Shown: positions 1-64,000, numbered from the stretch's first letter. The stretch is DNA of 64,000 bases from Lentisphaeria bacterium (GCA_024405215.1 JAKSPB010000009.1:1-64000), one strand, 5' to 3'. The notes: generated by a model from the sequence alone, not told the origin. Program-made: numbers and translations.

Positions 1-43
1 GGTCGGACAGGAACACCTTTGTCGCGCAATCGCTCTTTCCCAT
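1..43 (-). CDS. Start of a gene running off the left edge (Rpn/PD-(D/E)XK transposase-like N-terminus?)
   Basis: Only the first 14 codons are present, reading MGKSDCATKVFLSD. The start codon has a very good Shine-Dalgarno (AAGGAGG) six bases upstream, and a plausible promoter lies at 111-138, so this looks like a genuine gene start. The N-terminal pattern (MGK-x-D-x3-K-x-F/Y-x-S-D) resembles the opening of Rpn-family recombination-promoting nucleases / PD-(D/E)XK 'transposases', which often begin this way. That assignment rests on 14 residues and is tentative. No catalytic motif is visible. Confidence 0.5.
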   Translation of the reverse strand, partial: MGKSDCATKVFLSD

Positions 44-110
44 CGAGTTCCTCCTTGACTGTGGTTCGATTCAAAGCCCCGTCCGGCCTAGTCCGTCCGG
101 AGCGATTCTC

Positions 111-138
111 AATGTAGCACCCCCGGGAACGATTGCAA
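111..138 (-). promoter_or_regulatory. Candidate sigma70-type promoter for the left-edge gene
   Basis: On the minus strand TTGCAA (133-138) and TACATT (111-116) are separated by 16 bp. This would give a leader of about 60 nt before the ATG at 43. The leader carries two CCGGACGG blocks. Prediction is by consensus only. Confidence 0.35.
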
Positions 139-420
139 GTGAAATACGTTAAAATAATAAAAATCATAAAATTACATACTTTTTTGCATATATTTTGAAT
201 AAAGAAGACATATTTTTACAATTCCCTATCAAGATTGTCCCGGAGCCAACCGTATTCAAGACATGCGCACAGGCACAGAACAAGTGTCACCGTCCAGCGA
301 TAAGGATGTACTGCCCCCGTCTCCGACTCCCGTGTCTCGGGCGCAGACCATCCCCCCCCCGCACAGAAACAAGGCTGAACCGCAAAAATACAAAGTCCCC
401 CCCCGCCTATTATTACAACT
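139..420. other. Intergenic region, AT-rich then C-tract-rich, no gene seen
   Basis: Bases 140-215 are strongly AT-rich and probably include upstream promoter DNA of the left-edge gene. The rest carries two long homopolymer C runs (352-360 and 397-404), which could be length-variable. I see no convincing reading frame, RNA gene or terminator here. Confidence 0.5.
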
Positions 421-1578
421 CTACGCCATTAGTTCGGCGACCAGCTTGTCCAGCTGCGCGTCAGTATCCGCATTGGCAGCGGACTTGAGGGTCACTGTGG
501 TATCCGTGAAGACGAGATCCTTGCAGTTGGCCAGCATGGTGCGCATCACCTTCGCCGCCAAGGGCGCCCAGGAGCCATTCTCCACCAAGGCCACCTTCCG
601 CTTCTGGAAATTCCGTTCCGTCAGATGATGGATGAAATTCTTCATGAAGGGATAGATGTCGGTATTGTAGGTCGTGGTCGCCAGGACGATCTTGCCGAAA
701 CGGAAGGCATTGCCCACGGCCGACGCCAGATCCGTGCGCGCCAGGTCCGCAACCTCCACCTTGGGGCAGCCAGCGGCGCGAAGCTTCTGCGCCAGCGCCT
801 CGACCACCTTGCGAGTATTGCCATAGACGGAGGTGTAGGCCAGGAAGACACCGTCCGTCTCCACGCCGTAGGATGACCAGATATCGTAGAGCTTCAGGTA
901 TTTTCCCAGATCCTCCGTCAAGACAGGACCATGCAGCGGGCAGATCTTTTGGATGTCCAGTCCCGCCGCCTTCTTCAGCAGCGCCTGGACCTGCGGCCCG
1001 TATTTTCCGACGATGCCGATGTAGTAGCGCCGCGCCTCGTCGGTCCAATCCTCCTCCACGTCCAAGGCGCCGAACTTGCCGAAGCCGTCGGCAGAGAAGA
1101 GCACCTTGTCCAGGGAATCGTAGGTGACGATCACTTCAGGCCAATGGACCATGGGAGCCGCGACGAAGGTCAGAACGTGCTTTCCCAGCTCCAGGGTGGA
1201 GCCTTCCTTGACGACCATATTGCGCTCCGGGAAATCCGTCCCGTAGAAATTCTTCATCATGGCAAACGCCTGCATAGAGGAAACGATTTTCGCTTCCGGC
1301 CAGGCAGCCATGAATGCGGCGATGGAACCGGAATGGTCGGGCTCCATGTGTTGCACAACCAGATAGTCCGGCTTGCGGCCGGCCAGCGTCTGCGAAAGGT
1401 TGTCCAGCCACTCTTGCGTGAAATGCGCATCCACCGTATCCATCACCGCGATCTTGTCATCCACGACGGCGTAGGAATTGTAGGCCATCCCATGGGGCAC
1501 CACATACTGTCCCTCGAACAGATCCACCTGATAGTCGTTGACGCCAACTGCAAAAATGCTTTCTGTAATCTTTTCCAT
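421..1578 (-). CDS. Flavodiiron protein (FprA-type O2/NO reductase)
   Basis: This cytoplasmic flavodiiron protein of 385 aa reduces O2 to water, or NO to N2O, with electrons from rubredoxin. The N-terminal metallo-beta-lactamase-like diiron domain has the H-x-E-x-D-H signature at about residues 77-82, with further ligands near H145, D164 and H216. A flavodoxin domain starts near residue 247 with the FMN loop TSVYGNTRKVVE. The ATG at 1578 is chosen because GGAGAG lies just upstream and homology begins with MEKITESIF; an in-frame extension upstream is not needed. There is no C-terminal rubredoxin, so it is the short FprA type rather than flavorubredoxin. It diverges from the flavin reductase-rubredoxin gene at 2024, a plausible electron donor. 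Confidence 0.93.
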   Translation of the reverse strand: MEKITESIFAVGVNDYQVDLFEGQYVVPHGMAYNSYAVVDDKIAVMDTVDAHFTQEWLDNLSQTLAGRKPDYLVVQHMEPDHSGSIAAFMAAWPEAKIVSSMQAFAMMKNFYGTDFPERNMVVKEGSTLELGKHVLTFVAAPMVHWPEVIVTYDSLDKVLFSADGFGKFGALDVEEDWTDEARRYYIGIVGKYGPQVQALLKKAAGLDIQKICPLHGPVLTEDLGKYLKLYDIWSSYGVETDGVFLAYTSVYGNTRKVVEALAQKLRAAGCPKVEVADLARTDLASAVGNAFRFGKIVLATTTYNTDIYPFMKNFIHHLTERNFQKRKVALVENGSWAPLAAKVMRTMLANCKDLVFTDTTVTLKSAANADTDAQLDKLVAELMA

Positions 1579-1896
1579 TTTTCTCTCCAAGTTGATTGAT
1601 TGCCTTTCACAGCCGTCCCATAACGACGGCATTGGAAGGCTTTTTCACACGGCCTGCTCCGCAGGCCTATGGAAAGGCAGTGTTCCGCAGAAAAAGGCAG
1701 TTTCAGCTTAACACAGTTTACACACAAAAGGGGGGGCTTGCAGATTCAGGCTGCCTTGAGTTCAATTTCATCAGCGTTTTTTCTCAATCTTTGAAATTGT
1801 GGGACGGCTGTGATTGCTTTTCTGTTTTTTACTGTAGCCTTCAACAAGAAAACTACAAGCATAGGCCTGCCTGGCGGACAATTTTCCCGCCAGGCG
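1579..1896. other. Divergent intergenic region between the flavodiiron and Hrb genes
   Basis: This stretch of the 445-bp divergent region holds two strong hairpins. GGCCTGC/GCAGGCC lies at 1651-1667 with a 3-nt loop, and GCCTGGCGG/CCGCCAGGC lies at 1869-1895 with a 9-nt loop. A CAATTTCA/TGAAATTG inverted pair also occurs in the middle. The second hairpin sits immediately before the promoter at 1897 and may be a regulator site or a terminator of an upstream transcript. No gene is seen. Confidence 0.45.
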
Positions 1897-1928
1897 TTGG
1901 CATTTTTCAAATAAAGGCTATATTTATT
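1897..1928 (+). promoter_or_regulatory. Promoter with candidate PerR/Fur-type operator upstream of the Hrb-rubredoxin gene
   Basis: TTGGCA (1897-1902) and TATATT (1919-1924) are spaced by 16 bp. The -10 lies inside a 21-bp block (1908-1928) with an AATAA-N9-TTATT dyad. The block matches 19 of 21 bases at 22893-22913, in front of the perR-like gene. The shared sequence, its overlap with the -10 and the oxygen-defence role of both downstream operons suggest repression by the PerR-like protein encoded at 22962. Confidence 0.6.
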
Positions 1929-2023
1929 TTCGCTGCATTTCATGCGGACGCCAGACTCTATCGCCGTTTGGGGCAACGGTCCCATCGGAATCCAGAACGC
2001 ATTACCCCCCAGGAGGTCGCATC

Positions 2024-2839
2024 ATGGACAAGACAGCTTTCTACAAGATCGGCTACGGACTCTACGTCATCACCCTTTCCGACGGAACCCGCGACAGCGG
2101 CATGATTGGCAACACGGTGATGCAGGTGACCAGCGAGCCCGCGCAGATTGCCGTCGCCATCAACAAGGCGAACTATTCCCACGACGTTGTTCTCCGGACA
2201 GGCCTGATGAACGTGAATGTCCTGGCGGAATCCGCCCCCTTCAGCGTCTTCCAGAATTTCGGCTTCCGCAGCGGCCGTGACAACGACAAATTCGCCGATG
2301 TCGCCTTCACCCGTTCCGCCAACGGCCTGGCTGTCCTCTCCCAGAACTGCAACGCCTATTTCTCCCTGAAGGTGGAGAAATACCTGGACCTTGGCAGCCA
2401 TGGCCTCTTCCTCTGCTCCGTGACCGAGGCCCAGACGCTCTCCCAGGAGGAAACCATGACATACGCCTACTACCAGGCAAATGTGAAGCCGCGTCCGCAA
2501 AAAGCCAAGAAGAAGGGCTTCGTCTGCAAAATCTGCGGCTATGTTTACGAAGGTGACGAACTTCCCCCGGATTTCATCTGCCCTCTCTGCAAGCACCCCG
2601 CCTCGGATTTCGAACCGCTGGACGCGGCCAAGGACCCCGAGAACCACACAAACACACAAACACAGGAGGCACCTACCATGAAAAAGTACGTCTGTGAAGT
2701 CTGCGGCTATGTCTATGATCCCGAAGTCGGAGATCCCGAACACGGCATCCCCGCCGGAACTCCTTTCGAGAATCTCCCGGACGACTGGGCCTGCCCTGTC
2801 TGCGGAGTTCCCAAGGATAACTTCAAGCCCCAGGAATAG
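2024..2839 (+). CDS. High-molecular-weight rubredoxin: flavin reductase + short rubredoxin + full rubredoxin
   Basis: Residues 1-155 form a flavin reductase-like FMN-binding domain of the Hrb type. A short rubrerythrin-like rubredoxin follows (C168/C171 and C186/C189), then a linker rich in Asn/Thr/Gln, then a complete classical rubredoxin (from M219, C224/C227 and C257/C260). Hrb proteins pass electrons from NAD(P)H to flavodiiron proteins, and the flavodiiron gene is divergently adjacent. Usual Hrb proteins have one rubredoxin, so the second is an extension. The start ATG at 2024 follows AGGAGG. A strong internal Shine-Dalgarno precedes codon 219, so the same gene may also make free rubredoxin. 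An intrinsic terminator follows at 2881. Confidence 0.92.
2678..2839 (+). CDS. Nested in-frame rubredoxin, possible internal translation start
   Basis: The ATG at 2678 is codon 219 of the Hrb fusion. It begins a canonical 53-residue rubredoxin starting [14 protein letters not shown], with both CxxC knuckles. AGGAGG at 2664-2669 lies 8 nt before this ATG, inside the linker-coding DNA. That linker reads like an old intergenic spacer that lost its stop codon. The natural inference is that separate hrb and rubredoxin genes became fused in frame and the internal initiation site survived. Whether both products are made cannot be told from sequence. Confidence 0.5.
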
Positions 2840-2864
2840 TCGGACCGGTCGGACCGGTCGGACC
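2840..2864 (+). repeat. Short 9-bp tandem repeat directly after the Hrb stop codon
   Basis: Two full copies of TCGGACCGG plus TCGGACC begin at the base after the TAG stop. It is the same kind of unit as the long minisatellite at 37371-37619. Confidence 0.8.
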
Positions 2865-2880
2865 TAGAACGCGACAGCAA

Positions 2881-2927
2881 AAAGGGCTGTTGCAAAACCT
2901 CATTCAGAGGTGCAGCAGCCCTTTTTT
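2881..2927 (+). terminator. Intrinsic terminator of the Hrb-rubredoxin gene
   Basis: AAAGGGCTGTTGCA (2881-2894) pairs with TGCAGCAGCCCTTT (2911-2924), with one G-U pair, followed by a T run. The stem core GGGCTGCTGC recurs in other terminators of the window. Confidence 0.85.
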
Positions 2928-2984
2928 GCCATCTGCCCGGCTTCTTCTGTACCTGCTTCGCAAGCTTGACGAAGCCAAGGTAAA

Positions 2985-4559
2985 ATGAGTCAAAGCCGTC
3001 TCTTGTTCAAAACGATAGTGGGAATTTTCAACCGCAAGGCATTGGGAGGAAAAGTCGTGAAATGCCATGCCGATGAGTCCAGGACTTTTTTCAGCCAATG
3101 GGGGCCGCCGGCGCTTTTGTTCGGGGCGTTCGCAGCATTCGTAATCGGGACATTCCTGATTACCGCATTTTCTCCGAACCGCGGGAGCGGACCGCAATAC
3201 GGAATGCTGATTGTCCTTCCGTTCTTCTTCTTTCTTTGGCTCATGTTCTTCTGGCGTGTCCGCTTCGAGTACGACCGCGCGTGTATTTTTTGCTTCGGTT
3301 TCTTCCCTTCCAGGCTAGACTATGCGGACGTGGAGGACGTGAAGTATTTCTTCCATGATTGCAAACATCCCGATACGCCGACGTCATTGCTCTTTCGGCT
3401 GAAGTCCGGTGAGATGAAGCGGTGGAGCATCAGTTGCTTTGTTCCTGCTGCACGTCAGGGGATTGTGCGGGAACTGAATGAACGCATCCGCCTCACGGAA
3501 ACTCCGCAGGAGATTCCGGATATCCAGACGTGGGCTGACGATGCCGTCAGCATATCTCGCGGCGCAAAGATTTTTTTCTGCTTTGCTGCCATTGTCCTGT
3601 TTCTTCTCGGTTTCTGGGGGATGTACAGACAATTGGCGTGGAACGACCGTGTCAGAAAGTGGGACAGGGCCGACGGTGTCATTCTGAAAAACGCAGAAAA
3701 TGTCCAAACCGACGTTACCGAGATTGAGTACGAATATACCTACAGGGGGAAGATGTATTGGGGGACAAGAATCGTCTATGACAGCAAAGTTTTCCCGAAT
3801 CTGGCATCCGGAACACACTGCAAGGTGATGGTGAATCCTGAGAAACCGCAGGATTGCGCGATCATGTTCCGCTACCGCAGGCATTGGGGATGGGTGCGGT
3901 ATTGTGAATGCGCGTTCTTTTATGCTGTTTCCGCTGTGTTTCTGGCACTGTTTTTCCGCAGTCTTGCTCCGAAGAAAACCGCCGTGCCTGAAGCATTGAA
4001 AAAATATGTCGCATCTTTTTCTGCAAAAGAGTATTATGTCGCTCTTCACAAGGAACGTTTCACGTTTAAATCAAATGCGGTGATAATGCGTTCCCCGATG
4101 GAATATCAACGGGACGGGCGGTACGGCATCATCCGCAAACGGAATTCCATGATGGGCTATTTCTTGCTAGGCGTTCCGCTGTGCCTTGCGGGAATAGCGT
4201 CTGTTGTAGTTCCGCGCTACTTGATTCTGGTCGCTGTTTTAGGATTTTTGCTCTATTGCGTGTCCGTACCGCACATGATGGTCATTGATTTTCAGGAAAG
4301 AAAGATATTTTGCAGCCGCAGGTTCCGACCGAAGAACGAGGCGCGGAAAAATTCCGTGTCGTTTTCGGAAATCGACCACTTTAGCCTGGACGCAGGAAGT
4401 GTAAGAGGCAACGGAAGGCTAGTCGCCCTTTTGTACGTGAAACATGACGGCACGAGCATACCGATTTGCAAGGTAGATGGAAAACACCTCGGCCTGCTGC
4501 TGGAACTCGCGCCGGAACTGGCGGAAAAAGCGGGGCATCTGCCTGTCACGTACTTTTGA
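2985..4559 (+). CDS. DUF3592-domain integral membrane protein
   Basis: This 524-aa protein has about six hydrophobic segments: two near residues 43-90, one near 200, one near 310 and two near 390-425. A DUF3592-like extracytoplasmic segment lies between the third and fourth, around residues 225-285. It runs from a WDRADGVIL start through paired YEY/Y-G strands to a V-x-Y/N-P-x-x-P ending. The function of DUF3592 is unknown. The C-terminal part, after the last membrane pair, looks like a cytoplasmic PH-like beta domain. The gene stands alone between the Hrb terminator and a palindrome-rich non-coding region, and its codon and base use seems more AT-rich than that of its neighbours. Recent acquisition is possible but not shown. 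Confidence 0.75.
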   Translation: MSQSRLLFKTIVGIFNRKALGGKVVKCHADESRTFFSQWGPPALLFGAFAAFVIGTFLITAFSPNRGSGPQYGMLIVLPFFFFLWLMFFWRVRFEYDRACIFCFGFFPSRLDYADVEDVKYFFHDCKHPDTPTSLLFRLKSGEMKRWSISCFVPAARQGIVRELNERIRLTETPQEIPDIQTWADDAVSISRGAKIFFCFAAIVLFLLGFWGMYRQLAWNDRVRKWDRADGVILKNAENVQTDVTEIEYEYTYRGKMYWGTRIVYDSKVFPNLASGTHCKVMVNPEKPQDCAIMFRYRRHWGWVRYCECAFFYAVSAVFLALFFRSLAPKKTAVPEALKKYVASFSAKEYYVALHKERFTFKSNAVIMRSPMEYQRDGRYGIIRKRNSMMGYFLLGVPLCLAGIASVVVPRYLILVAVLGFLLYCVSVPHMMVIDFQERKIFCSRRFRPKNEARKNSVSFSEIDHFSLDAGSVRGNGRLVALLYVKHDGTSIPICKVDGKHLGLLLELAPELAEKAGHLPVTYF

Positions 4560-4760
4560 GTTTTTTATGGAAAATTGTTTTCCCAACGCAGAAAAAAACA
4601 GGCAAAAACGAAAGCTGCAACCACCTGAAAATGCCATCCGTGGACAAACGCAAGCTTCCGCAGTTGAATGATTTGAGGATGTTCGCGAAAAAAAAACGCT
4701 CCATGATAGCCGGCAAAACAAAGGAAAGATGTCAGAGTAACGATTCCAGGGTAAAAAGCT

Positions 4761-4949
4761 GAGGTCACGTGACCTCGCATGGAGAGACAAAAGTGGTAAC
4801 CATATCGGAGTCGAACCGTGACCTCGGCCCAAAACGCAGTCTCTAGAGACTGGGAGAGACTGGAAAAAGAAAAGCCGTAAGTCGCTGATTTTACGGCAAC
4901 TGACGGCTGAAACGAATCAGCCCTCAATGACCGAGGTCACTGAGGGCTG
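4761..4949. repeat. Cluster of four palindromes/hairpins
   Basis: GAGGTCACGTGACCTC (4761-4776) and CAGTCTCTAGAGACTG (4837-4852) are perfect 16-bp palindromes. GCCGTAA (4874-4880) pairs with TTACGGC (4891-4897). CAGCCCTCA (4918-4926) pairs with TGAGGGCTG (4941-4949), with an inner TGACC/GGTCA stem. GTGACCTCGG (4819-4828) and CCGAGGTCAC (4931-4940) are also exact inverted copies. The last hairpin could terminate the tRNA-Ala transcript on the minus strand, although it lacks a good T run. Confidence 0.75.
4794..4825 (-). pseudogene. Partial tRNA 3' end (T-arm plus CCA-like end)
   Basis: On the minus strand this stretch reads as a T-arm (GGTTCGACTCCGATATGG) followed by TTACCA. It closely resembles the 3' part of the intact tRNA-Ala at 4962-5038. 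No matching 5' half, D-arm or anticodon arm is found upstream, so it is a fragment. Such tRNA 3' pieces are typical of integration-site duplications. Confidence 0.55.
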
Positions 4950-4961
4950 GATGTAAGTGGA

Positions 4962-5038
4962 TGGTGGAGCATATCGGGGTCGAACCGATGACCTCCTGCA
5001 TGCCATGCAGGCGCTCTAGCCAACTGAGCTAATGCCCC
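4962..5038 (-). tRNA. tRNA-Ala (GGC)
   Basis: The gene folds as a full cloverleaf. The acceptor GGGGCAT/ATGCTCC includes the alanine identity pair G3-U70, the anticodon loop is ATGGCAT (anticodon GGC), and the T-loop is TTCGACC. CCA is encoded at 4962-4964. Confidence 0.97.
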
Positions 5039-5303
5039 AGTTTTCGTAACTGGTCCTTACTATATGCGTTCCCAAGGGGTTTGCAAGTCGGGAACTGCTT
5101 TTTTTGAAAAAAACGCAGGGATTTTCACCTATTTTCTCACGTTGCACTTATCTTTTCCTGCTTTGTGCTTATGTTATGGAAGATATCCTCCCGCAAGGAC
5201 CGACGGCGGATTTTTCTCCGTGCACGGAAATTGCCATGGGAAGGATGTCACGACATTTTTTTCCCTTTTTCCTACGACCTTCACCTGTTTCAAGAACACC
5301 AAG

Positions 5304-6773
5304 ATGGCTGCTACCGCAAAAACCGCCGCACTTTTCGGCGAACACAGAAAGCTCAAGAAAGGCGAAAAGCTCACCTTCGCCATGATCGGCATGGGCATCC
5401 AGGGCCGCGATGTGCTGCGCGACTTCATCAAGAACGACAAGCTGAACATCGTCGCCGTGTGCGACGTGGACAAGGAGCGCGTGGCGGAGGCCAAGCGCAT
5501 GGTGGACGAGCACTACGGCAACACCAAGTGCAAGACCACCGGCGATTTCCGCGACATCATCAACGATCCCAAGATCGACGTGGTCGGCATCGCCACCCCG
5601 GACCACTGGCACGCCTATATCGCCGTGGAAGCCATGAAGCACGGCAAGGACGTCTTCTGCGAGAAGCCCCTGACCTACTCCATCGACGAAGCCAAGAAGG
5701 TCATGAAGGCCCAGACGAAATACAACCGCGTCTTCCAGGTGGATGCCTGGCAGCGCAGCTGGGACATCTTCCGCACGGCGGTCATGCTGGTCCGCAACGA
5801 GGTCTTCGGAAAGATCCGCTACGTGGACACCAACTACGGCTACGGCGGCGGCGCCAAGCTGGGCGGCCCGTCCCATCCCCTCCGCTTCTTCGACGAGGCC
5901 AAGAACGCCGCCACGGAAGGCGCCCCCAATCCCAACGTGGACTGGGACATGTGGCTGGGCCCCGCAAAGGTCCGTCCCTACTCCGACCAGCTGGCCCCCC
6001 GCGGAATCAACACCTTCTATCCCATGTTCTGGCGCTTCGATGACGACCTGGCCACGGGATACAACGGCGACTGGGGCGCACACCACCTGGACATCGCCCA
6101 GTGGGGCATGGACATGGACAATTCCGGTCCCTACAAGATCATCCGCTCCACAGAGCCCTACTCCAAGAATCCCCTCCACGGCGGACGGCGCCAGTATGGC
6201 ATGAAGATGCTCTTCAAGAAGAAGTACGGCGACATCGAGCTCTACCACGGCCCCTTCGGCGTCTGGGGAACGGTCTTCTACTGCGACAACGGCATCGTGG
6301 CGGTCAACCGCGGAAAGCTGGCGGTCTGGGGCGACACGGGCCTGGTCAAGCCGAACAAGAAGATCCGCAAGGCCATTGACGAGGCCACCTTCATGCCCGA
6401 CAAGATCGTCGCGGCCTCCGTTGGCGCCGACTACGGCTTCGACATCAACATCAAGGCCGACGAGCGCCTGGCCAATACCGTGAAGGTTTTAAACGAGAAG
6501 TTTGACCTGGCGCATGCCAAGGTCCAGGTCTTCCAGCCCAAGGAAGGCCACGTGGGCGACTTCGTCAACAGCTGCTACGACCGCACGGCGACCATCTCTC
6601 CGGCAGCAGTCGGCGGACGCACGGCGATTCTCTGCGGACTCTGCAACATGAGCTATGTGTATGACACCGGCTTTGACTGGGATCCCGTCAAGAACGACTT
6701 CGCCAACGGCACCGGCCAGGGAATCTCCCTGAAACGCGACAGCTACCGCAATGGCTGGGATGTCATTGTATGA
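5304..6773 (+). CDS. Gfo/Idh/MocA family NAD(P)-dependent oxidoreductase
   Basis: This 489-aa dehydrogenase belongs to the large sugar-derivative oxidoreductase family common in Planctomycetes and Lentisphaerae. The N-terminal Rossmann fold shows GMGIQG near residue 30 and the family signature CEKPLTYS around residue 120. The C-terminal half carries the conserved GDWGAHHLDIAQWG segment. The ATG at 5304 is chosen because it opens a typical N-terminus; the in-frame sequence upstream is low-quality and precedes the homology. No Tat signal is present, so it is probably cytoplasmic, unlike many relatives. The substrate cannot be told. A perfect-stem terminator follows at 6811, so it is monocistronic. 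Confidence 0.9.
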   Translation: MAATAKTAALFGEHRKLKKGEKLTFAMIGMGIQGRDVLRDFIKNDKLNIVAVCDVDKERVAEAKRMVDEHYGNTKCKTTGDFRDIINDPKIDVVGIATPDHWHAYIAVEAMKHGKDVFCEKPLTYSIDEAKKVMKAQTKYNRVFQVDAWQRSWDIFRTAVMLVRNEVFGKIRYVDTNYGYGGGAKLGGPSHPLRFFDEAKNAATEGAPNPNVDWDMWLGPAKVRPYSDQLAPRGINTFYPMFWRFDDDLATGYNGDWGAHHLDIAQWGMDMDNSGPYKIIRSTEPYSKNPLHGGRRQYGMKMLFKKKYGDIELYHGPFGVWGTVFYCDNGIVAVNRGKLAVWGDTGLVKPNKKIRKAIDEATFMPDKIVAASVGADYGFDINIKADERLANTVKVLNEKFDLAHAKVQVFQPKEGHVGDFVNSCYDRTATISPAAVGGRTAILCGLCNMSYVYDTGFDWDPVKNDFANGTGQGISLKRDSYRNGWDVIV

Positions 6774-6810
6774 TCACGCCTCTGACTCTGCCATAGAAGG
6801 CAGATAAAAA

Positions 6811-6854
6811 AAGGGCTGCTGCAGAACTTCTTCGTCTTGCAGCAGCCCTTTTGC
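6811..6854 (+). terminator. Intrinsic terminator after the Gfo/Idh/MocA gene
   Basis: AAGGGCTGCTGCA (6811-6823) pairs perfectly with TGCAGCAGCCCTT (6838-6850) and is followed by a T-rich tail. The stem core matches that of the terminator at 2881. Confidence 0.9.
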
Positions 6855-6870
6855 GTTTTCTCAACCGAAG

Positions 6871-7065
6871 TCAGATGGAAGACTTCGCCTTCTTGCCGTT
6901 TTTACCGGCAGTCCCAGTCGTCTTTTTGCAAAGCTTCCCTGCGCGCTTGAAGAGCCGCGTGGCCGCCAGGCAGACGCTGAAGATTTCGAATATCGTCCCG
7001 AAAATCCCCGTGTATTTCTTGCGCCGGCGTGTCGTGCGCCCGCTGTCGATGATGATTCTTGCCAT
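6871..7065 (-). CDS. Small basic protein, one hydrophobic segment, unknown function
   Basis: This 64-residue protein has basic ends (RRRKK near residue 15 and KNGKKAK near the C-terminus) flanking a hydrophobic stretch at about 19-36. That suggests a small membrane or membrane-surface protein. A clear Shine-Dalgarno (AGGAGA) lies 8 nt before the ATG, which is why I accept it as real. It points towards the convergent Gfo/Idh/MocA gene and shares the terminator hairpin region at 6811-6850. I do not recognise a family. Confidence 0.55.
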   Translation of the reverse strand: MARIIIDSGRTTRRRKKYTGIFGTIFEIFSVCLAATRLFKRAGKLCKKTTGTAGKNGKKAKSSI

Positions 7066-7195
7066 GAAGCCTGTCTCCTGTAAGTGAATGATCCGTCCTT
7101 TGCCTATATGATAATCGTCCCTGACGGATTTTCCAGAAAGAACGCCCTTCCCTTTTGATTTGGCATCCGCATTTGCCTACGCAATCCCCTCTTTC

Positions 7196-7903
7196 CTACC
7201 CCTCGCTCTGGTAGGAGACGGAATGCACACCAGGGATGTTCCTGGAAAGTTCCACCGTAAGTGTCATGCAGGATTCCAGTTGCTGGTTCTTGCAGTCCGT
7301 GTCAATATGGAAGACCGCCTTGACCCGCCGAGGTTGCACGGCGATGGTCATATTCAGCGTGCCGATGCTGTACATGGGATTGGCGGAAATGTATTTGCGG
7401 ATCTCTTCGATCGCTTCCTCGCTATCGGCTTCCACAATCAGCAGGAAAGGGAACTGCCGATGAAGCCGGGCCTCAATGCGCTTTCCCATGAAAACGATGA
7501 CGGTTGCTCCCAACGCCGAAATCAACGCCACAGTCGCCTGGTTGATGCCACAGGCCATTCCCAGCGCCGCAGCAAACCACAAACAGGCAGCCGTGGTCAA
7601 GCCTCGCACAGTAACACCCGTCTTGACAATGGTCCCCGCGCCCATGAAGCCGATGCCGGAAACAACCTGCGCGGCGATGCGGCCAGCATCTCCGGTCAAC
7701 TGCTCAGCATGGCTGAAATCCAGCGAACATCCCGCGCAAAGCAAGGACATGACGGTGAAGAGCGCCGCCCCGGACGCCACCAGGATATGCGTCCGCAATC
7801 CTGCCGCGCGGCCGTGGACATCCCGTTCAAAGCCCACGCAGATGCCGCACAGCACAGCCAATCCCACTCTCTTTAAAATTTCAAGAACCAAAGCGATGTC
7901 CAT
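7196..7903 (-). CDS. MgtC/SapB family membrane protein
   Basis: This 235-aa protein has the MgtC N-terminal membrane domain of four to five helices, with the conserved CVGFERDVHGRAAGLRTH segment near residues 22-39 and GAGTIVK near 110. A C-terminal cytoplasmic ACT-like domain covers roughly residues 150-235. MgtC/SapB proteins are linked to growth at low magnesium and to membrane-potential or ATP-synthase control; the role in free-living relatives is uncertain. No Mg2+ transporter gene is adjacent. No strong ribosome-binding site is seen at the ATG at 7903, as for several isolated genes in this window. Confidence 0.9.
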   Translation of the reverse strand: MDIALVLEILKRVGLAVLCGICVGFERDVHGRAAGLRTHILVASGAALFTVMSLLCAGCSLDFSHAEQLTGDAGRIAAQVVSGIGFMGAGTIVKTGVTVRGLTTAACLWFAAALGMACGINQATVALISALGATVIVFMGKRIEARLHRQFPFLLIVEADSEEAIEEIRKYISANPMYSIGTLNMTIAVQPRRVKAVFHIDTDCKNQQLESCMTLTVELSRNIPGVHSVSYQSEG

Positions 7904-7983
7904 TTTCGTTAATGTAACACTTCAATGAATGCCATTCACTACGATTTCCACTACATACCGGCAAGACATGACAACCTGAAAAC

Positions 7984-8020
7984 AAAAAAAAGCCGTTGCA
8001 AATTCTTCACTTGCAACGGC
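7984..8020 (-). terminator. Intrinsic terminator of tRNA-Arg
   Basis: On the minus strand GCCGTTGCAA pairs perfectly with TTGCAACGGC (7992-8001 and 8011-8020) and is followed by eight T residues (7984-7991). It lies just 3' of the tRNA-Arg gene. Confidence 0.9.
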
Positions 8021-8027
8021 CAAGGAG

Positions 8028-8104
<77 letters not shown>

Positions 8105-8165
8105 ACTCAAATTCCGGGAATGGACATAAGATAACCCTCCTAGCGTTTTCTGCAAGGTGTTTCGT

Positions 8166-9401
8166 CTAGACGTGGAAGAGTTTTTCTCCGATCAGCGCCG
8201 TAAAGAAGGATCCCGTGAAGAGAATCGGCTCGCCAGACGGCAGTTGTTCCACGGAAACGAGCGTCGGCAAGACAGCGCGAATCTTCAGGCCGGCCTTGCG
8301 GGCAGCCTCCTCCAATTGCGGCAGCGCAGAGCCCCGGGGAGTCTCGGGATTGGTCAGGATGAACTCGGCATCCATTCCTTTCAGTCCTTCCACAATGCCT
8401 GACACGTCCTTTCCGGGAACACTGCCCAGCACGCACACGAAATGACATCCCGGGTAGCAGACCGCCACGGCTTCCGCCAGACGCCGTGCGCTGTCGCCAT
8501 TATGCGCGGCGTCCAGAACGACTGGCGGATTCTCTCGAATGCGCTCGAAGCGCGCACGCAGACGCGGCGGGCGGAAGGCAGCACGGTCGGGCTGAAGCCC
8601 CAACACCTCCACTATCCGCCAGGCGCTCTGGAAATTCTCCAGAAGATAGGGCGGGGCACCGGCCGGCAGCCAGGACGCCGCATCGCAAGTGGTGTCGGGA
8701 CGAAGCACCGGCGCCTGGAGTTCCGACGCCTTTTGCAGAATGGTCGCCTCTCCTTCGGGATACGGCTGCCGGGAAAGCACCACAGGCGTATTTCGACGCA
8801 GAATGCCGGCCTTCTCGGCGGCGATCTGCCGGATGTCGTTTCCCAAAAGCGCCATGTGATCGTAGCTCAGCGGCGTAATCGCCGTCACAAGCTTCTCCTC
8901 CGGATAGTTCGTGGCGTCCAGGCGTCCGCCGATGCCTGTCTCCAGAACTACGTATTCCACGTCTTTCGCCTGAAAATACTGCAAGGCCAGAACCGTGAAA
9001 ATCTCAAAAAGAGACGGATGAAGTCCCCTGCTGCGGATTTCCGCGCAGAGCGGTTTGGCCAACGCCTCCAGTTCATCATATTCCGACAAACGCCCATCCA
9101 CCTGGAAACGCTCCCGGACAGTATCCAGATGAGGGCTGGAAAAGACGCCGCAGGAGTGTCCAGACGCCGTGATCAGCGCACCTGTCAGATAGCTGGTCGT
9201 GCCCTTTCCCTTGGTCCCCGCCACATGGATCAGCTTCAGAGACTTCTCCGGATTCCCCGCAGCAGCAGCCAGAGGAATCAGGCGATCCAGGGAATAGTTC
9301 GCCACATCATGCTGTTTGCCGACATCCTTCTCCAAGTCAAAGTATTCCTGGAAGAGCTGGAAGAAGGCATTTTCCCGAGAAGCATCAAAATCCTGCAACA
9401 T
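8166..9401 (-). CDS. folC: Bifunctional folylpolyglutamate/dihydrofolate synthase
   Basis: This 411-aa ligase of the Mur/FPGS superfamily adds glutamate to dihydropteroate and to folates. The P-loop AGTKGKGTTS lies at residues 61-70, and the family's GGRLDATN motif follows in the middle, marking the ATP and folate site. Length is normal. I chose the ATG at 9401 over an in-frame TTG at 9416 because the TTG lies at the edge of the T tract of a hairpin. That hairpin (9417-9451) directly precedes the gene and may act as terminator or attenuator. No good Shine-Dalgarno sits at normal spacing; a perfect GGAGGTGAT lies about 30 nt upstream inside the hairpin loop. Confidence 0.92.
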   Translation of the reverse strand: MLQDFDASRENAFFQLFQEYFDLEKDVGKQHDVANYSLDRLIPLAAAAGNPEKSLKLIHVAGTKGKGTTSYLTGALITASGHSCGVFSSPHLDTVRERFQVDGRLSEYDELEALAKPLCAEIRSRGLHPSLFEIFTVLALQYFQAKDVEYVVLETGIGGRLDATNYPEEKLVTAITPLSYDHMALLGNDIRQIAAEKAGILRRNTPVVLSRQPYPEGEATILQKASELQAPVLRPDTTCDAASWLPAGAPPYLLENFQSAWRIVEVLGLQPDRAAFRPPRLRARFERIRENPPVVLDAAHNGDSARRLAEAVAVCYPGCHFVCVLGSVPGKDVSGIVEGLKGMDAEFILTNPETPRGSALPQLEEAARKAGLKIRAVLPTLVSVEQLPSGEPILFTGSFFTALIGEKLFHV

Positions 9402-9405
9402 TTTC

Positions 9406-9451
9406 AAAAAAAACAACGCCCGGAGAGGAGTATCACCTCCACCTCCGGGCG
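9406..9451 (-). terminator. Terminator or attenuator immediately upstream of folC
   Basis: On the minus strand CGCCCGGAG pairs perfectly with CTCCGGGCG (9443-9451 with 9417-9425), followed by TTG and eight T residues. It can terminate the phasin-like transcript ending at 9553. It lies only a few bases before the folC ATG, and its loop contains an anti-SD-complementary GGAGGTGAT. Confidence 0.7.
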
Positions 9452-9552
9452 CGGTCCCCTAACTTGTCCCCACAGACAAATTCCATGTACCCCGCACGGC
9501 TTGTTTTCCGGCAGGACACCCGGCTTTTCCCAGACTGGAAGCCGTTGAAATT

Positions 9553-9864
9553 CTACTTGTTCAAGGCCGCCTTGATTTCCGCGATATCGGCATCCAGCTT
9601 CGCAAGCTTCTCCAGGATTTCATCCAGTTTGCCGGCATTGGGGAGATATTCGCCCAACTTTGCGCTCTGGCTCTTCGCTGCGGAAGCGATGCGTTCGCGG
9701 GCGGCCTTGCCCTCCTCCACCAGCTTCTGGCGGAGTCCGGTGCTGTCCTCGACCTTGACTCCCACCTTGTCCAGCGTGCTCTTCACCAATTCGTCCACCT
9801 TTCCACAGGCAGCGGATGCGACACCCAGACCAAGATTGAAGCCTTCTTCCAGCAGATTCAGCAT
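9553..9864 (-). CDS. Phasin-like / coiled-coil small protein
   Basis: This 103-residue protein starts with an amphipathic GFNLGLGVASAACGKVDELV segment and ends in a helical heptad-like region rich in Leu, Ala, Lys and Asp. That layout matches the phasin/PhaI-PhaF-like family (polyhydroxyalkanoate granule-associated) at low similarity. No PHA synthase is seen nearby, so a granule role is not supported by context; it may be a general stress or structural coiled-coil protein. The ATG at 9864 is preferred over an upstream in-frame ATG because AAGGAGAG lies at proper spacing. Confidence 0.7.
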   Translation of the reverse strand: MLNLLEEGFNLGLGVASAACGKVDELVKSTLDKVGVKVEDSTGLRQKLVEEGKAARERIASAAKSQSAKLGEYLPNAGKLDEILEKLAKLDADIAEIKAALNK

Positions 9865-10032
9865 TGCGTTCTCTCCTTTTATTTTTTCCAAGAGAAAAAA
9901 ACCGACGTTCTCTCTTTCGTGTCATCTACGCGGAGAACGTCCAGAATATAAGACTTTTTTCGGATTTTGCAAGAAGATTTTCGGCATTTTTCGGCATTTT
10001 TAGGAATTTCTAGTGATTATGCAGGATTATTC

Positions 10033-10079
10033 TTGACTTTGCACGAAAATCAACGTATTTTTTCGGAATTTTTCGTGCA
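10033..10079 (+). promoter_or_regulatory. Promoter overlapped by an inverted repeat, upstream of the RelB-like gene
   Basis: TTGACT (10033-10038) and TATTTT (10056-10061) are spaced by 17 bp. A 10-bp inverted repeat, TGCACGAAAA (10040-10049) and TTTTCGTGCA (10070-10079), straddles the -10. RelB/DinJ antitoxins usually repress their own promoter, so this is a likely autoregulatory operator. Confidence 0.6.
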
Positions 10080-10108
10080 GATTTCCCCAAAGTGCTATAT
10101 TGTGTAAC

Positions 10109-10360
10109 ATGCCAAAAGCCAAATCGACCAATTTAAGCATCCGGATGGACCTGGATCTGAAGCGCGAGGCGGAGGAACTCTTCGGCCAGCTCGGGATGAG
10201 CCTGACCACCGCCTTTCATATTTTCGTGCGTCAGTCGCTGCTGGCCCAGGGCCTTCCCTTCTCCGTGAAGCTCTCCATGGAATCCCCGGGAAAATATGAC
10301 AAATCCCACCAGGAGGACGACGTCAAGGAGGAGAGGAAAGAGAGCCGTTCCAAGAAATAG
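10109..10360 (+). CDS. RelB/DinJ family antitoxin-like protein, orphan
   Basis: This 83-residue protein has the RelB/DinJ ribbon-helix-helix start (TNLSIRMDLDLKREAEELF) followed by GMSLTTAFHIFVRQSLLAQGLPF, the family hallmark. The C-terminal tail is highly charged and normally wraps the toxin. No YafQ/RelE-type toxin follows: the next gene is on the opposite strand, and nothing toxin-like lies in the 90 bp after the stop. It may be a solitary regulator, a remnant, or an anti-toxin defence acting on a toxin encoded elsewhere. The ATG at 10109 is chosen over a TTG three codons upstream. Confidence 0.85.
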   Translation: MPKAKSTNLSIRMDLDLKREAEELFGQLGMSLTTAFHIFVRQSLLAQGLPFSVKLSMESPGKYDKSHQEDDVKEERKESRSKK

Positions 10361-10450
10361 AATCGCAGCCCCTCTTCCCGCCATCCTCCTGGTGAAGAAT
10401 ATCCGCTTTCAGGAGCGAGGGAAAGAGGCAAACCCACACGGAAAATCAAT

Positions 10451-12016
10451 CTACCAGTTCTGGACAGGAAGCTGCTGATCCATGGTACGATACTGGCAGG
10501 CTTCGGAGATTTCCTCCTCGGAGATTTCCGCATGTCCATTGAGATCCGCGCACGTCCGCGCCACCCGCAGGATCCTGTCGTAGGAGCGTGCGGAGAGGTT
10601 CTTGACTTCCAGCGCCTTTTGCAGGAAGAGCCGTCCCGATTCCGTCAAGGCGCAGAACCGGTCCAGGGCAGCGCCACCCACCACGGAATTGTCCTGTATT
10701 CCCGTTCCCTTGTACCGGAACGCCTGCCGTTCCCGTGCCTCCAGGACAAAGCCCCGCAAGTCATCGGAAGAAGGTCCCGTATGTGCGCTCATAAGGACCT
10801 CCCGCGGAAGCGGCTGCACCTCGAAATGAATATCGATCCGATCCAATAATGGCCCGGAAATGCGTCCTCGGTAGGATGCCACCTGCAAAGGCGAACAGCG
10901 GCATCTCTGGACCCGGGAGCCAAAATATCCGCACGGGCATGGATTCATGGCCGCCACCAGCATGAACCGGCTGGGGAAGGTAAAGGATCCCGAGGAGCGC
11001 GCGATGGTGACGCAGCCATTTTCCAACGGCTGCCGCAGCGCCTCCAGGGTATTGCGGCGAAACTCGGGCAACTCGTCCAGGAAGAGCACCCCGCGATGGG
11101 CCAGGGTGATTTCGCCTGCGCGGGGCAGTCCGGTTCCGCCGCCCATCAGGCCGGCGTCGGAGACCGTGTGGTGCGGCGCACGGAAAGGCCGGTCCACAAT
11201 CAGCCCGCCGTCAGGACCGACCAGTCCCGCAATGCTGTAGAGACGCGTGACTTCCATGGCCTCCTCCAGCGTCAAGGGCGGCATAATGCTTGGAATCCGG
11301 TTGGCGATAAGGGACTTTCCGCAGCCCGGGCTGCCGATCATCAGGATGTTGTGGTTCCCTGCCGCGGCAATGAGGATGGCGCGTTTTGCGGAAGCCTGTC
11401 CCTTCACGTCCCGGAAATCCAGTCGGGAATGCAAGGCATTCCGGAACATTTCATCGATATCCACCACCGTGGGCTCAACCTGTCCAGGATGGAGCAGCAC
11501 TGCCTGCGCCTCCTTCAGATTCCGTGCCCCGAAGACCTGCATCTCCCGCACGGCAGCTGCCTCGCGGGCGTTTCCGTAAGGGACGATCATCCGCCGAAGC
11601 CCCATAGCCTTGGCGTGCATCGCCAATGGCAGCACCCCGCTGACTGGACGGATTTCGCCATTGAGCCCCAGTTCGCCTACCACCATCGTCTCTTCCAGCG
11701 CCTCCTTCGGAACCAGTCGACGATAGGCGCAGATGCACAAGGCAATGGGCAGATCATACAGCGCCCCCGTCTTCCGCAGGTTCGCGGGCGCCAGATTCAC
11801 CGTGGTGTTCCCTGTGGGAAACGGCACGCCGTTCATCTGCAACGCCGTGCGTACACGGTCGCGGCTCTCCCGGATCGCCGCATCCGGGAGGCCGATAAGA
11901 TTGAAATGGGAATCGTGTCCCGGCTCCGGCGTGTCGTTGTCCCAGGTGTTCACTTCCACATCCACCGTCTGAACATCCACGCCCTGAATGGTTCCGCTAA
12001 TGGCTTTGACAATCAT
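10451..12016 (-). CDS. comM: ComM/YifB-like Mg-chelatase-family AAA+ ATPase
   Basis: This 521-aa protein has the ComM domain order. The N-terminal ChlI-like fold contains FNLIGLPDAAIRESRDRVR near 38-55. The AAA+ core has Walker A GSPGCGKS at 228-235 and Walker B LFLDELPEF near 310. A C4-type zinc motif around CPCGYFG is followed by the C-terminal ChlI-C domain. In naturally competent bacteria ComM is a helicase that promotes branch migration during integration of foreign DNA; in others its role is unknown. A strong Shine-Dalgarno (AAAGGAGG) precedes the ATG at 12016. It is a single gene. Confidence 0.93.
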   Translation of the reverse strand: MIVKAISGTIQGVDVQTVDVEVNTWDNDTPEPGHDSHFNLIGLPDAAIRESRDRVRTALQMNGVPFPTGNTTVNLAPANLRKTGALYDLPIALCICAYRRLVPKEALEETMVVGELGLNGEIRPVSGVLPLAMHAKAMGLRRMIVPYGNAREAAAVREMQVFGARNLKEAQAVLLHPGQVEPTVVDIDEMFRNALHSRLDFRDVKGQASAKRAILIAAAGNHNILMIGSPGCGKSLIANRIPSIMPPLTLEEAMEVTRLYSIAGLVGPDGGLIVDRPFRAPHHTVSDAGLMGGGTGLPRAGEITLAHRGVLFLDELPEFRRNTLEALRQPLENGCVTIARSSGSFTFPSRFMLVAAMNPCPCGYFGSRVQRCRCSPLQVASYRGRISGPLLDRIDIHFEVQPLPREVLMSAHTGPSSDDLRGFVLEARERQAFRYKGTGIQDNSVVGGAALDRFCALTESGRLFLQKALEVKNLSARSYDRILRVARTCADLNGHAEISEEEISEACQYRTMDQQLPVQNW

Positions 12017-12174
12017 CTGCTCCTCCTTTGCTTTTTGCCGACAGCAATACTATAACGCCCAACGGAACTCAACCGTTAAAAAGGTCATAAAATCATGAAA
12101 ATCATACAGATGACATGACTTTCACAATCTTTTGGAAACACAATTTGCCCGCCATGTGCTCGTCTGCCTTTTTC

Positions 12175-12270
12175 TTGTAATACCCTTATTGCAATTTATA
12201 GTAGCGAAAAGACAATTCCCGGAAGTTTTTGAAAAGCCCCCTTGGTCAAAAGATGCGTATTTTTTGACCA
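12175..12270 (+). promoter_or_regulatory. Candidate promoter and operator-like inverted repeat before the FadL gene
   Basis: TTGTAA (12175-12180) and TATAGT (12197-12202) are spaced by 16 bp. Downstream, TGGTCAAAA (12243-12251) and TTTTGACCA (12262-12270) form a perfect 9-bp inverted repeat that ends 27 bp before the ATG. This fits a repressor site. The rest of the region from 12017 to 12297 is AT-rich with no gene. Confidence 0.5.
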
Positions 12271-12297
12271 TCACATCACTTTAAACATTACATCGAG

Positions 12298-13539
12298 ATG
12301 AAAAAAGTCATCCTGTCCCTGGCCGTTCTACTGGTTGGAGTTTCCGTTTGCCTAGGCAGCGGCTTCCAGCTCTATTCCGAAAGCGCAGCCGATGTCCTGG
12401 GCATTGCCGGCGCCAGCGTCGCCCGAAACGGCCACGCCTCCGCAGCCTGGTACAATCCCGCCAGCACCATCGACATCACGCGTCCCACTTTCACCGGCGG
12501 CGGTTCCGCCCTGAAACTCTCCATTGACTACAAGACCAGCGTCCGGACGGATCACCTGGACGACCAGCCACGCTACGCCGGCTTCTTCTACGGAGTCTAT
12601 CCCCTGAACGATGATTTCCGCCTGAATCTCTCGGTGAACGCCCCCTGCGGCATGATCACCCAATGGAACAGATCGGCCCAACTCTCCACCATGGCCACCT
12701 TCACCAGCCTTCGTGTCTGCTACATCACCCCCAGCATCACCTGGAAGGCCACGGAAAAGCTCTCCCTGGCAGCAGGTCCCAGCGTCACCATCGGCGTGGC
12801 CCGTCTGGCAAACTACATCGACCTGCGAAAATACGGCCAGGGGATGAACAAGAACTACATGTCCGCCGACGCCTTCGGACTGGGCGGATTCCTGGCTGCA
12901 TACTACAAGCTGACTGATGACTGGGCCTTCGGCGCAAAGTACCAAAGCCGCGTCGCCATGACGCTTCGCGGAAAGGCGCGCTACCGCCACTCCAGCTACC
13001 TGAACAGGGCAATCCTCTTCAAGGACGGCGCAGTCCATACCCGGATGGACATGCCGGCCTTCCTCGCCCTGGGCGTCCAAAACACCTCCCTGGACAACTG
13101 GACCTTCCTCTTCGAAGCACTCTGGACGGAGTTCTCCAGCTACAAGCACCAGGACATCCATTTCCGCCACTACCCCGGCGGACTGGCACGCGGGAAAGCC
13201 GCCAATCCCCGCAAGTGGCACGACGTCTGGTCCTACCACTTCGGCGTGGAATACAAGCTCACCGACCACTGGCTGCTGCGCGGAGGATACTGCTTCGACT
13301 ACTCGCCAGCCAACAAACGCTACGTCTCCCCGGAAATGCCCGATGCGGACAAGCACCTCTTTACCTGCGGCGTGGAATACCAGGGAGAGACCTGGGACTT
13401 CGCCCTCTCCTACGGATACACGCGTTTCCAGCGCACGAAACTGGGAACCGCATCCCTGAAACGTGAAGGCATTTCCGAGCGCGGCGTCTTCCATTCGGAC
13501 TGCCACATCCTCTCCGCCAGCGTGACACTGAAATTCTAG
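12298..13539 (+). CDS. OmpP1/FadL/TodX family outer-membrane transport protein
   Basis: This 413-aa protein begins with a Sec signal peptide (about residues 1-20, ending CLG-SGF). The FadL N-terminus follows directly (GFQLYSESAADVLGIAGASVA, then the AAWYNPAS motif). The rest alternates amphipathic strands and ends in a C-terminal phenylalanine (LKF), as expected for a 14-strand outer-membrane barrel. FadL-type channels take up long-chain fatty acids or other hydrophobic compounds. No Shine-Dalgarno is visible at the ATG. The glycerol-1-phosphate dehydrogenase gene starts 18 bp after the stop, so cotranscription is likely and a lipid theme is possible. Confidence 0.92.
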   Translation: MKKVILSLAVLLVGVSVCLGSGFQLYSESAADVLGIAGASVARNGHASAAWYNPASTIDITRPTFTGGGSALKLSIDYKTSVRTDHLDDQPRYAGFFYGVYPLNDDFRLNLSVNAPCGMITQWNRSAQLSTMATFTSLRVCYITPSITWKATEKLSLAAGPSVTIGVARLANYIDLRKYGQGMNKNYMSADAFGLGGFLAAYYKLTDDWAFGAKYQSRVAMTLRGKARYRHSSYLNRAILFKDGAVHTRMDMPAFLALGVQNTSLDNWTFLFEALWTEFSSYKHQDIHFRHYPGGLARGKAANPRKWHDVWSYHFGVEYKLTDHWLLRGGYCFDYSPANKRYVSPEMPDADKHLFTCGVEYQGETWDFALSYGYTRFQRTKLGTASLKREGISERGVFHSDCHILSASVTLKF

Positions 13540-13557
13540 CGCATACCCCTTCTTTCC

Positions 13558-14886
13558 ATGTCCCTCATCCCCATCCCCCAAGGTCTTCAGACACGTTGCT
13601 GCGTCATCGGCGACAACGTCCTGCCCGAAATTCCCCGCCTGATCAAGGAAACCTGGCCCGGCGACAAGCGTCCCATCCGCATCGTGGCGGACGGGAACAC
13701 CTGGCGCGTGGCAGGCGAACGTCTCCAGGCCCTGCTGGAGGCGGATGGCCTGGAAGTGGACGAGCCGTATCTCTTCCCCGCGGAACCGCCCTTCCATGCG
13801 GAATACCCCCTGGTGGAACGACTGCGCGAACCGCTGACAGGGCACCGCCCTGTCGCCGTGGGCTCCGGCACCATCAACGACCTGGTCAAGCGCACCACTT
13901 TTGAATTGGAAATCGACGGATACCTCTGCTGCGCCACCGCCCCCTCCGTAGACGGATATACCTCCGCCGGCGCCGCCATCACCAAAGACGATTTCAAGCA
14001 GACCCTGGCCTGCCCCGCCCCCCTGGTCATCGTAGCGGACAACCAGGTGCTCTCCACCGCCCCCTTTGACATGACCGCCTCCGGCTATGCCGACCTGGCG
14101 GCCAAGATCCCCGCCGGCGGCGACTGGCTCATCGCGGCCGCCCTGTGCCAGGCGCCCATCGAGCCCATCGCCTGGGGGATGGTTCAGACCAATCTCCGGA
14201 AATGGCTGGAGAATCCACAGCTTCTGAAACAGGGCGACGGCACCTGCCTGGCCAATCTCTTCAACGGCCTCTGCCAGACCGGCTTCGCCATGCAGCACAT
14301 GAAGGACTCCCGCCCCGCCTCCGGCGCCGAGCACCTCTACAGCCACTGCTGGGAAATGCGCGACATCCGGAAGGACGGCGTCCAGCCATCCCATGGCTTC
14401 AAAGTCGCGGTGGGCTCCCTCATCACCACCGCACTGCTGGAAGAGGTCTACTACAACACCTCCACGGACGAATTGAAGCGCCTCGCCGATGCCTCGCCGC
14501 TTTTGACCGAAGATGCCCGCGCCGCGCAGATCACTGAATTTCTGGGCGGAACGCCCTTCGAAGACAATGCCCGCAAGGTCTCCCTGGCCAAGCTCCCCAA
14601 AGGCGCAGAGGCGAAAAAACGCCGCCAGCTCCTGCTGGACACCCATGACGAACTGGCCGCCAGGCTCAAGGAGCAGCTCTTCCCCTTCGAGGACATGAAG
14701 GAACGCTTCCGCCTGCTGGGATGCCCGACCTCCTTCGCGGAAATCGGCCTCACTCCCGCCGACCTGCGCTTCACCACCTACAGCGCCGGAATGATCCGCA
14801 ACCGCTATACCATTCTGGATGTCCTGACCGACCTGGGCATCACCGATTTCATCTGCGAAAAAGTCACACGTCGTTTCCCTAACTAA
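13558..14886 (+). CDS. sn-Glycerol-1-phosphate dehydrogenase (AraM/EgsA-like)
   Basis: This 442-aa protein belongs to the iron-alcohol-dehydrogenase superfamily, G1P dehydrogenase branch. It would reduce dihydroxyacetone phosphate to sn-glycerol-1-phosphate with NAD(P)H, needing Ni or Zn. The NAD site VGSGTINDLVK lies around residues 102-112, followed by the characteristic ATAPSVDGYTS loop and the metal-ligand region SGAEHLYSHCWEM near 260-270. It is somewhat longer than the Bacillus AraM because of a C-terminal extension. In bacteria G1P feeds ether-type prenylglyceryl lipids; no prenylglyceryl synthase is in the window. The start is preceded by pyrimidines, not a Shine-Dalgarno. Confidence 0.9.
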   Translation: MSLIPIPQGLQTRCCVIGDNVLPEIPRLIKETWPGDKRPIRIVADGNTWRVAGERLQALLEADGLEVDEPYLFPAEPPFHAEYPLVERLREPLTGHRPVAVGSGTINDLVKRTTFELEIDGYLCCATAPSVDGYTSAGAAITKDDFKQTLACPAPLVIVADNQVLSTAPFDMTASGYADLAAKIPAGGDWLIAAALCQAPIEPIAWGMVQTNLRKWLENPQLLKQGDGTCLANLFNGLCQTGFAMQHMKDSRPASGAEHLYSHCWEMRDIRKDGVQPSHGFKVAVGSLITTALLEEVYYNTSTDELKRLADASPLLTEDARAAQITEFLGGTPFEDNARKVSLAKLPKGAEAKKRRQLLLDTHDELAARLKEQLFPFEDMKERFRLLGCPTSFAEIGLTPADLRFTTYSAGMIRNRYTILDVLTDLGITDFICEKVTRRFPN

Positions 14887-14904
14887 TAAAGAAAGGAGCA
14901 AAAA

Positions 14905-16239
14905 ATGGCTGACTACGGCAAAGGCGACACCAAGTGGTTCGTCCACGATCGTTTTGGCATGTTCATTCACTGGGGCCTCTATTCCATGCCCGCACGGCAC
15001 GAATGGATCCGCAACTACGAGTGCATCCCCACCGAGGACTACCAGATCTACTTCGACCTCTTCAATCCCGATCTCTTCAATCCAAAGGAATGGGCCAAGG
15101 CCGCCCATGACGCCGGCATGAAATACGTGGTCTTCACCACAAAGCACCACGAAGGCTTCTGCAACTGGGATACCAAGTTCACCGACTACAAGATCACCAA
15201 CACGCCCTTCGGAAGGGACGCACTCCGCGAAATCGTGGACGCCTTCCGCGCGGAAGGAATCCGCATCGGACTCTACTACTCCCTCATCGACTGGCACCAT
15301 CCGGCTTTCACCGTGGACTGCAACCACCCGCTGCGCAACCGCCCCGACCGCGACAAGCTGAACGAAGGCAAGGACATGAAGCGCTACGCGCAGTATATGC
15401 GCGACCAGGTCACCGAGCTGCTCACCAACTACGGCAAGATCGACATCATGTGGTTCGACTTCTCCTATCCCGTCCTTCCGGAGCTCGCCGTCTGGTCCAA
15501 GGGCCACCCGGAGCGCAAGTCCTGGGACGGCAAGGACCACGAGGACTGGGAGTCCGAGAAGCTGGTGAAGCTGGTCCGCTCCCTCCAGCCAGGAATCATC
15601 ATCGACAACCGTCTCGACCTGCCCGGCAGCGGCGACATCAAGACCCCCGAGCAGTTCACTTCCGACGAGCCCCTGCGCAACGAGGACGGCTCCCTGGCGG
15701 TGTGGGAAGGCTGCCATACCTTCTCCGGCTCCTGGGGGTACTACCGGGACGAGCTGTGCTGGAAATCCGTGAAGCAGTGCATCGACCTGCTGATCAACCA
15801 CGTCTCCCGCAACGGGAACGTCCTGATGAACGTTGGCCCCACCTCTCGCGGATACTTTGACGAGCGCGCCATGCACTGCCTGGAAGGCTACGCCAAGTGG
15901 ATGAAATACAACAGCCGATCCATTTACGGCTGCACTTGCGCCCCCGAAGGCATCAAGGAGCCCGTGGATTGCCGCTATACCTACAATCCCGAGACCAACC
16001 GCCTATATCTGCACCTGATGAACTGGCCTTTCAAGCACATCATGCTCCCCGGAATGGCCGGAAAGGTCCGCTATGCGCAATTCCTGCATGATGGCAGCCA
16101 GGTGCTCTTCCGTGACAACCAGAAGAAAGAGGTCAATGTCGCCCTGAACGCCACTTGCGCGGAAGGCGACCTCGCCTTGGAACTCCCTGTCATCAAGCCA
16201 AATCAGGAAGTCCCTGTCATTGAGCTCTTCCTGAAGTAA
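14905..16239 (+). CDS. Alpha-L-fucosidase-like glycoside hydrolase (GH29)
   Basis: This 444-aa enzyme is a compact GH29 hydrolase without signal peptide, so it probably acts in the cytoplasm on imported oligosaccharides. Family features include RFGMFIHWGLYS near residues 16-27, FTTKHHEGFCNWDT near 77-90 and the presumed nucleophile D185 in DIMWFDFS. A beta-sandwich C-terminal domain follows the barrel. GGAG lies upstream of the ATG. It starts 18 bp after the dehydrogenase and ends about 90 bp before a secreted hydrolase, so all four genes from fadL may form one operon. Confidence 0.93.
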   Translation: MADYGKGDTKWFVHDRFGMFIHWGLYSMPARHEWIRNYECIPTEDYQIYFDLFNPDLFNPKEWAKAAHDAGMKYVVFTTKHHEGFCNWDTKFTDYKITNTPFGRDALREIVDAFRAEGIRIGLYYSLIDWHHPAFTVDCNHPLRNRPDRDKLNEGKDMKRYAQYMRDQVTELLTNYGKIDIMWFDFSYPVLPELAVWSKGHPERKSWDGKDHEDWESEKLVKLVRSLQPGIIIDNRLDLPGSGDIKTPEQFTSDEPLRNEDGSLAVWEGCHTFSGSWGYYRDELCWKSVKQCIDLLINHVSRNGNVLMNVGPTSRGYFDERAMHCLEGYAKWMKYNSRSIYGCTCAPEGIKEPVDCRYTYNPETNRLYLHLMNWPFKHIMLPGMAGKVRYAQFLHDGSQVLFRDNQKKEVNVALNATCAEGDLALELPVIKPNQEVPVIELFLK

Positions 16240-16330
16240 TTCCCTTCAGAAGTCCCCCGGGACCGGCTACGGAAAACGCCCGGCCCCGGGCTTGTCCGGT
16301 CATTCTCCCCCTAACTTTTGCCCCTCCCCA

Positions 16331-18310
16331 ATGAAGAAGCTCTTTTTCGCAGCCGTCTTGCTGGCCACGGCATTGGCCTTCGCGCAATTCACCGTCCCCA
16401 ACGAAATCCGCAATCCCGGCTTCGAAGACACTGACGAAAGGGGCGACCTCGCGGTCTGGCAAGGCGACAAAAGCGTTTTCCAACGCGTCACCGATGTCGC
16501 CCGCAATGGCCAGGCATCTCTGCATTTCCAATGCGACGACGACAAGGTTTACGTGCTTCTCACGCAGGAATGCACCGCCGATTTTGACAAACCATACGAA
16601 TTCGGCGTCTGGGCACGCACCGGTGCGCAGATGAAAGGGCACGGACCGAGCATCTGCATCCGCTGGTGGGACAAGGATGGCAATTTCGTCAGCGGCGAAT
16701 ATGCAGGCTGCGTCGCCGACAGCAAAGGCGACTGGAAGCTGACGGAGGGATACATCTACAAGCCCAGCCCCATCGCCACGCGCTTTGAAATCGCCGTCCA
16801 CTGCGGGCGTGGAACCACGGGCGAGGCTTGGTTTGACGACTGCTTCCTGCGGGAGGTCGTGCCGTCCGCCCTGGGGCCAGGCGCCACCGACCACTACCGC
16901 GACACGGTGAAGAACGGCGAAGAATTCACCGTCAAAATCGGCATCCACTGCCTGGACAAGGCGAACACCAAAGCCTACGCCGAATCCGCGACCCTGTCCT
17001 ATCTGGTGGATGGCATCACAATTGCGCAATTCAAGCCGATATCCTACACGGATGACCATCTCACCTTCAAGATTGAAGGGAAGAAGTACCCCCTCCCCCG
17101 CGCCAGCCAGGAACTGCTGGTCCAGGCCTTCCATCCCGAACTTCAAAAGGAACTCACATACGCCCTACCCATCACGTGCGTAGAGGAATATCCGAAATAC
17201 AAGAGCTATATCGACGAGCACCATCGCCTCATCTTTGACGGCAAGCCCTTCTTCCCCCTGGGAATGTACTTCGGCGGAATCAAAGAGGAGGACATCGAGC
17301 GCTTCAGCGAAAGCACCATGAACTGCATCATGGACTACGGCATGCCCAGTCATGAACAACTGAACATGCTCCATAAGAAGGGGATAAAAATCATCTATTC
17401 CCTGAAAGACCTCTATCCGGGACATCTTGACGTGACCACCCAGGAGGATGCCGACAAGCGCTGCGTGGAGGCAATCCGGAAGTTCCGGGAACATCCCGCG
17501 CTGCTGGCCTGGTACACCAACGACGAGGATCCGCTGCACAAGATCGACATGCTGGCACGGCGCAAGGCCCTCATCAACCGCCTGGATCCTGACCATCCAA
17601 CGTGGATCGCGCTCTACCAGATTTCCGAAGTCCGCGGCTACCTGCCGAGTTACGACATCATCGGAACGGATCCCTATCCCGTTCCTCACAAGCCGATCAG
17701 CCTAGTCAATCTCTTTGCGGAAGAAGCGCGGAAAGGCTGCTTCGACTTCCGTGCGCACTGGATGATCCCGCAGGTCTTCAACTGGGCGGCCTACTGGCAT
17801 GGCTATGACCGCACGGACGAACAGGTGGCGGAATGCCATGCGCCGACCTACGAGGAGATGAAGGCAATGGCATGGATGTGCATCGCCAACGGCGCCAACG
17901 GCCTCGTCCACTACTGCTGGCAGGAACTCAGGCCCATGAGCAAGACCATCGCCGAAGGCGGCCATGCCGTCAAGCCCGATCCCTTCGAAGAGCGCTGGGA
18001 GGAAATCAAGAAATTCAACAAGGAGATCTCCGACCTCTTCGACGTGCTCCTCTCCATAGACGAACCCGTGTCCATCGTCAAGGCCAAGGGCTGCAAGGAC
18101 CTGGTCTACCGCCTCTATGGCAAAGGCGACGAGACCTGGCTGCTCATGGTCAACGGCAACGAATACCAGCCGGAGGAAGCCACCTTCTTCGCAGCCAAAG
18201 AGCTCCAGCTTCTGGAAACGAAACTCGGCGCCTCGACGCCCGTGGTGGACGGCAACAGCATCTACGTCACCCTCCAGCCCAGGGAAGTCCTCTTCCTGCG
18301 CATGAAATAA
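16331..18310 (+). CDS. Secreted TIM-barrel glycoside hydrolase-like protein with N-terminal CBM-like domain
   Basis: This 659-aa protein starts with a signal peptide (about residues 1-18, ending AFAQF). It continues with a carbohydrate-binding-like jelly roll (about 20-170, starting NPGFED). A linker-like beta domain follows, then a (beta/alpha)8 barrel from about residue 285 (FDGKPFFPLGMYFGG) to about 600. The barrel resembles GH2/GH5/GH42-clan enzymes seen in Lentisphaerae and Planctomycetes. The motifs NDEDP and DIIGTDPYP are visible, but I cannot assign the catalytic glutamates or the substrate. The ATG at 16331 is chosen because the signal peptide begins there; the sequence before it is pyrimidine-rich. 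Confidence 0.8.
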   Translation: MKKLFFAAVLLATALAFAQFTVPNEIRNPGFEDTDERGDLAVWQGDKSVFQRVTDVARNGQASLHFQCDDDKVYVLLTQECTADFDKPYEFGVWARTGAQMKGHGPSICIRWWDKDGNFVSGEYAGCVADSKGDWKLTEGYIYKPSPIATRFEIAVHCGRGTTGEAWFDDCFLREVVPSALGPGATDHYRDTVKNGEEFTVKIGIHCLDKANTKAYAESATLSYLVDGITIAQFKPISYTDDHLTFKIEGKKYPLPRASQELLVQAFHPELQKELTYALPITCVEEYPKYKSYIDEHHRLIFDGKPFFPLGMYFGGIKEEDIERFSESTMNCIMDYGMPSHEQLNMLHKKGIKIIYSLKDLYPGHLDVTTQEDADKRCVEAIRKFREHPALLAWYTNDEDPLHKIDMLARRKALINRLDPDHPTWIALYQISEVRGYLPSYDIIGTDPYPVPHKPISLVNLFAEEARKGCFDFRAHWMIPQVFNWAAYWHGYDRTDEQVAECHAPTYEEMKAMAWMCIANGANGLVHYCWQELRPMSKTIAEGGHAVKPDPFEERWEEIKKFNKEISDLFDVLLSIDEPVSIVKAKGCKDLVYRLYGKGDETWLLMVNGNEYQPEEATFFAAKELQLLETKLGASTPVVDGNSIYVTLQPREVLFLRMK

Positions 18311-18659
18311 CCATGAAGGTGTGCTATATATAAAGTTCTGAAAAACAAACAGATTGCAACAGGGCGCGTATTTCGGGGCAGCGCATTTTTCAGGCCCTGT
18401 CCCGGCCCTTGCGGCCGCCATTCGGCGGCGAGGGATAGAGCGCTATCATGACACGGGAAAATCTCTGACAGGGACGCTGGCCGCCATCATATACAACCCG
18501 CCTGCCATGCCAGTCGTCTCTTTCCACAAGAAAATTCTGGACCTCGTCGTTAGCCCCCCAAAAAACTACGACTCCCAATTATCGGAAGTCATTCCGCAAG
18601 AGTAGATAAAAAAACTTAAAAGCTTTTTACGCGAAAAAAAGGACCTTCAAGGCACACTT
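18311..18659. other. Intergenic region, no gene recognised
   Basis: About 350 bp separate the TIM-barrel gene from the convergent lipoprotein gene. The first 130 bases are GC-rich, with several GCCG/CGGC repeats around 18405-18435. The end turns AT-rich with short A runs and a TTAAAAGCTTTTTA palindrome near 18616. No convincing reading frame or clear terminator is seen. Confidence 0.4.
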
Positions 18660-19292
18660 TCATTTCTTCTGAGAAACAAAGGTCTCACAGTGGTATTCCG
18701 TTAAATCATTTATTACCTTCCGAATACACTTATCCTCTATTCTATGCCAGGCAAACCAGTCGTTCCACAATAGTCCTGCCGGCAGAAGTGGCAACCAACA
18801 AAAAGTTCTTCCCAGTTCTGTGGCACTGCTTCCTGTCAAATATTTTCCATTTAAATAAGCAACAGCTGAAAAATCGTAACCATCCGTCATCCAAATAGGA
18901 ATAACAAACAAAAAACATCCTTCCAAAATTGCCAGAGAACTTCTGTCCTCAACGGATTGCCCCATGGTAAAATGAATAGTAAATCGATAATGATATGCAC
19001 TTCTTCCTTCCCAAGTTGTCTGTGTAACGCGCCGGAAAAGGCCTGTCTCCACTAAAGTATCACGTATTTTTTCGCTCAACTTAATCTGTGTTCGCGGCCC
19101 TATGTAATCCTCTGGCATATCTGCAAAATACTCTACAGAGTATGTCACATCGTATTTCTCCGTGGCAGGCACATTCATATACTTTTTCAGTGGTTCCGAC
19201 TTGGCATAGCCAAGGCTTGCCGTGACACAGCTATTCAGAAATAAAACCACGCTCGCCAGAATCAGCAAAAATGACACTTTACTGTTCATCAT
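18660..19292 (-). CDS. Lipoprotein, unknown function
   Basis: This 210-residue protein starts with a lipoprotein signal peptide ending in the lipobox LNSC. The remainder looks like a mixed alpha/beta periplasmic domain, with a second hydrophobic segment near EGCFLFVIPIWM. I do not recognise a family. The start is placed at the ATG at 19292, which lies inside the end of the upstream gene (overlap of 14 nt), so the two are translationally coupled. Base composition of this pair is clearly more AT-rich than the surrounding genes, which may indicate transfer. They probably act together in the periplasm or envelope. Confidence 0.7.
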   Translation of the reverse strand: MMNSKVSFLLILASVVLFLNSCVTASLGYAKSEPLKKYMNVPATEKYDVTYSVEYFADMPEDYIGPRTQIKLSEKIRDTLVETGLFRRVTQTTWEGRSAYHYRFTIHFTMGQSVEDRSSLAILEGCFLFVIPIWMTDGYDFSAVAYLNGKYLTGSSATELGRTFCWLPLLPAGLLWNDWFAWHRIEDKCIRKVINDLTEYHCETFVSQKK

Positions 19293-20031
19293 TGACCTCC
19301 ACAGAAACGATTTCCGGCGATGCACCAAGAACCACCAGAAGCGCACGATGATCTGGAATGTCCACGCCATTGACTTTTACGACAACATCGCCTGTTTTCA
19401 GACCTTGCCGTTGGGCGGGCGTACCATCATAGACAACTCGAATACGAACGGGACCATCCACAGCGCCTGGCACATTCGGAACAGAATCAAACGCCACCCC
19501 GAAGGAAGGAATTTTTGCAAGCGGCGCCAGATAGACGGCATTTTGATTCCAGAAATCCAATGTCTCTTTTACGACAACCGGTGTTGAACTCACATTTGTT
19601 GAAATTCCCGAATAATTCCCCCCGCCATAAGGCGTATGGACATATCCAGTGTGATAGGTTGAATTTACAATGGGAATAAATTTCAAACGCTCCTGTTCCT
19701 TGCGTTCTGTAAATGCAGAAGAAAACAAGACATGGCTAGCCCCAATCTCTCTTGCCAATTGAATGGCCCCCGCACGGTTCTGCCAAAGGCCATTGAAGGC
19801 GGAAATGCCGAGCACGCAAAAGCCCTTTGCCTCCCACAGAGGAAGAATGGACATATCCTCCACCTCAATCAGGTCAGGTTCGTTTTGCCCATTCCGCACC
19901 CACGTTTCGTCTGGTTGCTCAAGGGATGTGTAAAAATCACGATAGTTGTTTGTTGCACAACTGCATAGCACGGCAACAAGAACAATCAGCAAGCAGATGA
20001 TCTTTTTTGAAATTTCGTTGATCTTTGACAT
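19279..20031 (-). CDS. PDZ-domain lipoprotein
   Basis: This 250-aa protein has a lipoprotein signal with lipobox VLCSC at about residue 24. The middle part is of unknown fold and contains a Gly/Tyr/Ser-rich segment (TGYVHTPYGGGNYSG). A C-terminal PDZ-like domain covers about residues 195-245, with the GTPAQRQGLKTGDVVVKVNG signature. PDZ domains in envelope proteins usually bind peptide C-termini or regulate proteases, but no protease domain is present. It overlaps the next lipoprotein gene by 14 nt, so the products are probably partners. The pair stands between two convergent or unrelated units and is AT-rich relative to its neighbours. Confidence 0.75.
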   Translation of the reverse strand: MSKINEISKKIICLLIVLVAVLCSCATNNYRDFYTSLEQPDETWVRNGQNEPDLIEVEDMSILPLWEAKGFCVLGISAFNGLWQNRAGAIQLAREIGASHVLFSSAFTERKEQERLKFIPIVNSTYHTGYVHTPYGGGNYSGISTNVSSTPVVVKETLDFWNQNAVYLAPLAKIPSFGVAFDSVPNVPGAVDGPVRIRVVYDGTPAQRQGLKTGDVVVKVNGVDIPDHRALLVVLGASPEIVSVEVNDEQ

Positions 20032-20098
20032 AACTCAGGTTTCAAAAACTCCTTTTCATCCTTTGTCAATGCCTTTCCCCACGTCTCCCTTTCGCGCC

Positions 20099-20827
20099 TC
20101 ACACCAGGAAGGGCTGCTTGCCGACGCGGTGGACGATGATTTCGTCCACGACGGCATTGCCGCGGCTGGAGAGAAGGAAATGGACGATATCGGCGATGTC
20201 CTCCGGAAGAATCATTCCGTCTGGCGTCAGGTCAGGACGTGCGATCTTGACCATATCCGTATAGACGCCGCCCGGCGCAATTGCGTGAACCCGGATGCCA
20301 TCCTTGTAGCACTCTGCCGCCAGGCTCTTGGTGAAGCCGAGAAGGGCGTGCTTGGACGCGCCGTATGCGCTCTGCAGCGGATATCCCGCGTGGGCCACGA
20401 CGGAGGCGATGTTGATCACACTGGCGGCCCGGGACGACCGGAGATACGGCAACGCCTTCTGCGTCAGGAAATACGGCACACGTACATTGATGGCCATGAT
20501 GCGATCGAATTCCGCCTCGGAGACCTCGCCGAAGGAAGTGCTCTGGGCCATTCCCGCGTTATTGAGCAGGACATCCACGCCACCGAAGACACGCGCCACC
20601 TCGGCAACCATCCCGTCGAGACTTGCGGTATTCGTCAAGTCCCCCGGCAGCATCAAGCATTGGGAGACCTCTTCCACAAGCCGCCGGGTGGCGTCCAATT
20701 TCTCCAGATTATTGCCACCCAACAGGGCGATGCGCATTCCCGCCTTCGCCAAACGCACAGCCACCGCGCGCCCTATGCCGCCGCCAGCTCCCGTGATCAC
20801 CGCAACCAATCCCGTCAGTTCCTGCAT
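20099..20827 (-). CDS. Short-chain dehydrogenase/reductase (SDR)
   Basis: This 242-aa classical SDR has the cofactor motif TGAGGGIG at residues 12-19, NNAG at 89-92, and the catalytic S142, Y155 and K159 (Y-GAS-K). The length is standard. The substrate is unknown. The gene follows the sugar symporter by about 110 bp on the same strand, so oxidation of an imported sugar or sugar acid is a reasonable guess but not shown. Confidence 0.92.
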   Translation of the reverse strand: MQELTGLVAVITGAGGGIGRAVAVRLAKAGMRIALLGGNNLEKLDATRRLVEEVSQCLMLPGDLTNTASLDGMVAEVARVFGGVDVLLNNAGMAQSTSFGEVSEAEFDRIMAINVRVPYFLTQKALPYLRSSRAASVINIASVVAHAGYPLQSAYGASKHALLGFTKSLAAECYKDGIRVHAIAPGGVYTDMVKIARPDLTPDGMILPEDIADIVHFLLSSRGNAVVDEIIVHRVGKQPFLV

Positions 20828-20935
20828 CGTATTCTATTTCCTCAATTTTCCCAAGCCATCAGCCACAGTGGCAAGGCACCATCGCCTGGAGCTAGGCAGA
20901 GTGCTGCTTTCCCCCAGCCACCCTGCCCAGCCATT

Positions 20936-22291
20936 CTAGTCCACCTGCGGAGGCACGTAGTGGTCCTTGCCGCCGAAGCGCTTCCACTCGAAATAGACCA
21001 CGATCAGCGCGGCCGTGGCCAGTCCCGTGACAAAGAAGTCCCAGACGAACATGACACGGAAGCCAAAGCGGGTGGTGACGATTCCGCCCAGGAAGGAGCC
21101 GATGACCAGCGTCAGGCTGTTCACCATGCCGTTGCTGCTGCAGAACTGCCCGAACTTGTCGGATGGCAGGATGGCGACCAGCAGCGGCGTATTGGCCAGG
21201 TTCTGGAAGGCATACATCAGGGCAGTCGCCAAAGCGATGACGAAATAGGTCTTCTCGCCCCAGCAGAAGAAGTATCCGAAGACATTGACGATCATGACGA
21301 AGATTCCGCCCAGGAAATAGATGAGCATGGGGTGGGTCTTGTCCATGATTCGTCCGAAGAAGTAGATGCACACGGCAGTGATGATACCGCAAATGCCGCC
21401 GATTTTTCCCACCATCGCCAAGTCAATTCCCAAATCCTTGGTGACGAATAGTGTATTGAATATTCCGCGGCAGATGTTGGAGGCAGCGTTCAATCCCGTG
21501 CAAAGCGAGAGGAAGATGAAGATTTTCCGGGTGAAGCACTGGCGGAAGAACATGACGCAATAGTCCACCACCTTCTGGACAATGGAACTGTTCTTGTCGA
21601 TCTTGTCCTGCACAGGCGGATACTCGCCTTCTTTCACAAAGATGAGCTGCAGGACGTATGTGAGCACATAGAGCACGGCGAAGATGGTCAGCGTCAGTTT
21701 CAGATGATTCACGGTGAAAGCCAACAGCCAGTAGCTGAAGGCGGCATTGCATAGCGTGCTCACGATGCTTCCGACAGCCATGTACTGTCCAAAGCATTTA
21801 TAGGGAATGACATCCGCCTCAAGATAGTAAACTGCGGTACCGGGGAAGAGATAGCCGACCTGGAAGAGCAGGATGATGATGCCCAGATACCACAGTTCCC
21901 AATTGCATTGGACGCCCGGCAGCAGCCTGGCCAGGAGACTCGAGCCCTCGGCATGGAAGCCGATCAGGACCAGCATCAGGGCAAGGAACGGAGCCGACCA
22001 GATCAGAAAAGGCGTTCGCCGTCCGATGCGCGTGCGCGTCTTGTCGCTCCAGGTGCTCAGGATCGGATTCAGAATGACATTCATGATGTTCGGCAAGGTG
22101 CTGACAATCAGAGCAATCTGTGTCGGCGTAGCGCCAATTTCATCCAGAATGATCGGCTTGACATTGGGAACGATGGAATAGCACACCAGGCACATCATCT
22201 GCTTGGCCAGCAACAGGATCGTCGCCGTGAAAAGCAGCCGTGGAAGAGTGTACTTCAAGGTACCGACAGTCCAGATTTTGGAATGATGCAA
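20936..22291 (-). CDS. MFS sugar transporter, GPH (glycoside-pentoside-hexuronide:cation symporter) type
   Basis: This 451-aa integral membrane protein has about 12 predicted helices. The GPH/MFS_2 signature is SDKTRTRIGRRTPFLIWSAP near residues 81-100, and a large central loop precedes the second half. Such symporters bring in glycosides, pentoses or hexuronides with Na+ or H+. The SDR gene downstream may act on the imported sugar. A weak ribosome-binding site is seen at the ATG. Confidence 0.9.
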   Translation of the reverse strand: MHHSKIWTVGTLKYTLPRLLFTATILLLAKQMMCLVCYSIVPNVKPIILDEIGATPTQIALIVSTLPNIMNVILNPILSTWSDKTRTRIGRRTPFLIWSAPFLALMLVLIGFHAEGSSLLARLLPGVQCNWELWYLGIIILLFQVGYLFPGTAVYYLEADVIPYKCFGQYMAVGSIVSTLCNAAFSYWLLAFTVNHLKLTLTIFAVLYVLTYVLQLIFVKEGEYPPVQDKIDKNSSIVQKVVDYCVMFFRQCFTRKIFIFLSLCTGLNAASNICRGIFNTLFVTKDLGIDLAMVGKIGGICGIITAVCIYFFGRIMDKTHPMLIYFLGGIFVMIVNVFGYFFCWGEKTYFVIALATALMYAFQNLANTPLLVAILPSDKFGQFCSSNGMVNSLTLVIGSFLGGIVTTRFGFRVMFVWDFFVTGLATAALIVVYFEWKRFGGKDHYVPPQVD

Positions 22292-22322
22292 TATATCCCG
22301 AAATGGAAAATTTGCCTCCTGG

Positions 22323-22772
22323 CTACCAAGCCAATAAACTCATGCCATCTTTCGGGACTTCTTTTCCCTTGGCGACATAACCTTTTGAGGGGGAAAAACG
22401 ATGCCAAAAAACTGCCGCCCCTTCTCCGCGAAGTCCAGCAACAGCCTTTTTTGCATTTTCAACTACGAAAAAAGAGCGCCCCTTTTCGCCGTTCACGCAA
22501 TTGGCACTGGGAAAACAGTAGAAATCCCACATGACGAGGGCGTCGCCCTTCTTGAGGCCAATCGCCTTCTGGACGCCAATGATCTCCCCACGACCATCCG
22601 TCATGGAGACATTCACGATGTTGTCATGACGGAAGTAGTGGATGCGGGCCTCGGGATCGTCATAGAAGCACTCGGACTGGACGTAGCGGAGGTTTCTCCA
22701 GTTGCTCGTGGCGGAACCATCCATGAAGTTGACGTGCAGCATAGGATACTTGATGCCACAGACGCGATGCAA
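22323..22772 (-). pseudogene. C-terminal fragment of a DUF1559-type pseudopilin
   Basis: The frame encodes about 149 residues that look like the distal half of a pseudopilin of the prepilin-processing family. RHDNIVNVSMTDG matches the H-x9-DG motif exactly, and an earlier VNFMDG segment precedes it. The N-terminal FTLIE methylation helix is missing: upstream the frame runs into the perR promoter region without a pilin start. The only start would be a TTG with no ribosome-binding site. I interpret it as a truncated remnant of a gene like the intact one at 40012-40833. Confidence 0.65.
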
Positions 22773-22882
22773 GGCGCAACCAGCCCCCGGGAATCCTCGT
22801 CCCGTCCCCGAAGCGCAAGCATCGGGAAAAAGCCGAATCTGAATGCGCAGGAAACTTTAGCCTGCCATTCCTTGAAGTTGCC

Positions 22883-22913
22883 TTGCAATCTCCAAATAAC
22901 GGTTATATTTATT
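22883..22913 (+). promoter_or_regulatory. perR promoter with candidate PerR operator
   Basis: TATATT (22904-22909) with TTGCAA (22883-22888) at 15-bp spacing forms a possible promoter. The block 22893-22913 contains an AATAA-N9-TTATT dyad and agrees with 1908-1928 (in front of the Hrb-rubredoxin gene) at 19 of 21 positions. PerR and Fur proteins commonly autoregulate, so this is likely the regulator's own operator. Confidence 0.6.
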
Positions 22914-22961
22914 AGCATTCCACTTTTCCTCCTCATTTCCCCGTCTACAACGCCCTCCCCC

Positions 22962-23405
22962 ATGGAATCGGATGCCTCCCTGCAAGAAGAATTTCGCACA
23001 CTTTGCACAACGCGCTGCTGCAAATTCACCCAGCAGCGCTTTGCCATCTATTCCTACGTGAAAGGCAACCGTACGCATCCGGATGTAAACCAGATCTGGG
23101 AAAACGTCCGCCAGACCGTCCCCTCCATCACACGGGAGAGCGTCTTCCGCATTTTGAACGAGCTGGCAGATTTCGGCGTCATCGGGAGACTGGACAAGAT
23201 CACCAACGCGCGTTTTGACGGCAATGGCACGGACCATGGACACCTGATCTGCGAGAATTGCGGCGCCATTTTTGACTTTGAGCTCCCCGCGTCCCTTCGG
23301 AAGCTCCCCCCCTTTGAAGGATTCACCACGAAGCATACGGAGCTTCGCATCGGCGGCCTTTGCGCGCAATGCGCGAAAAACCAGAAACAACAAAACAAGG
23401 AGTAA
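22962..23405 (+). CDS. perR: Fur-family regulator, PerR-like
   Basis: This 147-aa regulator has an N-terminal winged helix (ITRESVFRILNELADFGVIGRL near 56-77) and a C-terminal metal-binding dimer domain. That domain has HGH at 92-94, the structural zinc cysteines C97/C100 and a second pair C134/C137. PerR-type proteins sense peroxide by Fe-dependent histidine oxidation and repress oxidative-stress genes. The rubrerythrin gene begins 6 nt after the stop, which supports PerR rather than Fur. The ATG at 22962 follows a run of C and T with no Shine-Dalgarno. The same candidate operator precedes the distant Hrb-rubredoxin gene. Confidence 0.88.
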   Translation: MESDASLQEEFRTLCTTRCCKFTQQRFAIYSYVKGNRTHPDVNQIWENVRQTVPSITRESVFRILNELADFGVIGRLDKITNARFDGNGTDHGHLICENCGAIFDFELPASLRKLPPFEGFTTKHTELRIGGLCAQCAKNQKQQNKE

Positions 23406-23411
23406 CAACTT

Positions 23412-23951
23412 ATGAAGAAGTACGTCTGCCCGGTCTGCGGTTATGTCTACGAAGGCGAGGAGCCCCCGGAAAAGTGCCCCCAGTGCGGTGTTCCCGGCAG
23501 CAAGTTCTCTGTTCAGGAAGAAACCAAGGCTTTTGCCGCCGAGCATGTGATCGGTATCGCCAAAGGTGTTGACCAGCGTGTTCTGGATGGCCTGAAGGCC
23601 AACTTCGCCGGCGAGTGCACGGAAGTCGGAATGTACCTCGCCATGAGCCGTCAGGCTGACCGCGAGGGCTATCCCGAAGTCTCCGAGGCCTTCAAGCGCT
23701 ATGCATTCGAGGAAGCCGAACACGCAGCCAAGTTCGCCGAACTGCTGGGCGAAGTCGTCACCGCCAGCACCAAGAAGAATCTTCAGTTGCGCGCTGATGC
23801 CGAAGCCGGCGCCTGCGCCGGCAAGATGGAGATCGCCAAGCTGGCCAAGGAGCTGGGCTATGACGCCATCCACGACACCGTCCACGAAATGGCCAAGGAC
23901 GAGGCTCGCCACGGCCAGGGATTCGCGGGTCTTCTGAAGCGACTCTTCTAG
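23412..23951 (+). CDS. Reverse rubrerythrin (rubredoxin domain first)
   Basis: This 179-aa peroxide/O2 scavenger has a short rubredoxin domain at the N-terminus (C6/C9, C22/C25). The ferritin-like diiron four-helix domain follows, with E68/E71, E101/H104 and E164/H167 as likely ligands. This order is the reverse of classical rubrerythrin and matches the revRbr proteins of obligate anaerobes such as Clostridium. It reduces H2O2 with electrons from NADH via rubredoxin-type carriers. It is the second gene of an operon with the PerR-like regulator and ends in a strong terminator. Confidence 0.93.
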
Positions 23952-23978
23952 TTCCGCGAAAAGACATTATAGTACCGG

Positions 23979-24008
23979 ACGGCACGGAAAGTTCCGTGCC
24001 GTTTTTTT
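23979..24008 (+). terminator. Intrinsic terminator of the perR-rubrerythrin operon
   Basis: ACGGCACGGAA (23979-23989) pairs perfectly with TTCCGTGCCGT (23992-24002), followed by seven T residues. Confidence 0.93.
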
Positions 24009-24044
24009 GTATCCAGGCATCGCAAACACTTTTCCCTTGGCATC

Positions 24045-25217
24045 ATGTTCACCCTCCTTTCGCGCCTTTTCATCAAGAACTACGACCAGCCGGAACGCCC
24101 GGAGGTCCGCCGCGCCTATGGGACCATCTGCACTGCGCTGATCATCGGGTTGAACCTGGTACTGGTCGTCGCCAAGCTGCTCACAGCCAAACTGGCAAGC
24201 TCCTTCTCCATCCGGGCGGATGCCATCAACAACATGACGGACGTGGGCAGCAGCCTTCTGCTTCTGCTGGCCTTCTACTTCGCAGGCATGAAACCCCAGC
24301 CAAACCGTCCCTTCGGGCACGGCAGAATCGAATACATCGCCGGGCTCATCATCGCAGGCATCATCATCTACTGCGGCATCGAGACCGCAAGGAATGCCAT
24401 CCAGCACATCCTCCATCCGGCCGACCTGGCCTTCTCCTGGCTCGCCACAGGCGTCCTGATTGGCTCCATCGCCATGAAGTTCTACATGAGCTACTTCTCA
24501 TTAGGCGTCTCCCGCAAGATCAATTCCGAGGCGCTTCACGCCACCGGCCTGGACTGCCTGTCAGACACCATCACCACTGGCGCCGCCCTGGCAGGCCTCC
24601 TGCTGCACCATTTCCTTCCCCACCACCTGAATCTGGATGGATGGCTCGCGCTTTTTGTCAGCGTCGTCATTATCAAGGCCGGCGTGGATTCCGCAAAGGG
24701 CACCCTTCTTCAACTGCTGGGCACAAAGCCTTCGCCGGAACTGGTTGAACGCATTGAGCAAATCTGCCGCAACCACCCGGAGGTCATCGGCGTCCACGAC
24801 CTAGTGATTCACGACTATGGTCCAGGGCGAATGCACGTCTCCGTGCATTGCGAAGTCCCGGGCAATGGAGACATCTATGTGCTTCACGACGCCATGGATT
24901 GCATCATGAAGGAACTGGACATCACCATTGGCTGCACCAGCGTCATCCACATGGATCCCATCTGCACGGATGACGAGCATGTCAACGAGATGTACCAACA
25001 GCTGGCAGACGCCCTCAAGACTCTGGGGGAAGGAGTGAAGATTCACGATTTCCGCCTAGTGGAAGGCCCCACGCATACCAACGTTCTTTTTGACTGCGTC
25101 GTCCCCTTTGATGTCCAGCCAGACGAGGCAAAAGCGGAAGAGCAGGTCTGCGAAATCGTCCACGCACTCTGGAAAAACGCCTTCCCCATCGTGAAAATCG
25201 ACCGCCCCTACGTATAG
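24045..25217 (+). CDS. Cation diffusion facilitator (CDF) metal efflux transporter
   Basis: This 390-aa membrane protein has the CDF layout. Six helices cover about residues 25-225, with the metal-site motif INNMTDVGSS in TM2 and HATGLDCLSD in TM5. A cytoplasmic MTP-like domain follows (GVHDLVIHDYGPGRMHVSVH). A further C-terminal region of about 90 residues extends beyond usual bacterial CDF length. CDFs export Zn, Fe or Mn in exchange for protons. It starts shortly after the perR-rbr terminator and is a separate unit; iron or manganese export would fit a peroxide-defence neighbourhood, but the metal is unknown. The sequence before the ATG lacks a Shine-Dalgarno. Confidence 0.92.
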   Translation: MFTLLSRLFIKNYDQPERPEVRRAYGTICTALIIGLNLVLVVAKLLTAKLASSFSIRADAINNMTDVGSSLLLLLAFYFAGMKPQPNRPFGHGRIEYIAGLIIAGIIIYCGIETARNAIQHILHPADLAFSWLATGVLIGSIAMKFYMSYFSLGVSRKINSEALHATGLDCLSDTITTGAALAGLLLHHFLPHHLNLDGWLALFVSVVIIKAGVDSAKGTLLQLLGTKPSPELVERIEQICRNHPEVIGVHDLVIHDYGPGRMHVSVHCEVPGNGDIYVLHDAMDCIMKELDITIGCTSVIHMDPICTDDEHVNEMYQQLADALKTLGEGVKIHDFRLVEGPTHTNVLFDCVVPFDVQPDEAKAEEQVCEIVHALWKNAFPIVKIDRPYV

Positions 25218-25618
25218 TTCTTCTTGCCGAAAATCCTTTTTGTCCTCGGGGAAAATATCACAGGCCTGTCGCCAAGCTTCAGCGTTCCTTCGAAAATTCA
25301 TGGATCCCGGATGCCGCAGGAAAAAGCCGTCCGCGCCTCTTCCTGCGCATACCACAACAACGCACAGAAAGACTGTTTTTGCCCAACTGCCTTCGCTTCA
25401 GGTCGAAGAAAGGCATTCTGCATGTATATTTGTGTTTTTTTTCCTCCGCCGGAAAGCGGGAAGAGTCCTAGAGAGGACCATCCTCCCATCGATGCCATAG
25501 GAACAGAAACCGAAAGGAGGCTGTTGTACCTAAAAATGTTTTGGCAACAGCCCCCTGTTTTACCTGTTTTGCTATCCGTATTTTGCCTTTGCCGTCCTTT
25601 TCTTCCTCAGCGTCAGGC
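25218..25618. other. Intergenic region between convergent genes
   Basis: The 400 bases between the CDF transporter and the convergent acetyltransferase contain one clear hairpin (25519-25552). No convincing gene is seen; the open frames here have no ribosome-binding sites. Confidence 0.5.
25519..25560 (+). terminator. Bidirectional terminator-like hairpin between convergent genes
   Basis: GGCTGTTG (25519-25526) pairs with CAACAGCC (25545-25552) and a T-rich segment follows. The stem belongs to the GGCTGTTGC-type family also seen at 2881 and 6811. Confidence 0.6.
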
Positions 25619-26755
25619 TTATACGTGCGTCAGCGGAGGCCAGTAGAATGGCAATGGGAAGGCAATGCGCCAGAAGGCATCGTGGTTCTGGCGTACCGCA
25701 GTGGGAACGCTTGGTCCGAGAAGGAAGGGAGCGACATCCATCTGGGAGAGCGTCAGATCCGCGGCCTCCTCGGTTGGCAGGATCATCACCTTCCCGTCGG
25801 CGACCTGGATGGCCACTTTTTCGCCGTCCTCGACGGCGAGTACGCGGCGGCCCGTCCAGCCTTGCAGCCGTTCCTCCAGCCAGGGAAGGTAGGCGGCCAG
25901 GGTCTTCTGAAGGGAATTGACGCGGACCTGTTCGGCTGTCTGGATGACATAATATTGCGTGTACTTCATGAAGAGGTCCTCCAGTTCGCCGGAAGCCTCC
26001 TCCGGCGGCAGCGTAACCGTCATGTCAGCGGCATGCAGCGCATAGCGGAGAATTCGATCCACGCCTTCAACAGCCCCGCCGTATTCCAGGATTGCCGGTC
26101 CCCGGAAGGTCACGTATGCAAAGACGCCTTCGTGATCATACAGATAAGTCACGCGGTTGGGGCATTGCAGGACACGCCGGGTCTCTTCCAGAGAGCGAAC
26201 GGGATGGCTCACGCTCTTCTCTGTTGCCTTCATGATCTTCGCCGTATCCTCGTCGTCTCCGAGATATTCCCGGAACTCGGCGATATCGGGACGTTCCGCC
26301 GGACCATCAAAGCGCCGTGCCCGCAGCCAGATATGCGCCTCGCGCTGCGCACCCGCCAATTCCCAGCCGAAGTGGCCATAGCGGAAGCGGTCTCCGCTCA
26401 GCATGGAAAGGGGAATGCCTTCCGCCTCCATATCCTGGATGGCACGCTGCATGATGGCAGTGAAGACGCCCTCCTTGCGGAATTTCGGCCAGCAGTGGAC
26501 GTGCCCGATGCCGCCAAAGGTGATTTCCGTGGCGCCGATTTTCAGGCGCCTGGGAACCAGGATCAGTCCGCCCGCCAATTCGCCGTCCACGAAAGCGAGG
26601 CGCCATTGCGCCATGGACTCCGCGTCCGGACGGACCATGTCGGGATAGTTCACTTCAAAACGATTATGCCAAGGGGTGTTGATGCGGAAACTCTCCACCA
26701 CCTGCTTCATCAACAGCGGATAATCCGCCGGCGCGCCACGTCTGATTTCTAACAT
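25619..26755 (-). CDS. Eis-like GNAT family N-acetyltransferase
   Basis: This 378-aa protein combines an N-terminal GNAT fold (GGIGHVHCWPKFRKEGVFTAIM near 75-96 as acetyl-CoA binding segment) with a second GNAT-like domain. A C-terminal sterol-carrier-like domain completes the typical Eis architecture. Eis proteins acetylate amines, including some aminoglycosides, but most environmental members have unknown substrates. The gene precedes no obvious partner: the beta-helix glycosidase upstream on the same strand ends 34 bp before its start, so cotranscription is likely. A good AAGGAG lies before the ATG at 26755. Confidence 0.85.
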   Translation of the reverse strand: MLEIRRGAPADYPLLMKQVVESFRINTPWHNRFEVNYPDMVRPDAESMAQWRLAFVDGELAGGLILVPRRLKIGATEITFGGIGHVHCWPKFRKEGVFTAIMQRAIQDMEAEGIPLSMLSGDRFRYGHFGWELAGAQREAHIWLRARRFDGPAERPDIAEFREYLGDDEDTAKIMKATEKSVSHPVRSLEETRRVLQCPNRVTYLYDHEGVFAYVTFRGPAILEYGGAVEGVDRILRYALHAADMTVTLPPEEASGELEDLFMKYTQYYVIQTAEQVRVNSLQKTLAAYLPWLEERLQGWTGRRVLAVEDGEKVAIQVADGKVMILPTEEAADLTLSQMDVAPFLLGPSVPTAVRQNHDAFWRIAFPLPFYWPPLTHV

Positions 26756-26788
26756 GTTTGACTCCTTTGGGGTAGAATAAGAAAAAAC

Positions 26789-28207
26789 CTACCTGACGAC
26801 TTGCACGTCCCCCTCGACAGCCACGTTAGCGCCGACGATACGGACGGGGCGTTCCTGACGACAGTTGCGGAAGACCAGCGTGACGGGATCGTCGCCGGTG
26901 AACTCGAAATCGGGAGTCTTGTGCCCGTCGTTCAGGAAGACACTATCCTCCACGTAGATTCTGCGTTGCGTGGGGAAATCCCCGAAGGGGCCGGAAACGC
27001 GTCCCCAGTTGTGGGCGAGCCGCACCGTGGAAGAGCACTTCTTCATGCGAATCGTGGCGGAGGCAAAGCCATAGACGATGCTGTCGGTGAAGTCCGCGCC
27101 GTCCCGTTCCGGCGCAAAGACCACGTTCTCCAGGGAGATGTCAATGACGGGATAGTCCTTCGGAGGAATCTCCGGATGGATGTCGCGGGAGTATTCGCAG
27201 ATTTCCCAGCTGCAGCTGATGCCGCGGTGGGCATGGAGGGTGATGTCGCGGAAGAGCACATTGCGGATGTCGGCGCGGGTGCATCCGTCGTCCTCCTGCA
27301 AATACTGGTAGGTGATGCCGTCGGAAGAAGTCCACAGCCCGTGTGCGTGGGCTGGCGGCTCATGGGAGATGTACTTCGTGGGTCCGATGGGCATGAAGAC
27401 CGTATAGACCTTCCCCTGGTGGCAGAAAAGATCGCCACGGACCAGTTCCATGCCCTCGTGCCACGTCTTCCAGCAAGCCGTGATGACGCGGGCGAAATTG
27501 CACTGTCCGCCGATATCCTGGATTTTCTCGATGAGGCCGTCCTCGATGCTTCTGATGCGGGGTGTGCAGGTGACGGGCCAGTCGCCGGCGTTGAGGGCGA
27601 TGCCGTCATCTCCCGTGGAGAGAATTCCATTGCGAATCACGAATTTCCGTCCGTCGTTCAGGTGGATGCCGTCCTTCTTGCCGCGAATGTCAAAGCCGTC
27701 GATCAGCAGGTCCTCGAAATCCACGAACTGGATGCAGTACTGCAGCCCTGCATACTCCAGGCATTGGAAGTCGAAGACTTTGATGTCACGGATATGGTAG
27801 AAAGCGATTTGCCCGCGCAGACCCGGCGCCGCTGAATTGCCGTCGGGGATGACGCTCGCGGTAGAACCGCCGGCGGGAATGGCGTTCTCCGGAGTATCTC
27901 CGGCGGAAAAGTGCAGGCCGCGCAGGACGATGCCGTGGTTGGTCTTTCCTTCGTATGCGCCGCGGTTTACCAGAATATGGCTGAATCTGCCGCACTTCTT
28001 CAGCAGCACGCCGGCGGCGAACTCCAGTTCCGTGTCATCATCAAGATAAACGGTCGCCCCCACCTCGTAGGTGCCGGGACGGGCGACATAGACCTTCCGC
28101 CGCCCGCCTTCCAGGGCCTTCTGCAAGGCGGCGCTGTTTTCCAGGGGCGTGTTTTCGGGCAGGAAGCCCAGGGCATTGGCATCAATGGCAATGGCGTCAA
28201 GTGACAT
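26789..28207 (-). CDS. Right-handed beta-helix glycoside hydrolase, GH28/polygalacturonase-like
   Basis: This 472-aa protein shows the pectin-lyase-like beta-helix pattern. An N-terminal cap has NSAALQKALEGGRRKVYVA, repeated short strands follow (IRDIKVFDF, FEDLLIDGFDI, KFVIRNGIL), and STGDDGIALN near residue 210 recalls the catalytic GDD of GH28. No signal peptide is present, so it may act in the cytoplasm on imported oligomers. A GH28 assignment is likely but the substrate is unknown. The ATG at 28207 is chosen over an upstream in-frame ATG because the sequence before it is T-rich and non-conserved. Confidence 0.8.
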   Translation of the reverse strand: MSLDAIAIDANALGFLPENTPLENSAALQKALEGGRRKVYVARPGTYEVGATVYLDDDTELEFAAGVLLKKCGRFSHILVNRGAYEGKTNHGIVLRGLHFSAGDTPENAIPAGGSTASVIPDGNSAAPGLRGQIAFYHIRDIKVFDFQCLEYAGLQYCIQFVDFEDLLIDGFDIRGKKDGIHLNDGRKFVIRNGILSTGDDGIALNAGDWPVTCTPRIRSIEDGLIEKIQDIGGQCNFARVITACWKTWHEGMELVRGDLFCHQGKVYTVFMPIGPTKYISHEPPAHAHGLWTSSDGITYQYLQEDDGCTRADIRNVLFRDITLHAHRGISCSWEICEYSRDIHPEIPPKDYPVIDISLENVVFAPERDGADFTDSIVYGFASATIRMKKCSSTVRLAHNWGRVSGPFGDFPTQRRIYVEDSVFLNDGHKTPDFEFTGDDPVTLVFRNCRQERPVRIVGANVAVEGDVQVVR

Positions 28208-28394
28208 GGCAAAAAAAGAATGACAAGGATGAAACAAAGGAAAACTACCAATGAAAATATATCCCTAGAGTTGCCGTTAGGGATTCATGCAAAGCCCATG
28301 TCCCGTTCCCGAGGCCAAAGCCTCGGAAAAAAGTCAAGCCTTGGCATGCAAGACCCTATAAGGATATAATTCCCAAAACCAAGAAGTGCAAAAA

Positions 28395-29576
28395 CTACTC
28401 CGCAGTTGGTCCCACGGGGACATATCCCGCCTTCTGGACGAGGGTCTGCCCTTCCGGCGAAACCATGAAATCCACGATCTTCCGCACATTCTCCGTGCGC
28501 GGCTTCACCGTGACGATGTATGCCGTGGCAATCAGCGGATAGGAACCGTTGACGATGTTCTCCACCGTCGGCGCCACGCCGTCGATGGAGAGCAGCTTGA
28601 TCTGATTGTTATGCAGAAGCTCCGTGACAAAGAAACGGAAGGAGAATCCCAAGGCAGCTTTGAAATTCCGATAGTTCGCCGTGTCGTGGATGATTCCGCC
28701 CATCCCTCCTACGCGATCCTCTTTCAGCGGCGGCATGACCGGCGTATCGCCCATCAATTTCAGGAGCGTCGTCTGGCTGCCGCTGCCTTCGTTGCGCTGG
28801 AAGGGGATGATCTTCTCGTGGTTCCTCTCGTCAATCTCCCGCCAGTTCGTGATGGCGCCGGAATAGATTCCGCGAATCTGCTCCGTGGTAAGAGTCTCCA
28901 CTGGATTCTTCGCGTTGACATAGAAGACAAAGGCTTCCTGGCAGAACGGCGTCAGCTCGTAGGTCAATCCTCTTGCCTCCGCATCCTCCTGCTGCTTCTT
29001 CGAGGGCGCCAGAGCGAAAATCATGTCCACTTTTTCGTCAAGAAGCCTCTCGTAGATGACATCGGAGCCGTCCAAGCTACAATAATCCCGTCCCTGCGCA
29101 TAGAAAGGATACATCTCCGCCACCATGGCCGCATAGACGGGATAGAGCGCCAAAGCCCCGTCGATTTTCGGATATGGCGCGCCCGAAAGACGCAGTTCTT
29201 CCGGAATCGTCGCCTCCACCAGCAGGTTTTCCGCATTCTTCGGATTGTAGTCCCACCACTTCACCTCCTGCTCAACCACGGGATAGCGGTCATGCGTCCA
29301 CCACTGCCAGCCGTAGAAGCATCCGCTCACCGCCACGGCTCCCAGAATCATCCATCCCGCACCCTTGCAAAGACGCATCTTGCGCGACACGATGCCGCCG
29401 CCCGCAAGAAGCATTGCCACCGCCGATACCAGGCAGGAGAGGCATCCCACGAATGGCTTGGGTGAGGCAAAAAGGAAAACGACGACGCCATTGAGGCATA
29501 AGAGGCTAAGGAAACTGGTAAAAACGACGATCGCCACCGAATAGATGACCCGCCAGATTATTTCAACTTTTTTCAT
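28395..29576 (-). CDS. Membrane-anchored PstS-like substrate-binding protein
   Basis: This 393-aa protein starts with three to four hydrophobic segments (about residues 7-95) and then carries a periplasmic-binding-protein fold of the PBP-like/PstS type. Recognisable parts are IDGALALYPVYAAM, LTTEQIRGIYSGAITNW and the ligand loop RNEGSGSQTTL. PstS proteins bind phosphate, but related domains bind other anions. It is the last gene of an operon with an Opp-type SBP and two permeases. The start is placed at the ATG at 29576, after a run of tandem heptamers in the intergenic gap. Confidence 0.8.
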   Translation of the reverse strand: MKKVEIIWRVIYSVAIVVFTSFLSLLCLNGVVVFLFASPKPFVGCLSCLVSAVAMLLAGGGIVSRKMRLCKGAGWMILGAVAVSGCFYGWQWWTHDRYPVVEQEVKWWDYNPKNAENLLVEATIPEELRLSGAPYPKIDGALALYPVYAAMVAEMYPFYAQGRDYCSLDGSDVIYERLLDEKVDMIFALAPSKKQQEDAEARGLTYELTPFCQEAFVFYVNAKNPVETLTTEQIRGIYSGAITNWREIDERNHEKIIPFQRNEGSGSQTTLLKLMGDTPVMPPLKEDRVGGMGGIIHDTANYRNFKAALGFSFRFFVTELLHNNQIKLLSIDGVAPTVENIVNGSYPLIATAYIVTVKPRTENVRKIVDFMVSPEGQTLVQKAGYVPVGPTAE

Positions 29577-29587
29577 TTTACCACAAC

Positions 29588-29615
29588 ACGCAACACGCAA
29601 CTCGTAACTCGTAAC
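29588..29615. repeat. Heptamer tandem repeat in an intergenic gap
   Basis: The 28 bases read as (ACGCAAC)x2 then (TCGTAAC)x2. They fill most of the gap between oppC-like and pstS-like genes. Confidence 0.85.
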
Positions 29616-29618
29616 CAA

Positions 29619-30722
29619 CTATTGCGTTCTCAGGCGAGGATCCAGGGCATCCCGCAAGGCATCGCCAAAGAGATTGGCGGGCAAGACCAGCCCCAGCATG
29701 AAGATGAAGGCGGAGACCAGCTTCCACCAGATGACGGGATCCCGGGTCAGCTCAGCGCGGGCGTCGTTGATCATGGTCCCCCAGGACATGGTGTCCGCGC
29801 CGACGCCGATGCCCAGATAGGTCAGCACCGCCTCGGAAAGCACCTCGGAAGAAAAGCGCAGGACCGTGGTGATCAGCACCACGTGAAGCACGTTGGGAAG
29901 AATGTGCCGCGCCAGAATCTTCCAGGACGGCGTATCCAGCGCCCGTGCAGCCGCGATGTACTCCGCCTCCTTGAGACGCAACGTCTCGGCCCGGAGCAAA
30001 CGGCAGAGGCTTGTCCAGGAGGCCAGTCCCATGGCGATGCAGAGCTGTGTCAGGCCATTCCCGAAGATCACGATGAAGGCGGCGACGAAAAGCACCGTGG
30101 GAATGGAGCTGACCACGGTGTAGAGATATTGAATGACGTCATCCACCCAGCCTCCGAAATATCCGGCGACAACGCCCATGACCAGAGCGAAAGGTATTGC
30201 GATGAGCGTTGTCAGCAGCCCGATGATGATTCCCGTCCGGATGCTCTTCAGAGACAGCCAGAGGACATCCTTTCCGATGCGGTCAGTCCCCAGGAGATGG
30301 CCTTTGGGATAGTTGAGTTCCTTGTGGATGCGGACGGATTTTCCCAATGCGTCGGTAGAGGATTCCGCAGCGTAGAGCCGTTCCGCCATGGGTGCCGAGT
30401 AGGACTCCTCGCTGCGGCGCTCCAAGGGCTTCAGCAGACGATTCAAGACGGATTCCCCCGGCGTGTATATCACTTTGCCCGATGCGTTCCGCAGGATCTC
30501 GCCGCTCTCCGGGTCCCGGGCGGCGACACTCCAGCCGATGGAATCCAGCACGGCAACCAGAAGATAGCACAGGAGAATCAGACCGGAAACCAGTGCGCCT
30601 TTACGGGCGGCCACCTCCCGGGCGGCCAGGCGCCAGTATTCCCGACGGGACGCCGCGCGCCAGAGCCAGACGGTCAGCGCCAGAAGGCAGAAGACGATGA
30701 GATTTTGAACAAACCAGGGCAT
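29619..30722 (-). CDS. Peptide/nickel-type ABC transporter permease (OppC/DppC-like)
   Basis: This 367-aa permease has the C-terminal BPD_transp_1 domain with the EAA loop (EAEYIAAARALDTPSWKILARHILPN near 265-290) that contacts the ATPase. After the first helix, a long periplasmic insertion (about residues 60-155) precedes the typical HLLGTDRIGKDVLWL motif. It begins 6 bp after the oppB-like gene, within the same operon. Confidence 0.92.
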   Translation of the reverse strand: MPWFVQNLIVFCLLALTVWLWRAASRREYWRLAAREVAARKGALVSGLILLCYLLVAVLDSIGWSVAARDPESGEILRNASGKVIYTPGESVLNRLLKPLERRSEESYSAPMAERLYAAESSTDALGKSVRIHKELNYPKGHLLGTDRIGKDVLWLSLKSIRTGIIIGLLTTLIAIPFALVMGVVAGYFGGWVDDVIQYLYTVVSSIPTVLFVAAFIVIFGNGLTQLCIAMGLASWTSLCRLLRAETLRLKEAEYIAAARALDTPSWKILARHILPNVLHVVLITTVLRFSSEVLSEAVLTYLGIGVGADTMSWGTMINDARAELTRDPVIWWKLVSAFIFMLGLVLPANLFGDALRDALDPRLRTQ

Positions 30723-30728
30723 GATTTT

Positions 30729-31706
30729 CTAAAGTTTGATGCGGGGATCGACAATGCAGTAGGCCAGATCGGCCAGCAGCAACCCGACGACGTAGATGAC
30801 GGCACCGAGGAAGACCATGGCGCGGACCACGGCGAAATCCAGCGCGGCGATGGCGTCGATGGTATATCCCCCAAGTCCGGGAATGGCAAAGAACTTCTCC
30901 AACAGGAGATTGCCTGTGAAAAGCATCAGCAGATAGATGGGAATGTTCGTAAGCACGGGAATCAGCGCATTCCGCAGTACGTGCTTGAAGAGCACCACCT
31001 CTTCAGGAAGGCCCTTGGCCCTGGCTGTGCGCACATAGTCCTGTGAAATCTGCTCCAGGAAGAATGTCCGGTAGAGACGCGTCCCGGAACCCAGGCCGGA
31101 GAAAATCCCCACCACGACGGGAAGCGTCAGGAATTTCGCCATGGCCAGCCCGGTGGCAAAGCCGGAGACGGGGCCAAGGCGCAGCTGCTGTGCGCCAAGA
31201 TACTGTCCGAAGATGATGAGCACCAGGGCGGAGATGCTCATGGCCACCACGCAGAGGAACTGCCCGATGCGGTCCGTCCGGCTTCCCCGCACGGCTGCCA
31301 GCTTCATTCCCAGGAAGATGTTCGCCAGCAACGTCCCCAGGAAGACCGGCAGCGCCAGCGCAAAGGACGGCCAGACGCGCTTGCGGATCTCGTCGCCGAT
31401 GTCCCGTCCCGTGGAATCCGCGATGCCGAAACCGCCCCAGAACATGGTCAGGCTCTTCTGGAAGAAGATGGTCTTCGTGATTTTCTGCGCCCCCGGTGCC
31501 TCCGCATGATAGAAGAGCGGCAGATCGTAGCCGCGGTTCTCCTTCCAGCGCTGGACTTCTTCGGGACGGTCCGCCTTCTCGCCCAGCGCCTGCCGCGCCA
31601 TGTCATCCGGGCTGCTCACCAGGAAAAACAAAGAGAATACCAGCAGGTTGACGCCGACGAGAATCGGTATCAGGTAGCAGATGCGTTTGAGAAAATATGC
31701 CAGCAT
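30729..31706 (-). CDS. Peptide/nickel-type ABC transporter permease (OppB/DppB-like)
   Basis: This 325-aa permease has the OppB N-terminal helix with its periplasmic domain and the conserved EAA loop (DYVRTARAKGLPEEVVLFKHVLRNALIPVL near 225-255). The ending ADLAYCIVDPRIKL is typical. It follows the substrate-binding protein by 6 bp and precedes the oppC-like gene by 6 bp. Confidence 0.93.
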   Translation of the reverse strand: MLAYFLKRICYLIPILVGVNLLVFSLFFLVSSPDDMARQALGEKADRPEEVQRWKENRGYDLPLFYHAEAPGAQKITKTIFFQKSLTMFWGGFGIADSTGRDIGDEIRKRVWPSFALALPVFLGTLLANIFLGMKLAAVRGSRTDRIGQFLCVVAMSISALVLIIFGQYLGAQQLRLGPVSGFATGLAMAKFLTLPVVVGIFSGLGSGTRLYRTFFLEQISQDYVRTARAKGLPEEVVLFKHVLRNALIPVLTNIPIYLLMLFTGNLLLEKFFAIPGLGGYTIDAIAALDFAVVRAMVFLGAVIYVVGLLLADLAYCIVDPRIKL

Positions 31707-31712
31707 GGTGAA

Positions 31713-33872
31713 TCAGCGTTGTTTCCGGGGCCAGAACGCCGCCAGGGTGAAAAGCGCCATCAGCATCCAGATGGGCCAGTGGCAGGGGCGGTTCCACTCC
31801 CGCTGGCAGCGCGAACGCTCCTGGGGATCCAGGCGCAGATACTTCAGGTTGTCAAAGGCGATGCTCATGTAGCGGTAGTTGTGAAGCCATCCGTGCGTCA
31901 GGATCATGTTGATGGGATGGATGTCCCAGATCACCGGCGCGTCCTCGTAGAGGATACGGTTCGCCTGCTCGATGAGCTCCCGGCGTTCCGGCGTGTTGTC
32001 CATGGTCTCCAGTTTCTTGAATACCGCGTCAAATTCCGGCGAGACGTAGTTTGCGTAATTCGGTCCGTGGTGCTCCACATGGCCATTTTCGCTGTAGAAA
32101 AGCATGAGGAAATTCTCGGGATCGGGATAATCGCCGACCCATCCGCGCTCGAAGAGGAGCTGGAAATCGCCTTCCGCCACACGCTGACGGGAGCGGTTCA
32201 GGTCAGTGCCGCGCTCTTCCAGGCGCACGCCCAGTTCTTGGAAGCGGTCCGCCAGCCAGCGGAAGTGATTCTTGAAATCCGGCCGGCCGGCCGCCGCGTG
32301 ATCCAGCTGGATGACCAGCGGATCGCCCGTCACCTGGTCAATGCCGTTGGGATAACCGGCCTGCGCCAGCAGCTTCTTCGCCTCCGAGATATCCTTCCGC
32401 ACCGACATCTCGCCATTCCAGCGATTGATCACGGTGTTCATGGTCGCAGGCGGCTCCGCCATTCCGAAGATCCCCGGCGGGATGATCCCCTCCGCCGGAA
32501 TACCGTTCCCGTTGCGGAAAATGGTAATGAACTTCCTTGTATCCAAGGCGATGGAGAGCGCCTGCCGCAGCAACCGCTGACGTTCGCCCATGCCGCCCAC
32601 CACGGGATCGCGCATATTGAAGGCATAGTAGTAGGAATAAGGCGGCACCGTGGTGGCCATCTTCATTCCTCGCGCGGCCATGTCCTCCGACAGCGAGAGA
32701 TCGCCGCCGTCCGGATTCATGCTCAGCGCCTTGTCGAACATATCCGGCGGCAATCCCGAATTGTCGTAATATCCCTGCTGGAATTTCATCCAGGAAGGGA
32801 TGCTTTCGGGCTCCCAGTTGAAAACCACCTTGTCGATGAACGGCAGGCGTTTTCCGGCATCCGACAGGATCTCCGTTCCCTCGTCTTCGGGATTGCCCTC
32901 CGCGGGATAGAAGACTTCGTGGTAGTTCGGATTCCTTTCCAGGACAATCTGGAAATCCAGGTCGCATTTCGTCAACTGATAAGGGCCATTCGCCACGGGC
33001 CAGGTCACAAGACTCAGCCCCGCGGCACGCACCTCCGGACGCTGATAAAAGACCATCGCCTCATACGGCGCCGGCGTGAAGTAGTGCATGGCCAGCCAGT
33101 AAAGAAACTGGGGATACTTGCGCGACAGGACGTACTTCACCGTATAGCGGTCCACCACCTGCACGGCGCCGCAGGGAATCTTCCGGTAGTCGGGAAGACT
33201 GGGCGCCTCGGCAAGCTGCACGGCGGACTCGCCCGCCTGGCGGCGCTCTTCGTCCAGCCGCCGGACTTCCGCCTCCACCGCCTGCCGGCACTCCGACAAC
33301 CCTACCAGGAATCCGCACAGCTGGGAATAGACCGCACAGCCCACGCGGGAATCGCAGAGACGGTTCATGGAAACCAGGAAGTCCTCCGCCGTGACCTCCC
33401 GGTGGGCGACTGGACCGAAATCCGCAGGCGTCCGGGGATGCTTGACCAACGGCACGGAATCCTCCCGGAAGCAAGGATGGTCCTGGTAGAGAATGCCGGG
33501 ACGAAGCCGCATGGTGTATTCCGCACGGGCCACCTGCGTGGCATCCGGATCGCCTGGAAGCGCATTGCCTGCGGCATCATAGTAGATCACCGTAGGCAGT
33601 TCCGTCAGCATCTGGGGAACCAGCTGATAGGGACGTTTCAGATAGTGATAGGCCAGCGGCGTCTCCACGATATTGTCGATCACCGCCGCCTCGTGAATGA
33701 AATTCGCGCTGACGGGATCAAGATTCCGTATTTTTTGCGCAAAGGTAGTATAATGGGTATTCTCCGCAGCTGCGCCATTCCCCCAGGGATTGTTGTTGCA
33801 GGTCCGCAACAGCGCCAGGAGCAACGTCCAAAGCACGGCGAAAACAAAGATTTTTCCGAACTGGAGTTTCAT
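31713..33872 (-). CDS. Extracellular solute-binding protein family 5 (Opp/Dpp-type)
   Basis: This 719-aa protein has an N-terminal hydrophobic export segment (about residues 6-24, followed by a Cys) and the SBP_bac_5 fold. Visible signatures are PVSANFIHEAAV, AEDFLVSMNRLCD, NGPYQLTKCD and a C-terminal FERGWVGDYPDPENFLMLF segment. It is longer than typical OppA (about 540 aa). It likely captures peptides or oligosaccharides for the downstream permeases. The ATG at 33872 has GGAG just upstream, and an upstream TTG start is rejected. No Opp ATPase genes occur in the operon, so ATPases must come from elsewhere. Confidence 0.92.
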   Translation of the reverse strand: MKLQFGKIFVFAVLWTLLLALLRTCNNNPWGNGAAAENTHYTTFAQKIRNLDPVSANFIHEAAVIDNIVETPLAYHYLKRPYQLVPQMLTELPTVIYYDAAGNALPGDPDATQVARAEYTMRLRPGILYQDHPCFREDSVPLVKHPRTPADFGPVAHREVTAEDFLVSMNRLCDSRVGCAVYSQLCGFLVGLSECRQAVEAEVRRLDEERRQAGESAVQLAEAPSLPDYRKIPCGAVQVVDRYTVKYVLSRKYPQFLYWLAMHYFTPAPYEAMVFYQRPEVRAAGLSLVTWPVANGPYQLTKCDLDFQIVLERNPNYHEVFYPAEGNPEDEGTEILSDAGKRLPFIDKVVFNWEPESIPSWMKFQQGYYDNSGLPPDMFDKALSMNPDGGDLSLSEDMAARGMKMATTVPPYSYYYAFNMRDPVVGGMGERQRLLRQALSIALDTRKFITIFRNGNGIPAEGIIPPGIFGMAEPPATMNTVINRWNGEMSVRKDISEAKKLLAQAGYPNGIDQVTGDPLVIQLDHAAAGRPDFKNHFRWLADRFQELGVRLEERGTDLNRSRQRVAEGDFQLLFERGWVGDYPDPENFLMLFYSENGHVEHHGPNYANYVSPEFDAVFKKLETMDNTPERRELIEQANRILYEDAPVIWDIHPINMILTHGWLHNYRYMSIAFDNLKYLRLDPQERSRCQREWNRPCHWPIWMLMALFTLAAFWPRKQR

Positions 33873-33954
33873 GAGGAAAGAAAAGGAAGGCGGAGAGCAA
33901 AACAATATCCTTCGGCGGTGCCGCCGAGGGAATTTTGATTATTTTGCGTATTTT

Positions 33955-34031
33955 TGCGTATTTTGCGATCCCGTCGAAGGCGGAACTGTTTTGTACTTTT
34001 CTGCGTGTTTTGCGATCCCGCCGAAGGCGGG
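33955..34031. repeat. Two copies of a short intergenic repeat with a GC hairpin
   Basis: Copies at 33955-33983 and 34002-34030 share TGCGTRTTTTGCGATCCCG followed by YCGAAGGCGG. The second forms CCCGCC-GAA-GGCGGG (34017-34031), which on the minus strand has a C(UUCG)G-type loop. Related copies are at 39862-39919. The hairpin may terminate mutL transcription on the minus strand. Confidence 0.7.
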
Positions 34032-34067
34032 GAAAAAGATCTTCCGGAAGCGGCAAGAAGCTTCTTT

Positions 34068-35993
34068 CTAGGTCCTGAAGCGTTTAGAGAGTTCGCCGTA
34101 AGTGATGTGGATCATGGTGGGCAGGCCGGCGGGATCCGTGTAGGGCATGTCGCAGTGCATCAGCTCCTTCAGCAGCTGCTCCTGTTCCTCCCGTGCAAGG
34201 CGCTCGTTGCGCCGGACGGCATGCCGGCTGGCCAACTGAGCCAGGTGAATGGCGCTCTGGCGGTTGGTCACGCTCTCCTGGCGCAGGTCGGCCAGGATGT
34301 CGCGAATGGTGGCGCCCAGGTCCTTGTCCGGAAGGTCCGGCGGAACCGCCGTGATCAGGAAGGCATTGGCGCCGAACTCCTCCACGCCATAGCCAAGGGA
34401 CTGGAAGAAGGGTATTTCACGGGTCAGAAGCCGCGCTTCGTCCGGCGCCAGGTGAAGCGTCACCGGCAACAGCAACGCCTGCCTGGGGACATCCTTCTTC
34501 TTGAGATTGGCCAGCAGGCGCTCGAAGATAATCCGCTGGCTCGCGGCACGGATGTTCACCACAACAAGACCGCCATCGTCTTCCGCCAAAAGATACTCCT
34601 TGCGCATCAAACAAAGCAGACGAAACTCGTCATGCGTCACCGAGTTGCCAGGCGATGACTTTTCCTCCGCAGCACCGGAAGCCAGGCCACCAGGCACTGC
34701 ATTGCCAAGCGGATGACCGGAGATAGGCTTTTGCACTGCATCGGGAACCTCTGGCGCAAAGGGAAGCGGTGCCTGGACGGGCTGGAAGAGCCGCGAAGTC
34801 GGCGCGGCAGGCGTCGCAGGACGTTCAGGAAGAACGGGCGCGGCGGGAACAGCAGGAGTTTTCGGCTGCGGCGCGACAGGCGCCTGAGGCATCGTGTCCA
34901 CCAGCGCGGGCTTCTCTGGCGTCGTGTCCACCAGCGCGGGCTGTTCCACGCCGGAAGGCTTCGAAGAAACGGAAACCTCCCGCTGCGTCGTCTCGCACGG
35001 AATGGCCATCCCGCGCAAAGCCTGGCGCAAGGCGGCGCCCACCACTTGGGAGACCTTCAGGGGTTCCCGGAAACGCACTTCGCGCTTGGTGGGATGAACA
35101 TTGACGTCCACGCGTTCGGGAGCGATATCCACATAGAGAACCACGCCGGGATAACGTCCCTTGGTCACCAGCGAATCGTATGCCTCGCGAATGGCGAAGA
35201 AAAGGGTCTCCGCGCTGGCCGTGCGGCCATTGACGACCATCCGCTGGTCTCGGCGGTTGCTGCGGGTAAAGCCCGGCTTGCTGATGAAGCCGTAGACATG
35301 GATGCCGTCCTCGGCGTATTCCACGGGAAGCATGGCGGCGAAGGCGTCCTTTCCCAGCAGCATCTCCACCCGTCCCGCAATGTATGACGACGCAGGCGCG
35401 CGCAGGACGGCACGGCCATTCTGGATCAACTCGAAGGAGATGTCGGGCCGCGTCAGGGAAAGCAACAGGATCATCTCCTGGATGTAGTCGTCTTCCGTAG
35501 ATGGACTCTTGAGAAATTTTCTACGCGCGGGAAGATTTCCAAAGAGATACTGCACCTTGATGGAGGTGCCGGGCGCACAGCCGCACTCCCGCATCTCCTG
35601 GATGGCGCCATTGTTGACCACGACCTCGGTGCCGCTGAGCTGCCCGGCAGGACGCGTCTGCATCTCGAAACGGGACACGGAGGCAATGGAGGGCAGCGCC
35701 TCGCCGCGAAAACCCAGCGTGCGGATCTGCCCCACGTCGCCCTCCTCGGAGATCTTGCTGGTGGCGTGCGCCTCCAGGCAAAGCATGGCATCCTGCTGGT
35801 CCATGCCCTTTCCGTCGTCAATCACCTGCATCATCTTCTGGCCGCCCTGCTCCGTCAGGACCCGGATGCGCGTGGCACCGGCGTCGATGGAATTCTCCAC
35901 CAGTTCCTTGATGACAGAAGCCGGACGCTCAATGACCTCGCCCGCCGCGATGCGCCCCGCGATTTCCGCAGGCAGAACATGAATGATTCCCAT
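34068..35993 (-). CDS. mutL: DNA mismatch repair protein MutL
   Basis: This 641-aa protein has the GHKL ATPase N-terminus: LPAEIAGRIAAGEVIERP, ELVENSIDAGAT with the catalytic Glu/Asn, DDGKGM and TLGFRGEALPSI, all within the first 110 residues. A Pro/Ala-rich linker (about 340-430) joins a C-terminal dimerisation domain. The canonical endonuclease motif DQHA-x2-E-x4-E is replaced by NIRAASQRIIFE, and the CPHGRP motif by DPAGLPT, so nicking activity is doubtful. MutL couples MutS to downstream repair. The gene starts 3 bp after the hflX stop and is cotranscribed with it. Confidence 0.92.
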   Translation of the reverse strand: MGIIHVLPAEIAGRIAAGEVIERPASVIKELVENSIDAGATRIRVLTEQGGQKMMQVIDDGKGMDQQDAMLCLEAHATSKISEEGDVGQIRTLGFRGEALPSIASVSRFEMQTRPAGQLSGTEVVVNNGAIQEMRECGCAPGTSIKVQYLFGNLPARRKFLKSPSTEDDYIQEMILLLSLTRPDISFELIQNGRAVLRAPASSYIAGRVEMLLGKDAFAAMLPVEYAEDGIHVYGFISKPGFTRSNRRDQRMVVNGRTASAETLFFAIREAYDSLVTKGRYPGVVLYVDIAPERVDVNVHPTKREVRFREPLKVSQVVGAALRQALRGMAIPCETTQREVSVSSKPSGVEQPALVDTTPEKPALVDTMPQAPVAPQPKTPAVPAAPVLPERPATPAAPTSRLFQPVQAPLPFAPEVPDAVQKPISGHPLGNAVPGGLASGAAEEKSSPGNSVTHDEFRLLCLMRKEYLLAEDDGGLVVVNIRAASQRIIFERLLANLKKKDVPRQALLLPVTLHLAPDEARLLTREIPFFQSLGYGVEEFGANAFLITAVPPDLPDKDLGATIRDILADLRQESVTNRQSAIHLAQLASRHAVRRNERLAREEQEQLLKELMHCDMPYTDPAGLPTMIHITYGELSKRFRT

Positions 35994-35996
35994 GCG

Positions 35997-37310
35997 CTAT
36001 ATCCTCCCCGCCCCCCGTTCCAGCGTCAGATAGTCGTTCCAGCGATCCAAATGGTTCAGGGGGACCCGCGCCGTAATGTGCACGCCGTCCTCCTGGAAAT
36101 CCTCCTCCTCAATGAAACAATACCTGCGAATTTGATTCAACGGCGTATAGTCGTCCAGGGGAATCACATACCGCCGTTCCGGCATCAGCGCCTTGACCAA
36201 TTCGGCCAGCCGTTCCACAAAGTCCTCCAACCCCTCGCCTGTCATGACGGAGATGGGCATCGCATCGGGATAGCGCCCGCGCAGTTCCTGCCGGCGTTCC
36301 TCGGAAACCAGGTCCCACTTGTTCAGAACCATCAGCATGGGCTTCGGCCCCAGGCCGATTTCCTCCAGGACGCCCATGGTGGTGTCGTGATGCTCCATCA
36401 TGGATTCATCCGCGGCATCCAGGATCTCCAGCACATAGTCGGAGAGCTTTGTCTCCTCCAGGGTGGATTTAAAGGCATCCACCAGCAAATGCGGCAGTTT
36501 CCGCACGAAGCCCACCGTATCCGCCAGCAGGATCTCCTGCCCGCCCGGCAAATTGTATCGCCGCACCGTGGGATCCAGGGTGGCGAAGAGCTTGTCCTCC
36601 ACCAGAACCGACGCCTTCGTCAGTCGGTTCAACAACGAGGACTTCCCCGCGTTGGTATAGCCCACGATGGCCACCACGGGAACCGGCTTCGCCAGACGAC
36701 GACGACGCTGGACATTCCGTTGCTTCCGCACTTCCGCCAGTTCCGCCTGCAAGGCCTGAATCCTCAGACGGACATGACGCGCATCCAATTCCAACTGCTG
36801 CTCGCCCTGCATTCGGCCGCCAAGACCGCCGGCAGCACCGCGCTGACGATTCAGGTGTTTCCATTTGCGGACCAGCCTGGGAAGTTCATAGTTCGCCTGC
36901 GCCAGCTGGACTTGCAGGACGGCCTCGCGGGTCTGCGCCCGCGCCGCAAAGATATCCAGGATGACCTCCTGTCGGTCAATGACCGCCAGCTTGCTTAACT
37001 TCTCCCAGTTGCGCTGTTGGGAAGGAGAAAGGACATCGTCGGTCACCACAACCTCCGCACCCAGGCGCTCGGCCTCCTCCAAAATCTCATGGACCTTCCC
37101 TTTGCCAAGGACAGTTCCCGGATTCACCTCGCGCAGACGCGCAATCTGGCTGCCGACAACGACCAGTCCCTGGGTATTCACCAATTCCGATAGTTCCGAC
37201 AGGAGGGACAACGCGGATTCAGGCGTCTCTCCTGGCTTTAGAAAGCCAACGAGATACGCCTTTGGCGGCTCCGGCTGCAACAATTTTTCTTTGGAATCAT
37301 TGATGAACAT
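35997..37310 (-). CDS. hflX: GTPase HflX
   Basis: This 437-aa ribosome-associated GTPase splits stalled 70S ribosomes under stress. The N-terminal HflX domain has the GKGKVHEILEEAERL region. A coiled coil includes the RQRGAAGGLGG motif. The G domain has G1 GYTNAGKSSLLNRLT near 210-225, G3 DTVGF and NKWD. Length is typical. The 249-bp minisatellite lies between its start and the upstream metallophosphoesterase gene, so the promoter must lie in or beside repeat DNA. mutL follows at 3 bp. Confidence 0.95.
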   Translation of the reverse strand: MFINDSKEKLLQPEPPKAYLVGFLKPGETPESALSLLSELSELVNTQGLVVVGSQIARLREVNPGTVLGKGKVHEILEEAERLGAEVVVTDDVLSPSQQRNWEKLSKLAVIDRQEVILDIFAARAQTREAVLQVQLAQANYELPRLVRKWKHLNRQRGAAGGLGGRMQGEQQLELDARHVRLRIQALQAELAEVRKQRNVQRRRRLAKPVPVVAIVGYTNAGKSSLLNRLTKASVLVEDKLFATLDPTVRRYNLPGGQEILLADTVGFVRKLPHLLVDAFKSTLEETKLSDYVLEILDAADESMMEHHDTTMGVLEEIGLGPKPMLMVLNKWDLVSEERRQELRGRYPDAMPISVMTGEGLEDFVERLAELVKALMPERRYVIPLDDYTPLNQIRRYCFIEEEDFQEDGVHITARVPLNHLDRWNDYLTLERGAGRI

Positions 37311-37370
37311 GGAACATACTATAAATATCCCCTAGAAAAACGCGGGTTGCAACGGAAAAACATTGCCCGG

Positions 37371-37619
37371 TCGGACGGGTCGGACCTGTCGGACGGGTCG
37401 GACGGGTCGGACCTGTCGGACGGGTCGGACGGGGCGGACCTGTCGGACGGGGCGGACGGGTCGGACCTGTCGGACGGGTCGGACGGGGCGGACCTGTCGG
37501 ACGGGTCGGACCTGTCGGACGGGGCGGACCTGTCGGACGGGGCGGACCTGTCGGACGGGTCGGACCTGTCGGACGGGTCGGACCTGTCGGACGGGTCGGA
37601 CGGGTCGGACGGGTCGGAC
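37371..37619. repeat. 9-bp minisatellite, about 27.7 copies
   Basis: The unit is (T/G)CGGAC followed by GGG or CTG. It runs as 27 full copies plus TCGGAC, with only those two variable positions. All frames stay open, so long false reading frames (Ser-Asp-Gly/Leu repeats) appear. It ends exactly at the TAG stop of the minus-strand metallophosphoesterase and lies upstream of hflX. Such arrays often vary in copy number. Confidence 0.97.
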
Positions 37620-38716
37620 TACTCCTTGGGCAGCAGCGGCACCAGGTCGCCGACCTCCACGAATTCCTGCCTAACGCCCTTGATTCCCTCCTCGCCGATG
37701 GTCAGGACCGTGCCGCCGTTGGAAGCGGGCTCCCAGTAGCACCCCGCACCGGTTTTCACGGAGTAGACCAGCTTCACGCCCTGGTAGTCGACGATGAAGT
37801 TGTTGACATGGTCATGCCCGCTGATGATGCAGGTCGTGAAGTCCTTCTTCTTGAAGGCGGCAAAGGCGTCGTCCTCTTCTGGATAGCTGCAGATTCCCTC
37901 GTGGCAGACGCCGATGGATTTCTCGTACCCTGAATTCCAGCAGCCACCCTCCAGACTCTGCTGGAAGGTGACGGCATGGGGGTCCAGGCCTTCCTTGAAC
38001 GCGGCGGCAAAGGCCTGCTGATAGGCGAAGATCGGAATGTGCATGACAATGGCCGAATCCCGATAGCCCGACGCCTTCAGCGCATCCGCCTGGGCACAAT
38101 ACCACTCGTACTGGATGGGCCAGAGCCGAGCCCAGCACTGGTTGTCCGGCTTTTCCGGGGTGGGATAGGGATCCCGGTCGTGGGAATCCATCATGACGAG
38201 CGCCGCGATCTTTTTCTCGCCCTCTTGGATGCCGATGATGTAGTTTCCGTTGCCCAACCTGGGATCCCCGGCGTCAAAAAGGCAGAAGGGATGCTTCTTT
38301 TGGAAGTTCTCGCCAACAGACCGGATGTACTCCTTTCCTGCCTGGTTGTCATGGTTTCCCCAGACAGGCGCCCAGGGAATGCGGAAGGTATCCAGGTAGG
38401 AGGCCAGCGTCTCGCACGCCGTGCCACAGCCAGGCGCGGCCAGATCGCCGCTGATCGTAATGAGGTCCGGCTTGACCCGCGCCACAAGCTCCTCCATCGT
38501 ACGAATCAGGATCTTCCGATACGGCGATCCCGCACACCAATCTGCCGGAGACAGCTGTGGATCGGAGATGTTCAGCACCACGAAATCACGGTCCGCAGAC
38601 TTCTGCAGCGAAAAGACCTTCGTCGGCGAAAAAGCCTCTTCCGCCATGAAATTTCCCATCATCAACACTCCTAGCGCACACAGGAACGAGCAGTTCAACA
38701 GAAACTTTCCCATCAT
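37619..38716 (-). CDS. Calcineurin-like metallophosphoesterase, secreted
   Basis: This 365-aa protein has a hydrophobic N-terminus (about residues 3-25, export signal) and the binuclear metal motifs SDPQ (D-x-H variant with Q), SGDLAAPG, WGNHDNQ and SGHDHVNN. The first motif carries Gln in place of the usual His, so metal site 1 is altered. Substrate unknown; related proteins act on phosphodiesters or phosphomonoesters outside the cytoplasm. It starts 6 bp after the DUF4434 gene, and its stop is directly followed by the minisatellite. Confidence 0.88.
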   Translation of the reverse strand: MMGKFLLNCSFLCALGVLMMGNFMAEEAFSPTKVFSLQKSADRDFVVLNISDPQLSPADWCAGSPYRKILIRTMEELVARVKPDLITISGDLAAPGCGTACETLASYLDTFRIPWAPVWGNHDNQAGKEYIRSVGENFQKKHPFCLFDAGDPRLGNGNYIIGIQEGEKKIAALVMMDSHDRDPYPTPEKPDNQCWARLWPIQYEWYCAQADALKASGYRDSAIVMHIPIFAYQQAFAAAFKEGLDPHAVTFQQSLEGGCWNSGYEKSIGVCHEGICSYPEEDDAFAAFKKKDFTTCIISGHDHVNNFIVDYQGVKLVYSVKTGAGCYWEPASNGGTVLTIGEEGIKGVRQEFVEVGDLVPLLPKE

Positions 38717-38722
38717 CGCCCC

Positions 38723-39652
38723 CTACAATCCGAAGTGCTCCCGGTAGCGGTTATAGAGATTACCGGCGGCAGGATAGACCGAATTGGGGCTCATGAAGTG
38801 GGAGAACTCGAAGGTGATCGCCTTGTCCAGTCCGGCCTTCTCCGCCGCCTCCAGCTTCAGAAGCATCTTCTCCCACTTGATGGGCAGGAATTTGATCGGC
38901 ATGTCGCGGTCGAAACTCTCGCAGTTCGTCCAGGACTGCATCCCGTATTTCCGTGCCAGCATCTTGTTGACGGTCAGGAAGTCGGCCAGCTCGTCATATT
39001 CGCAGTGCCCATCCTGGAAGGCGATGATGTCCACGGCGGACTGGATGCCGCCCAGGATGTCGTTCCACTGCTTCTCGTGCTCGGAAACGGAAATGCCTTC
39101 CTTTTTGGCGATGCTGCTGTCATAGGAATAGACGGCCTTGACGCCGTTGATGTAGGGAGAGATCATCACGGGAAGATTGCCGGAGACCTCCTTGCAATGG
39201 CGACCGATCTGGGAATAAATGTCAATGATGCCGGCGACCTTTTGGCTGACCTCCTGGGTCACATACCATCCGGCGAAGGCCTTCTTGTGGCCGTACTTCG
39301 CCCAGACCTCGTCCACCAGCGCACGGTTGATGTCGGCTTCCTCCTGATAACGGCCGTTCTGCCACTGCGCACCGGAATCGTAGGTGCCGAAGAAGAACTT
39401 CATGCCGTATTTCTCCGACAGATCCAGATAGAGGTCGATGAGGTCGAGGGGGGGGAGGTAGCACCCCATTTTCTCCGCCAGAACCTTGGAAGGGAAAGTC
39501 ATGAAACGGCGCAGTCCGGAACGGATGACGATGACCGTGTCAATGCCAATGGCCTTCATGCTGGCAAAGTCCTGATCCCATTCGCGAGCCCCCCAGTTCT
39601 GATGGGGGATGTCGTAGGAAATCTCATCAAGAAAAGTACCTGTGATGTGCAT
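38723..39652 (-). CDS. DUF4434 family TIM-barrel protein
   Basis: This 309-aa protein resembles DUF4434-type proteins, predicted (beta/alpha)8 glycoside-hydrolase-like enzymes of gut bacteria. Recognisable segments are ITGTFLDEISYDIPHQNWG at the start, GIDTVIVIRSG, FAGWYVTQEV near 145-155 and ITFEFSHFMSP at the end. Catalytic residues are not established. The ATG at 39652 has AGGAG at good spacing and replaces an upstream in-frame start. No signal peptide is seen. It forms an operon with the metallophosphoesterase gene. Confidence 0.82.
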   Translation of the reverse strand: MHITGTFLDEISYDIPHQNWGAREWDQDFASMKAIGIDTVIVIRSGLRRFMTFPSKVLAEKMGCYLPPLDLIDLYLDLSEKYGMKFFFGTYDSGAQWQNGRYQEEADINRALVDEVWAKYGHKKAFAGWYVTQEVSQKVAGIIDIYSQIGRHCKEVSGNLPVMISPYINGVKAVYSYDSSIAKKEGISVSEHEKQWNDILGGIQSAVDIIAFQDGHCEYDELADFLTVNKMLARKYGMQSWTNCESFDRDMPIKFLPIKWEKMLLKLEAAEKAGLDKAITFEFSHFMSPNSVYPAAGNLYNRYREHFGL

Positions 39653-39861
39653 GGAATAACTCCTGGTTGAGAAACTTGCAAACAACAACATTGGGCCGAG
39701 AGCCAAAAAACGCTTTCAGCTACCTTCAAAGACGGCTTCTCAACACAATATAAGCGTAAAACACCGATCAATCCGCGAAACCAAAATGAAAAAGACGGAC
39801 GGCAAATCAAGGCAAAGGGAAGGCGGAAAGCTAAGCAAGCGAAAGTGCTTTTTGAATATTC

Positions 39862-39919
39862 TACGTGTTTTGCGCTCCCGCGATCGGCGTAACGGTTTTG
39901 CGCATTCCACCGAAGGCGG
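39862..39919. repeat. Degenerate copies of the TTTTGCG-(T)CCCG-CGAAGGCGG intergenic repeat
   Basis: TACGTGTTTTGCGCTCCCG starts at 39862 and TTTTGCGCATTCCACCGAAG starts at 39896. Both are related to the repeats at 33955-34031. The rest of the 39653-40011 gap holds a terminator but no gene. Confidence 0.55.
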
Positions 39920-39940
39920 CTTCAAACACGACACCGGAAA

Positions 39941-39982
39941 CAAAAAAGCTGTCGCCGCCTCAAGCCGAGGAATGGCAACAGC
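39941..39982 (-). terminator. Intrinsic terminator of the pseudopilin gene
   Basis: On the minus strand GCTGTTGCC pairs with GGCGACAGC (39974-39982 with 39948-39956, one mismatch), followed by a six-T run. It lies about 30 bp after the pseudopilin stop. Confidence 0.75.
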
Positions 39983-40011
39983 CCTTGGAAAAAACACTGG
40001 ATTCTACCCGC

Positions 40012-40833
40012 CTAGCGGTCCTGCTCGCCGCCAATGCCCGCGAAACCGGGATACCAGTAAAGTTCCTTCTCCGCGAAGGAATTGCCGTTGGCGTTGTCGA
40101 ACTTGGTGACGCCGACTTGCCCCACGTGACCGTCGCCGAAGGACATGTTCATGGAGTTGGAGTGACGACAGTGGCCCATCTTGTTTTCCACGTTGTTGGC
40201 GATCTGGAAAGCGGTCGTGAAGATGGCCTTCTTCCAGCCCGCGTTGGTGGCGGAGCTGTCAAACACGCAGACGAAGATGGTGGGATACTTGATGGAGGCG
40301 ATACGCTTCCAAGTGCCGCACAGCTTGGCGCGGTTGCCTTGGGTCATGGAGGAGGCGGTGCTGGTCTGGGCATACTTGGAATAGCTGAACCCAAGGCTGA
40401 CGGCATAGCTGATGTTGCCCGTGAGGCGGTCCGAAGGCGCCTGGGAGGGGCAGCTCAGGATCTTGTGCCACGAGTCGTCGCCGCCCGCCTGCACTGCGTA
40501 TGCGGCGCTGGGATCCTTGGCAACCCAATCGCCGTGGTTCATCGGATTGGTGGGAATGATGGGATTCAGCGAATACCACAGGAAAGCATTGTTGCCGAAG
40601 TTGTAGGGATCGGAATTGCCATCGCCCTCCCGCCAGACCGTCGGCGGCAGGAAGTCATCGTAGTCGTTGGTATAGAGCAGGTTGCCAAGCTGGATATTCT
40701 TCAGGTTGTTGACGCAGCTGATGGCACGGGCCTTCTCGCGGGCCTTGGACAATGCGGGCAGAAGCATGCTGGCCAGGATGGCGATGATGGCGATCACCAC
40801 CAGCAACTCGATCAATGTGAAGGATCTTTTCAT
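40012..40833 (-). CDS. Type II secretion/pilin-like pseudopilin, DUF1559 family
   Basis: This 273-aa protein has an N-terminal prepilin signal [20 protein letters not shown], then a long amphipathic helix ([20 protein letters not shown]) and a globular domain. The C-terminal motif [12 protein letters not shown] fits H-x9-DG. The residue before the cleavage site is Ser rather than the usual Gly, a pattern common in Lentisphaerae. Such proteins are made in large numbers in these genomes, and their role is unknown beyond probable surface assembly or secretion. A GGAG site precedes the ATG at 40833, and a TTGAAA/TATAAT promoter lies at 40989-41016. Confidence 0.92.
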
Positions 40834-40988
40834 TTCTTTTCTCCGAGAATTTTGAATTTTTGGGAAAGCAGACGGAACAAAAACACGAAAACAAAAAGAC
40901 AGAACGGAAAAACTGGTAAAAATACGGTGAACATCTTTACCAAAAATCTCAAGCATAAGGAATTTTACTCCCTGCTTCTTTGCCTACT

Positions 40989-41016
40989 ATTATACGTACA
41001 TTCCCCGGAATTTCAA
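40989..41016 (-). promoter_or_regulatory. Strong promoter of the pseudopilin gene
   Basis: On the minus strand TTGAAA (41011-41016) and a perfect TATAAT (40989-40994) are spaced by 16 bp. A short TTCCCCGGAA near-palindrome lies in the spacer (41001-41010), a possible regulator site. The leader would be about 150 nt. Confidence 0.75.
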
Positions 41017-41194
41017 GTCATTTGTTTTGATTTTTCTACAAAAAAAAGGATTTTGCATTCTTCGGAAGTCATTAAGGAACCTTCTCATTTGGCTCTTTAC
41101 CAATTTTTCAACTTTTCCACTTTTCCGCCAAGCAAAACCCCTTCGGGAGAGTATCTTCTCTGCATCGCCTTCCACTCTTCCTCTTTCCTTCTCC
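41017..41194. other. Divergent region between pseudopilin and GntR-type regulator
   Basis: This is the right part of the 360-bp divergent gap. It is AT-rich with repeated ACTTTTCC pieces near 41110-41125. No clear -35/-10 for the regulator and no gene can be singled out. Confidence 0.4.
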
Positions 41195-42262
41195 ATGAAC
41201 AACTCCAGCAGTCCCATCAAGCACGGGAACACCTTCACCGCCGCCCTGCTGGCGGACATCCGCCGCAACGCCTACTCCCCGGGCGAGAAACTCCCTTCGG
41301 AACGCGGCCTATGCGTCAAATACGGCTTCAGCCGCCCCACCATCCACAAGAATCTGGCGGAATTGACGACCCAAGGCATTTTGGAATATCGCGGACGGAC
41401 GGCATACGTCTCCCCCGCCGCGATGCGCCTGCTGGAAAACGAAAGCCCGGTGGGGAACGTAGTGCTGTTGATGAACTACGACAGCTACTCGAACCTCATA
41501 TACACCGCACTGAACAACATCCTCATCGACCGTCTGAATACCCATTTCGCCTTGAAACTGGTGGTAACCGATGAAAAGGGCACCAAACTCCTGGAGAAAA
41601 TCCAGAAGGACGACGTTGTGGTGGTCTTCGGACACATCCTTCCCGACGCACTCTTCAAGGCCGTCAGCGCCAGCTGCCGGAACATCTTCGCCATCAATTT
41701 CAAGACCAAGTACGGGAACTGGCTCATGCCGGACAACTACCACGCTGGACGGATGATGGCCGAGACACTCTACGCACACGGGCACCGGCGCATCGCCGCC
41801 GTCCTTCGCACCCAGGACAACGACGAGTTCGAGGAACGCTTCCAAGGCGCCAACGACTTCCTGGCAGAACACGGTCTCGCCGCCATGCGCATCTGGACGC
41901 CCAAGGGACTTCGCTTCACGGATATCGCGGAGCTATTCTTTGACAGGTTCATCCGCACGCGCGAAATCACCGCGCTTCTTTCCCTGCGCCAGACCATGTC
42001 CTTGAAACTCTACGACCTGGCCTACCAGAACGGTCTGTCCATTCCCGAGGACTTCAGCATCGTCAATTTCGACGACAACTATGGTTGCGACCTGCTGAAT
42101 CCCCCCCTGAGTTCCTGCCGCTATCCCACTGCCGCCATCGCCGAGAAGCTCATCACCGCCATCTTCAAGGCCTTCAAGCTGGATCCAGGCAAGAGGTTCA
42201 TCCAGGAGAAATTCCTCCCCCTGCTGGTGGAACGCAATTCCATCTCCAGCATACACCCATGA
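41195..42262 (+). CDS. GntR-type HTH regulator with LacI/PBP-like sensor domain
   Basis: This 355-aa protein has a winged-helix DNA-binding domain (about residues 10-75; GEKLPSERGLCVKYGFSRPTIHKNL is the GntR recognition region). A periplasmic-binding-protein-type sugar sensor follows (about 90-350), with FGHILPDALFK, HAGRMMAETLYAHGHRRIAAVLR and SIVNFDDNYGCDLLNPPLSS. Such AraR-like hybrids usually repress sugar-use genes and are released by a sugar. The divergent pseudopilin may be its target. The start follows CTTCTCC with no Shine-Dalgarno. Confidence 0.9.
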   Translation: MNNSSSPIKHGNTFTAALLADIRRNAYSPGEKLPSERGLCVKYGFSRPTIHKNLAELTTQGILEYRGRTAYVSPAAMRLLENESPVGNVVLLMNYDSYSNLIYTALNNILIDRLNTHFALKLVVTDEKGTKLLEKIQKDDVVVVFGHILPDALFKAVSASCRNIFAINFKTKYGNWLMPDNYHAGRMMAETLYAHGHRRIAAVLRTQDNDEFEERFQGANDFLAEHGLAAMRIWTPKGLRFTDIAELFFDRFIRTREITALLSLRQTMSLKLYDLAYQNGLSIPEDFSIVNFDDNYGCDLLNPPLSSCRYPTAAIAEKLITAIFKAFKLDPGKRFIQEKFLPLLVERNSISSIHP

Positions 42263-42308
42263 ACGGTCGAACCTTTCGCAAAAGGCTCGGTCGACAAGGA
42301 CGCCGTTC

Positions 42309-43037
42309 CTATCGGCACCAGGCGAAGAAATGCTTCAGGAAGCCCCGGTAGAGCTTCTGGCGCAGGAACCGCCCCAGCCGCAGAAGCCCGCCCGGCTGCG
42401 CCAGACGTCGTTCATCCTCGGAAAAGAGCTCCGGATGGAAATCGGAGATGATCTTGAAGAGGGAGAAGCGGTCGGAACGAAGGAGCTGCCTGGCCCAAAA
42501 GCCCATGGGCGCCTGATATCGTCCCGTCGCCCAGTCCAGAAGACGCGGATGTCCGTCCGCCTGAACCAGGATATTGGCGCGGCGCACATCGCCATGTACA
42601 AAGCCCGCCTTGTGTATCGCGCAATAGAGTTCCTTCAATTCCACCCAAAAAGCCTCGGGCGGCGCGCTTTCCCCTCTCCGCCGGCAATGGGCAGCGCTCT
42701 CCAGCTCCACGCCATTGATCCACTCCATGAGAAGCGTATGGGAACCGATCAGCGCCACGGGCCTCGGCACACACCGGAACCCCTGCCGCCACAAAGCCGC
42801 CAGCATCCGCCATTCGTTCCGGATGCACGCCCTGCCGAAGCAACCTCTGGAAAACCAGCCTTTCCGCGAAAAGCTCTTCACAAGAAAGCGACGGCCGCCT
42901 CCCTGCCAGCAAAGCACCTCGCCATTGGCCAGGGAAGTCGCCTTGCGAAGAACCTCCGCCTCTCGCAGCAACTCCGGCAACGCGGGAAGCGCAACTTCTT
43001 CGTCAAAAAATAGGATGGTCGGATTTCGGTCAGTCAT
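42309..43037 (-). CDS. Small lipopolysaccharide-kinase-like / RIO-type kinase
   Basis: This 242-aa protein has an abbreviated protein-kinase fold similar to Kdo/heptose kinases (WaaP/InaA group). It shows K54 in FLVKSF, E75, the catalytic loop HGDVRRANIL at 148-157 and the metal-binding D168 in LLDWATG. Such enzymes phosphorylate core sugars of lipopolysaccharide or related glycolipids. The ATG at 43037 is chosen because GGAGG lies 8 nt upstream; an in-frame GTG three codons earlier would overlap it. It converges with the GntR-type gene. Confidence 0.85.
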   Translation of the reverse strand: MTDRNPTILFFDEEVALPALPELLREAEVLRKATSLANGEVLCWQGGGRRFLVKSFSRKGWFSRGCFGRACIRNEWRMLAALWRQGFRCVPRPVALIGSHTLLMEWINGVELESAAHCRRRGESAPPEAFWVELKELYCAIHKAGFVHGDVRRANILVQADGHPRLLDWATGRYQAPMGFWARQLLRSDRFSLFKIISDFHPELFSEDERRLAQPGGLLRLGRFLRQKLYRGFLKHFFAWCR

Positions 43038-43201
43038 CTTCTTCACCTCCCATAATTTACCACATTGGAAGCCTTTTTCCTTTTCTCCCCTTTAAACTCC
43101 TGACGCTCCCTGGAAAAACAGTTCCGCAATCTTCAATAAATGCAGGATAAAGGATTACATTGACAAAATTACCATTTCCTTCTCTTCCCCGCTCTGACTT
43201 T

Positions 43202-45253
43202 ATGGCCATCCCGCATATTTTCCAAGGCTCCTGGATCACAAACCAGACTTTCGCGGACCTGGAGCCGCTTCAGATCTTCCATCGACAGCTGGACACCTCC
43301 GTCCAGGTCAAGGAAGACCTCCTGAACCAGCATATCCTCTTCCGGAAATGCTTCTCCCTGGAAAAGCCCCCCGCCCAGGCTACGCTCTTCGTGACGGCGG
43401 ATGATTTCTACAAGCTCTACGTGAACGGCCATTTCGTCGCCCAGGGACCCACCAGCTGCTATTCCTTCTCCTACAACTACAACACGCTGGACATCACCCC
43501 CTATCTGCACGAAGGGACGAACACCCTGGCCTTCCATACCTACTACCTGGGATACGTAAACCGCGTCTTCGTCTCCGCCGACCACCAGCAGGGCCTGCTC
43601 TGCGACCTGATCGTCGACGGAAAGACCGTCCTCTCCTCCGATGAGAGCTTCAAGACCGCCGTCCACACCGCACACACCGCCATCGGCGAAGTGGGATACC
43701 ACACCGGCTTCATGGAACGCTATGACGCCAATGCCCCGGAAGTCGATTTCGAACTGCCGGAATACGACGACTCCGCCTGGACGAACGCCCTCAAGCGCAA
43801 GCACCAGCGCTACACACTGAAGCCCCAGCCCTCCGAGATGGTGTTCACGGAATCCTTCGAACCCGTCCACACGGAGGTCCGCGGCGACACGCTTTTCGCC
43901 GACTTCGGCCAAACGCTGGTCGGGAACCTCTTCTTCCGGGCGAAAGGCCCGAAGGGCTCCCTTGTTTCCATCCGCATGGGACAGGAACTCAAGGAAGACG
44001 GCACCGTCCGCCATGAGATGCGCTGCAATTGCGTCTATCACGAGGAGTTCGTACTCTCCGACCGCAAGGCGGACGCCTTCGCGCCCTACGACTACAAATC
44101 CTTCCGCTATGCGGAAATCAAGCTCCCCCAGGGCTGCACGGTCGTGCCCGGGAGCCTGGTCTTCCAGGCACGGCACTACCCCTTTGAACTGAAGGCGAAG
44201 TTCTTGGGCCGGAACGAACTGGAAAAGAAAATCTGGGACCTCTGCGTGCGCTCCCTGCAATACGGCACCCAGGAGGTGCTGATGGACTGCATGGACCGCG
44301 AGAAGGGATACTACCTGGGCGACGGATGCTACACCCTCATCACCCGCTGCGTCCTCACAAAGGACTTCTCCCTCTTCCCCGTCTTCTACGACGACTTCCT
44401 CCGCACGAAGTTCATCACACCGACTCTGGTCACATGCGCCAACTGCGGACTGGTACAGGAGATCGGCGAATATCCCCTCATCATGGTCTTCACCCTCCTG
44501 GCCTGGGAACACCTGACCCACGACATCCCAAAGATCCGCACGTACATCCCCGCCATGAAGGAACTCCTGGACAACTACGCAAAGGACTATGCCAGAGAGG
44601 ACGGGATGCTGGTCAACCTGGACAAGTGGCTGGTGGTGGAATGGCCCGACAATTTCCGCGACGGCTACGACGTGGATCTCCAGGAAGGCAAGCTGAATCC
44701 CGTGGCGCACGTGGCCCTGGAAGCCTACTACATCGGTGCCATCAAGGCGCTGAACCGCCTCTGCGTCCTCTGCGGCGAACCCATCTACCGGGACTCCACT
44801 GCGCTGGAAAAGACTTTCATGAAACTCTTCTACGACCGGGAGGCGGGACTCTATCGGGACTGCGAGAGCTCCAGCCACCACAGCTTCCCCGGAAACATGT
44901 TCCCTTACTTCTTCGAATTAATCCCCGAGGAGCGCTTCAAGCAGAACGCCCTGGCCATGATCAAGGAGAAGCGCCTGACCTGCTCGTTGCTCTTCACCTC
45001 CTTCCCGACACTGGCCGCCTTGCAGCGCGACGGCGAAGAAGAACTCCTCCACGACCTCATCACCGATGCGGAAGCCTGGCCGAAGATGCTGGCGGACGGC
45101 GCCACCACCTCCTTCGAGGGCTGGTGCCGCGAATCCAAGTGGAACACGTCGCTCTTCCATCTCACCCTCTCCGACGCCGCCGCCTTCCTGGCGGACTTCC
45201 GTCCCGGAGACGCCTTCCATTTCAGCCTTCCGGAGAAAAAGCAAAATGCCTAG
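43202..45253 (+). CDS. Alpha-L-rhamnosidase-like glycoside hydrolase (GH78)
   Basis: This 683-aa protein has the GH78 layout. N-terminal beta domains include [18 protein letters not shown] near 65-82 and [16 protein letters not shown]. An (alpha/alpha)6 barrel has [15 protein letters not shown] around 360-374, equivalent to the DCPxRxExxWxGD catalytic region of rhamnosidases. No signal peptide is present, so it likely acts inside the cell. The ATG at 43202 lacks a clear Shine-Dalgarno. Its last 8 bases overlap the start of queF, an unusual partner for a glycosidase. Confidence 0.88.
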
Positions 45254-45749
45254 TTCCGCAGACAAGCCCCGCCAGGGACTGGAAAAATTGACGCTGCTGG
45301 GCAGCGGCAAGACCGCCTACCCATCCGCCTACGACCCCTCCGTGCTGGAAGCAGTCCCCAGCCCGGCCAAACAGGACTACTGGGTGAAATTCAACTGTCC
45401 CGAATTCACTTCGCTGTGCCCCAAAACCGGTCAGCCGGACTTCGCCACCCTCACCATCTCCTACGTGCCGGACAAGTTGATCGTGGAAAGCAAATCCCTG
45501 AAACTCTATCTATTCGGTTTCCGCAACCACGGCGCCTTCCATGAAGACGTGGTCAACATCATCCGCGAGGACTTGACGAATCTCCTGGCGCCAAGATACA
45601 TCGAGGTCTGGGGAAAGTTCCTGCCCCGCGGCGGGCTCTCCATCGACCCCTATACCAACTGGGGAAAACCACGCACGAAATACGCCGAGCTGGCGGATTT
45701 CCGCTTCAAGATGCACGATCTCTATCCAGAGAAGGTAGACAACCGATGA
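45246..45749 (+). CDS. queF: NADPH-dependent 7-cyano-7-deazaguanine reductase QueF
   Basis: This 167-aa enzyme reduces preQ0 to preQ1 in queuosine synthesis. It is the short (YkvM-type) QueF, with the catalytic C58 in [10 protein letters not shown]65 and the substrate/NADPH motif ESKSLK at 81-86. The ATG at 45246 lies inside the last codons of the rhamnosidase gene (ATGCCTAG), with GGAG upstream. It overlaps queC by four bases (ATGA). Confidence 0.95.
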
Positions 45750-46408
45750 GCAGAAACGAACACGCGCTGGTCGTCTTTTCCGGCGGCCTTGACTCCACTA
45801 CGCTCCTCTATTGGGCGCGGAAAGAGTTCTCCACTGTATCCGCCCTTTTCTGCGACTACGGAAGCAACCACAACGCCATCGAAGGACGCCACGCGGAAGC
45901 CACCGTCTCCGCACTGAAAATCCCTTTCCACCGGATGGACCTCTCCTTCATCGGAAAGCATTTCCGCTCCGCGCTGTTGGGCGGAACCATCCCCTTGGGC
46001 GACTACACCCAGAAGAACATGGCAGCCACCGTGGTCCCCTTCCGTAACGGGATCTTCCTCGCCACTGCCGCAGGACTGGCCGAATCCCTGGGCGCACAGG
46101 CCGTGCTGCTGGGAAATCACGCGGGAGACCACTTCGTCTACCCCGACTGCCGGCCTGCTTTCGTCCAGTCCATGGACCAGGCAATCCAAAACGGCACGAA
46201 TGGAAAGGTACGCCTCCTCTCCCCCTTCTGCGACATGTCCAAAGGAGAAATCGTCCGCCTTGGATTGACCCTTGGCGTGGATTATTCAAAAACCTACTCC
46301 TGCTACCAGGGCGGCGAAAAGCACTGCGGGAAATGCGGCACCTGCCGCGAGCGCATCCAGGCCTTCCGGGAGGCGGGGGTCACCGATCCAACGGAGTATC
46401 TGCCATGA
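45746..46408 (+). CDS. queC: 7-Cyano-7-deazaguanine synthase QueC
   Basis: This 220-aa ATP-dependent enzyme converts 7-carboxy-7-deazaguanine and ammonia to preQ0. The PP-loop SGGLDST lies at residues 12-18. Four zinc cysteines sit near the C-terminus ([16 protein letters not shown]). It overlaps queF upstream and queD downstream by ATGA-type junctions, so the block is translationally coupled. Confidence 0.95.
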
Positions 46409-46746
46409 AGGGAATCTACACCGTCACCAAGCGGCTGGAAATCTCCGCCGCACATTTTCTCAAACTGGACTACGACAGCAAGTGCACGGGACTCCACGGG
46501 CATAACTGGTCCATCACCGTCACTTGCCAGGCCGAGACCCTGGACAAGAATGGCATGGTCATTGACTTTGTCGAAATCAAGCGCCTGCTCCAGGACAAGC
46601 TGGACCATAAGTTTCTGAACGATGTCTTCCCCGGCAATCCCACGGCGGAGAACATTGCCAAATGGATTGTTGACACCGTTCCGCACTGTGTCAAGGCCGT
46701 GGTCTGCGAAAGTTCCGGCAACGAAGCCTCCTATGAGCTCGTATAA
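46405..46746 (+). CDS. queD: 6-Carboxy-5,6,7,8-tetrahydropterin synthase QueD
   Basis: This 113-aa PTPS-family enzyme makes 6-carboxytetrahydropterin from dihydroneopterin triphosphate. Zinc ligands H17, H31 and H33 (in HGHNW) and the catalytic C27 are visible. The start overlaps the queC stop. The gene that makes its precursor, folE, is not in the window. Confidence 0.94.
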   Translation: MKGIYTVTKRLEISAAHFLKLDYDSKCTGLHGHNWSITVTCQAETLDKNGMVIDFVEIKRLLQDKLDHKFLNDVFPGNPTAENIAKWIVDTVPHCVKAVVCESSGNEASYELV

Positions 46747-47320
46747 GGTCAACGAAATCTTCGCCGGCGTGCAGGCCGAGGGCGGCAACGCCGGACGGGC
46801 AGCCGTCTTCGTGCGGCTTTCCGGCTGCAACTTGCGCTGCCCCTGGTGCGACACGCCCCGCCACAATGACGGCGTTGTCATGTCCCGGGAAGAATTGGAG
46901 AGCGCCGTCCAGGCCCTCTACCGCCCCGGCATGATGATCCTCTTCACGGGCGGCGAACCCACGCTGCAACTGCAGGAAGAGGAGGAGCTCTTCCCGGGGA
47001 CCTTCCGCGCCATCGAGACCAACGGCACCCGTGCGGTCCCCACCTGGATTGACTACGTGGCCTGCTCGCCCAAAAGCGACCTGGACTTTGCGGACACCGC
47101 CCTTCTGCGACGCATCCATCCCTCCGAACTGAAGCTGGTCTTCGAGCCCGAACGCGAGGAGTATCTCCTGCGCCTGGAGAAGACCGCCCCCTGCCCCCTC
47201 TTCCTTCAGCCGCTGGAATCCGGCGGCAAGATGAACATTACGGAAACCATCGACTTCCTTCTGGCGCATCCGCGCTACAGACTTTCCCTCCAATACCACA
47301 AACTCATCGGCATAAGGTAA
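46733..47320 (+). CDS. queE: 7-Carboxy-7-deazaguanine synthase QueE (radical SAM)
   Basis: This 195-aa radical SAM enzyme makes 7-carboxy-7-deazaguanine from carboxytetrahydropterin. The cluster motif C-x3-C-x2-C is at C32, C36 and C39, and the SAM-binding region FTGGEPTLQ follows near 80. The ATG at 46733 overlaps the end of queD by 14 bases. Length is at the short end of the family. Confidence 0.94.
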   Translation: MSSYKVNEIFAGVQAEGGNAGRAAVFVRLSGCNLRCPWCDTPRHNDGVVMSREELESAVQALYRPGMMILFTGGEPTLQLQEEEELFPGTFRAIETNGTRAVPTWIDYVACSPKSDLDFADTALLRRIHPSELKLVFEPEREEYLLRLEKTAPCPLFLQPLESGGKMNITETIDFLLAHPRYRLSLQYHKLIGIR

Positions 47321-47329
47321 TCAGCAACT

Positions 47330-48559
47330 ATGGCAACTCCTTCCAAGTCCTACGACATCGTTGTCATCGGCGGCGGCATCGCCGGCATCGCGGCTGCCGT
47401 GCAGGCCTCCCGTTGCGGCTACAAGACCGCTCTGATTGAAAAGACCGTCCTGCTGGGCGGCCTGGCCACCAGCGGCCTCGTCTACATCTACCTGCCGCTC
47501 TGCGACGGGAACGGCACCCAAGTCTCCTACGGCCTCTGCGAGGAACTGATCAAGCTCTGCAACATCTACGGCCCCGGCGCCATTCCCGCAAATTGGCGCG
47601 AAGCCCGCAACGCCAAGGAGCCCGAGCGCTACCGCACCACCTTCTCCCCCGCTTCCTATATGCTGGCGCTGGACGAACTGGTCGTCAAGGAAAAGGTGGA
47701 CCTATGGCTGGACACCCTGGTCACCGACGCAAAACTCCGCCTGGGGAATATCAGCGCCATCACCGTGGAAAACGAGAGCGGAACCATCGAAATCAAGGCG
47801 AAGCGCTTCATTGACGCATCGGGAAGCGCCATTCTGGCACGCCGTCTGCAAATGCCCGTCATCCACACGGACAACTACCGTTCCATCTGGAACTACGAGT
47901 TCGATCACGGTAAAATGCAGATGCACTTCGGCCCCGTCGCCATCGGAAACCTCATGCCCGGCTACAGCGACGAAGTCCTCAAGAAAGCCGGCTACACCAA
48001 GAATTCCCTGATCAAGGCGACCATCCAGGGCATCAGCGGAAAGATCGTCACGGATTACATCCTGAAGACCCATGACTGCATCCGCGAATACTACCGCGAC
48101 TGCTACGAGAACAAGGGCGAAAGCCGCGAGGAGCATTTCCCTGTGAAGCTGCCGATCATGACACAACTCCGCCAGATCTGCGCCATCGACGCCGTCACCC
48201 CCATGACCGACGGCCAGGACTGGATGAACGTGACGGACTCCGTTGGACTAGTCGCCGACTGGCGCCGCCCGGGCTCCGTATGGGAAGTGCCCTACTCTTC
48301 CCTCTATGCCAAGACGGGTCCTGCGAATCTGCTCTTCGCCGGACGCTGCATGGGCGCCATCGGCGACGCCTGGGATGTAATGCGCGTCATCCCCTGCGCT
48401 GCCGTCACGGGACAGGCGGCCGGCCTTGCCGCTGCACTCTCCCTCCGCAAGAAAACCCAGCCCAACAAGCTGGAATACTCCGCGCTGGAAAAGGAACTCC
48501 GCACCCTGCAGATCCCCCTGCACTTCCCCGAACTCGGCCTGAAGAAGCCGAAAAAATAA
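47330..48559 (+). CDS. FAD-dependent oxidoreductase
   Basis: This 409-aa protein has the N-terminal dinucleotide fold VVIGGGIAGIAAAVQASRCG (residues 10-29), with the ALIEK ribose-binding strand and the LLGGLATSGLV segment typical of the FAD_oxidored group common in Planctomycetes and Lentisphaerae. The C-terminal FAD motif (FAGRCMGAIGDAWDVMRVIPC) is present. Substrate unknown, perhaps a sugar or plant compound. It starts 9 bp after queE with only a weak ribosome-binding site, so cotranscription with the que genes is likely although no role in queuosine is known. Confidence 0.85.
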   Translation: MATPSKSYDIVVIGGGIAGIAAAVQASRCGYKTALIEKTVLLGGLATSGLVYIYLPLCDGNGTQVSYGLCEELIKLCNIYGPGAIPANWREARNAKEPERYRTTFSPASYMLALDELVVKEKVDLWLDTLVTDAKLRLGNISAITVENESGTIEIKAKRFIDASGSAILARRLQMPVIHTDNYRSIWNYEFDHGKMQMHFGPVAIGNLMPGYSDEVLKKAGYTKNSLIKATIQGISGKIVTDYILKTHDCIREYYRDCYENKGESREEHFPVKLPIMTQLRQICAIDAVTPMTDGQDWMNVTDSVGLVADWRRPGSVWEVPYSSLYAKTGPANLLFAGRCMGAIGDAWDVMRVIPCAAVTGQAAGLAAALSLRKKTQPNKLEYSALEKELRTLQIPLHFPELGLKKPKK

Positions 48560-48568
48560 CAAGGAGCG

Positions 48569-48829
48569 GCGGGGCACGGCGGCCCCGCACCCCGAGAATA
48601 CCCAGAAATAAGCTGGCATTCCGTTCTGTCCCCGGGGCGCATGCCCTGGAAAACCATGCGGGGCACGGCGGCCCCGCACCACGAGAATCCTCAGAGATAA
48701 GCTGGCATTCCGTACTGCCCCCGGGGCGCAAGCCCCGGGAAACCATGCGGGGTACGCCGGCCCCGCACCAAGAGACTACCCAGAGATAAGCTGGCATCCC
48801 GTCCAGCCCCCGGCGCGCAAGCCCCGGGA
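48569..48829. repeat. 89-bp tandem repeat, three copies, with internal hairpins
   Basis: Copies start at 48569, 48658 and 48747. Each contains GCGGGGC...GCCCCGC and CCCGGGGC...GCCCCGGG hairpins separated by a conserved AAGCTGGCAT-containing core. Copies differ by scattered changes, mostly in the loops, and the third has mutated stem bases. It directly follows the FAD oxidoreductase stop. Confidence 0.93.
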
Positions 48830-48835
48830 ATTACT

Positions 48836-48908
48836 TGCCCGCCTCCCTTATCCTATTCATTATACAAAAACTATTCCCCACTATACAAAAACTATCCTAT
48901 TCTCTATC
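48836..48908. other. Short AT-rich spacer with a direct repeat
   Basis: TATACAAAAACTAT occurs twice in this stretch (around 48864 and 48882). No other feature is seen before the mnmA stop codon. Confidence 0.5.
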
Positions 48909-49985
48909 CTACGCCCTGGCTGCCGTGATAAATCCTCCCCCCAGCAGCACATCGCCATCATAGAAGACAGCCGCCTGACCGGGTGCCACGGCATAGATTC
49001 CCTGGGGGAAATCCGCCATGCACGTGCCATCCGCCTGGGGGATCAGCAGGCACGGCACGGGAACCTGAACGGAGCGGACCTTCAGCTGGCATTCCAGCGG
49101 CTGCGTCGGCGCCTCCATGGAGACCCAGTTCATGGTATCGGCGGAAAGCCAATGATGCCGCACGGCCTCCTGCCTCCCCAGCACCACGCGATTGCGGCAG
49201 GCATCGATTTCCGTCACATAGAGCGGCTGCGTGGAAGCCACGCCCAGTCCTTTGCGCTGTCCGATGGTGTATTTCCAATACCCCGTGTGCTTTCCCAGCA
49301 CCTTCCCCGTCTCCGCCTCCACGATATCCCCGACGCGGTCCGCCTCGCCAATCAGCTCATTGGTGTCGCCGCTATAGAAATCCTGGCTGTCCGGCCGTTC
49401 CGCCGTCACCAGTCCAAAGGATCGCGCCAGTTCCCGCACTTCCGGCTTGTGCATCCCGCCCAGCGGGAACATCTGACGCGCCAGCTGCGCCTGGGAAAGC
49501 CGGCACAAGAAGTAGGACTGGTCTTTTGCCTGGTCTGCCGCACGAAGAATACGGAAACGTCCATTCTCGCCCTTCTCCACACGGGCGTAGTGGCCTGTGG
49601 CAAAGGCATCGTAGTCAATTCCCGCGCGCCGCGCCATCTCCGGAAGCATCCCGAATTTCAGCGTGGCATTGCATCGCACGCAGGGATTCGGCGTCCGTCC
49701 AGCCAGATACTCCTGGCGGAAATATCCGATGACCCACTCTTCGTATTCGTGGGAGCAATTGAATGCGTAGAAAGGAACGCCAAGCGCCTGGCACACCGCC
49801 TGTGCAGCCTCCGTGGAAAGATGCTCGTTGGGTCCATAGCACGCAGCCTTCTCCCCGCCTTTGAAAGGCGAATCCGGCCGCCACAGCGTCATGGAGACGC
49901 CAATCACTTCGTGTCCCTGGGATTTCAGCAACGCTGTCACCGTGGAGGAATCCACTCCGCCACTCATGCCGACGATAATCTTCAT
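48909..49985 (-). CDS. mnmA: tRNA-specific 2-thiouridylase MnmA
   Basis: This 358-aa enzyme thiolates U34 of tRNA-Lys, -Glu and -Gln. The PP-loop GMSGGVDSS lies at residues 6-14, and the catalytic C102 sits in NPCVRCN. The second catalytic cysteine of the E. coli enzyme (DSTGICF) is replaced: the segment reads DSQDFYSGD with Tyr at the equivalent position. This suggests a different sulfur-transfer mechanism, or the iron-sulfur-type variants. The start at 49985 has GAGGG upstream. The protease gene at 50001-54197 lies upstream on the same strand. Confidence 0.93.
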   Translation of the reverse strand: MKIIVGMSGGVDSSTVTALLKSQGHEVIGVSMTLWRPDSPFKGGEKAACYGPNEHLSTEAAQAVCQALGVPFYAFNCSHEYEEWVIGYFRQEYLAGRTPNPCVRCNATLKFGMLPEMARRAGIDYDAFATGHYARVEKGENGRFRILRAADQAKDQSYFLCRLSQAQLARQMFPLGGMHKPEVRELARSFGLVTAERPDSQDFYSGDTNELIGEADRVGDIVEAETGKVLGKHTGYWKYTIGQRKGLGVASTQPLYVTEIDACRNRVVLGRQEAVRHHWLSADTMNWVSMEAPTQPLECQLKVRSVQVPVPCLLIPQADGTCMADFPQGIYAVAPGQAAVFYDGDVLLGGGFITAARA

Positions 49986-50000
49986 GATTCCCTCTTCTTT

Positions 50001-53000
50001 TTATGGAATGACCCATTCCGCCTCTTCGCAATGCCGCCAGTAAGCCGTCCCGGCAGGGACCATCGCTCCCGCAGGCAAGAGCAGGAAGACGCCATTTTCC
50101 ACCCGGTAGGCATCTGACGGGAGGCTATGTGCCGCCGTCGTCCCCAGCATCTGCCAGCCTGTTTCAACCGCGACCGGACGTGGATCCAGCCACCATCCGG
50201 AAACGCATCCCTCATAAGGTGTTTCCCGCCAGCCCCAGTAGCCCTTTCCCGGCTCCAGACAACCGGAAACACACTCCCGATGCCCCCAAAAGGAAAAATC
50301 CTTCGGGCTTTGCAGCTTCAACGCCTCAGGACGGATTCCCGCCAACGGAACGGCAAGGCAATTCCATCCAGCGGAAAGGGCCATAGCCACCCTCCTTTCC
50401 GGAGCCGCAACAAGAACCTTTGCGAATGACGCCTTCTGGTTTTCCCAAACCAGCCGCGCCGATTCCGCCTCCGGCGACGGTTTCAGAAGCATGTTCAGCT
50501 CCTCGACGTCTTCCGACGACATCGCCACCACATCCAGAAAGCCTTCGCCGTAGCGCACTAGACGTCCTTCCGTCTCCGCAACGCCGCCTTGCCATTCTTT
50601 CGGCATCCGCATCCGCCAGGCAAGAGGATACTCCTCGGCCTCCACCTTGACAGGCACCTCCATCTCCCTGCCGGGCAGAAACTGGCGCGGAAGAACGCAC
50701 GCCACAGGAGCACCAGAGCCCTCGACCGTTTCAGCGTCTTCCGGAATCGTCATTCCCTCAAGTGCAGACGCCAGCCACCGGAGAATGGCGGCAGAACCGG
50801 ACGTTCCCGCTTTAGCAATGGACATCTCCAGCGCATGGCACTCCAAATAATCAACCATCCACTGCTGAAGGGTCCCTGCCACTGGATAGCGTTCATCCCG
50901 CCGAATGGCCCTCGCAATCTCCGCTGCCTCCGCCACTTTCCCCGCCAGCGCGGCATCCGCGGGCGAGCCCCAGGCGACATATTCGTCCCCCTGCCGCACA
51001 TCCAACACCGCCTGGACAGGATGCGCCACCAGCCACCGCACCAGCGCAGACTGCTCCCGTTGAGGACGGCAAGTCTCCGCTTTTCCGAAAACGGCGTATT
51101 TCCACGGCGCCTCCAGCCCGCAGGCATCGCCCTCCGCCAACCGTCCCGGATCATCCGGAAAACCACGTTCCAAATCCACCCCGTGGAGATTGTCGTGCTT
51201 TCCAGCCACATATCCATCGGGATTCAGGACAGGCACAACCCACAGGGCGCACCTCTTCAGGAGTTCCGCCACTCGCCCTTCCCCCTCTTCCAAACTTGAA
51301 CGAACCTCCCGCAGGAACGTCAGCACCTGCTCCACAGCCGCCGTCTCGTTGCCATGGATTCCCGCCATCATCAGCAACTGCGGCACCTCCACGCCCTCCC
51401 CGGCCAGGGAAATCCGCACGCCCGTAATCTCCCGTCCCTCCTCGGTCATCCCCAAATAGGCGGGACGCACCTGCGGCCAATTCTCCGCGGAAAGCTCCTC
51501 CTGGAAATTCCGGATCTCCTCCAGGCCGAGCGCAGGAGGAACCACCGCCACATCCCGAATGGCCAGATACTCGAAATCCCGTGCCAGGAGATTTTCCAAT
51601 TCCAGTCCATTCACCAAGGCCGTGGCCTGATCGCCGTCAATGTTCTTCAACACCACGCCCGCCTGAGCCAACGCATCCAGCGTTCCGCTCTCCAGCGCCA
51701 GGTCAACTTCATAGAGACGTTCCGCAAATCCCGCCACCGTGGGTTCCTCCGGCTTTTCCGGCTTCTCGACATCGGGATTCTCCCTCCACTTCTTCCACGC
51801 GCCCTCCCGCAGAGAAAGCATCCACTCCGCCGCCCCGGCGGAAGGCTCGAACGCCTCCTGCCACCATGCCAGCCATGCCAGCAATTCCCCATTGGAGACG
51901 CATCCGTCCAAATCCGCATCCACGCTCCGCCAAGGATACTCCACCATTGGGCCGGAGCCATCCACGATACGTATCCGCACTGGCTTTCCGGCAATTTCCC
52001 TCAACGGCAAGGTCACACTACCCTCGGCATCCGTCCTGAAGGCAACTACGCCTCCCTCGTCCGTGCCGACGGCCACGGCACAATTCGCCACAGAAGAAGG
52101 CGCCTGTTCCGACAATCCCTTCACGGAAATTTCCAAGGCATCTTTCTGCTCTTCCAAAACCACCTCCAGAGGCACCTGCCCGCCTATGCGGCAAACCACA
52201 GTCGGATCTCCCAAAAGCTCCATCTCCCATGCATGAACAATGCCATCCTTGGAGGTATATTCGCCATTATCGCGAGAATGATGCTCGGTGGACTTGTAGT
52301 AATCATCCGCGTATGTATCACAAAAAGAGACAGCGGCATAGAGGGATTCCAAAGCATACGCCCCCTGCGAACTCAACCGGTTGTTTCCTTCACGGCTCCG
52401 TTGCAACGCGGCGGTAAAGGCATAAAGCTGCTCGATAGGCGGCTCCCAAAGCGTCTCGTCCGTCGACAGAATCGCCCCAGCCACACCCGCCGTGGCATTC
52501 TCGCTCTCGAAAAGCGCCTGGCCGAGGGAAGGAATGTCATACTCCACCATGTCCCGCGCGAAATCGTGCGCAAAATCCGCGTGATCCAGCTTTCCCGCAT
52601 CACAAACGGGGGCGATGACGAACGGCAACCGTCCCCCATTGTCTTGTCGCAGCGCCTGGTCGGCGGAATACCGCGTCGTCTTGAAGAAGACACACCCTCC
52701 GTGTCCCAAATAGAAAAGCGCGGCCGCGCCGTCATCGATATCAGCCGCCACCTCCTCTTGCGATTGGCTGTGCTGGTCCGTAATCATATCGTAGTACGTC
52801 GAGCTCTCCTGCAAGATGCCCGCGCCCTCGATCGCCTGCTGCTGCCGCAAAATGACCGTCCGGTCCTTCACCCCCCAATAAGGCCAGCTAGAAGACGCCT
52901 CGTTGGAGCCGAGGTAGATTCCGCGCTTCGTCCAACCAGAATCCGTGAATTTCCCTTCTTCAAATTTCACCGTCCGCGCCAGCGCCCGTGCAGCGAACTC

Positions 53001-54197
53001 CCTGTTGCGCACCGGAATTCGTCCAAGAAAAAGATCCGGGTAACTCAAGTCTCCCTCGCCGGCGAGCAGCGCATAGGGAGTATCGGAGGCAATCTTCTGA
53101 TATGCGGTCGCGCCATGCACCGACAGCTTTCCCGTGGCGTGCTGGAAAGGAGGAATCGCCCCATAATCGCCCACCAGCATCAAATGGGTGAGACCATGTT
53201 CTTCATATTGACTGCGCACCCACGCCAGGACACCGTCACGTCCTTCCCCCGTCTCGGACGGATATCTGCCCAGCAGGACCTCCCAGCCCATTCGTTTCTT
53301 CCAGCCGACATACTCCTGCACGGCAACATCGTCGCACCACTCCTCCGGCATCACCATCGCCAGAACGCCGACGGAAGAAACAACCGACACACTCCGGAAA
53401 GAAGGACCATTGATAAAAAAGGACCGCTGGATGGCGGCAAAATCACCATTGCCGTCCAATTCCGCAGATGACGCGCCCACCGTGCGCAAGGAAACCACGG
53501 CACGCGTCAAGACCCGGATATTCCCCCGGGCATCGTCATACAGGAAACGCGACACCGTGACGCCATCCCCCTGGATGCCGCGAAGCTGGTAGCCTGACGC
53601 AACCCGAACGGAGGCATCCGGAAAGACCACGCCCGCTCCATAGACTTCCGGCGAAGGAAGCACGGGAGCAGGAACCTCGCCGCGGAACGTCATCGCCTGC
53701 CCAGGCGCCGGACGGCACGCATCTATCGTCGCATACTCAGCATTCCGCAAAGTGACCTTGACGGCACAGCCAGGCGCAGTGCCGTATTCCATTCGATAGA
53801 GCGGCAGCGCAGGCATCCCCGACACCTTGAGCGTGGACGCGCCATCCGCCTCAATCCTCTGCCAGACGCGCCCTTCCTCGTCCGCAACATCCTCGATGGA
53901 ATAACGAGGCAGGATGAACTCCACCAGCGTCTCCTCCGGCGTACAGGAAACCACGCGGAAAGGAGCCGTCCCTTCTCCGGACCATCTCCCCCCCCCCGGC
54001 TCAGCTTCTTCCTTTTCCTCAACCGCCTGTCCGGAATCGGACGCGAGCTCCATGCCCTCCTTACCGTTCCTTCTCGCCAATTCATCGGAGAGCGCGCCTT
54101 CCCCCTTGATTCCGCACAGCCGCCATCCCGCTATCACGGCAACCAGCAGCAATAGCAGAATGACCAGCCTCTTTTTTGGGAAAAAGCGCATTCTCAT
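50001..54197 (-). CDS. Giant envelope protease: gingipain-type C25 domain + EF-hand + degenerate M14 domain
   Basis: This 1398-aa protein starts with a membrane/signal segment (about 9-28) and a charged, probably pro-, region. The C25 gingipain-like cysteine protease domain spans about 275-650 with H499 (YLGHGG) and C532 (APVCDAG) as the catalytic pair. A dockerin/EF-hand-like loop DADLDGCVSNGE lies near 760. A zinc-carboxypeptidase (M14)-like domain follows at about 910-1150: H948 and E951 are present, but the third zinc ligand (DLH) is Arg at R1068 and the substrate motif NRNFP is ERGFP, so this domain is probably inactive. Gingipains cleave host proteins after Arg or Lys. The mnmA gene follows downstream 15 bp after its stop. 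Confidence 0.82.
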   Translation of the reverse strand: MRMRFFPKKRLVILLLLLVAVIAGWRLCGIKGEGALSDELARRNGKEGMELASDSGQAVEEKEEAEPGGGRWSGEGTAPFRVVSCTPEETLVEFILPRYSIEDVADEEGRVWQRIEADGASTLKVSGMPALPLYRMEYGTAPGCAVKVTLRNAEYATIDACRPAPGQAMTFRGEVPAPVLPSPEVYGAGVVFPDASVRVASGYQLRGIQGDGVTVSRFLYDDARGNIRVLTRAVVSLRTVGASSAELDGNGDFAAIQRSFFINGPSFRSVSVVSSVGVLAMVMPEEWCDDVAVQEYVGWKKRMGWEVLLGRYPSETGEGRDGVLAWVRSQYEEHGLTHLMLVGDYGAIPPFQHATGKLSVHGATAYQKIASDTPYALLAGEGDLSYPDLFLGRIPVRNREFAARALARTVKFEEGKFTDSGWTKRGIYLGSNEASSSWPYWGVKDRTVILRQQQAIEGAGILQESSTYYDMITDQHSQSQEEVAADIDDGAAALFYLGHGGCVFFKTTRYSADQALRQDNGGRLPFVIAPVCDAGKLDHADFAHDFARDMVEYDIPSLGQALFESENATAGVAGAILSTDETLWEPPIEQLYAFTAALQRSREGNNRLSSQGAYALESLYAAVSFCDTYADDYYKSTEHHSRDNGEYTSKDGIVHAWEMELLGDPTVVCRIGGQVPLEVVLEEQKDALEISVKGLSEQAPSSVANCAVAVGTDEGGVVAFRTDAEGSVTLPLREIAGKPVRIRIVDGSGPMVEYPWRSVDADLDGCVSNGELLAWLAWWQEAFEPSAGAAEWMLSLREGAWKKWRENPDVEKPEKPEEPTVAGFAERLYEVDLALESGTLDALAQAGVVLKNIDGDQATALVNGLELENLLARDFEYLAIRDVAVVPPALGLEEIRNFQEELSAENWPQVRPAYLGMTEEGREITGVRISLAGEGVEVPQLLMMAGIHGNETAAVEQVLTFLREVRSSLEEGEGRVAELLKRCALWVVPVLNPDGYVAGKHDNLHGVDLERGFPDDPGRLAEGDACGLEAPWKYAVFGKAETCRPQREQSALVRWLVAHPVQAVLDVRQGDEYVAWGSPADAALAGKVAEAAEIARAIRRDERYPVAGTLQQWMVDYLECHALEMSIAKAGTSGSAAILRWLASALEGMTIPEDAETVEGSGAPVACVLPRQFLPGREMEVPVKVEAEEYPLAWRMRMPKEWQGGVAETEGRLVRYGEGFLDVVAMSSEDVEELNMLLKPSPEAESARLVWENQKASFAKVLVAAPERRVAMALSAGWNCLAVPLAGIRPEALKLQSPKDFSFWGHRECVSGCLEPGKGYWGWRETPYEGCVSGWWLDPRPVAVETGWQMLGTTAAHSLPSDAYRVENGVFLLLPAGAMVPAGTAYWRHCEEAEWVIP

Positions 54198-54210
54198 CTT
54201 TCAACTCCCA

Positions 54211-54254
54211 AAACGAAAACAGGCGGGTCCCTGAAAAAGAGGAGCCCGCCTGTT
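54211..54254 (-). terminator. Intrinsic terminator of the PpiD-like gene
   Basis: On the minus strand AACAGGCGGG pairs perfectly with CCCGCCTGTT (54218-54227 and 54245-54254), followed by a T-rich tail. Confidence 0.85.
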
Positions 54255-54275
54255 TGTTACGCTACAAAGAATTCA

Positions 54276-54453
54276 CTGAACCTTTTTGCAAAGTCCATTT
54301 GAAGGCACTTTCCAAGGCTTTCAGAGCCGGTTCGCTTTCAAGTCCACTACGACGGCGACGTATCCCGCCGCAGCCTCGCGAAGGCGGAAGAACTTGGAGC
54401 AAAATGGCCCGAAAGAACGAAAAGCGGCCCAAGCGACTTTTGCAAGGAAACGT
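54276..54453 (-). repeat. Structured 3'-UTR element, copy A
   Basis: This element lies between the PpiD-like stop codon and its terminator. Read on the minus strand it matches the plus strand of copy B (57751-57911): it shares TTGCAAA-GTCGCTT, CTTTTCG-TCTTTCGGG, CTCCAAGT-CTTC, TCGTAGTGGACT and a CCTTC-ATGGACTTT ending. Its ends are again inverted relative to each other. It has an insertion of about 20 bp relative to copy B. No coding capacity is evident. Confidence 0.7.
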
Positions 54454-56952
54454 TTATTCCTCTTCCGCTTCGCCAGTGTAGGGGGTGCCAGCGCGAAGCT
54501 GCGTATTGGACTGCTCAAGAAGCGTCTTTTCAAAGTTCATCATCTCTTCGTTCTGCTTCATCATCAGCAGCCGATCCTTCAGTTGCTGACGCTCCTCGGC
54601 GTTGGAATCCAGCTTTTCAGGAACCACGCGGTTGGCCACGTAGAGCAGCTGGTAGCCGACGGGGATCACCAGCGGCATACCCTGTCCAAGGGTAAAGACC
54701 TGCTGTGCGCGCTGGGGTTCCAGGAAGGCACCGGGGGCTTTGATGGCCGCCAGGGCGTCCACGAACTGAACGGCGTTAAGCTGCTTGCTCTGCTGCAGGG
54801 ACTTCACGATTTCGGTCTGATTCTGGACATCGCTGACGCTGAAAGCGGGCAGTTCAGTGAACTTCAGGTCGCCGGCCGCGGCATCCAGGTCGCCGCCATT
54901 GGTCTGCAGGGCCTCGGCGATGCGCTTCATTTCCGCCTGGGCGCGAGCCTGGGCAGCGGCCATCTCCACATTCTCGCGATAGGCCTGCTGCAACACCGGG
55001 GCGTATTCCTTGGCAGCAGGATCAGCCAGATGGGCGGCTTCAATGCCGGTCAGGCAGATCACGTAAGAAGCATCCAGACCGATGACGGCGGAGGAGATGG
55101 GACTGGTCATGTTGGCCATGAAGACTGCACGCAGGACTTCGCTGTTGGCAGCCGTGGCATGGGAGACATCCAGGCCATTGACGAGCTCGAACTTGGCCTC
55201 GGCGATCTCGCCGGCCAGCTTCTCCATCAGGGCGACGGCAGTGGTTTTCTCCTCTTCGGACTGCGCCTTGGCATTGGCGTCCTGAGCCTTCCACCAAGCC
55301 TCGCCGAACTTCTCGGCAAACCGCGCCGCGGCCTCGTCGGCCAGCTTGCGGGCCTTGGCGGCCTTCAGGTCGCTGGCCAGACCTTCCTTCACATCGTCCA
55401 GGACCTTCTTGTCAACCTCGAACTCGGACTTGCGTGCCTCATAGGCAGCGGCGACCTCCTCGGCAGTGGTGTCGGCGACCTGGGAGAGATAGCCTTCGGG
55501 AGCGAAGGTGACCTGGCCAAAGGAACGCTGCTCGGGAACATAGAAGCGACCGATGAGCTGCTGATCCAGCGTGGCGCCCAGGCGATAGAGTTCCTGCTGC
55601 TTGCTGGCGGAATCCATGTTCTTGTTGTCACGGATGGCCTCCACGGCGGCCATGTAGGCATCATACGGATTCTTGACCTTCTCCTGGAAGAAAACCAGGG
55701 CCTTCTCGTTGCTGATGGTCTCGCTGATGATGTTGCGCAGGGCATCCATGCCATTCCCCTTCAGCTCAGGCAGAGAGTCGGGCATCTGCGTCGGCTGCTT
55801 GAAGGTGATCATCGCCACTGCGGTGAAACCGTCGCCGATGATCATGGGAGTCACATCGCCCACGGACGCCGTGTTGCGGATGACATCCGCCAGGCGCTCC
55901 TGGTTGCCAAGGCCTTCGATCATGTTGTCCAAGGCAATCACGCCCGTGGCGGAAACCGCGGCGCCGGCCTTCTCGGCTGCAGCACGATAACGGGCGATGC
56001 GAGCCTCGGTGGCCTCGTCCTGAACCAAGGTCTTGAATTCATTGGAGAGCGCCTGGGCCTTCTTGCGAGCCTCGGCACGGACACGCTCGTCCGTCAGGGC
56101 AGCCCGGATGGCCTCGGTGGCCTGCTCCAGGGTCTGGCCCTTATAGACGGTGTTCTTGTTCGCCTCGTAGCGCTGGGAAATCTCCGCAGCGGTGGGAACC
56201 GCGGAAGCGCCCATGGCCGCGCGGACGGCGTCATAGCGGAAGACGGCCGCCAGGGCGTTCTTGGACTCTGGCAGGACGATCTCGGCCTTGCGCTCGGCAT
56301 AGAACTTCTGGATCTCCTCCTCGGTGGGCTGGGCGTCCTTCGTGGAAATGCCCACGGTAGCGCACTTCAGGGTGTACTGGGCCATGGCGTCATCCACCTC
56401 GGCATCGGAAACCACCGCGCGCTCCTTCACCTTGTCCAGGACACGCTCAATGATGATGTCCTCCTTCACGACTTCGTCAAATTCGGTGGGAACCAGCTGC
56501 AGATTGCGCTTGACGATGTCGATCATGTTATCAAAGGCCACCTTGTTGAAATGGCCGTTCTCGTCCTTCAAGACCTCGATCGTGGAGATGCGGGCCTTGA
56601 TTTCGTCGTCGGTGACCTGGTCAAGGTCGTTCTGCTTGGCATAGTGCAGAAGGCGCATGCGGTTGAGGGCTTCGTTGAAAAGCGCCTGCTTCTGGCTGGA
56701 GAAATCCGCGCCAAAGAGGGAAGGATTGGAAATCCACAGGCCAAGCGTGGTCTTGTTCATCTCCTTCTGGACCAGATCGATGGACAACGTCTTGCCGTAC
56801 ATCTTGCCAAAATCCTTCAGACCGCCCCGGCCGCCCTGCATGCTGCCGGGAGTGACGAAGATGACGAAAGTGGCGATGATGATGATCAGAAGCACCAGGT
56901 AGGTCAGCTTCGCGTGCTTCTCGAAGTAACGGTTAAAGTGGGAAATGAACAT
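54454..56952 (-). CDS. PpiD/SurA-like periplasmic peptidyl-prolyl isomerase chaperone
   Basis: This 832-aa protein has an N-terminal membrane anchor (about residues 16-34) and a SurA_N-type helical chaperone domain (about 60-210). A long alpha-helical periplasmic part includes a parvulin-like segment around residues 200-330. Such PpiD relatives sit at the Sec translocon exit and help fold outer-membrane and periplasmic proteins. It follows rpe by 42 bp on the minus strand, so they may be cotranscribed. Its stop abuts repeat element A. Confidence 0.85.
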   Translation of the reverse strand: MFISHFNRYFEKHAKLTYLVLLIIIIATFVIFVTPGSMQGGRGGLKDFGKMYGKTLSIDLVQKEMNKTTLGLWISNPSLFGADFSSQKQALFNEALNRMRLLHYAKQNDLDQVTDDEIKARISTIEVLKDENGHFNKVAFDNMIDIVKRNLQLVPTEFDEVVKEDIIIERVLDKVKERAVVSDAEVDDAMAQYTLKCATVGISTKDAQPTEEEIQKFYAERKAEIVLPESKNALAAVFRYDAVRAAMGASAVPTAAEISQRYEANKNTVYKGQTLEQATEAIRAALTDERVRAEARKKAQALSNEFKTLVQDEATEARIARYRAAAEKAGAAVSATGVIALDNMIEGLGNQERLADVIRNTASVGDVTPMIIGDGFTAVAMITFKQPTQMPDSLPELKGNGMDALRNIISETISNEKALVFFQEKVKNPYDAYMAAVEAIRDNKNMDSASKQQELYRLGATLDQQLIGRFYVPEQRSFGQVTFAPEGYLSQVADTTAEEVAAAYEARKSEFEVDKKVLDDVKEGLASDLKAAKARKLADEAAARFAEKFGEAWWKAQDANAKAQSEEEKTTAVALMEKLAGEIAEAKFELVNGLDVSHATAANSEVLRAVFMANMTSPISSAVIGLDASYVICLTGIEAAHLADPAAKEYAPVLQQAYRENVEMAAAQARAQAEMKRIAEALQTNGGDLDAAAGDLKFTELPAFSVSDVQNQTEIVKSLQQSKQLNAVQFVDALAAIKAPGAFLEPQRAQQVFTLGQGMPLVIPVGYQLLYVANRVVPEKLDSNAEERQQLKDRLLMMKQNEEMMNFEKTLLEQSNTQLRAGTPYTGEAEEE

Positions 56953-56994
56953 TTGTGTCTCTTGTATTCAGGGAGGACTCTTATCGGAAAATTG

Positions 56995-57690
56995 CTATCG
57001 CAGGACGTCGATGGCCGCCTTGTAGTCGCCATCCTTGGCATGGAAGACGCTGGATCCGGCCACCAGGACATCCGCGCCGGACTGCCGGACCAACTCCGCG
57101 GAGGCCTTGGCGATGCCGCCGTCGACTTCCAGGCGGATGGGCTTGCCCGTGGCCTGGATGGCCGCATGGAGCTTCTGGATCTTGGGAAGCTGCTCGCCGT
57201 GGAAGGACTGGCCGCCAAACCCCGGCTCGACCGTCATCACCAGCACCATCTCCACCTTCTCCAGGTAGGGCAGGACCATCTCCAACGGAGTGGCAGGACG
57301 AAGCGAAATGCCTGCCGTGCACCCCAGCGCGTGGATGGAGTCAATCACCTTGTCCGCATCCTGCTCCACTTCCACATGGAAGGTAATATGATCCGCGCCG
57401 GCATCCCGGAAACGAGGAGCATATTTCAGGGGATCCGTGATCATCAGATGCACGTCAAAAAGCATGCCGGAGGCAGGACGGATGGCCTTGACCAGATCCG
57501 CGCCAAAGGAGATGTTCGGCACGAAATGGCCGTCCATGATGTCCAGATGGAGGACCTCGGCACCCGCCTTTTCCACAGCCGCCACCTCTTCCGCCAGATG
57601 GTCATAGCGGGCCGCCAGAAGAGAGGGAGCCACCAGGACGCGATCCCGGGGCCACTGCGTAAACACATGCTTGCTGGAAATGGATGCCAT
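56995..57690 (-). CDS. rpe: Ribulose-phosphate 3-epimerase
   Basis: This 231-aa TIM-barrel enzyme interconverts ribulose-5-phosphate and xylulose-5-phosphate. Family motifs are VAPSLLAARYDHL, HLDIMDGHFVPNISFG near 48-63, FDVHLMI, MTVEPGFGGQSF and EVDGGI, with the catalytic Asp residues D50 and D193-equivalent present. Length is standard. It is followed by the PpiD-like gene. Confidence 0.96.
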   Translation of the reverse strand: MASISSKHVFTQWPRDRVLVAPSLLAARYDHLAEEVAAVEKAGAEVLHLDIMDGHFVPNISFGADLVKAIRPASGMLFDVHLMITDPLKYAPRFRDAGADHITFHVEVEQDADKVIDSIHALGCTAGISLRPATPLEMVLPYLEKVEMVLVMTVEPGFGGQSFHGEQLPKIQKLHAAIQATGKPIRLEVDGGIAKASAELVRQSGADVLVAGSSVFHAKDGDYKAAIDVLR

Positions 57691-57705
57691 AATCTACTCT
57701 AAAAT

Positions 57706-57738
57706 CAAAAAAGACGGCCACGGATATGCGTGACCGTC
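57706..57738 (-). terminator. Intrinsic terminator between rpmB and rpe
   Basis: On the minus strand GACGGTCACG pairs with CGTGGCCGTC (57729-57738 with 57713-57722, one mismatch), followed by TTTTTT. It ends the rpmB transcript just upstream of rpe. Confidence 0.85.
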
Positions 57739-57750
57739 CTCATACACAGG

Positions 57751-57911
57751 TGAGCCTCTTGCAAAGGTCGCTTCGGTCACTTTTCGCTCTTTCGGGTCAT
57801 TTTACTCCAAGTACTTCGCATCGTAGTGGACTACGCCTTGACGCGCTCGAAGCAAACTGCCTTCCGAAATCCCTGAAAAGCGCCTTCGGATGGACCTTTA
57901 CGAAAGGCTCA
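57751..57911 (+). repeat. Structured 3'-UTR element, copy B, with inverted ends
   Basis: The 161-bp element begins TGAGCCTCTTGCAAAGGTC, and its reverse end reads TGAGCCTTTCGTAAAGGTC, a 19-bp terminal inverted repeat with 3 mismatches. The centre contains a CGTAGT/ACTACG hairpin. It lies between the rpmB stop codon and the terminator at 57706. A related copy A is at 54276-54453. Confidence 0.8.
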
Positions 57912-57941
57912 GGTAAATCAGGGGAGAGCCCCCGGATTTCC

Positions 57942-58169
57942 TTAAGCCTTGACAACCTTGCCGGAACGCAGGCAGGCGGTGCAGACGGTCAAGCGCTTGA
58001 CGCCGCCGTTGACCACAGCGCGGACGCTCTTCAGGTTCGGCTTGAACTCGCGCTTGGTGTTCTTCACCACGTGCATACCAATACCGCCCTTCTTCTTGGC
58101 CAGACCACGACGGGTGATGTGACCACCAGAAGCCTTGTGCTTGCCGCAAATCTCGCAAATCGCGCCCAT
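57942..58169 (-). CDS. rpmB: 50S ribosomal protein L28
   Basis: This 75-aa protein is a typical L28 with SGGHITRRGLAKKKGG and LKSVRAVVNGGVKRLTVCTAC. It carries a zinc-ribbon (C5/C8 and C63/C66), the C+ form. A GAGG site precedes the ATG. It lies just after tRNA-Lys on the same strand, and repeat element B follows its stop. Confidence 0.97.
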   Translation of the reverse strand: MGAICEICGKHKASGGHITRRGLAKKKGGIGMHVVKNTKREFKPNLKSVRAVVNGGVKRLTVCTACLRSGKVVKA

Positions 58170-58224
58170 TTTGACTACCTCGCTAATGAATTGTTTACTT
58201 TAATGTGTAATGATTTACAGAAAT

Positions 58225-58300
58225 TGGTGGGATGGACGGGATTCGAACCCGTGACCACTGCATTAAAAGTGCAATGCTCTACCGACTGAGCTACCATCCC
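58225..58300 (-). tRNA. tRNA-Lys (TTT)
   Basis: Full cloverleaf with acceptor GGGATGG/CCATCCC, anticodon loop CTTTTAA giving anticodon TTT, T-loop TTCGAAT, and an encoded CCA at 58225-58227. Confidence 0.97.
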
Positions 58301-58321
58301 AAAAGTCGTCGCGGTGCATAA

Positions 58322-58351
58322 TTTACACCGTCCGGCAGACGCCGATGGCAA
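58322..58351 (-). promoter_or_regulatory. Candidate promoter of tRNA-Lys/rpmB
   Basis: On the minus strand TTGCCA (58346-58351) and TGTAAA (58322-58327) are spaced by 18 bp, about 22 bp before the tRNA 5' end. Confidence 0.45.
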
Positions 58352-58654
58352 AAGACGGCAAGAACGCCGTTTTTTTTTCACAAAGACGAAACGGAAAGTT
58401 GCATAATATACTCTCCCGATGCTTTTTTTCCAATGACTACAGAGAAGTTCGGCATTTTTCCCTTCCGGAATGCAGAAGAAGGCAACCCTGGAAACAGACG
58501 CATGCCCGCAGCGCCGGGGGTCCCCTTCGCCACGCGGGACGCTTCTCGCACTGTGCCCGAAGCGCACCCCTCGGGTTGTCGATGCGAGACGCGGACACGA
58601 CGAACGCAGATTCTTGCGTCAAAGGCGTCCAGGCACTGGAAACAAGACAAAGAA
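58352..58654. other. Intergenic region, no gene recognised
   Basis: These 300 bp are GC-rich with a T9 tract at 58370-58378 behind a short GC hairpin, plus several GACGC/GCGTC pieces. No ribosome-binding site fits the open frames. I see no gene. Confidence 0.45.
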
Positions 58655-58695
58655 GGGGCTGCTGCATCCTCTGGACGAGTTTTTGCGGCAGCCCC
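58655..58695 (-). terminator. Terminator-like hairpin after the GH42-like gene
   Basis: GGGGCTGCTGC (58655-58665) pairs with GCGGCAGCCCC (58685-58695) apart from one G-T pair. It belongs to the GGGCTGCTGC family of terminators in this window and is placed just after the stop at 58714 on the minus strand. Confidence 0.65.
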
Positions 58696-58713
58696 GGGAA
58701 TGCTTCGCGTTCG

Positions 58714-61700
58714 CTACTTCAGCTGTTCCAGCAATTCGCGTGCGTCATCGCCATAGTAGAAGAAGCGTGTCTCGTGCATCGGCGAGTCGTATTCGAACTC
58801 ATCGATGCCCTTGCCGACCAGCTGCCGGTTGAAGATGTCGATGACATCGGTCTTCTTCGGCAGGCGGATGTGCTTTTTGCCGGGGAAGCGCGCGTGCAGC
58901 GTGAAGAGCGCGGCATTGGCGTCCACGGGATCGGAAGTCTCGCTGAAGACGTGCACGCCGGCATCCTTGAGCAGCTGCGTCAGGAAAGGTACATCGAACT
59001 GCCAGACGCCGCAGTAGATGGAGGTGGCCTTTCCGGTCGTCTTGCGAGCCAGTCCCACCGTTCCGTCCTCGTAGGTGCCCATCGTCTCCGCCTCGCCGTC
59101 CACCACATGGAACATGGGCAGGATGCGTGTCGTGCGGGTTCCCATGACCTTGCCGTCCTCCAGCGTCACGGCCGGCATGAGGGGCCCGTCGGAAATCTGG
59201 AAATCAAAGCCCGTGAGGCGCTTCATGTGCTCGACGCCATTGTCCAGCCCGTAGGAATACCCCGGCGCATAGATCCAAAGCAGCGTGCAATCGCGTTCCT
59301 TCAGCTTCTCCACGGCCTTCAGGAAAGCCTCGTCGTACTTGATGCAGTTCAGGAAGACGTAGAGCTTGTAGTCGCCGGGATTGTCCGCCAGGTCTTCGGC
59401 CAGGACGTAGTCCATGGCCGCGCCGGAACGCGCGAAACGGACGTAGTTCTTCTCCAGGACATCGCCGGTGAAGACCGGACGAGTCTCCGCGCGGGTGATC
59501 ACCGTGCCGTCCATGTCGTAGGACTGGATGAGCTCGCTGTTGGAGGTCGACTTCTTCAGCATGGGCATGGCCTTGATGGTCTCTTCGCTGGCGACCAGCG
59601 CCACTTCCGCGGCGCGGGGCACCGCCTTGTCCACGCAGAACTGCCCCACTGTTCGCAGGGTCGCCAGATCCTTCTCCGCCTGGGGGAAGTCGAACTCCGA
59701 ACCGGCGGAGAGATTGTAGAAGTAGTACTGGTAGTTCCGGCACAGGGTATCCGCCATGTTCCGCCGCAGGACGTTGACCGTGGTCGCCTCGTTGATCATC
59801 TGGAAGTATCCCAGTCCGGAGGGGCAGCGGAAGGTACGGGAGTCATCCTCTATGACGGGGATGACTCCATGGTTGTTCAGCGTGGCGAAGGGCTTCATGT
59901 CGCCCATGATGTCGCCGATGTTCCGCAGGCCGTAGGGATGGGGGGAGATGATGAAGTCGATGCAGTCCGCATCCTTCAGGGTTTCCTTCAGCGCGTAGTG
60001 CGCGCGCATCTGGGAGCGCCCGGAGGCCCCCAAAGTCATGGTGTAGCCGTAGTAGAAGCCGATGACCTTGTCCGGTCCCACAATCTCCTTCGCCCGCTTG
60101 GCCAGGGCCATCATGGGCTTGACGACGGAATCCGAATAGAAGTCCGCGAAGGCGACCGACTTCAGGTGCTTCTTCTGGTCCCAGAGGATCTCGTCGCCAT
60201 CCAGCGCCTCGCGTTCCGCCAGGGTGGGGATGGTCCAGTCGGTCAGCTGGGAATACTTCTCCTGCGCGTAGGCCTTGAAAGCCCTCTGCACGGCGGGCGA
60301 GAAATCCACCGTAGTGGCCGGATTGGGATCCCAGCCCAGCCACTCCAGGGTGTGGCCGCCCGTGATGCGGTAGCCGATGATGCGGTTGGCGTAAGGGCAG
60401 TGCTCCAGGTAGTTCAGGACTTCGTCCAGATATCCCAGCGTGTCCGTCAGGTAGTTCTCGGAAGCAAAGGAGTGGTTCAGGCGACCGCCGTCCTTGTTGA
60501 CGTTGCCCAGGCCGTCGATGCACATCTCATCGGGATGGAGCTTGTCCCAGCCCTTGGGCGGATAGCACTGGATGTCCACGATGAAATAGGCGTCCTTGTT
60601 GTTGCGGCGATAGGCCTCGGCCTGGCGGTCGAACTCGTAGAACTTGATGACGCCGGGCGCCTGCCAGGTCCGGGGATAGACCACATAGAGCGTGGCGATG
60701 TCCAGCACGCCGCTGTTGTGGATGGGCTGGTTGTCCGGACGGCGCTCGCGCTGGACGCCGCCCCACAGGGGATAGACGGGACGGTCGTTGAGCGAAAAGA
60801 CGGGACGGCCATTCACGTCCACCACCTTGAAGACCGGCTTCTCCTCGAAGCCGGGGATGCTCTTCAGCTGCCGGACGGAAAGTTCCACGGAGGGCGTCTT
60901 GTCGAAGAAGGTGGAGAAGATCTCCAGCCTGCCCTTCATGGTGCTGATATACGCGGGTGTCGCGTAATCGAAGGAGAGCTGCCACTTGTCATAGCCCATG
61001 TCGCTCCAGTCGTCGGCGGTGAACTCCCGCTCGTCGTCCCAGACGACATCGCCATCTGCGACCAGACGAAGCGTGGCCAGGAAGGGCCGGGTGGGCTTGG
61101 TGCCTGCGAAGGTCATGGTGATTCGCGTGGACTTTCCGGCCCGAACCGCGGCGGGGGTCGCCATAGCGTTCTTCAGGGTCTGGAGGGAGTTGTTGGCGAA
61201 ATCGTGATAGGGCAGCGCCACGGTCCAGGGAGAACTGGGCGGCGGGGCGTGCTCGATGGTCTTCTCCCAGCCGGAGTCGTCATAGCCGGGCTTGCACCAG
61301 TCGCCCTCCGCCACGGCTGCCGTGAGCCAGGAGGCGTCGGTGGTGAAATATTCGCATTCGCCGCCGGGATAGCGCACGAAGAGCTCCGCCAGCATTCCGC
61401 CCACATTGTCCAGGTTGGTGTAGCGGAAGCCCAGCGCATTCAATCCCTTGTGGAGCTTGCCGTCCAGCTTGACGACGCAGAGTTCCTTCCAGTTGGCGAA
61501 GCGGGCCAGTTCGGCGCCGTTCAGATAGCCCACCACGGAATCATCGGCGGTGAACTGGAGCATGGCCCTCTCGGGTTCGTCCTTCAGGCGGATTTCCTTC
61601 CGGACATAGAAGCTGGTATGGGCGCCCAGGCCGCGCTTGTCCTGGGGGGAGGAGATGAGCTTCCCCTGGAAGTAGGCGTAGTCCGTGACGCGCTTGCTTT

Positions 61701-62298
61701 CCGGCAGGGGATGGAAGTCCGCCTTGGCCGCCGGCCAGGCCGGCGCGTCCAGCCGAGGCGCCACTTTCGCCAGCGCCGGCATGGGGCGGACTTTCATCAC
61801 GGCGCTCTCCTGGAAGAAGAACTTGATTTCGGAAATCTCGATTTCGCCGGCTGCGCTGTCGGTGGGATCGAAGCGCAGAGAGGTGATGGGCTTGTCCCCG
61901 AACCAGCTCCAGGCCTCCAGCAAATCCGTCCCCGTCAGGGTCACCGTATGCCACAGTCCATCCGCTTTCATGACAGGCAGCATCCACTTGGCGTTGTCCG
62001 TGAAGTTCTCGTTCTCGTGGGCATAGAAGAGCTGGCCGACCAGCTCGATCTTCCCCGTGGCGCGGTAGGTATAGCTGAAGGTATTGCACTCATTGGGATT
62101 CAGGGAAAGGCCGCGAATCTCCCACCGGGGATCCCGCGCGGTGACGGAAATCATCACCCCCGCCTCCGTGGGCGAAACGGTGCAGTTCTTGGCTCCGCTC
62201 CAGCCGGCGAAGCCATTCTCGGCATTCCACACCACCTGCTGTGCCTGGCATACCGCCAGCGCCAGCACGAAAAGACACATCGTGATTCGTTTAAACAT
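58714..62298 (-). CDS. Large secreted glycoside hydrolase, GH42/beta-galactosidase-like
   Basis: This 1194-aa protein begins with a signal peptide (about residues 1-19, MFKRIT...CQAQ) and N-terminal beta-sandwich domains (about 20-470). A (beta/alpha)8 barrel follows at about 480-850, with GYRITGGHTLEWLGW and PHPYGLRNIGD, then a C-terminal glutamine-amidotransferase-like trimerisation domain (about 870-1080). This arrangement matches GH42-clan proteins of Lentisphaerae and Planctomycetes; the exact substrate and catalytic Glu are not assigned. The ATG at 62298 is chosen because the signal peptide starts there. The aldo/keto reductase gene ends 34 bp upstream. Confidence 0.75.
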   Translation of the reverse strand: MFKRITMCLFVLALAVCQAQQVVWNAENGFAGWSGAKNCTVSPTEAGVMISVTARDPRWEIRGLSLNPNECNTFSYTYRATGKIELVGQLFYAHENENFTDNAKWMLPVMKADGLWHTVTLTGTDLLEAWSWFGDKPITSLRFDPTDSAAGEIEISEIKFFFQESAVMKVRPMPALAKVAPRLDAPAWPAAKADFHPLPESKRVTDYAYFQGKLISSPQDKRGLGAHTSFYVRKEIRLKDEPERAMLQFTADDSVVGYLNGAELARFANWKELCVVKLDGKLHKGLNALGFRYTNLDNVGGMLAELFVRYPGGECEYFTTDASWLTAAVAEGDWCKPGYDDSGWEKTIEHAPPPSSPWTVALPYHDFANNSLQTLKNAMATPAAVRAGKSTRITMTFAGTKPTRPFLATLRLVADGDVVWDDEREFTADDWSDMGYDKWQLSFDYATPAYISTMKGRLEIFSTFFDKTPSVELSVRQLKSIPGFEEKPVFKVVDVNGRPVFSLNDRPVYPLWGGVQRERRPDNQPIHNSGVLDIATLYVVYPRTWQAPGVIKFYEFDRQAEAYRRNNKDAYFIVDIQCYPPKGWDKLHPDEMCIDGLGNVNKDGGRLNHSFASENYLTDTLGYLDEVLNYLEHCPYANRIIGYRITGGHTLEWLGWDPNPATTVDFSPAVQRAFKAYAQEKYSQLTDWTIPTLAEREALDGDEILWDQKKHLKSVAFADFYSDSVVKPMMALAKRAKEIVGPDKVIGFYYGYTMTLGASGRSQMRAHYALKETLKDADCIDFIISPHPYGLRNIGDIMGDMKPFATLNNHGVIPVIEDDSRTFRCPSGLGYFQMINEATTVNVLRRNMADTLCRNYQYYFYNLSAGSEFDFPQAEKDLATLRTVGQFCVDKAVPRAAEVALVASEETIKAMPMLKKSTSNSELIQSYDMDGTVITRAETRPVFTGDVLEKNYVRFARSGAAMDYVLAEDLADNPGDYKLYVFLNCIKYDEAFLKAVEKLKERDCTLLWIYAPGYSYGLDNGVEHMKRLTGFDFQISDGPLMPAVTLEDGKVMGTRTTRILPMFHVVDGEAETMGTYEDGTVGLARKTTGKATSIYCGVWQFDVPFLTQLLKDAGVHVFSETSDPVDANAALFTLHARFPGKKHIRLPKKTDVIDIFNRQLVGKGIDEFEYDSPMHETRFFYYGDDARELLEQLK

Positions 62299-62332
62299 CT
62301 TGAAATGAATTCTTGATTGCATGACAAGGAAA

Positions 62333-63505
62333 TTAGATCTTCGGCTGCTCGGCATCGCGCTTGCGGCAGACGTCCGCCCACTTGGGGACGCTCTTCAGGC
62401 GCTCCGTGAAGTCCCGCATCACCGTGGGGATGTCGATCTTCTGCGGGCATGCCGCAGCGCAGGCGCCGCATTGCAGGCAGGCGCTGGGAAGTTTGTCCAC
62501 CGGCAACGCGTCCAGCTGCATTCCGACCGTCATGCTTCCCTGGAAGCAGATGTCGTTGTAGAAGCTGATGAGGTAGGGGATGTCCAGCTGCGCGGGGCAG
62601 CCTTCGCAGCAGTAGCGGCACGCCGTGCAGGGCACCGAGACCTTCAGCGCCTCCGCAATCTCCAGCAACAGCTGGCGTTCCGCCTCGGAAAGCGGCTCGC
62701 CGGAAGAGAAGGTCGCCACGTTGTCCTTCATCTGCTCCATGTTCGACATGCCGCTCAAGATCATCTTTACGTTCGAAAGACCCATGAGCCACCGGAAAGA
62801 CCAACCGGGCGCGCTGCAGCCCGGACGAAGCGCCTCCAGACGGGACATCATCCCCGGCGTCAGCTTCGCCAGCTTGCCGCCGCGAACGGGCTCCATCACC
62901 CAGACGGGAATCCCGCGCTCCGTCAGGAGGTCATACTTGCGCTTGCCCTCCTGAAGCGTCCAATCCAGGTAGTTCAGCTGAATCTGGCAGAACTCCATCT
63001 CCGTGCCCACTTCGTTCAGAAAACGCTCCAGCATGTCGGGACGCGCATGGCAGGAGAACCCCAGATGGCGGATGCGGCCCTTGCGGCGCTGCTCGGCGAA
63101 ATACTCCACGATGCCCCACTTGGGATCCATGTAGGTGTCGTAGGAGTTCTCGTAGATGTTATGCAGGAGGTAGTAATCGAAATACTCCACCTGGCACTTC
63201 TTCAGCTGCTTCTCGAAGATCTCCTGGGGATAGTGCGTGGGCGAGACCTGGTGGCCGGGGAATTTCGTCGCCAGGTTGAAGCTCTCCCGCGGATGGCGGG
63301 CCAGCGCCGCGCCGGTCACCATCTCGGACCAGCCGCTGTGATAAGGGAAGGCGGTGTCGAAATAATTCACGCCGTGCGCCAGCGCGTAGTCCACCATCTC
63401 GAAGACCGCAGCCTCGTCGATCTTGCCGTCCGCCTGCGTAGGCAAGCGCATCATGCCAAAGCCCAGACGGGAGAGGCTCTCTCCCCGAAAATCATTGTGT
63501 TGCAT
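62333..63505 (-). CDS. Aldo/keto reductase with C-terminal ferredoxin domain (COG1453-like)
   Basis: This 390-aa protein has an aldo/keto reductase TIM barrel with D50/Y55 (FDTAFPYHSG) at the N-terminus, plus a C-terminal dicluster region. The two cysteine sets are CTACRYCCEGCPAQLDIP and CLQCGACAAACPQKIDIP, each fitting a [4Fe-4S] cluster. Such enzymes are common in anaerobes and may couple ferredoxin with sugar or aldehyde reduction; the substrate is unknown. A strong AAGGAGG precedes the ATG at 63505. It lies 10 bp after the dgkA-like gene and before the large hydrolase. Confidence 0.92.
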   Translation of the reverse strand: MQHNDFRGESLSRLGFGMMRLPTQADGKIDEAAVFEMVDYALAHGVNYFDTAFPYHSGWSEMVTGAALARHPRESFNLATKFPGHQVSPTHYPQEIFEKQLKKCQVEYFDYYLLHNIYENSYDTYMDPKWGIVEYFAEQRRKGRIRHLGFSCHARPDMLERFLNEVGTEMEFCQIQLNYLDWTLQEGKRKYDLLTERGIPVWVMEPVRGGKLAKLTPGMMSRLEALRPGCSAPGWSFRWLMGLSNVKMILSGMSNMEQMKDNVATFSSGEPLSEAERQLLLEIAEALKVSVPCTACRYCCEGCPAQLDIPYLISFYNDICFQGSMTVGMQLDALPVDKLPSACLQCGACAAACPQKIDIPTVMRDFTERLKSVPKWADVCRKRDAEQPKI

Positions 63506-63515
63506 TTGTTCCTCC

Positions 63516-63926
63516 TTACCAGATTTTACACAACCGCAGAATGGCCAGCAGCCAGGTGGCGCCCATGCCCATCAGAATGCAAAAGACGGCGGCGCTGCCC
63601 ATGTCCTTCGCACGCTTGGCGAATTCGTTCCATCCGGGCGAAACCAGATCCACGATATTCTCCAGCGCGGAATTCAGCAATTCGGTCGTCAGCAGCACGC
63701 ACCCTTCGAAAATCAGCAGCGCGCGCACAGCCAGGTCCAGCGGAAGCACCAGCGCCAGAATCAGGTTGATGGTCCAGACCACCAGGTCCTGCCGGAAGGC
63801 CGCTTCCCCCTTCACGCAGGCCTTCAAGCCCGCGAAGGTATACTGCGATGCCTTGCAGAAGTGCTCGAAACCATGAAATTTGCCCGGAACTGCCGACGCG
63901 CTCTTCTGTTCTGCTTGCTTTTCCAT
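63516..63926 (-). CDS. dgkA: Diacylglycerol/undecaprenol kinase (DgkA family)
   Basis: This 136-aa integral membrane kinase has the DgkA signature: EAAFRQDL at 41-48 and TELLNSALENIVDLVSPGWN around 81-100, with E41 and E82 as metal or catalytic residues. Three membrane helices cover about 50-78, 70-90 and 113-131. It phosphorylates diacylglycerol or undecaprenol. The ATG at 63926 replaces an upstream TTG. It starts a minus-strand operon with the aldo/keto reductase. Confidence 0.93.
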   Translation of the reverse strand: MEKQAEQKSASAVPGKFHGFEHFCKASQYTFAGLKACVKGEAAFRQDLVVWTINLILALVLPLDLAVRALLIFEGCVLLTTELLNSALENIVDLVSPGWNEFAKRAKDMGSAAVFCILMGMGATWLLAILRLCKIW

Positions 63927-64000
63927 AAATAAAATCAAAAACTCTTGACGGCGAATGCTAAAATATGCCCCGTCTTTCCGTTTCTGTCCGTGAAAGACAC

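Follow-up and report, generated by a model that had tools for sequence, protein, structure and literature searches.

The window analysed here, a stretch of 64,000 nucleotides, is contig C82 of a 2.98-Mb, 82-contig metagenome-assembled genome (MAG) from an uncultured, gut-type Lentisphaeria bacterium. The closest named genome found, Lentisphaeria bacterium UBA1724, belongs to the same genus (Rpe identity 87%). Three genes on the minus strand frame the locus: rpmB (57942–58169, bL28-like, an open reading frame (ORF) named by reading its sequence and by synteny), the rpe ORF (56995–57690), and a ppiD-like ORF (54454–56952) supported by synteny, whose SurA/PpiD type is the naming of the initial annotation. 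Element copy B (57752–57910, plus strand), of a 158-nt type with the ends GAGCCTCTTGCAAAGGTC and GACCTTTACGAAAGGCTC, occupies the spacer between the stop codon of rpmB, its upstream host gene, and the intrinsic terminator of rpmB (57704–57741, minus strand, identified by sequence comparison), with rpe downstream. Copy A (54278–54452, minus strand), of a longer type with an extra internal hairpin, directly follows the stop codon of its upstream host gene, ppiD, and an inverted repeat resembling an intrinsic terminator lies beyond it (54217–54255, minus strand). The initial annotation had placed both copies between a stop codon and an intrinsic terminator; a stop codon on one side and a hairpin with a T-run on the other are seen for ppiD and A as well as for rpmB and B, with boundaries shifted by 1–3 nt. 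On the same strand, positions 50001–54197 hold a 1398-aa ORF, which on visual inspection appears to combine a gingipain-like cysteine peptidase with a zinc-carboxypeptidase-like region.

A and B had been described as inverted homologues. This is confirmed by their longest ungapped block, 60 nt with 87% complementarity (54387–54446 against 57758–57817), and by the model scores within the window, which reach 51 bits for A (E 4e-13) and 106.5 bits for B (E 3e-30). The latter score belongs to model R2 and to the hairpin core of B (57777–57884, minus strand), a conserved stretch of ~107 nt common to several genera. The 19-bp inverted ends reported for B pair at 16 of the 19 positions on direct reading, and B folds as a near-complete hairpin. 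On either side of B stands the tetranucleotide AGGT (57748–57751 on the left, 57911–57914 on the right), read from the sequence and scored as a target-site duplication. The ends of A are eroded and its target duplication is gone; the extra internal hairpin, CCGCCTTCGCGAGGCTGCGGCGG, was located in it at 54365–54387 (minus strand) by a hairpin sequence search. A weak match of the core model at 10012–10104 (plus strand; 13.8 bits, E 0.15) is AT-rich and probably due to chance.

These two copies belong to a large set. Further copies, sought by genome search, number at least 75 in the 2.98-Mb MAG. With A or B as the query at least 41–42 matches each were retrieved, while two models, one of sequence alone and one of the structured core, gave at least 75 matches apiece, a few of them being one copy read on both strands. 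An independent tally of the fetched stretches counted at least 86 places including fragments, 61 of them near-complete. Shorter, internally deleted copies are also present. An assembly artefact, which the initial annotation had named as a possible source of the similarity, is excluded, as is chance: at least 75 copies are present, they have diverged, and the flanking gene order is conserved.

The element is an imperfect palindrome of ~158 nt, or of ~188 nt with the extra internal hairpin, and contains no ORF. Aligned copies share the ends GAG-NNNN-TTGCAAAAGTC ... GACTTTTGCAA-NNNN-CTC, with three recurrent end variants (CCTT, CCAC and GNAA) that are largely complementary within one copy. The terminal inverted repeats measure 18 bp, as aligned in 24 + 12 copies. 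The consensus folds into a single hairpin across the whole element (−85 kcal/mol), the mismatches of which are conserved. Copies diverge from their subfamily consensus by 14% on average. In the long subfamily (~188 nt), to which A belongs, a further hairpin of ~30 nt sits close to the apex. It occurs in 10 copies in the genome, those examined lying within element copies, and 59 relatives yielded one match, with 2 mismatches. The idea of a REP hairpin nested within the long subfamily therefore finds no support. Three copies (L027, L029 and L064) carry other sequences at the extra-hairpin site, which are also able to form a hairpin.

The initial annotation recognised no described family, and this stands: Rfam 15 contains no family matching the element, neither at the gathering score nor at E values up to 5. 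No exact match was found among 84,980 species genomes. A plasmid or phage origin was considered and dropped, with no match in either sequence collection.

The shortened, end-like hairpin noted at 42265–42290 is real as well. It is a solo end-hairpin, GAACCTTTCGCAAAAGGCTC (42269–42288, plus strand), a derivative without core that lies 6 nt past a stop codon and is flanked by GGTC on both sides (42265–42268 and 42289–42292), a target-site duplication read from the sequence. Two further 20-nt solos have exact duplications, AACT/AACT (L144) and GACC/GACC (L146). Most simply, these 20-nt hairpins are core-deleted derivatives of the element, since TTTTGCAAAA is a direct repeat present at both element ends. 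An origin by insertion of the core into a 20-bp palindrome already in place, duplicating 12 bp, was rejected; TTTT ends fit it, but AATT and ACTT ends do not.

The bases just outside the ends of the 61 near-complete copies were compared at lengths from 2 to 10, and the duplication signal is confined to length 4. There the base match is 0.652, against 0.26–0.29 at the other lengths, and when the pairing at length 4 was shuffled 1000 times, the match never exceeded 0.373. Exact 4-bp direct repeats flank 20 of the 61 copies, while shuffled pairings produced a mean of 0.6 and a maximum of 5. The duplications vary in sequence, and there are neither TA termini nor a TA target duplication as in TA-type miniature inverted-repeat transposable elements (MITEs). 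Two-thirds of the copies are without an exact duplication, a point against a transposon reading that we attribute to their age, given the mean divergence from the subfamily consensus. The second line of evidence comes from two genomes of the same genus (G001 and G002). Both have the genes in the order rpmB-rpe-ppiD, and their rpmB-rpe spacer, the one locus examined closely for an element-free ortholog, keeps the terminator without B. Taken together, the 4-bp duplications and the spacers without B indicate that A and B very probably arose by independent insertion of a non-autonomous, MITE-type DNA transposon with the inverted ends GAG-NNNN-TTGCAAAAGTC and a 4-bp target-site duplication. Of the two alternatives first offered for this repeat, a small-RNA or a miniature inverted-repeat family, the latter is thus upheld by dispersed copies, inverted ends, the duplication and element-free spacers.

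Placement relative to genes was judged from gene calls of a home-made finder trained on the source genome rather than a published one. All 61 copies fall outside predicted genes; 45 are in tandem spacers, 7 in convergent and 4 in divergent ones, and 5 at contig edges. Within the tandem spacers, the upstream stop codon is at most 15 nt from the element in 21 of 45 cases, compared with 12.7 expected under uniform placement (p = 0.0003), and the next start is that close in 7 of 45. Many copies therefore sit in tight operon junctions, between the stop codon and the next ribosome-binding site. At the 25 gene ends facing an element from a distance of −7 to 15 nt, the stop codon overlaps the element in nine cases, with element bases completing the stop. 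Eight of these use the first one or two element bases (T|GA or TA|G), and one uses an internal TAG. Recurrence between a stop codon and a terminator, which the initial annotation would have taken as support for a functional RNA, is thus general only in its first half: a simple scan found a terminator beyond the element in just 6 of the 45 tandem spacers, so A and B are not typical in this respect.

We envisage that a DDE-type transposase encoded elsewhere would cut at the element ends and join them to the target with a 4-bp stagger. Such a stagger implies an enzyme of the DDE type. Insertions within genes or over promoters would then be lost, whereas those at gene ends would survive because of selection together with the immediate regeneration of the stop codon, the first element bases (GA following T, or G following TA) rebuilding it at once. 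These insertions would also leave the downstream ribosome-binding site intact. Beside selection, there may be a target preference for gene ends. Copies that are transcribed would form long hairpins within 3′ UTRs and between the genes of operons.

Palindromes at gene ends also bring to mind REP/BIME-like sequences mobilised by a RAYT tyrosine transposase. GTAG/CGTC REPs are 20–40 bp long, tagged at one end, linked to a tyrosine transposase and without a 4-bp duplication (PMC3733652). Like them, our element is palindromic and intergenic, lies at gene 3′ ends and sometimes supplies the stop codon, as GTAG REPs do (PMC3733652). Unlike them, it measures 158 nt, has two-ended inverted repeats with a clear 4-bp target duplication, and is missing the one-end GTAG tag, both ends being of the GAG...CTC form. 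We thus regard a REP/BIME-like origin as highly improbable.

The structure of the element raises a different question, namely whether the hairpin, whatever its mobile origin, has been selected for a role as RNA, at the 3′ ends of mRNAs or at operon junctions, where it would act as a stabiliser, an RNase III site or a decoy. Three observations speak for this: the excess of copies beside stop codons, compensatory changes across genera in 21 of the 30 core pairs, and the pattern of double changes. Among 59 aligned copies, counting changes private to a copy and leaving out the variable end, 57 double changes preserve Watson-Crick pairing, although some of these events are common to related copies; the corresponding number was 13.7 ± 4.3 (maximum 20.5) when partners were slid by 1–12 positions. 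Paired positions therefore co-vary strongly, as the initial annotation had asked of a functional RNA, yet covariation does not separate RNA-level from DNA-level causes, and arm-to-arm conversion within an inverted repeat yields identical covariation. Arm complementarity is either maintained or copied between arms. Other measures point away from RNA. Both orientations are used equally in the 45 tandem spacers (21 along transcription, 24 against), and paired sites change nearly as fast as unpaired ones (0.132 versus 0.168). When the strand read from the upstream gene is considered, transitions in one arm that preserve pairing through G-U only slightly outnumber those that break it (156 versus 128). 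Furthermore, no copy was found in G001, and the rpmB-rpe spacer is free of the element in both same-genus genomes. RNA-level selection on the hairpin is only weakly indicated, and we consider a functional RNA unlikely. The small-RNA or 3′-UTR half of the original proposal is accordingly not demonstrated, given the use of both orientations, the near-even transitions and the mostly missing terminator.

Among relatives, the sequence model detected no copy in the same-genus genomes and weak matches in three genomes of the same family. A core model was built from copies of the source genome and of relatives. Of 29 genomes from the family, 10 yielded cores with this model, and 19 genomes from other families of the order yielded none; a 289-genome sample of the phylum added one further genome, of the class. 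One same-genus genome, G002, has two copies with another end type. At least eight end types, unrelated to one another and with differing target duplications, accompany the relatives of the core, and complete elements are 152–159 nt long. Type T1 (GAG..GCAAAAGTC) duplicates any 4 bp. Five types are bounded by CTAG: T2 (TGTGGTGTC.TTAAATYCG), T3 (TAGTCTGTAACATC), T4 ([TA]GCTCTGTTTCAATTG), T5 (TACTTAATTGATTTAATTCG) and T7 (TGTCTCGTCCGATTAATTCG). T6 (GGAGATGTAACAAAATAAC) and T8 (GGAACTGTGCAAAAATTA) are apparently bounded by TTA/TAA. For the type pairs compared, cores score 2.2–10.7 z units over shuffles, the lowest values being those of T1 against T3–T5, which are weak when taken pairwise, and the 24-nt ends are mostly shuffle-like. 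In a related MAG (G011), four contigs (L110, L113, L115 and L117) end inside identical type-8 copies; recent transposition, with copies breaking assemblies, would give such ends.

The source genome itself also carries elements of T2 (L317, L320) and T3 (L318, L319, L322), bounded by CTAG where intact. One element near 47815–47920 of L323 (G000:C23:47400–48400) has the left half of T2 and the right half of T1, joined at the hairpin apex. It follows from this chimera that element halves can be exchanged.

A similar core beneath unrelated ends is the unusual feature of this element set. Here the core is better conserved than the ends, whereas a simple MITE derived by deletion shows the opposite, and this counts against the MITE reading. 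Either the ends change along with transposases as these diverge, with the core retained for a different reason, or co-resident families swap ends. The ~107-nt core would be the descendant of one ancestor that was given new ends several times, because related genera hold similar cores with unrelated ends. Tentatively, the persistent unit could be this asymmetric core, its ends swapped repeatedly (with N4, CTAG or TWA duplications) at a constant length of 152–159 nt, and moved by several transposases or through recognition of the core; we see this as a possibility on the lesser side of even.

Mobility could alternatively be directed by structure: a protein would recognise the core hairpin in its DNA form, and complementarity would be all that the ends need, hence their differences and covariation. 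The conserved core, the unrelated ends and the constant length of complete elements agree with this, as does the covariation of ends within the source family (for example GAGCCTTTT/AAAAGGCTC, GAGCCACTT/AAGTGGCTC and GATGTAATT/AATTACATC). However, the outer bases are fixed within a type (GAG; TGTGGTGTC; GCTCTGTTTCAATTG), something an end-reading transposase would require, and the duplications are type-specific (N4, CTAG, TWA), pointing to several transposases. Structure-directed movement therefore appears quite improbable to us. For a MITE-type element moved by its ends, a mobiliser was looked for by end patterns in the source genome and seven related genomes; these fragmented drafts yielded neither an autonomous partner nor a transposase, which counts against the MITE reading. 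The exact TTGCAAAAGTC sites examined in the source genome were only element copies, fragments, solo ends or sites within genes, and searching with the end patterns of three further types likewise gave no full-length transposon.

Many bacteria have 3′ UTRs and operon junctions shaped by small palindromic repeats, and how these spread is usually unclear. Here, an uncultured lineage offers a multi-copy set that bears target duplications, with sister families that have a common core and differing ends. This contrast makes it directly testable what MITE mobility needs, whether ends, core or structure. Annotating the element also explains why unknown hairpins recur, and contigs break, in MAGs of Lentisphaeria. 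In the literature consulted, mostly non-subscription, palindromes of similar size and placement are described (PMC2229807, PMC3733652), but no such family in Lentisphaeria and none defined by a common core with different ends.

Among known systems, the Rickettsia palindromic elements (105–146 bp) form long stem-loops and are known for insertions inside protein-coding genes (PMC2229807). Our element shares with them the palindrome with a long stem-loop, the terminal inverted repeats and the restriction to a lineage, whereas its copies avoid genes. The Yersinia palindromic sequences YPAL, or RU-2, are ~168 bp long, with duplications of 3 to 26 bp and internal inverted repeats (PMC2229807). By description, they resemble the element in length, palindromic form, target duplications and the lack of TA termini; the element differs in its constant 4-bp duplication and terminal inverted repeats. 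Correia-NEMIS, RUP and ERIC are bacterial MITEs or small mobile sequences (reviewed in PMC2229807). Like these, the element is shorter than 200 bp, non-coding, intergenic and multi-copy, and has inverted ends, a target duplication and a long hairpin. Unlike these, it duplicates any 4-bp sequence rather than TA, and its ends differ by type while the core stays similar.
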